A stretch of DNA of 13,792 nt from an uncultured Subdoligranulum sp. (GTDB lineage: Bacteria > Bacillota_A > Clostridia > Oscillospirales > Ruminococcaceae), in NCBI RefSeq assembly GCF_937890665.1, contig NZ_CALADU010000310.1, forward strand, positions 1-13,792. The letters are read 5' to 3'. Below are positions 1 through 13,792 of this stretch, one piece after another; within the stretch, counting starts at the first letter, position 1, and each line of letters starts with the position of its first letter. A model generated the notes under the pieces. It was not told where the DNA came from, did no database searches, and saw nothing but the letters and a program-made list of their open reading frames with translations. The position numbers and the translations under genes were made by a program.

Positions 1-722
1 GGAGCCGCTACAACTACATAGACTACGAAATCGGCCATGGAAATGTGGAGGTGGGCTTCAGCTGTATCATAAAGCAGGGAGATGACTACCTCTACACTTT
101 CAGAATTGAACCCACAACAGGCGGTTCATTCTTTCGGATGCTGACAGAGGACCTGCGGTTGGACACCGGGCTGCTGGACACCTTCCTGCCCCTGATCAAA
201 GCCCACTACCTCGATTTTATCGACTGCTTTGAAGCAGACCCGTCAGAGGCGCTCCAGACAATCTGTGCCCCCTTTACCCAGCCGGAGGACTACAGCTGGT
301 GCATCCATGTGGACGAGCAGATGGTGGAACGGTACGGAACAGTGGAGCAGCTGGCGGAGTACCGCCGTCAGACGGAATTGCGCGGAACGCCGGAGCATAA
401 GGCAAAGAACGGGATGGGCTCGATGTTGTTCCATCTCTCCCACGCCAATGATGTGGATCAAGCCTGGGCCTCAAGCCGTACCAGAGAGGAACTGGACCAG
501 GTGGTGGAACCCTTTGTGCAGGCCAAGCGGCAGACAGGACGGTGGACACAGGAGGATGAGGCGGGCTATCAGCTCTACCAGCAGGAAACAGATCCGAAGA
601 AACGCACCTTTCGGGTATGGTATCTCATTGCCAATCCCCGGGGCCTGCCGAAAGAGTTTGTCCAGAAAGAACTGGAATTCCGGTGGAAGCTGTTCCCGGA
701 GAAGAAGGAGGAAAGCAAATGA
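1..722 (+). CDS. Hypothetical protein, 5' end outside window
   Basis: The reading frame is open from position 3 to a TGA at 720-722, giving at least 239 residues; it has no stop upstream, so the gene starts before the window. A GTG at 45 is an internal valine rather than a convincing start, since no ribosome binding site precedes it. The protein is acidic and soluble-looking, rich in aromatic residues, with no signal peptide or membrane segment in the visible part. I recognise no family. Its stop overlaps the next start by four bases (ATGA), so it is translationally coupled to the DUF4261-like gene. Function cannot be named from sequence alone; the WYL regulator two genes on suggests a regulated stress or defence cassette, but that is inference. 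Confidence 0.75.
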   Translation, partial: SRYNYIDYEIGHGNVEVGFSCIIKQGDDYLYTFRIEPTTGGSFFRMLTEDLRLDTGLLDTFLPLIKAHYLDFIDCFEADPSEALQTICAPFTQPEDYSWCIHVDEQMVERYGTVEQLAEYRRQTELRGTPEHKAKNGMGSMLFHLSHANDVDQAWASSRTREELDQVVEPFVQAKRQTGRWTQEDEAGYQLYQQETDPKKRTFRVWYLIANPRGLPKEFVQKELEFRWKLFPEKKEESK

Positions 723-1600
723 GCAATAAATTGTTCCAGCAGAACCTGGATGACAAAAAAGGCCACCAGCCCGGCGGCCCCTATCTCATTCAGATGCTAT
801 TTAAAGAGCCGGTGGACATGCCGGACAAAGAGAAAATGACTGCCGTAATGGGGAAACACATCGGATCAGCAGAGTGCTTCTGTTATGATAAGAAAATGGC
901 TGGCTTTGCCGCTCTGGATCATATAGCGGAATTTCAGGACGGCAAGTGCCCGGTACAGCTGATGGTGATGAAATGCGACAAGTTCAAGGGCAAAGGCTTT
1001 GATGCCTTTTTGCTGAGCCAGATGTGGGACTGCCAGGAAGACCGAGAGCGGATTTTCCGGGAGTGCCGGTATCAGGTGGTGGCCACCGATATGCTGGCTG
1101 CGGCGCTTCCGGCGCTGGAGCGGGCCAACCTGGACGCCGACTTCTTGGAGGCTCTGGCGGAGCTGTACCCCTCATGCGAAGCATTCTATTTCCAGAACTG
1201 CGGCAAGCTCCTGCTGGCGGAGGATGTGCGTTCCCATCAGATTGAAGGCTCGGATCGGTTCATCCGCTTTGGCGTCAATGTCCGATTCTTCAACATTGAG
1301 GGTACGGAGGATATGCTCATCGACACGGTGGGCATGAGCACCCTGTTCCTACCGGATCTCCAGTACCACTTCCACGATATGGACCCCAACTGGGTGGTAA
1401 ACCACGCCTACAATGTGGCGTCGTACATTCTGGCAAATGACAATCCCATTGAGGACGGGGAGACGGTGGATGGTGTGGAGGATGGCCAGATGAGCCGGGA
1501 TGTCCAGTGGAAATGCCGGTATGAGGACGCCCTGATCCAGCCGCCCAGAGCGGTGCTGGACATCAACATGGGAGAGTACGCGGCCGGGAACCGTGATTGA
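719..1600 (+). CDS. DUF4261-like domain protein
   Basis: A 293-residue protein. The ATG at 719 is chosen because GAAGAAGGAGG lies just upstream and the start overlaps the previous stop by four bases; the longer frame back to 617 would run deep into the preceding gene. The C-terminal part resembles the DUF4261 family: a segment with YPSCEAFYFQNCGKLLLAEDV (about residues 161-181), followed by a conserved region with the FRFGVNVRFF-like strand and the MSTLFLPDLQYHF motif. The family has no known biochemical role. The protein looks cytosolic, with no signal peptide or transmembrane segment. It sits in a tight apparent operon between an unknown protein and a WYL regulator. The family name is from memory and should be treated as likely, not certain. 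Confidence 0.7.
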   Translation: MSNKLFQQNLDDKKGHQPGGPYLIQMLFKEPVDMPDKEKMTAVMGKHIGSAECFCYDKKMAGFAALDHIAEFQDGKCPVQLMVMKCDKFKGKGFDAFLLSQMWDCQEDRERIFRECRYQVVATDMLAAALPALERANLDADFLEALAELYPSCEAFYFQNCGKLLLAEDVRSHQIEGSDRFIRFGVNVRFFNIEGTEDMLIDTVGMSTLFLPDLQYHFHDMDPNWVVNHAYNVASYILANDNPIEDGETVDGVEDGQMSRDVQWKCRYEDALIQPPRAVLDINMGEYAAGNRD

Positions 1601-1623
1601 CATCCACAACTGGAGGCATATTG

Positions 1624-2586
1624 ATGCAAAAGCAAAGCAATATCAGGATCTTGGAGATTTTGAAATATCTCTATCTTCGGACGGATGAGGAGCATCCCGT
1701 CACCGTAGCCGATATACTGGACTATCTCAATGGCAAGGGAATCCATGCGGTGCGACAGACAGTGTATGGGGATCTGCAGGACCTTATTTTAGCTGGTGTC
1801 GATATCGTAGTTACTAAGAGCACGCAAAACCAATATTTCATAGGTAACCGTTTGTTTGAGTATCCTGAATTAAAGATGCTGACGGATGCCGTTGCATCCT
1901 CCAAGGTCATATCGGCGGAAAAAACAAATGAACTCATCCAGAAACTCTGCCGGCTGACCAGCGAGGCAGAGGCCATGCAGCTTCGCCGGTTGGCGGCGAT
2001 TTCGAGCCGGATCAAACCACATAATGAGAAGGTCTATTACATCATCGATGGTGTCCAGAATGCCATCCTGGAAAACCGGCAGATCCAGTTCCAGTATTAT
2101 GAGTACACACAGCAGAAAGAGCGAGTTCTCAAGCATAACGGCTATTTTTATAAGCTGGACCCTTACGCCCTGGAATGGAAAAACGACCACTACTATCTGA
2201 TCGGATATTCCCACAAGCACCATGGCATGGCGCATTTCCGTGTGGATCGGCTGGCCGGAATTGAGATCCTGGAATCCACCTATGTGCCTCAACCTGATTT
2301 CGATGTAGCCGACTATACCAATAAGATGATCGATATGTTTGCGGCCGGTCATACTGTCCTCGTCGAACTCCTCTGTGAAAATCGGTTCATGAAAACAATC
2401 GTGGACGATTATGGAGAGGCCGTTCCCACACATCCATACGATAGTGAGCATTTTGTGGCTCAAATCGAAGTGAACCCCAGCGGGACCTTTTATGGATGGG
2501 TATTCAAGTTCATGGGCGGAGTCAAAATTACTGCTCCCCAGAAGTGCGTGGAGGAGATGGCGCGGATCGCCCGCACATTCCTGTAA
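1624..2586 (+). CDS. WYL-domain transcriptional regulator
   Basis: A 320-residue regulator. The N-terminal about 70 residues form a winged helix-turn-helix of the HTH_11/DeoR type (ILEILKYLYLRT ... VRQTVYGDLQDLILAGVDI). A WYL ligand-binding domain follows from about residue 140, with the motif YALEWKNDHYYLIGY (181-195; YYL replaces WYL) and HFRVDRL (204-210). A WCX-like tail completes the usual three-part layout and length. The ATG at 1624 is preferred over TTG 1597 because CTGGAGG lies 7 bases upstream and because the TTG would sit inside the previous gene's end. WYL regulators are known to sense nucleic acids or nucleotides and often control phage-defence and DNA-damage genes. Here the regulator closes an apparent operon and is followed by a strong terminator, so it may control its own cassette. 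Confidence 0.93.
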   Translation: MQKQSNIRILEILKYLYLRTDEEHPVTVADILDYLNGKGIHAVRQTVYGDLQDLILAGVDIVVTKSTQNQYFIGNRLFEYPELKMLTDAVASSKVISAEKTNELIQKLCRLTSEAEAMQLRRLAAISSRIKPHNEKVYYIIDGVQNAILENRQIQFQYYEYTQQKERVLKHNGYFYKLDPYALEWKNDHYYLIGYSHKHHGMAHFRVDRLAGIEILESTYVPQPDFDVADYTNKMIDMFAAGHTVLVELLCENRFMKTIVDDYGEAVPTHPYDSEHFVAQIEVNPSGTFYGWVFKFMGGVKITAPQKCVEEMARIARTFL

Positions 2587-2590
2587 CTGC

Positions 2591-2639
2591 GGGGCGAGGT
2601 GTTACGATAATTTAACACCTCGCCCCAATTTCTTTTTTA
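2591..2639 (+). terminator. Intrinsic terminator after the WYL gene
   Basis: A perfect 14-bp stem (GGGGCGAGGTGTTA with its complement at 2613-2626) and an 8-base loop begin 4 bases after the WYL stop codon. The stem is followed by AATTTCTTTTTT. It separates the first operon from the switch module. Confidence 0.93.
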
Positions 2640-2643
2640 CTCC

Positions 2644-2672
2644 TTGTATCGAACATTTGTACCAGTTATAAT
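2644..2672 (+). promoter_or_regulatory. Sigma-A promoter of the XRE/ImmA pair
   Basis: TTGTAT (2644-2649), a 17-base spacer and a perfect TATAAT (2667-2672). The spacer contains GAACATTTGTAC (2651-2662), one base away from the Gram-positive LexA box pattern GAAC-N4-GTTC, so LexA control is possible. The expected transcription start near 2679 lies just before the palindromic operator. Confidence 0.8.
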
Positions 2673-2683
2673 ATAAGCAAGAT

Positions 2684-2701
2684 GTTCGCAGCTGAGCGAA
2701 C
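2684..2701. promoter_or_regulatory. Palindromic operator, copy 1 (GTTCGC-N6-GCGAAC)
   Basis: A perfect inverted repeat of 6+6 bases with spacer AGCTGA lies just downstream of the -10 box of the XRE gene, where a bound repressor would block initiation. The same arms and spacing recur at 3792-3809 and nowhere else that I found. The natural ligand is the XRE protein encoded 25 bases downstream; that is inferred. Confidence 0.75.
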
Positions 2702-2725
2702 TAACCACAAGGGGAGGAATGCGAC

Positions 2726-3085
2726 ATGACCTTTGGGGCATTCATCGGGACAAGGCGCAAAGCGACCAAGCTGAATCTCCGAGACACAGCCAAATATCTC
2801 GGAATTGCTTATGGATACCTCTGCGACATTGAGCAAGGGCGGCGTCCCGCACCAGAAGGACAGTTTGTGGATCGAATTTCCTCCTTCCTGGAGCTGGACA
2901 AGCAGGAGCATGAATTGCTTTTGGATTTAGCCGCAGAGTCCAGACAATCTGTTCCTGCGGATCTGCCGGATTATATCCGAACTCATGATATTGTCCGGGC
3001 GGCCCTGAGAGTCGCAAAAGAAGTTGACGCTACGGATGAGGAATGGGCGGCATTTATGGAAATGTTGAAAAGCCGTCAAAGCTGA
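2726..3085 (+). CDS. XRE-family helix-turn-helix repressor (ImmR-like)
   Basis: A 119-residue protein with a Cro/C1-type HTH at about residues 5-60: FGAFIGTRRKATKLNLRDTAKYLGI, then YLCDIEQGRRPAP as recognition helix and following turn. The acidic C-terminal half (from about 60) would mediate dimerisation or contact with the protease. The ATG at 2726 has GGGGAGGAA 6 bases upstream. The gene sits behind a strong promoter and palindrome, and is followed 12 bases later by an ImmA/IrrE metalloprotease. In ICEBs1 (ImmR/ImmA) and Deinococcus (DdrO/IrrE) such pairs work as repressor and repressor-cleaving protease. By analogy this protein would keep the promoters next to the two palindromes off until it is inactivated. 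The pairing is visible; the cleavage is inferred. Confidence 0.92.
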   Translation: MTFGAFIGTRRKATKLNLRDTAKYLGIAYGYLCDIEQGRRPAPEGQFVDRISSFLELDKQEHELLLDLAAESRQSVPADLPDYIRTHDIVRAALRVAKEVDATDEEWAAFMEMLKSRQS

Positions 3086-3097
3086 GGAGGGATTTCC

Positions 3098-3712
3098 TTG
3101 TATGCGCCTAAGTACCGACTGGAAGCCATCGAAACCATCGGTCGAAAGATTCTGCTGGAATATGATCGCACACTGTTGGAAGGTCCTCCTCAGGCGATCC
3201 CAGTCGAAACGATCATTGAAACAAAGTTTAATCTGACTCTGGAGTACCATACCCTTCGCAAAAATGGGAGCGTCCTTGGAGAAACCATTTTTGATGACGG
3301 AGCAGCCATTTTATATGACCGAACAGAGAGGCAATACCGTTTGATTGCTGTGAAGGCTGGGACAATTTTGATTGATGAACGTCTCTGTATAGACAGGCTT
3401 CTTGGGAGAATGCGCTTTACCTGCGCTCATGAACTGGGACACTGGGTCCTGCACCAGAAATTATACTCTGGCACTGGCGATGTTGCGGCCTATGATGGTA
3501 AAACTTCCTCGGATGAAAGCTGTGGTTTCATTGAGCGGCAGGCAGATGCTCTTGCAACAGCCCTTTTAATGCCTATACCTCAAGTAAAAAAATGCTTTTA
3601 CCGTCTCCGTCCGGGCAAAAGCAAGGAGTGCTTGGTCACGGAAATGGCGCGGATCTTCCAAGTGTCAAAACAGGCAATGCGGATTCGGTTGGAAGTTCAT
3701 AATTTACTATAA
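3098..3712 (+). CDS. ImmA/IrrE-family metallopeptidase
   Basis: A 204-residue zinc protease-like protein. The gluzincin-type motif HELGH is at residues 111-115 (two zinc-binding histidines and the catalytic Glu), and FIERQADALATALLMP (about 144-159) supplies the third ligand, E146, as in the ImmA/IrrE family. The C-terminal segment (about 177-204) resembles the family's short helical tail. TTG 3098 is chosen as start because GAGGAGGG ends 6 bases before it and no in-frame ATG lies nearby. The gene is cotranscribed with the XRE repressor 12 bases upstream. Known relatives cleave their partner repressor after DNA damage or a cell signal, turning on element excision or stress genes; that is the likely role here. 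All active-site residues are present. Confidence 0.93.
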   Translation: MYAPKYRLEAIETIGRKILLEYDRTLLEGPPQAIPVETIIETKFNLTLEYHTLRKNGSVLGETIFDDGAAILYDRTERQYRLIAVKAGTILIDERLCIDRLLGRMRFTCAHELGHWVLHQKLYSGTGDVAAYDGKTSSDESCGFIERQADALATALLMPIPQVKKCFYRLRPGKSKECLVTEMARIFQVSKQAMRIRLEVHNLL

Positions 3713-3725
3713 GCTTGGCTTAGTA

Positions 3726-3756
3726 AGGCCCTCTTCCTTAAGAGGGCCTCCGGCTT
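3726..3756 (+). terminator. Terminator-like hairpin after the ImmA gene
   Basis: AGGCCCTCTT (3726-3735) pairs perfectly with AAGAGGGCCT (3740-3749) around a 4-base CCTT loop. Only a weak T tract follows (CCGGCTTTCAC), so termination may be partial. The 3' arm begins a 16-base sequence repeated at 4645-4660. Confidence 0.65.
3741..3756 (+). repeat. 16-bp direct repeat, copy 1 (second copy 4645-4660)
   Basis: The sequence AGAGGGCCTCCGGCTT is identical at 3741-3756 and 4645-4660. The two copies bracket the gene at 3828-4370 and the hairpin cluster after it. This could mark a module boundary or be shared regulatory DNA; I cannot tell which. Confidence 0.7.
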
Positions 3757-3791
3757 TCACAGTATTCGAAAAGTGTTTTGTTATCTTGTTT

Positions 3792-3809
3792 GTTCGCAAC
3801 TTAGCGAAC
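3792..3809. promoter_or_regulatory. Palindromic operator, copy 2 (GTTCGC-N6-GCGAAC)
   Basis: Same arms as at 2684-2701, with spacer AACTTA, ending 18 bases before the ATG of the next gene and just before its ribosome binding site. It links the downstream regulator to the XRE/ImmA switch. I see no strong -35/-10 pair next to it (TATCTT at 3782-3787 is the best -10 candidate), so the promoter may be weak or need an activator. Confidence 0.72.
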
Positions 3810-3827
3810 ATGGGAGGAGGAGAAAAA

Positions 3828-4370
3828 ATGCGGAAAGAGAGTGTCACTGTCCAAAAGTGCAAGAAACAGATGGCCTCCCTTGGATTTGATAGCCAGCTGG
3901 CCTACCATCGGGTAAAGCTGATCCTGAAGATCTATCGGGACGTGGTGTGGGTCCTCAGTGAGCGTGCAGAGGAGCTGCACGAATATGCATGGGAACTCGG
4001 AAACCGGGACGCTGATGCCGGCCTCTGCTATCTGGAAAACTTTGCCCCGAATATTGACCTCCAGGAATTTGAGGAAAAGGTCTGCTGCGTCATGGAGAGC
4101 CGCATGCTGGCCGATGTGATCGACCGAGCCCTGCTCCGCCTGAAACGGTATCCGGATCGTGGAGAACTCTATTATGAAATCCTGACCAAGCAATTCATCC
4201 ATCGCTTCAACAGCACAGAGAAGGAACTGCTGGACGAGCTGAACATGGAGCGGAGTGTTTTCTATGACCGAAAGCGCGAGGCGCTTTTCCTGTTTTCTGT
4301 CTGCCTGTTTGGATATGCGGTTCCGGAACTTCAAGAGGAGTTAGATGCCCCCCGACTGTTTCCCGACTAA
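3828..4370 (+). CDS. Putative sigma-region-4-like/ArpU-like regulator
   Basis: A 180-residue protein. ATG 3828 is chosen over TTG 3786 because GGGAGGAGGAG lies just upstream and the longer form would translate through the operator. The N-terminal two thirds are helical and charged with no recognised domain. The C-terminal segment (about residues 125-165), FNSTEKELLDELNMERSVFYDRKREALFLFSVCLFG, has the shape of the HTH of phage late-gene regulators (ArpU/RinA type) or sigma region 4: a helix, a short turn, and a basic second helix beginning SVFYDRKREA. There is no signal peptide or membrane segment. The upstream palindrome, shared with the XRE gene, suggests it is switched on when the repressor is lost and could then activate element genes. 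Family assignment is tentative. Confidence 0.8.
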   Translation: MRKESVTVQKCKKQMASLGFDSQLAYHRVKLILKIYRDVVWVLSERAEELHEYAWELGNRDADAGLCYLENFAPNIDLQEFEEKVCCVMESRMLADVIDRALLRLKRYPDRGELYYEILTKQFIHRFNSTEKELLDELNMERSVFYDRKREALFLFSVCLFGYAVPELQEELDAPRLFPD

Positions 4371-4422
4371 TTCCCGATGAAAAACCGACCCAATCCCTAC
4401 TCCCTTCCGACTTTGCCTCTGT

Positions 4423-4428
4423 TATACT
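4423..4428 (+). promoter_or_regulatory. Possible extended -10 promoter before the hairpin cluster
   Basis: TGTTATACT gives an extended -10 element (TATACT at 4423-4428 with TG one base upstream). No good -35 is found at 16-18 bases. A transcript starting near 4435 would run into the hairpins at 4474-4575 and end there, giving a short RNA of about 140 nt. Confidence 0.4.
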
Positions 4429-4473
4429 CGGTACAGTGGCAGGTATGCTCAAAAATGAATAACTTAACGAGTT

Positions 4474-4575
4474 AGAGGCCCCAGACGCTGAAAAGCATCT
4501 GGGGCCTCTTTGCTCCTGCCGCAATATGGCGGCAGGAGTATGCCGGGGACGCATTTCAGCGTCCCCGGCTTTTTT
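4474..4575 (+). ncRNA. Three-hairpin cluster ending in a terminator (possible small RNA)
   Basis: Three strong stems follow each other directly. The first has AGAGGCCCCAGA (4474-4485) pairing to TCTGGGGCCTCT (4498-4509) around a GAAA-capped tip. The second has CTCCTGCCGC (4513-4522) pairing to GCGGCAGGAG (4529-4538). The third has GCCGGGGACGC (4542-4552) pairing to GCGTCCCCGGC (4559-4569), followed by TTTTTT (4570-4575). The last is a textbook intrinsic terminator. The first two have no T run and are more than a terminator needs, so this may be the body of a small RNA or an attenuator leader. A 5-codon ORF (ATG 4445) precedes the hairpins but has no clear ribosome binding site. Confidence 0.5.
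4542..4575 (+). terminator. Intrinsic terminator
   Basis: A perfect 11-bp GC-rich stem with a 6-base loop is followed by six T. It ends any transcript from the 3828-4370 gene or from the possible promoter at 4423. Confidence 0.92.
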
Positions 4576-4644
4576 CTGCCCGGTACCAGGAGGGCCGGCG
4601 TGTTACAGGAGGGGTTTGCCCACTGCCAACACCCAAATCGGTGC

Positions 4645-4660
4645 AGAGGGCCTCCGGCTT
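4645..4660 (+). repeat. 16-bp direct repeat, copy 2
   Basis: AGAGGGCCTCCGGCTT, identical to 3741-3756. Its last three bases begin the hairpin at 4658-4691. Confidence 0.7.
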
Positions 4661-4691
4661 CTGAGATTTTGACTTTTCAAAATTTCAGAAG
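4658..4691 (+). promoter_or_regulatory. Hairpin/operator in the sigma-factor leader
   Basis: CTTCTGAGATTTTGA (4658-4672) pairs with TCAAAATTTCAGAAG (4677-4691) around CTTT, with all 15 positions paired (one G-U). It ends 4 bases before the ribosome binding site GGAGG (4696-4700). It could be an RNA switch on translation or a DNA palindrome bound by a regulator. A second small stem, CTGCC (4702-4706) with GGCAG (4711-4715), places the AUG start in or at its 4-base loop. Confidence 0.65.
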
Positions 4692-4708
4692 AAACGGAGG
4701 ACTGCCTC

Positions 4709-5131
4709 ATGGCAGAGGAAAGGAAATATCGTCTTAGAGTAGAGGGACATCTGGTAGAGGTCACAAAGGATGTTTATCTGACCTATTACCGAGTGGAACG
4801 TCACACCAAAACATTGGATGAGAAAGATGTCCGAAACGGAAAGGTCTCATACAGTGATTTGGATACGGAAGAAACCCTTGGAGAAGAAATGGTTCCAGAT
4901 CCTAATGCTGAGAGCGTGGAAGACAAAGCGGTTGGCAATATCCTACTGCAGGAACTGCGTCAGTGTTTGGCACAGCTCCCTCTGGAGGAGCAGAATCTGA
5001 TCCGTGCCTTGTATTTCGAGGAGCTGACGGAGCGTGAGTATGCCAAACAAATCAATATCTCGCAGAAGGCGGTGAATAAGCGCCGCCATAAAATTTTGAG
5101 TAAACTCCGGGCTTTGATGAAAATAAAATAA
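4709..5131 (+). CDS. Small sigma-70-family (region 4) sigma factor-like protein
   Basis: A 140-residue protein of the type commonly annotated as sigma-70 family factor in Clostridia mobile elements. The C-terminal part (about residues 83-137) is a sigma region 4 HTH: LRQCLAQLPLEEQNLIRALYF, then the ELTEREYAKQINISQKAVNKRRHKIL segment, whose recognition helix sits at QKAVNKRRHKI. The N-terminal part (YLTYYRVERHTKTLDEKD ... SDLDTEETLGEE) is typical of the same proteins and replaces a normal region 2. ATG 4709 has GGAGG 8 bases upstream. It is preceded by a strong hairpin and followed by a 13-bp stem-loop. In relatives such proteins act on element genes; the target promoters here are not known. 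The neighbouring large RNA is one possible target. Confidence 0.88.
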   Translation: MAEERKYRLRVEGHLVEVTKDVYLTYYRVERHTKTLDEKDVRNGKVSYSDLDTEETLGEEMVPDPNAESVEDKAVGNILLQELRQCLAQLPLEEQNLIRALYFEELTEREYAKQINISQKAVNKRRHKILSKLRALMKIK

Positions 5132-5142
5132 TTTTTTGGTTC

Positions 5143-5183
5143 TCAACCCCCTCACGAACTCGGCTTAGTAGTGAGGGGGTTGA
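5143..5183 (+). terminator. Stem-loop after the sigma-like gene
   Basis: TCAACCCCCTCAC (5143-5155) pairs perfectly with GTGAGGGGGTTGA (5171-5183) around a 15-base loop. No T run follows (ATTATCTCC), although ATTTTTTGG precedes the stem. It may be a weak terminator, an RNA stabilising end, or the first stem of the following structured RNA. Confidence 0.6.
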
Positions 5184-5189
5184 ATTATC

Positions 5190-5828
5190 TCCCCCCTCGG
5201 GTTCCTTGAAAACCGAATACCCAACCATCTGAATACCTTCCTGACGGGGCCCTTTGAAAAAGGGCGAGCGACTCCGGAGGATGCGCCAAGACTACCTGTA
5301 GATGCACAGCGCAAGGTTGCGAACGAAGACACCCATACATTTCTGTTCGGTTCTGACAACCAGGCTGACCTACATCTATCAACGACGGCCAAATAAGGTG
5401 CCGAGCGGTTCCATCCGTCCGCAAAACAGCCGATGGCAAACTGTTTCGCAATGACTCCGTCAGGGACAATGATACTTCCGTCCAGTCCCAGCCCCCACCG
5501 GAATGGGGATCAAGCAAGGAGGGCGGCCGACAGAGATCCTGCCGGGGGTGAGACTCCCATGACGCGGTGGAGCCAGCCGCGGTTCAGATGATTGCCCTGA
5601 AGAGCCGGTGCCGGCGGCACAGGCTTTTGCGCTTGGGGAAGTAGTGTCGAATACGAGCGCAGCCCGAGAAAGACAACACAAATGTGAAGTCTTAATATCA
5701 GAAGCCATGGGGACCGCTCTTGCCCCCTGCTTCAGTCTCCGGTTAATGAGGATCTTTTTACGATACGAATTCTAAATGAACACAGGAGAAATTGGAGTTA
5801 GTCAAGGGCGGGAGCGGTCCCTATTTTT
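5190..5828 (+). ncRNA. Candidate large structured non-coding RNA (~640 nt)
   Basis: No convincing gene lies between 5132 and 5866. Instead many short inverted repeats are packed together: GCCCTT/AAGGGC closed by a GAAA-like loop (about 5249-5264), TAGATG/CATCTA (5299-5379 area), AAACAG/CTGTTT (5424-5445), GGGAC/GTCCC (5463-5489), CCCC/GGGG (5493-5508), CGCGG/CCGCG (5563-5581), AGCC-GGTGCC/GGCAC-GGCT (5602-5625), AAGAC/GTCTT with an inner CACA/TGTG (5669-5692). The 3' end is a 16-bp long-range stem (5710-5725 with 5806-5821) followed by TATTTTT. Size and ornateness recall the ROOL, GOLLD and OLE classes of large bacterial RNAs, which also occur in phages and mobile elements, but I cannot match it to any. 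Group II intron domain V and an intron-encoded protein were not found. The 5' end and strand are inferred from the terminator. Confidence 0.5.
5710..5828 (+). terminator. Long-range terminator stem before mazF
   Basis: GGGACCGCTCTTGCCC (5710-5725) pairs over its full 16 bases with GGGCGGGAGCGGTCCC (5806-5821), using two G-U pairs. The stem is followed by TATTTTT. The 80-base insert carries a further TCTCC/GGAGA pairing. It lies 39 bases before the mazF start, so read-through here would set toxin expression. Confidence 0.65.
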
Positions 5829-5866
5829 GTGGTATTAAGCCGCAACTTATTAAGGAGGTGTATCTC

Positions 5867-6241
5867 ATGAGAACATATTTCCCACACGAGATCCATCGGG
5901 GCGAGCTCTATTATGCGGATCTGAGGCCAGTAGTTGGATCTGAGCAAGGCGGCATACGCCCTGTGCTCATTCTGCAGAACAATATGGGCAACCGGCATAG
6001 TCCTACAGTGATAGCTGCTCCTGTTACAAGCAAGATGGGGAAAGCGAGGCTGCCCACCCATGTAAGCCTAAACAAGCACTCGAGTGGCCTGCACTGTGGT
6101 TCTACAATTCTTTTGGAGCAACTCCGTACCATTGACAAGTCCAGGCTCAAGGGAAGAATTGGGATGTTAAGTGAGCCTGAGATGAAACGGATCGACTGGG
6201 CGCTCGGGATCAGCATTGGTCTGGCAGAAGGGTATGATTAA
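5867..6241 (+). CDS. mazF: MazF/PemK-family endoribonuclease toxin, no MazE partner
   Basis: A 124-residue protein close to the Bacillus EndoA/MazF type. The N-terminal strand-loop RGELYYADLRPVVGSEQGGIRPVLILQNN (about residues 11-39) holds the conserved SEQGG loop and the catalytic Arg of GGIRPV. SPTVIAAPVTSK (about 45-56) holds the catalytic Thr, and TILLEQLRTIDKSRL (about 80-94) is the typical dimer-core signature. Length matches the family. ATG 5867 is chosen because TAAGGAGGTG lies 6-8 bases upstream; the longer frame to 5792 would cross the terminator. MazF enzymes cut single-stranded RNA at short sites and are normally held by a MazE antitoxin encoded just upstream. No such gene exists here; a structured RNA and terminator take its place. 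The toxin looks intact and active. Confidence 0.93.
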   Translation: MRTYFPHEIHRGELYYADLRPVVGSEQGGIRPVLILQNNMGNRHSPTVIAAPVTSKMGKARLPTHVSLNKHSSGLHCGSTILLEQLRTIDKSRLKGRIGMLSEPEMKRIDWALGISIGLAEGYD

Positions 6242-6431
6242 AATATAAGCTGTGTGATCGTCAACCTACTGTGGCAGTCCTTTTGCAACAGCCAGTAAAT
6301 TTTCTCAGTTTGACGCCATAATGATGGAGTGTCACACTTTTGCCCAATTTTTGCGGAGGTTTTCGTTGGGCTTGATGAATAGATAATACAGAAGTTTCGT
6401 GGCATTGTAGTATAACAGACGAGGAGGTGGT
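6242..6431. other. 190-bp intergenic region
   Basis: I see no gene. TATAAC at 6411-6416 is a possible -10 with TAG before it, and TTGACG at 6310-6315 is a possible -35 for a different start, but neither has a matching partner at 17 bases. Promoter position for the next gene is therefore unresolved. Confidence 0.4.
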
Positions 6432-7091
6432 ATGATGGAATACAGAGAAGTGTACTTTCGGATCCGCAGCTCCTATCGGTACGACAGTGGTTGGCCGGAT
6501 AAAGGCGTCGAGCACGCCTTCCGGGATGAGACACGCACCTTGTTTCAGTCGGCAGGCTGGGAGCTGCATCCCGCCAGGGAAGACAGCAGTTCCAGCGACA
6601 TAGTCACGAAGGGTCAGCAGGATCTGTATCTCCACCCCATGAATTTCAGCGGGGTGATCCAGACCGATGAGATTCCCCGGCTCCAGGAACTCTTGGAGGG
6701 TGCGCAAACCTTCCAATGCCAGGGGGTGGACTGCTACGAACGGTACTGGGAACTCACAGACGCGGAGTATCTGAAACAACTGGAGGACAGACGCGATGAG
6801 ATCATAGAGGCCATTCTGGAGCGGTACCAGACGAAGCGGAAGAACCTGTATGTCACAGGCCCGGCCGAGCTGAGCATTGCGAAACAGTTCTCCGTCCATA
6901 GGCTCTGCGACAAGGATGGAAAAAACAACTTGGCAAACCGCTATGTGGGGGAGCTGGTGGAGCGCCTCATCCGAGAGGGCCGCCTGGTGACGGCGGAGAC
7001 CCGAAATGGCCTCGGCATTCGCACGGCGGCCGGCGAGGAACTCCGGCAGCGGGGAGAACCCCTCCCGGGACAGCAGCAGATGACCCTGTAG
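6432..7091 (+). CDS. Hypothetical protein of mobile elements
   Basis: A 219-residue protein (ATG 6432; ATG 6435 is equally good, with GGAGG 7 bases before it). I know no named family for it. The N-terminal part (1-100) begins YREVYFRIRSSYRYDSGWPDKGVEHAFRDETRTLF and includes a cluster of serines and acidic residues. The middle (about 108-135) is a likely amphipathic helix or short coiled coil (DAEYLKQLEDRRDEIIEAILERYQTKRKN). The C-terminal part (140-205) looks like a winged-helix fold: an ELVERLIREGRLVTAETRNGLGI segment reads as helix plus beta wing. There are no membrane segments. The gene is 20 bases before a metallophosphoesterase and likely cotranscribed with it. A DNA-binding role is only a guess from the C-terminus. 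Confidence 0.8.
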   Translation: MMEYREVYFRIRSSYRYDSGWPDKGVEHAFRDETRTLFQSAGWELHPAREDSSSSDIVTKGQQDLYLHPMNFSGVIQTDEIPRLQELLEGAQTFQCQGVDCYERYWELTDAEYLKQLEDRRDEIIEAILERYQTKRKNLYVTGPAELSIAKQFSVHRLCDKDGKNNLANRYVGELVERLIREGRLVTAETRNGLGIRTAAGEELRQRGEPLPGQQQMTL

Positions 7092-7111
7092 GCGGGGAGA
7101 GAGGTGATCAG

Positions 7112-7861
7112 ATGTCGGTTTATATTACAGGCGATACCCACGGCGGATTTCAGAGGTTTGGGAGCAAATACTTCCCTCAGCAGAAAAACATGGGTCGTGA
7201 GGATTATGTGATCGTCACAGGCGACTTCGGAGGGCTGTGGGACGGAAGTCCCAAAGACCAATACTGGTTGGACTGGTTGGAGGAAAAGCCCTTTACCACC
7301 CTGTTTGTGGACGGGAACCATGAGAACTTCGATCTCCTGAATGCCCTTCCGGAAAAGCGTTGGAACGGCGGACGTGTTCATGTGGTGCGGGAGCATGTCC
7401 TTCATCTCATGCGGGGGCAGGTCTTCACCTTCGGCGGTCTGACCTGGTTCACTATGGGCGGCGCGTCCTCCCACGATATCCAGGACGGCATCCTGGACCC
7501 AGCCGATCCGGACTTTGAGCGGCAGTATTGGCTGATGCGGAGGCTGCGGGCCATGTTTCGGGTGAAGGGCGTGTCCTGGTGGTCGGAGGAACTGCCCAGC
7601 GCGGAGGAATACAACGAGGCGCTGGCGAATCTGGAGCGGGCAGGCTGGGCGGTGGACTGCATCCTGACCCACTGCGCCCCCAGCAGTATCGTCAAAAAGC
7701 TCGACCCCGGCTACGGAACGGACGAGCTGACGGACTTCCTGGAAACAGTGAAACAGCGGTGCCAATTCGCCTACTGGTTCTTCGGGCATTACCATAAGAA
7801 CCAGATCGTGGACGAGCGGTACATCCTCCAGTGGGAGCAGATCTCCAGGCTGGAGTTTTAA
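7112..7861 (+). CDS. Calcineurin-like metallophosphoesterase
   Basis: A 249-residue phosphoesterase with all five blocks of the family in order: GDTHG (7-11), GDFGGLW (37-43), GNHEN (68-72), THCAP (186-190) and GHYH (225-228). These carry the Asp, Asn and His ligands of the two-metal centre, so the enzyme should be active. Substrate cannot be read from sequence; members cleave phosphomonoesters, phosphodiesters or nucleic acids. ATG 7112 has GAGAGGTGATC just before it. No signal peptide is seen, so it acts in the cytosol. It follows an unknown protein by 20 bases and ends in a hairpin. Such single-domain phosphoesterases are frequent in Clostridia accessory DNA. A nuclease or nucleotidase role beside the repair genes downstream is possible but unproven. 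Confidence 0.92.
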   Translation: MSVYITGDTHGGFQRFGSKYFPQQKNMGREDYVIVTGDFGGLWDGSPKDQYWLDWLEEKPFTTLFVDGNHENFDLLNALPEKRWNGGRVHVVREHVLHLMRGQVFTFGGLTWFTMGGASSHDIQDGILDPADPDFERQYWLMRRLRAMFRVKGVSWWSEELPSAEEYNEALANLERAGWAVDCILTHCAPSSIVKKLDPGYGTDELTDFLETVKQRCQFAYWFFGHYHKNQIVDERYILQWEQISRLEF

Positions 7862-7866
7862 GCGCA

Positions 7867-7909
7867 GAAGTGAGCAAGAGGAGGCTGATTGCCTGCCTCT
7901 TGTTCGCTT
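7867..7909 (+). terminator. Hairpin after the phosphoesterase gene
   Basis: GAAGTGAGCAAGAGG-AGGC (7867-7885) pairs with GCCTGCCTCTTGTTCGCTT (7891-7909) around TGATT, with one bulge and wobble pairs. No T run follows beyond CTTTCAAT, so this is a weak or factor-dependent terminator. Confidence 0.55.
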
Positions 7910-7952
7910 TCAATATGAGTATTCGCTGGGTCGCCCCCACGGTGAACCGCGG

Positions 7953-7981
7953 TAGAAACCATAGAACTACTGTGCTATAAT
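7953..7981 (+). promoter_or_regulatory. Promoter of the AlkZ-related/polymerase/YolD genes
   Basis: TAGAAA (7953-7958), a 17-base spacer and TATAAT (7976-7981), with TGC just before it giving an extended -10. The GTG start lies 22 bases downstream of the -10. No GAAC-N4-GTTC LexA box is seen here, although UvrX-type polymerases are often SOS-controlled. Confidence 0.72.
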
Positions 7982-8003
7982 GGCATCGTAAGGGGGCGGT
8001 ACA

Positions 8004-8735
8004 GTGGCCATCGAAAACGGAGAGTGGATCATGCGGGGACTGGACTGGGATGACCCCAGCCGTGTCCAGACGTGGGAGGACCTCATTGATCTGATCAACG
8101 AGGTCGGTTTCCTGCCCTTGTTCAAAAACGAGGTGGACGGTTTCTCCGTGGAGGAAAACACAGGAGACCTCTACTGGTGGACTGGCGACGAGGAGCAGGA
8201 CCCGTGGGAATGGCGGTGCCTCATGGCCCGCAGCGGGAAAGTGGCCTATGGAAAGTTTTTCGGCAAAAAGGCCGGCTTCATCTCCAGAGCTTGGTTCCCC
8301 CACTTCGCCAACTGGCGGCGGGATGGATACGACTTCGACAGCCGCTGGGACGAAGAGCTGGCCCCCATGCGCCAGAAGCGGATCATGGACTGCTTTTCCA
8401 TCCGAGAGGAGTGGTTCTCCTTTGCCCTGAAACAGCGGGCCGGCTTCGGCAAGGGCGGTGAAAAGAACTTCGAGGGTACCGTCACCGACCTGCAGATGGG
8501 TGGTTACCTCTTGATTCGGGACTTCCGGCAGCGAATCAATAAACGGGGCGCACCCTACGGCTGGCCCCTCTCCATCTACACCACCCCGGAGGCCCTGTGG
8601 GGCTATGACCACATTTCTTCCGCCTATTCCGTGGATCCGGCGGAATCCAAAACCATGATTTATGAACAGGTAGGGAAGAACTTTCCGGACGCGGCCCCGG
8701 GGGAACTGGACGCCGTGCTGGGTTGGACCCGATAA
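8004..8735 (+). CDS. AlkZ-related (YcaQ-like) protein
   Basis: A 243-residue protein resembling those annotated as AlkZ-related in gut Clostridia. Characteristic stretches are WEDLIDLINEVGFLPLFKN (24-42), GFSVEENTGDLYWWTGDEEQDPWEW (about 46-70), ARSGKVAYGKFFGKKAGFIS (about 74-93), RRDGYDFDSRWDE, and the segment with GFGKGGEKNFEGTVTDLQM near the centre, followed by LLIRDFRQR. AlkZ/YcaQ enzymes are DNA glycosylases for bulky or crosslinked bases, but this branch is shorter and its activity is unknown. GTG 8004 is the start: AGGGGG lies 7 bases upstream. It is 49 bases before a Y-family polymerase and shares its strand and promoter, which fits a DNA-damage function. The family name is from memory and is likely rather than certain. 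Confidence 0.82.
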   Translation: MAIENGEWIMRGLDWDDPSRVQTWEDLIDLINEVGFLPLFKNEVDGFSVEENTGDLYWWTGDEEQDPWEWRCLMARSGKVAYGKFFGKKAGFISRAWFPHFANWRRDGYDFDSRWDEELAPMRQKRIMDCFSIREEWFSFALKQRAGFGKGGEKNFEGTVTDLQMGGYLLIRDFRQRINKRGAPYGWPLSIYTTPEALWGYDHISSAYSVDPAESKTMIYEQVGKNFPDAAPGELDAVLGWTR

Positions 8736-8784
8736 TGGGACAGCGATTGTGAGATACTAATTAAAATGGAAGGAGGGAGCGGGC

Positions 8785-10302
8785 ATGAAAGAACGGACCT
8801 ATATCTGCTGTGACCTGAAATCGTTCTACGCCTCGGTGGAGTGCGTGGAGCGGGGGCTGGATCCCATGACCACCAACTTGGTGGTGGCAGACAAGCGGCG
8901 CACGGAGAAGACGATCTGCCTGGCCGTCTCCCCCTCTCTGAAAGCCTACGGTATCTCTGGCCGGGCCCGGCTGTTCGAGGTGGTACAGCGGGTGGCAGAG
9001 GTAAACGCCAAGCGGAAATGGGACGCTCCAGGCTATCAGCTCACCGGCGCCTCCTGGAACGATCCTGAAGTACAGGGGAACCCTGCCTTGGCTCTGGACT
9101 ATATCGTGGCTCCGCCCCGGATGGCTCATTACATCGACTGGAGTACGAAAATCTACAGCGTCTATCTGAAATATATCGCCCCAGAGGACATCTTCCCCTA
9201 CTCCATCGACGAGGTGTTCATGGACATCACCAACTACCTGGACACCTATAAGATGACGGCGCGGGAACTGACCCGCACCATTATCCTGGACATTCTGAAG
9301 ACTACCGGCATCACCGCTGCGGCGGGAATGGGTACCAATCTATATCTTGCCAAGGTTGCCATGGACATCGTAGCCAAGCACGTCCATCCAGATCAAGATG
9401 GAGTGCGGATTGCCAAACTCAATGAGATGACCTACCGCCGTCTTCTGTGGACCCACCGCCCCCTGACGGATTTCTGGCGGGTAGGCAAGGGCTATGCCAA
9501 TAAGCTGGAGGCTCACGGACTATATACCACGGGCGACATCGCCCGGTGTTCCATCGGCAAACCCGGAGATTACCACAGCGAGGAACTGTTGTACCGGCTG
9601 TTCGGCGTCAATGCGGAGATTTTGATCGACCATGCCTGGGGCTGGGAGCCCTGCACTATTGCGGACGTGAAAGCCTATAAGCCGGAGAACAAAAGTATCG
9701 TCTCCGGGCAAGTCCTGCAGTGTCCCTACGACTTCAAGAAAGCCAGGCTGGTGGTGCGGGAGATGGCGGACGCCCTGGCCTTGGATTTGGTGGACAAAGG
9801 GCTGGTGACCAACCAGCTGGTACTCACCGTGGGCTACGACCGGGAGAATCTGGACGGCCCAAGCCGCCGTCAGAGCTACCGCGGCCCGGTGACCACTGAT
9901 CGCTATGGCCGGAAGATCCCCAAGCACGCCGTGGGGACAGAGAACTTCCCCTACACTTCTTCCGCCAGCGATCTGCTGAAGGCGGTGAGTGCCCTTTACG
10001 ACCGGATCGTGGACGAGAATCTACTGATCCGCCGACTGAGCATCAGTGCCAACAAGCTGCTCCCCGAGGTTGATGTGCCCAAGGATGAGGCAGAGCAGTT
10101 GGATCTGTTCACCGACTACGCCGCCAAGGAGCAGCAGGAGCAGGCGGACGAGGCCGCCCATGCCCGGGAGCGGAAGATTCAGGAGGCCATGCTGGGGATC
10201 AAGAAGAAGTTCGGCAAGAACGCCATCCTCAAGGGGATGAACCTGGAGGAGGGGGCCACTGCCCGTGAGCGGAATCAGACCATAGGAGGACATCACGAAT
10301 GA
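8785..10302 (+). CDS. Y-family translesion DNA polymerase (UvrX/UmuC-like)
   Basis: A 505-residue polymerase. Catalytic motifs are CDLKSFYASVECVERGLDP (9-27; metal ligand D10, steric-gate Y15) and YSIDEVFMDIT (139-149; D142, E143). A helix-hairpin-helix-like thumb region follows (TDFWRVGKGYANKLEAHGLYTTGDIA), then the little-finger domain. QLDLF (438-442) fits the beta-clamp-binding consensus. The C-terminal tail AMLGIKKKFGKNAILKGMN ... RNQTIGGHHE is typical of polymerases on Gram-positive plasmids, phages and ICEs. ATG 8785 has AGGAGGG 7 bases before it. Its stop overlaps the YolD-like start by four bases. The enzyme bypasses template lesions with low fidelity and would raise survival and mutation rates of a damaged host. 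Everything needed for activity is present. Confidence 0.96.
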   Translation: MKERTYICCDLKSFYASVECVERGLDPMTTNLVVADKRRTEKTICLAVSPSLKAYGISGRARLFEVVQRVAEVNAKRKWDAPGYQLTGASWNDPEVQGNPALALDYIVAPPRMAHYIDWSTKIYSVYLKYIAPEDIFPYSIDEVFMDITNYLDTYKMTARELTRTIILDILKTTGITAAAGMGTNLYLAKVAMDIVAKHVHPDQDGVRIAKLNEMTYRRLLWTHRPLTDFWRVGKGYANKLEAHGLYTTGDIARCSIGKPGDYHSEELLYRLFGVNAEILIDHAWGWEPCTIADVKAYKPENKSIVSGQVLQCPYDFKKARLVVREMADALALDLVDKGLVTNQLVLTVGYDRENLDGPSRRQSYRGPVTTDRYGRKIPKHAVGTENFPYTSSASDLLKAVSALYDRIVDENLLIRRLSISANKLLPEVDVPKDEAEQLDLFTDYAAKEQQEQADEAAHARERKIQEAMLGIKKKFGKNAILKGMNLEEGATARERNQTIGGHHE

Positions 10303-10730
10303 GCGGGCCATACGATGACATCATCAATTTGCCCCATCCCACATCGACAAAGCATCCCCGGATGCCTATGTCGGATCGGGCTGCTATTTTTAGCCCCTTC
10401 GCCGCCCTCACAGGCCACGCCGCTGCCATCCAGGAGACTGCCCGTCTGACAGACCAGCGGATGGAACTGGACGAGGACACCAAGGCTATGCTGGACCTCA
10501 AGCAACAAATTCTGGCTGACAGGATTGCAGAGCGACCGGAGATCTCTGTGGTCTGGTTCCGCCCGGATGCGAGGAAGGAAGGCGGCCAGTATGTCACGAC
10601 CGTGGGTCAGCTGAAAAAAGTCGATGACATTGCGAGAATCCTGCAACTTGCCGACGGCACAACGATCCCTCTGGACGAAGTTCTTGAACTCCGGAGCGAC
10701 TGCTTCCACGGGATTTTTCAGGATGGGTAG
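10299..10730 (+). CDS. YolD-like protein
   Basis: A 143-residue protein of the YolD-like family, which is paired with UvrX-type polymerases and proposed from genome context to play a UmuD-like accessory role. The N-terminus (SDRAAIFSPFAALTGHAAAIQETARLTDQRMELDED, about residues 25-60) is the family's diagnostic block. The remainder is a small beta-rich region with WFRPDARKEGGQYVTTVGQLKKVDDI. ATG 10299 overlaps the polymerase stop (ATGA) and AGGAGGA lies 8 bases upstream, so translation is coupled and the two proteins should be made in fixed ratio. It ends the repair group and is followed by a clear intrinsic terminator at 10792. Confidence 0.93.
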   Translation: MSGPYDDIINLPHPTSTKHPRMPMSDRAAIFSPFAALTGHAAAIQETARLTDQRMELDEDTKAMLDLKQQILADRIAERPEISVVWFRPDARKEGGQYVTTVGQLKKVDDIARILQLADGTTIPLDEVLELRSDCFHGIFQDG

Positions 10731-10742
10731 ATGTAAGAATGA

Positions 10743-10762
10743 TGTAACCCCTTGTAACCCCT
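10743..10762 (+). repeat. Tandem 10-bp repeat (TGTAACCCCT x2)
   Basis: Two perfect adjacent copies at 10743-10752 and 10753-10762, between the YolD-like stop and the terminator. Adjacent 10-bp copies lie on the same face of the helix and could be bound by a small protein such as the excisionase encoded 140 bases further on. Confidence 0.6.
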
Positions 10763-10791
10763 CCCCATTTCCCAGAAAGAGGTTATATATG

Positions 10792-10825
10792 TACCGGCTG
10801 TCCCTTTGGGATAGCCGGTATTTTT
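10792..10825 (+). terminator. Intrinsic terminator of the repair genes
   Basis: TACCGGCTGTCCC (10792-10804) pairs with GGGATAGCCGGTA (10808-10820) around TTT, with one G-U pair, and is followed by TTTTT (10821-10825). Confidence 0.92.
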
Positions 10826-10851
10826 CAACTCTTCTATTAGTCAACACATAC

Positions 10852-10898
10852 GGGGCCGCCTGCTGGCCCCAGTAGGTGGCCTCCCAATGCAAGGAGGC
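10852..10898 (+). promoter_or_regulatory. Two-hairpin leader sequestering the excisionase ribosome binding site
   Basis: GGGGCC (10852-10857) pairs with GGCCCC (10865-10870). GCCTCC (10879-10884) pairs with GGAGGC (10893-10898), which contains the GGAGG used by the next gene. If the second stem forms, translation is limited. Whether this is a true switch cannot be told from sequence. Confidence 0.55.
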
Positions 10899-10903
10899 AG
10901 AAA

Positions 10904-11119
10904 ATGAAGAAACAGTCGATGTTTGAAAATTACCCGGATGTCGTGGAGGTGGATGACCTTCGAAAAATGCTCGGCGGCATCAGCAAGAAATTGGCCTACA
11001 GATTACTATCAGATCAGGAAATTCGGAGTGTACGTGTCGGCAGAACCTATAAGATTCCCAAAATCTGCGTAATCGAGTATCTGATGGGTGAGGAAATGTG
11101 TCACATCAACCTCTCCTAA
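10904..11119 (+). CDS. Excisionase-family helix-turn-helix protein (Xis-like)
   Basis: A 71-residue protein with one winged HTH of the excisionase/MerR-like type: VVEVDDLRKMLGGISKKLAYRLLSDQEIRSVRVGRTYKIPKICVIEYL (about residues 13-60). The VGRTYKIPK segment forms the wing, and the tail is short. ATG 10904 has AAGGAGG 6 bases upstream, in a potential hairpin. It lies 153 bases before the integrase gene, the standard place for a recombination directionality factor, which bends the attachment DNA so that the integrase excises the element. The identity as Xis rests on size, fold and position. Confidence 0.9.
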   Translation: MKKQSMFENYPDVVEVDDLRKMLGGISKKLAYRLLSDQEIRSVRVGRTYKIPKICVIEYLMGEEMCHINLS

Positions 11120-11126
11120 AGCCCAC

Positions 11127-11244
11127 AAATTTGCCTGTTCCCTCATCGGATAACGTAGAAAAGTCGAGTGCTTTTTCTACGTTTAAAGTATAGCTATTCG
11201 AACCCATCTGTGGTATGTTGGGGGTGTCAACAGCAGGCAAATTT
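11127..11244. promoter_or_regulatory. Inverted repeats in the integrase upstream region
   Basis: AAATTTGCCTG (11127-11137) is repeated inverted as CAGGCAAATTT (11234-11244). Inside, AACGTAGAAAA (11152-11162) and TTTTCTACGTT (11173-11183) form a perfect 11-bp palindrome with a 10-base loop. The inner arms contain CGTAGA, also found in the three repeats at 12653-12712, so integrase may bind here and control its own gene. I see no firm promoter in this interval. Confidence 0.6.
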
Positions 11245-11272
11245 ATACTTGTTATGACAAAGGAGGACTATC

Positions 11273-12508
11273 ATGATAACAGGATGCCTGCAGCAGAAAA
11301 ATGGATACTACTATGTGCTTTTATACCTCAAGGTAGACGGAAAGCGGAAGGTCAAATGGATATCAACCAAATTGCCCGTGTCCGGAACCAGTGAGCGCAA
11401 GGCAAAAAGGGCGTTTGATGAGATCCGAAGCCAGTTTGAAAAAGAGTACGAGGAGCAGTTGCAACGTGAGGAACAGGAGCGCATTCTGGAGCAGACTGTT
11501 CCCCATGATGCACGGTTGGAGTTCTCGGACTACATGAACAAGTGGCTGAATAGTGTGCGCTCTACGATCGCCACCGCAACATACCAGAGCTATGCCAATA
11601 TGCTCAAGGCCCGCATTATCCCCTACTTCGAACCGCGCGGAATTGCGGTGATGGATTTGACACCTCAAGACATTGAAGATTTTTATCAAAAGGTGCTGGC
11701 AGACGGATGCACGACAAATACCGTGATACATTACCACGCAATCATCCGAAAAGCTCTGCAAAGCGCAGTCCGGAAGGATACCATCGCCAAAAATCCCGCC
11801 GACAAAGTAGACCGGCCGAAGAAAAACGTTTATCATGGCACTTTCTACAGTGAGGAAGAAATGCTGGAGCTGTTTGATGCGGTGGAAGGCGATCCCCTTG
11901 AACTGTGCGTGAAGATTGCCGCCTATTACGGTCTGCGCCGAAGCGAGGTGTTGGGGCTGAGATGGAGCGCCATCGATCTGGAGCGCAAGACCATCTCCAT
12001 CAGCCACAAGGTTATCGAGGCAGAGGTGAATGGGAAATTCGTCCCGGTTGGAGAAGATGTACTGAAAACCAAGTCCAGTTTTCGGACACTACCCCTCATC
12101 CCCGCAGTGGAAAAACTGATCCTGGCAGAAAAAGAAAAGCAGGAGATGTACAGAAGACTGTTCAAAAAGTCCTACTGCAGAGATTATCTCGAATACATCT
12201 GTGTAGATCAATGCGGCAGACTTCTACGTCCGAATTATGTGACAGAACACTTCAGCTGGATCATTGAGAAATACGGCTTGCGGAAAATCCGGTTCCACGA
12301 TCTACGGCATACCTGCGCAAGTCTTCTGCTTAACAGCGGAGAAAATATCACAATGAAGCAGATCCAAATATGGCTGGGACATAGTACCTATTCCACAACA
12401 GCAGACATCTACGCACACTTGGATCACAACGCACAGCAGGCTCCTGCAAATACAATGAATGGTATGTTCATTCGCGGGGCCAAAGATTGTGCGGTGCAGC
12501 CAATATAA
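11273..12508 (+). CDS. int: Tyrosine recombinase (site-specific integrase)
   Basis: A 411-residue integrase of the Tn916/phage type. The N-terminal part (1-75) is an arm-binding-like domain followed by a helical, charged linker. The SAM-like core-binding domain covers about 82-178 (LEFSDYMNKWLNSVR ... NPADKVDRP). The catalytic domain runs from about 190 to the end. Active-site residues are complete: R222 (YYGLRRSE), K267 (KTKSS), H342 and R345 (HDLRH), H370 (WLGHS) and Y380 (TADIYAHLD). AGGAGG lies 6 bases before ATG 11273. It follows the Xis-like gene and directs recombination at the element end, just upstream of a tRNA-Ser core and arm-like repeats. It is not frameshifted and should be functional. 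Confidence 0.97.
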   Translation: MITGCLQQKNGYYYVLLYLKVDGKRKVKWISTKLPVSGTSERKAKRAFDEIRSQFEKEYEEQLQREEQERILEQTVPHDARLEFSDYMNKWLNSVRSTIATATYQSYANMLKARIIPYFEPRGIAVMDLTPQDIEDFYQKVLADGCTTNTVIHYHAIIRKALQSAVRKDTIAKNPADKVDRPKKNVYHGTFYSEEEMLELFDAVEGDPLELCVKIAAYYGLRRSEVLGLRWSAIDLERKTISISHKVIEAEVNGKFVPVGEDVLKTKSSFRTLPLIPAVEKLILAEKEKQEMYRRLFKKSYCRDYLEYICVDQCGRLLRPNYVTEHFSWIIEKYGLRKIRFHDLRHTCASLLLNSGENITMKQIQIWLGHSTYSTTADIYAHLDHNAQQAPANTMNGMFIRGAKDCAVQPI

Positions 12509-12539
12509 AAAAGCTGGCAGTGATTTCACACTGCCAGCT
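12507..12539 (-). terminator. Terminator of the minus-strand tRNA-Ser
   Basis: AGCTGGCAGTG (12512-12522) and CACTGCCAGCT (12529-12539) form a perfect 11-bp stem with a 6-base loop. On the minus strand the stem is followed by TTTTTT, so it ends tRNA transcription and lies directly next to the tRNA's CCA. On the plus strand it lies just after the integrase stop without a T run. Confidence 0.85.
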
Positions 12540-12540
12540 C

Positions 12541-12630
12541 TGGCGGAGGAGGTGGGGGTCGAACCCACGCGCCGGTCACCCGACCTACGAGATTTCGAGT
12601 CACGCCTCTTCACCACTTGAGTACTCCTCC
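12541..12630 (-). tRNA. tRNA-Ser (anticodon CGA), complete
   Basis: Minus strand, 90 nt including an encoded CCA (12541-12543). The acceptor GGAGGAG pairs fully with CTCCTCC, the D stem is CTC/GAG with GG in the loop, and the anticodon loop CTCGAAA (12593-12599) has anticodon CGA. There is a long Ser-type variable arm (GGTC/GACC), and the T stem GTGGG/CCCAC has loop TTCGACC. The anticodon stem CGTGA/TCTCG has one U-U mismatch at its third pair. It reads toward the integrase and has its own terminator. I read it as an element-borne copy that replaces the tRNA broken at 12771-12812; alternatively its own anticodon loop is the junction. Confidence 0.9.
12591..12602. repeat. Core repeat, copy 1 (in the intact tRNA anticodon arm)
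   Basis: GATTTCGAGTCA is identical to 12771-12782, exactly 180 bp away, with CCTAC also shared two bases upstream of both. It spans the anticodon loop, a standard tyrosine-integrase crossover site. Confidence 0.7.
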
Positions 12631-12652
12631 GTATGTTTCAAACACCTGCTCC

Positions 12653-12712
12653 CGTAGATAAAGCAAAGTGTTAGAAAAAGCGTAGATATTCAATTTTCCA
12701 AAAGCGTAGATA
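12653..12712 (+). repeat. Three CGTAGATA direct repeats (integrase arm-type sites)
   Basis: CGTAGATA occurs at 12653-12660, 12681-12688 and 12705-12712, at spacings of 28 and 24 bases, in AT-rich DNA. The last two share AAAG before the motif. They lie 59-118 bases from the tRNA core at 12771, where arm sites of a tyrosine integrase attachment site are expected. The related CGTAGA palindrome before the integrase gene supports the same protein binding both. Confidence 0.65.
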
Positions 12713-12770
12713 AACCGGAATCCCAGTAAAATCAATGGGCTGCGGGGTCAGGCGGAGATATGGCCTACAC

Positions 12771-12812
12771 GATTTCGAGTCAAGCTCGTTACGACCACTT
12801 CGATACGTCTCC
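12771..12812 (-). pseudogene. Broken tRNA-Ser (CGA) 5' half, probable attachment junction
   Basis: Minus strand. A good tRNA-Ser start is present: GGAGACG acceptor (12812-12806), TA, D arm TCG/CGA around AAGTGGTCGTAA, and CTTGA with anticodon loop CTCGAAA (12773-12779). After ATC the expected 3' half is missing: no variable arm or T arm follows, and the sequence runs into GTGTAGGCCATATCTCCGCC. The TCTCC-GCC there can pair with GGAGA, so either the attachment DNA mimics an acceptor end or the 3' half decayed. Element DNA is inferred to lie to its left, chromosome to its right. Confidence 0.65.
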
Positions 12813-12993
12813 ATATATAATTGAAATCCTGGAACAGACGGCATCAAACAAAAACTGATTCTGTGCGATCAGAAATTGTAAGAACCGGATAAACCAGTGT
12901 TTTTATTATGCCACAGATCGTTTCCTGATGCAAGCCCTGAAACAAATCACATGAATAGAATGGATGGTTCATAAGCTCAACGGGAGGGATCAG

Positions 12994-13635
12994 ATGGTGC
13001 GGCCAATTATTTTTATATTGGGGGAATCGGGGAAATATCCCAGATATGAAGCTGCGATCCGAATGGCGGGCGGAGAAGTTTTCACGGAGACGTGCTGGCA
13101 GGATGCATGGAGGTGTGATGCCCTGCTCCTGCCGGGGGGAGGTGATCTGGAACCCTGGCGTTATGGAGAGGCCAATACTGCGTCACGGAATCTGGACCCT
13201 GTCCGGGATCAGCAGGAATATCTGCTGATGCAGCAGTTTGCTGTTTTGCGGCGGCCGATATTGGGAATCTGCAGGGGACTGCAGACCATCAATGTTTATT
13301 TTGGAGGATCCTTGCTGCAGGATATTCCGGGACATAGTACCGTGGGAGACATCGACCGACTTCACCGTGTGCGGACAGTACCGTCGCTGCTGCGGGAGCT
13401 GTATGGGGACGAAGGAATTGTCAACAGCGCCCATCACCAAGCGGCAGGGAGACTGGGAGCAGGCCTGCGGGTCATTCAATGGGCACCGGATGGAACGGTG
13501 GAGGCGCTGCAGCATACGGCGCTTCCGGTGTGGGCCGTTCAATGGCATCCGGAGCGTTTGGCACCGGGACCGGGAGGAACTGCAGACGGCAGGCAGCTGT
13601 TTCAGGCATTTTTACAGCTTGTTGGGAAAAAATGA
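12994..13635 (+). CDS. Class I glutamine amidotransferase-like hydrolase (PuuD/peptidase C26-like)
   Basis: A 213-residue protein of the gamma-glutamyl-GABA hydrolase family. The catalytic triad is visible: C93 in LGICRGLQTINV, and H185 and E187 in VQWHPE. PGGGDLEPWRYGE (47-59) is the family's oxyanion-side loop, and NSAHHQA (144-150) is also typical. ATG 12994 is preferred to ATG 12964 because GGGAGGG (12982-12988) precedes it by 5 bases. Members split gamma-glutamyl amides in polyamine or glutamine-derived breakdown; the true substrate is not known. It is somewhat shorter than many PuuD proteins. It lies outside the proposed junction and is probably a chromosomal gene. Confidence 0.92.
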   Translation: MVRPIIFILGESGKYPRYEAAIRMAGGEVFTETCWQDAWRCDALLLPGGGDLEPWRYGEANTASRNLDPVRDQQEYLLMQQFAVLRRPILGICRGLQTINVYFGGSLLQDIPGHSTVGDIDRLHRVRTVPSLLRELYGDEGIVNSAHHQAAGRLGAGLRVIQWAPDGTVEALQHTALPVWAVQWHPERLAPGPGGTADGRQLFQAFLQLVGKK

Positions 13636-13656
13636 AAAGAAAAATCAATTTACCGC

Positions 13657-13685
13657 TTGACAGAATGCGCTTTCCATGCTATCCT
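13657..13685 (+). promoter_or_regulatory. Promoter of tRNA-Gly
   Basis: A perfect TTGACA (13657-13662), a 17-base spacer and TATCCT (13680-13685), preceded by TG one base upstream (extended -10). The tRNA begins 33 bases after the -10. Confidence 0.82.
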
Positions 13686-13717
13686 AACTAAGCTGACAAT
13701 TTTCACGGAGGGCACAT

Positions 13718-13792
13718 GCAGGTGTAGCACAATGGTTAGGGCACCAGCCTTCCAAGCTGGGGATGCGAGTTCGATTCTCGTCACCTGCTCCA
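13718..13792 (+). tRNA. tRNA-Gly (anticodon UCC)
   Basis: The acceptor GCAGGTG (13718-13724) pairs with CACCTGC (13782-13788). The anticodon stem CCAGC/GCTGG encloses CTTCCAA with anticodon TCC at 13751-13753. The T loop is TTCGATT in a GCGAG/CTCGT arm. The discriminator is T with an encoded CCA at 13790-13792. The tRNA ends exactly at the window edge, and further tRNAs may follow. Confidence 0.96.

Follow-up and report, generated by a model that had tools for sequence, protein, structure and literature searches.

A structured leader RNA in a mobile element and its probable membership of a pemK/canT family of antiterminators

The locus and the pemK RNA core

The window, i.e. the whole stretch of 13,792 nucleotides from an uncultured Subdoligranulum sp. 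that was analysed, contains a structured leader RNA that spans positions 5201 to 5840 approximately and forms one unit of about 640 nt. A non-coding segment at 5190..5828, located in a mobile element and adjoining a sigma-like gene, had been predicted from the sequence; these coordinates were nearly correct, the extent of the RNA being rather about 5201-5840. No convincing gene was present among the open reading frames (ORFs) of the segment, and the integrase and excisionase-like genes found in the window agree with the predicted setting. The features of the locus, all on the + strand, are as follows.

4709..5131, +: sigma-70 region-4-like ORF directly 5' of the RNA (Pfam Sigma70_r4_2, E 1.4e-8)
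5144..5182, +: hairpin CAACCCCCTCAC / GTGAGGGGGTTG 5' of boxA, read from the sequence; terminator-like or boxB-like
5201..5219, +: boxA-like element GTTCCTTGAAAACCGAATA just 5' of P1, resembling the boxA of 16S leaders
5222-5233 with 5583-5594, +: P1, long-range closing helix with one mismatch (5223:5593, E 0.000)
5241-5248 with 5456-5463, +: P2 helix (neighbouring columns covary, 5248:5457, E 0.000)
5276-5282 with 5413-5420 and 5283-5287 with 5397-5401, +: P4 domain, with conserved GCGCCAAGAC and GAGCG inside
5298-5304 with 5373-5379, +: P5 helix (95.1% of cells paired, double changes in 6/7 pairs)
5424..5446, +: P6 hairpin (5428:5442 and 5429:5441 covary; 88.4% paired)
5466..5562, +: Rfam pemK RNA core (RF02913), starting with the ACAAUGAUACUUC motif
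5563-5568 with 5576-5581, +: P11 hairpin (5565-5567:5577-5579 among the strongest covarying pairs)
5629..5660, +: P12 hairpin around GGGGAAGTAGTGTCGAATA (5635:5654, E 0.000; 87.9% paired)
5691-5699/5831-5839 (outer) and 5710-5725/5806-5821 (inner), +: 3' composite hairpin, TATTTTT between the two helices
5867..6241, +: PemK/MazF-family gene, the first after the RNA (Pfam PemK_toxin, E 2.9e-31)
10904-11119, +: excisionase-like gene (Pfam HTH_17; NCBIfam 'excise' 28.4 bits, slightly below the cut-off of 28.8)
11273-12508, +: tyrosine recombinase (XerC/XerD-type models, below their cut-offs)

The excisionase-like and integrase genes are located about 5 kb downstream of the RNA, with the PemK gene and other genes in between. 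A simple scan of the sense strand for terminators with loops of 3-8 detected no strong site between the RNA and the integrase gene and a single weak one (8596-8613). The same operon-like run includes a gene for a DinB/UmuC-like DNA polymerase (8785-10302, below the cut-offs of the models). Upstream of the sigma-like ORF there are GC-rich tandem hairpins (4435-4600), among them a terminator-like hairpin at 4542-4569 that is followed by TTTTTT, and in the hairpin at 5144..5182 the AGTGAGGGG strand is the better-conserved side in an alignment of 52 sequences. A tRNA-Ser gene (12541-12630) adjoins the integrase gene and a tRNA-Ser-like fragment was spotted by eye at about 12760-12815; given that exact matches to the contig of the nearest genome (G001) extend to about 12812, this fragment may mark the end of the element. 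An attachment-site repeat was considered and rejected, as no second exact 18-base copy of 12471-12960 was present in the window or in the G001 contig, the colinear one aside.

The covariance-model search against Rfam that the original prediction had proposed placed the centre of the segment (5466-5562) in pemK RNA, RF02913, at 62.2 bits as compared to a gathering score of 34.8. The segment had been considered unassignable and possibly new, and had been likened to ROOL, GOLLD and OLE; none of these three families, which we take to be included in the Rfam library, had a match in the segment, nor did any other Rfam family reach its gathering score there. The dinG RNA (RF03082) was rejected as a candidate, given a sub-threshold score in the window (19.0 as compared to 46.9 bits) and its occurrence in 2 of 196 genomes of the class. 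The RF02913 model comprises 61 positions, is of Rfam type Cis-reg and represents only the inner part of the RNA of about 640 nt. The inner helices of the model are present and covary in the window RNA, whereas boxA, P1, P2, P4-P6, P11, P12 and the 3' composite hairpin lie beyond the 61 positions. The pemK RNA was reportedly described in a 2017 paper.

At E <= 0.001 RF02913 was found in 94/295 genomes of the order, 103/341 genomes of the class (presumably Clostridia) and 15/199 genomes of the phylum, each time with 0/14 among the controls. The nearest genome holds a copy of the segment that is 99% identical. Four pemK RNA copies are present in that genome, on contigs C10, C21, C55 and C56, which suggests several resident elements. 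The sole phage match was to record MT835765.1 (85% identical over 77% of the segment), and no match to the segment was obtained among plasmids.

Covariation and conservation of the structure

Two sets of sequences were compared. The order-level RF02913 search contributed 110 loci among the matches listed, 80 of them selected by hand, which together with the window and a close copy of it (L001) gave 112 oriented loci, 102 of which were retained as non-redundant. A 3' pattern, GGGAAGTAGTGTCGAATA, was found in 10 viral-contig loci and at least 119 genome-contig stretches and occurred at 138 sites across all collected loci; 68 of these had 480 bases of upstream sequence together with a boxA-like match at an appropriate distance, and removal of redundancy left 56 sequences. 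Since the 56 sequences were picked by the exact motif and a boxA-like regular expression, the conservation of the 3' motif and of the boxA bases is by construction, and the loop bases of P12 are likewise invariant because they were used as search pattern. None of the covarying pairs described below falls within the 3' selection motif, although 5635:5654 in P12 touches its edge.

Covariation was scored by a G-test with APC, a simplification of R-scape, using as null 40 replicates in which the reconstructed substitutions were permuted on a FastTree tree. At E <0.2 there were 25 covarying column pairs (n=56), which span 5223-5657 and are all standard base pairs in 85-100% of the sequences. A repeat with 52 sequences with longer flanks gave 24 pairs at E <0.3, all standard in 86% or more, and gained two pairs within the 3' stem. 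The original prediction had argued for selection on RNA and had named a lack of covariation in the stems as evidence against it; standard pairs were found to covary across the whole RNA, in agreement with selection at the RNA level.

The fold of minimum energy predicted from the window alone (132 pairs) was mapped onto a MAFFT alignment, where it had 833 double-change cells as compared to 318 +/- 19 in shuffled data (0/500) and a maximum of 305 in slid versions. Pairing of several of its helices is poor in the alignment, and in further pair types, the weakest of its measures, it was matched by 9/500 shuffles. For a refined structure of 89 pairs the number of double-change cells was 946 as compared to 321 +/- 19 (0/500), with a slid maximum of 282 and 84.2% of the cells paired, a result biased towards this structure because it was refined with covarying pairs from related data. 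The folding energy of 5203-5660 resembled that of shuffles (z -0.54, 30/100 as good) and 5660-5845 was far more stable than shuffles (z -5.19, 0/200). The many short stems noted originally are thus real by comparison, but stems alone are no proof at z -0.54, and the argument for structure rests on covariation and comparison, folding energy alone being insufficient. Between the window and the G001 copy there were 7 differences in 671 bases, four of them within one stem, where one pair was swapped from C-G to G-C and one mismatch became a pair.

Among the individual helices, P1 was paired in 81.0% of the cells and the two helices of P4 in 94.9% (5276-5282) and 81.8% (5283-5287). P1 was also examined without alignment in the 83 sequences with a boxA score of at least 6 (82 of the 102 loci, and canT of Tn916): own-strand complementarity of at least 18 was observed in 56/83, as compared to 115/986 swapped pairs. 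The consensus helices of the pemK core covary at 5477:5559, 5479:5525 and 5528-5531:5541-5544. P2 was paired in 38.8% of the cells, in a part of the alignment that is probably out of register; pairing of the P3 hairpin in the alignment was poor (20-66% of cells). The insertion in P5 is rare, its helices having letters in 4-6 of the 56 sequences.

Three further observations concern single sites or relatives. An isolated covarying pair, 5239:5472 (T-A, C-G, G-C), connects the strand after P1 with the A of AATGATAC and is possibly a tertiary contact. One relative (L143:235-597) has the outer parts of the RNA and no pemK core, either by natural deletion or by an assembly fault, and in another (L206) the 3' motif is present twice, 72 bases apart, as though the RNA were partly duplicated.

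At the 3' end the 16-bp stem of the original prediction was recovered (5710-5725 with 5806-5821, then TATTTTT), including its two G-U pairs, which are U-G at 5720:5811 and 5721:5810, and its pairs covary in relatives (5713:5818, E 0.000; 5710:5821, E 0.025). TATTTTT does not form a free tail: a second helix (5691-5699/5831-5839) flanks it, and it therefore reads as one strand of an internal loop. An intrinsic terminator at the 3' end of the RNA was rejected for the same reason. The first eight pairs of this outer helix were paired in 289/349 cells (82.8% as compared to 64.5% in shuffled data), and the composite hairpin as a whole (5691-5839) is found in many relatives of the window type. A small conserved ORF in 5700-5845 (MG.AL...RSLFLWY-like) was considered and rejected; of 116 distinct 3' flanks, 8 carried its start-site motif, and the frame broke down among the flanks listed.

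The boxA-like element and the neighbouring genes

The element just upstream of P1 resembles the boxA of rRNA operons. Leaders were located by a 16S pattern, which matched 15 of 20 genomes (a 23S pattern had no match in the same 20), and the CCTTGAAAATT boxA was present in 22 of 30 16S leaders from genomes of the same order, 156-213 bases 5' of the 16S pattern, the other 8 being without it. A boxA position weight matrix (PWM) built solely from distinct examples of these 16S leaders scored 10 or more within 350 bases upstream of 52/97 pemK loci and below 10 at 45/97 (5 of the 102 loci were dropped for too little upstream sequence). The corresponding numbers were 4/97 on the opposite strand and 1/93 and 2/92 in control stretches. 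The close copy of the window, L001, scored 13.8. The window RNA thus shares a boxA-like sequence at its 5' end with the rrn leaders, but these precede rRNA whereas the window RNA precedes none. A function of the boxA-like sequence as -35 promoter element was rejected, given that P1 begins a few bases 3' of it.

The pattern YYTTGAMAAYTGAATA occurred 41 times in 147 genomes, as compared to once for a reversed control. Thirty of the 41 sites were made into loci, of which 9 had an Rfam pemK match and 3 were in rRNA operons; the remainder, judged by eye, were one 16S leader, 5 truncated or variant pemK-like loci, 5 other RNA-like loci and 7 of other kinds. In five loci (L278, L286, L292, L296 and L305) a shorter boxA-led, RNA-like leader was seen, with a varying arrangement of GCCGTCC..GGGATATGAC..GTGAGATTCCGGGG, a boxA site near 1500 (near 900 in L292) and short ORFs following, some of them excisionase-like. 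None of the five had an Rfam pemK or rRNA match at the gathering threshold, and the stretch is possibly another class of leader.

The gene order around the pemK loci is recurrent. An upstream ORF was chosen at 88 of the 102 loci, and 48/88 matched Sigma70_r4_2 and 4/88 Phage_antitermQ. The 97 chosen downstream ORFs varied: 31 were PemK, 20 Resolvase, 11 AAA_31/ParA-like and 8 Phage_integrase (tyrosine integrase). Since the choice was mechanical, some of the chosen ORFs are chance ORFs. In a few other loci, L012 for example, the PemK gene comes further downstream. The variety of downstream ORFs indicated that the RNA is not tied to PemK alone, and it suits a general role as leader.

Relation to canT of Tn916 and possible function

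The Tn916-type element on pCF10, which we take to be Tn925, contains an RF02913 match of 55.0 bits (E 5.6e-9) that lies between an HTH gene and xis, and this stretch is 100% identical in other records, including two that are annotated 'excisionase from transposon Tn916'. In Tn916 the interval from orf8 to xis is canT, an antiterminator that most likely works as RNA; according to PMC11658703, processive antitermination in cis, dependent on orientation, was shown experimentally, and canT functioned with heterologous promoters and terminators. By the base numbering of that source, the S3 change (ATA to TGC from base 283 after orf8) falls on the three bases with which the Tn925 RF02913 match opens, and the 162-base deletion of canT (bases 229-390) corresponds to Tn925 41976-41815 and covers the match; each left less than 5% of reporter expression (PMC11658703). 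A 452-bp active fragment begins at base 126 after orf8, and a 400-bp fragment was active yet insensitive to S3 (PMC11658703). As the 452-bp fragment starts inside boxA, activity may not require the whole of boxA. The authors deem it complicated to infer activity from structure predictions of canT (PMC11658703). In our comparison canT folded somewhat better than shuffles (z -2.06, 5/100 as good).

canT and the window RNA are homologous. Both begin with a boxA-like element (TGTTCTTTGAAAACTGAATA in canT of Tn925) and share P1 (12 pairs in canT, two of them G-U), P2 (CGATAAGAA/TTCTTATCG, read from the sequence), the GCCATGACC and GAGCG motifs and the pemK core, and they are similar in size, as judged from the 452-bp active fragment. 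The AUA of AUAAUGAUAC that is the target of S3 corresponds to ACAAUGAUAC at 5466 of the window, with C for U at the middle base. The gene order of Tn925 (sigma-like gene, HTH gene, canT, xis, int) resembles that of the pemK loci, and in the window a sigma-like ORF lies upstream and excisionase-like and integrase genes downstream, on the same strand, as in the layout of canT, xis and int. The two differ in that canT abuts xis whereas in the window PemK lies in between, along with other genes that take up about 5 kb, and in that neither the P5 insertion nor the 3' composite hairpin of the window RNA was seen in canT.

These comparisons make it very likely that the segment serves a mobile-element operon as its leader RNA and is a long-form member of one pemK/canT family of antiterminators. 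Our confidence is high for membership of the family and good for antitermination as the predicted function, and it is evenly balanced for an involvement of boxA and Nus factors. The window copy would accordingly be expected to antiterminate, and host Nus factors may act through its boxA. In the proposed mechanism, a polymerase leaving the sigma-like gene would transcribe the boxA-like site and then the RNA closed by P1, and the folded RNA would remain with the very polymerase that had transcribed it and enable this enzyme to pass terminators, so that the downstream genes are read. After excision and circularisation, genes past the joined ends of the element would be read as well. Read-through by 5190-5845 of the window would depend on AAUGAUAC, an intact P1 and orientation. 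EAR of the eps operon, HK022 put and pLS20 conAn2 are also RNA antiterminators of long operons (PMC11658703) and are likened to the window RNA by mode of working only.

An alternative reading is that the RNA is a cis-regulator of the downstream PemK gene, as an attenuator or riboswitch. This would fit the PemK gene directly 3' of the RNA in the window, the Rfam name and type, and the 31 PemK genes among the 97 chosen downstream ORFs, as well as PemK as a later gene in some other loci; given that 66 of the 97 chosen ORFs, mechanical as the choice was, are not PemK, that 20 are Resolvase, and that canT precedes xis and tolerates foreign promoters and terminators (PMC11658703), we regard it as unlikely. 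The resemblance of boxA to the rrn boxA of related genomes might also mean that boxA solely guards a long untranslated transcript against Rho, as it does in rRNA operons, and that the structured body does something else, but the changes that abolish canT activity are located in the structured core and not in boxA, which makes this still less probable.

The size, the ornate fold and the location in mobile DNA would be compatible with a large non-coding RNA that is free and acts in trans, in the manner of ROOL, GOLLD and OLE, which are also large structured bacterial RNAs. The absence of all three from the Rfam matches in the segment, the recurring position with a sigma- or HTH-like gene on one side and an ORF on the other, and the failure of canT to complement in trans (PMC11658703) leave very little probability for such an RNA. 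Least probable of all is that the structure is used as single-stranded DNA, at an origin of transfer or replication, as the mobile-element genes and the long inverted repeats could suggest; the G-U pairs, the boxA and the orientation ahead of a gene favour RNA, and canT is orientation-specific, its antisense orf5 is dispensable, and expression and not excision was affected (PMC11658703).

The pemK RNA and canT are both already known and, as far as we searched, the new part is the link between them. The terms pemK, Rfam and boxA are absent from the text of PMC11658703, the pemK RNA serves only as a test family in the available part of PMC11507696, and among the papers listed by searches of the open-licence literature none joins the two. 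The link connects an Rfam family named for a neighbouring gene with the experimentally proven antiterminator of Tn916, provides a comparative structure for canT, suggests a function for the pemK RNA and points to antitermination by RNA as a common feature of the mobile elements of this group. More tentatively, and with somewhat less than even confidence, the pemK RNA and canT may constitute one widespread class of RNA antiterminators that captures the host machinery of rRNA antitermination via boxA. If this is true, a mobile element would couple its own operons to a polymerase state otherwise used for rRNA, and the second boxA-led RNA suggests that several classes of RNA may use the same trick.
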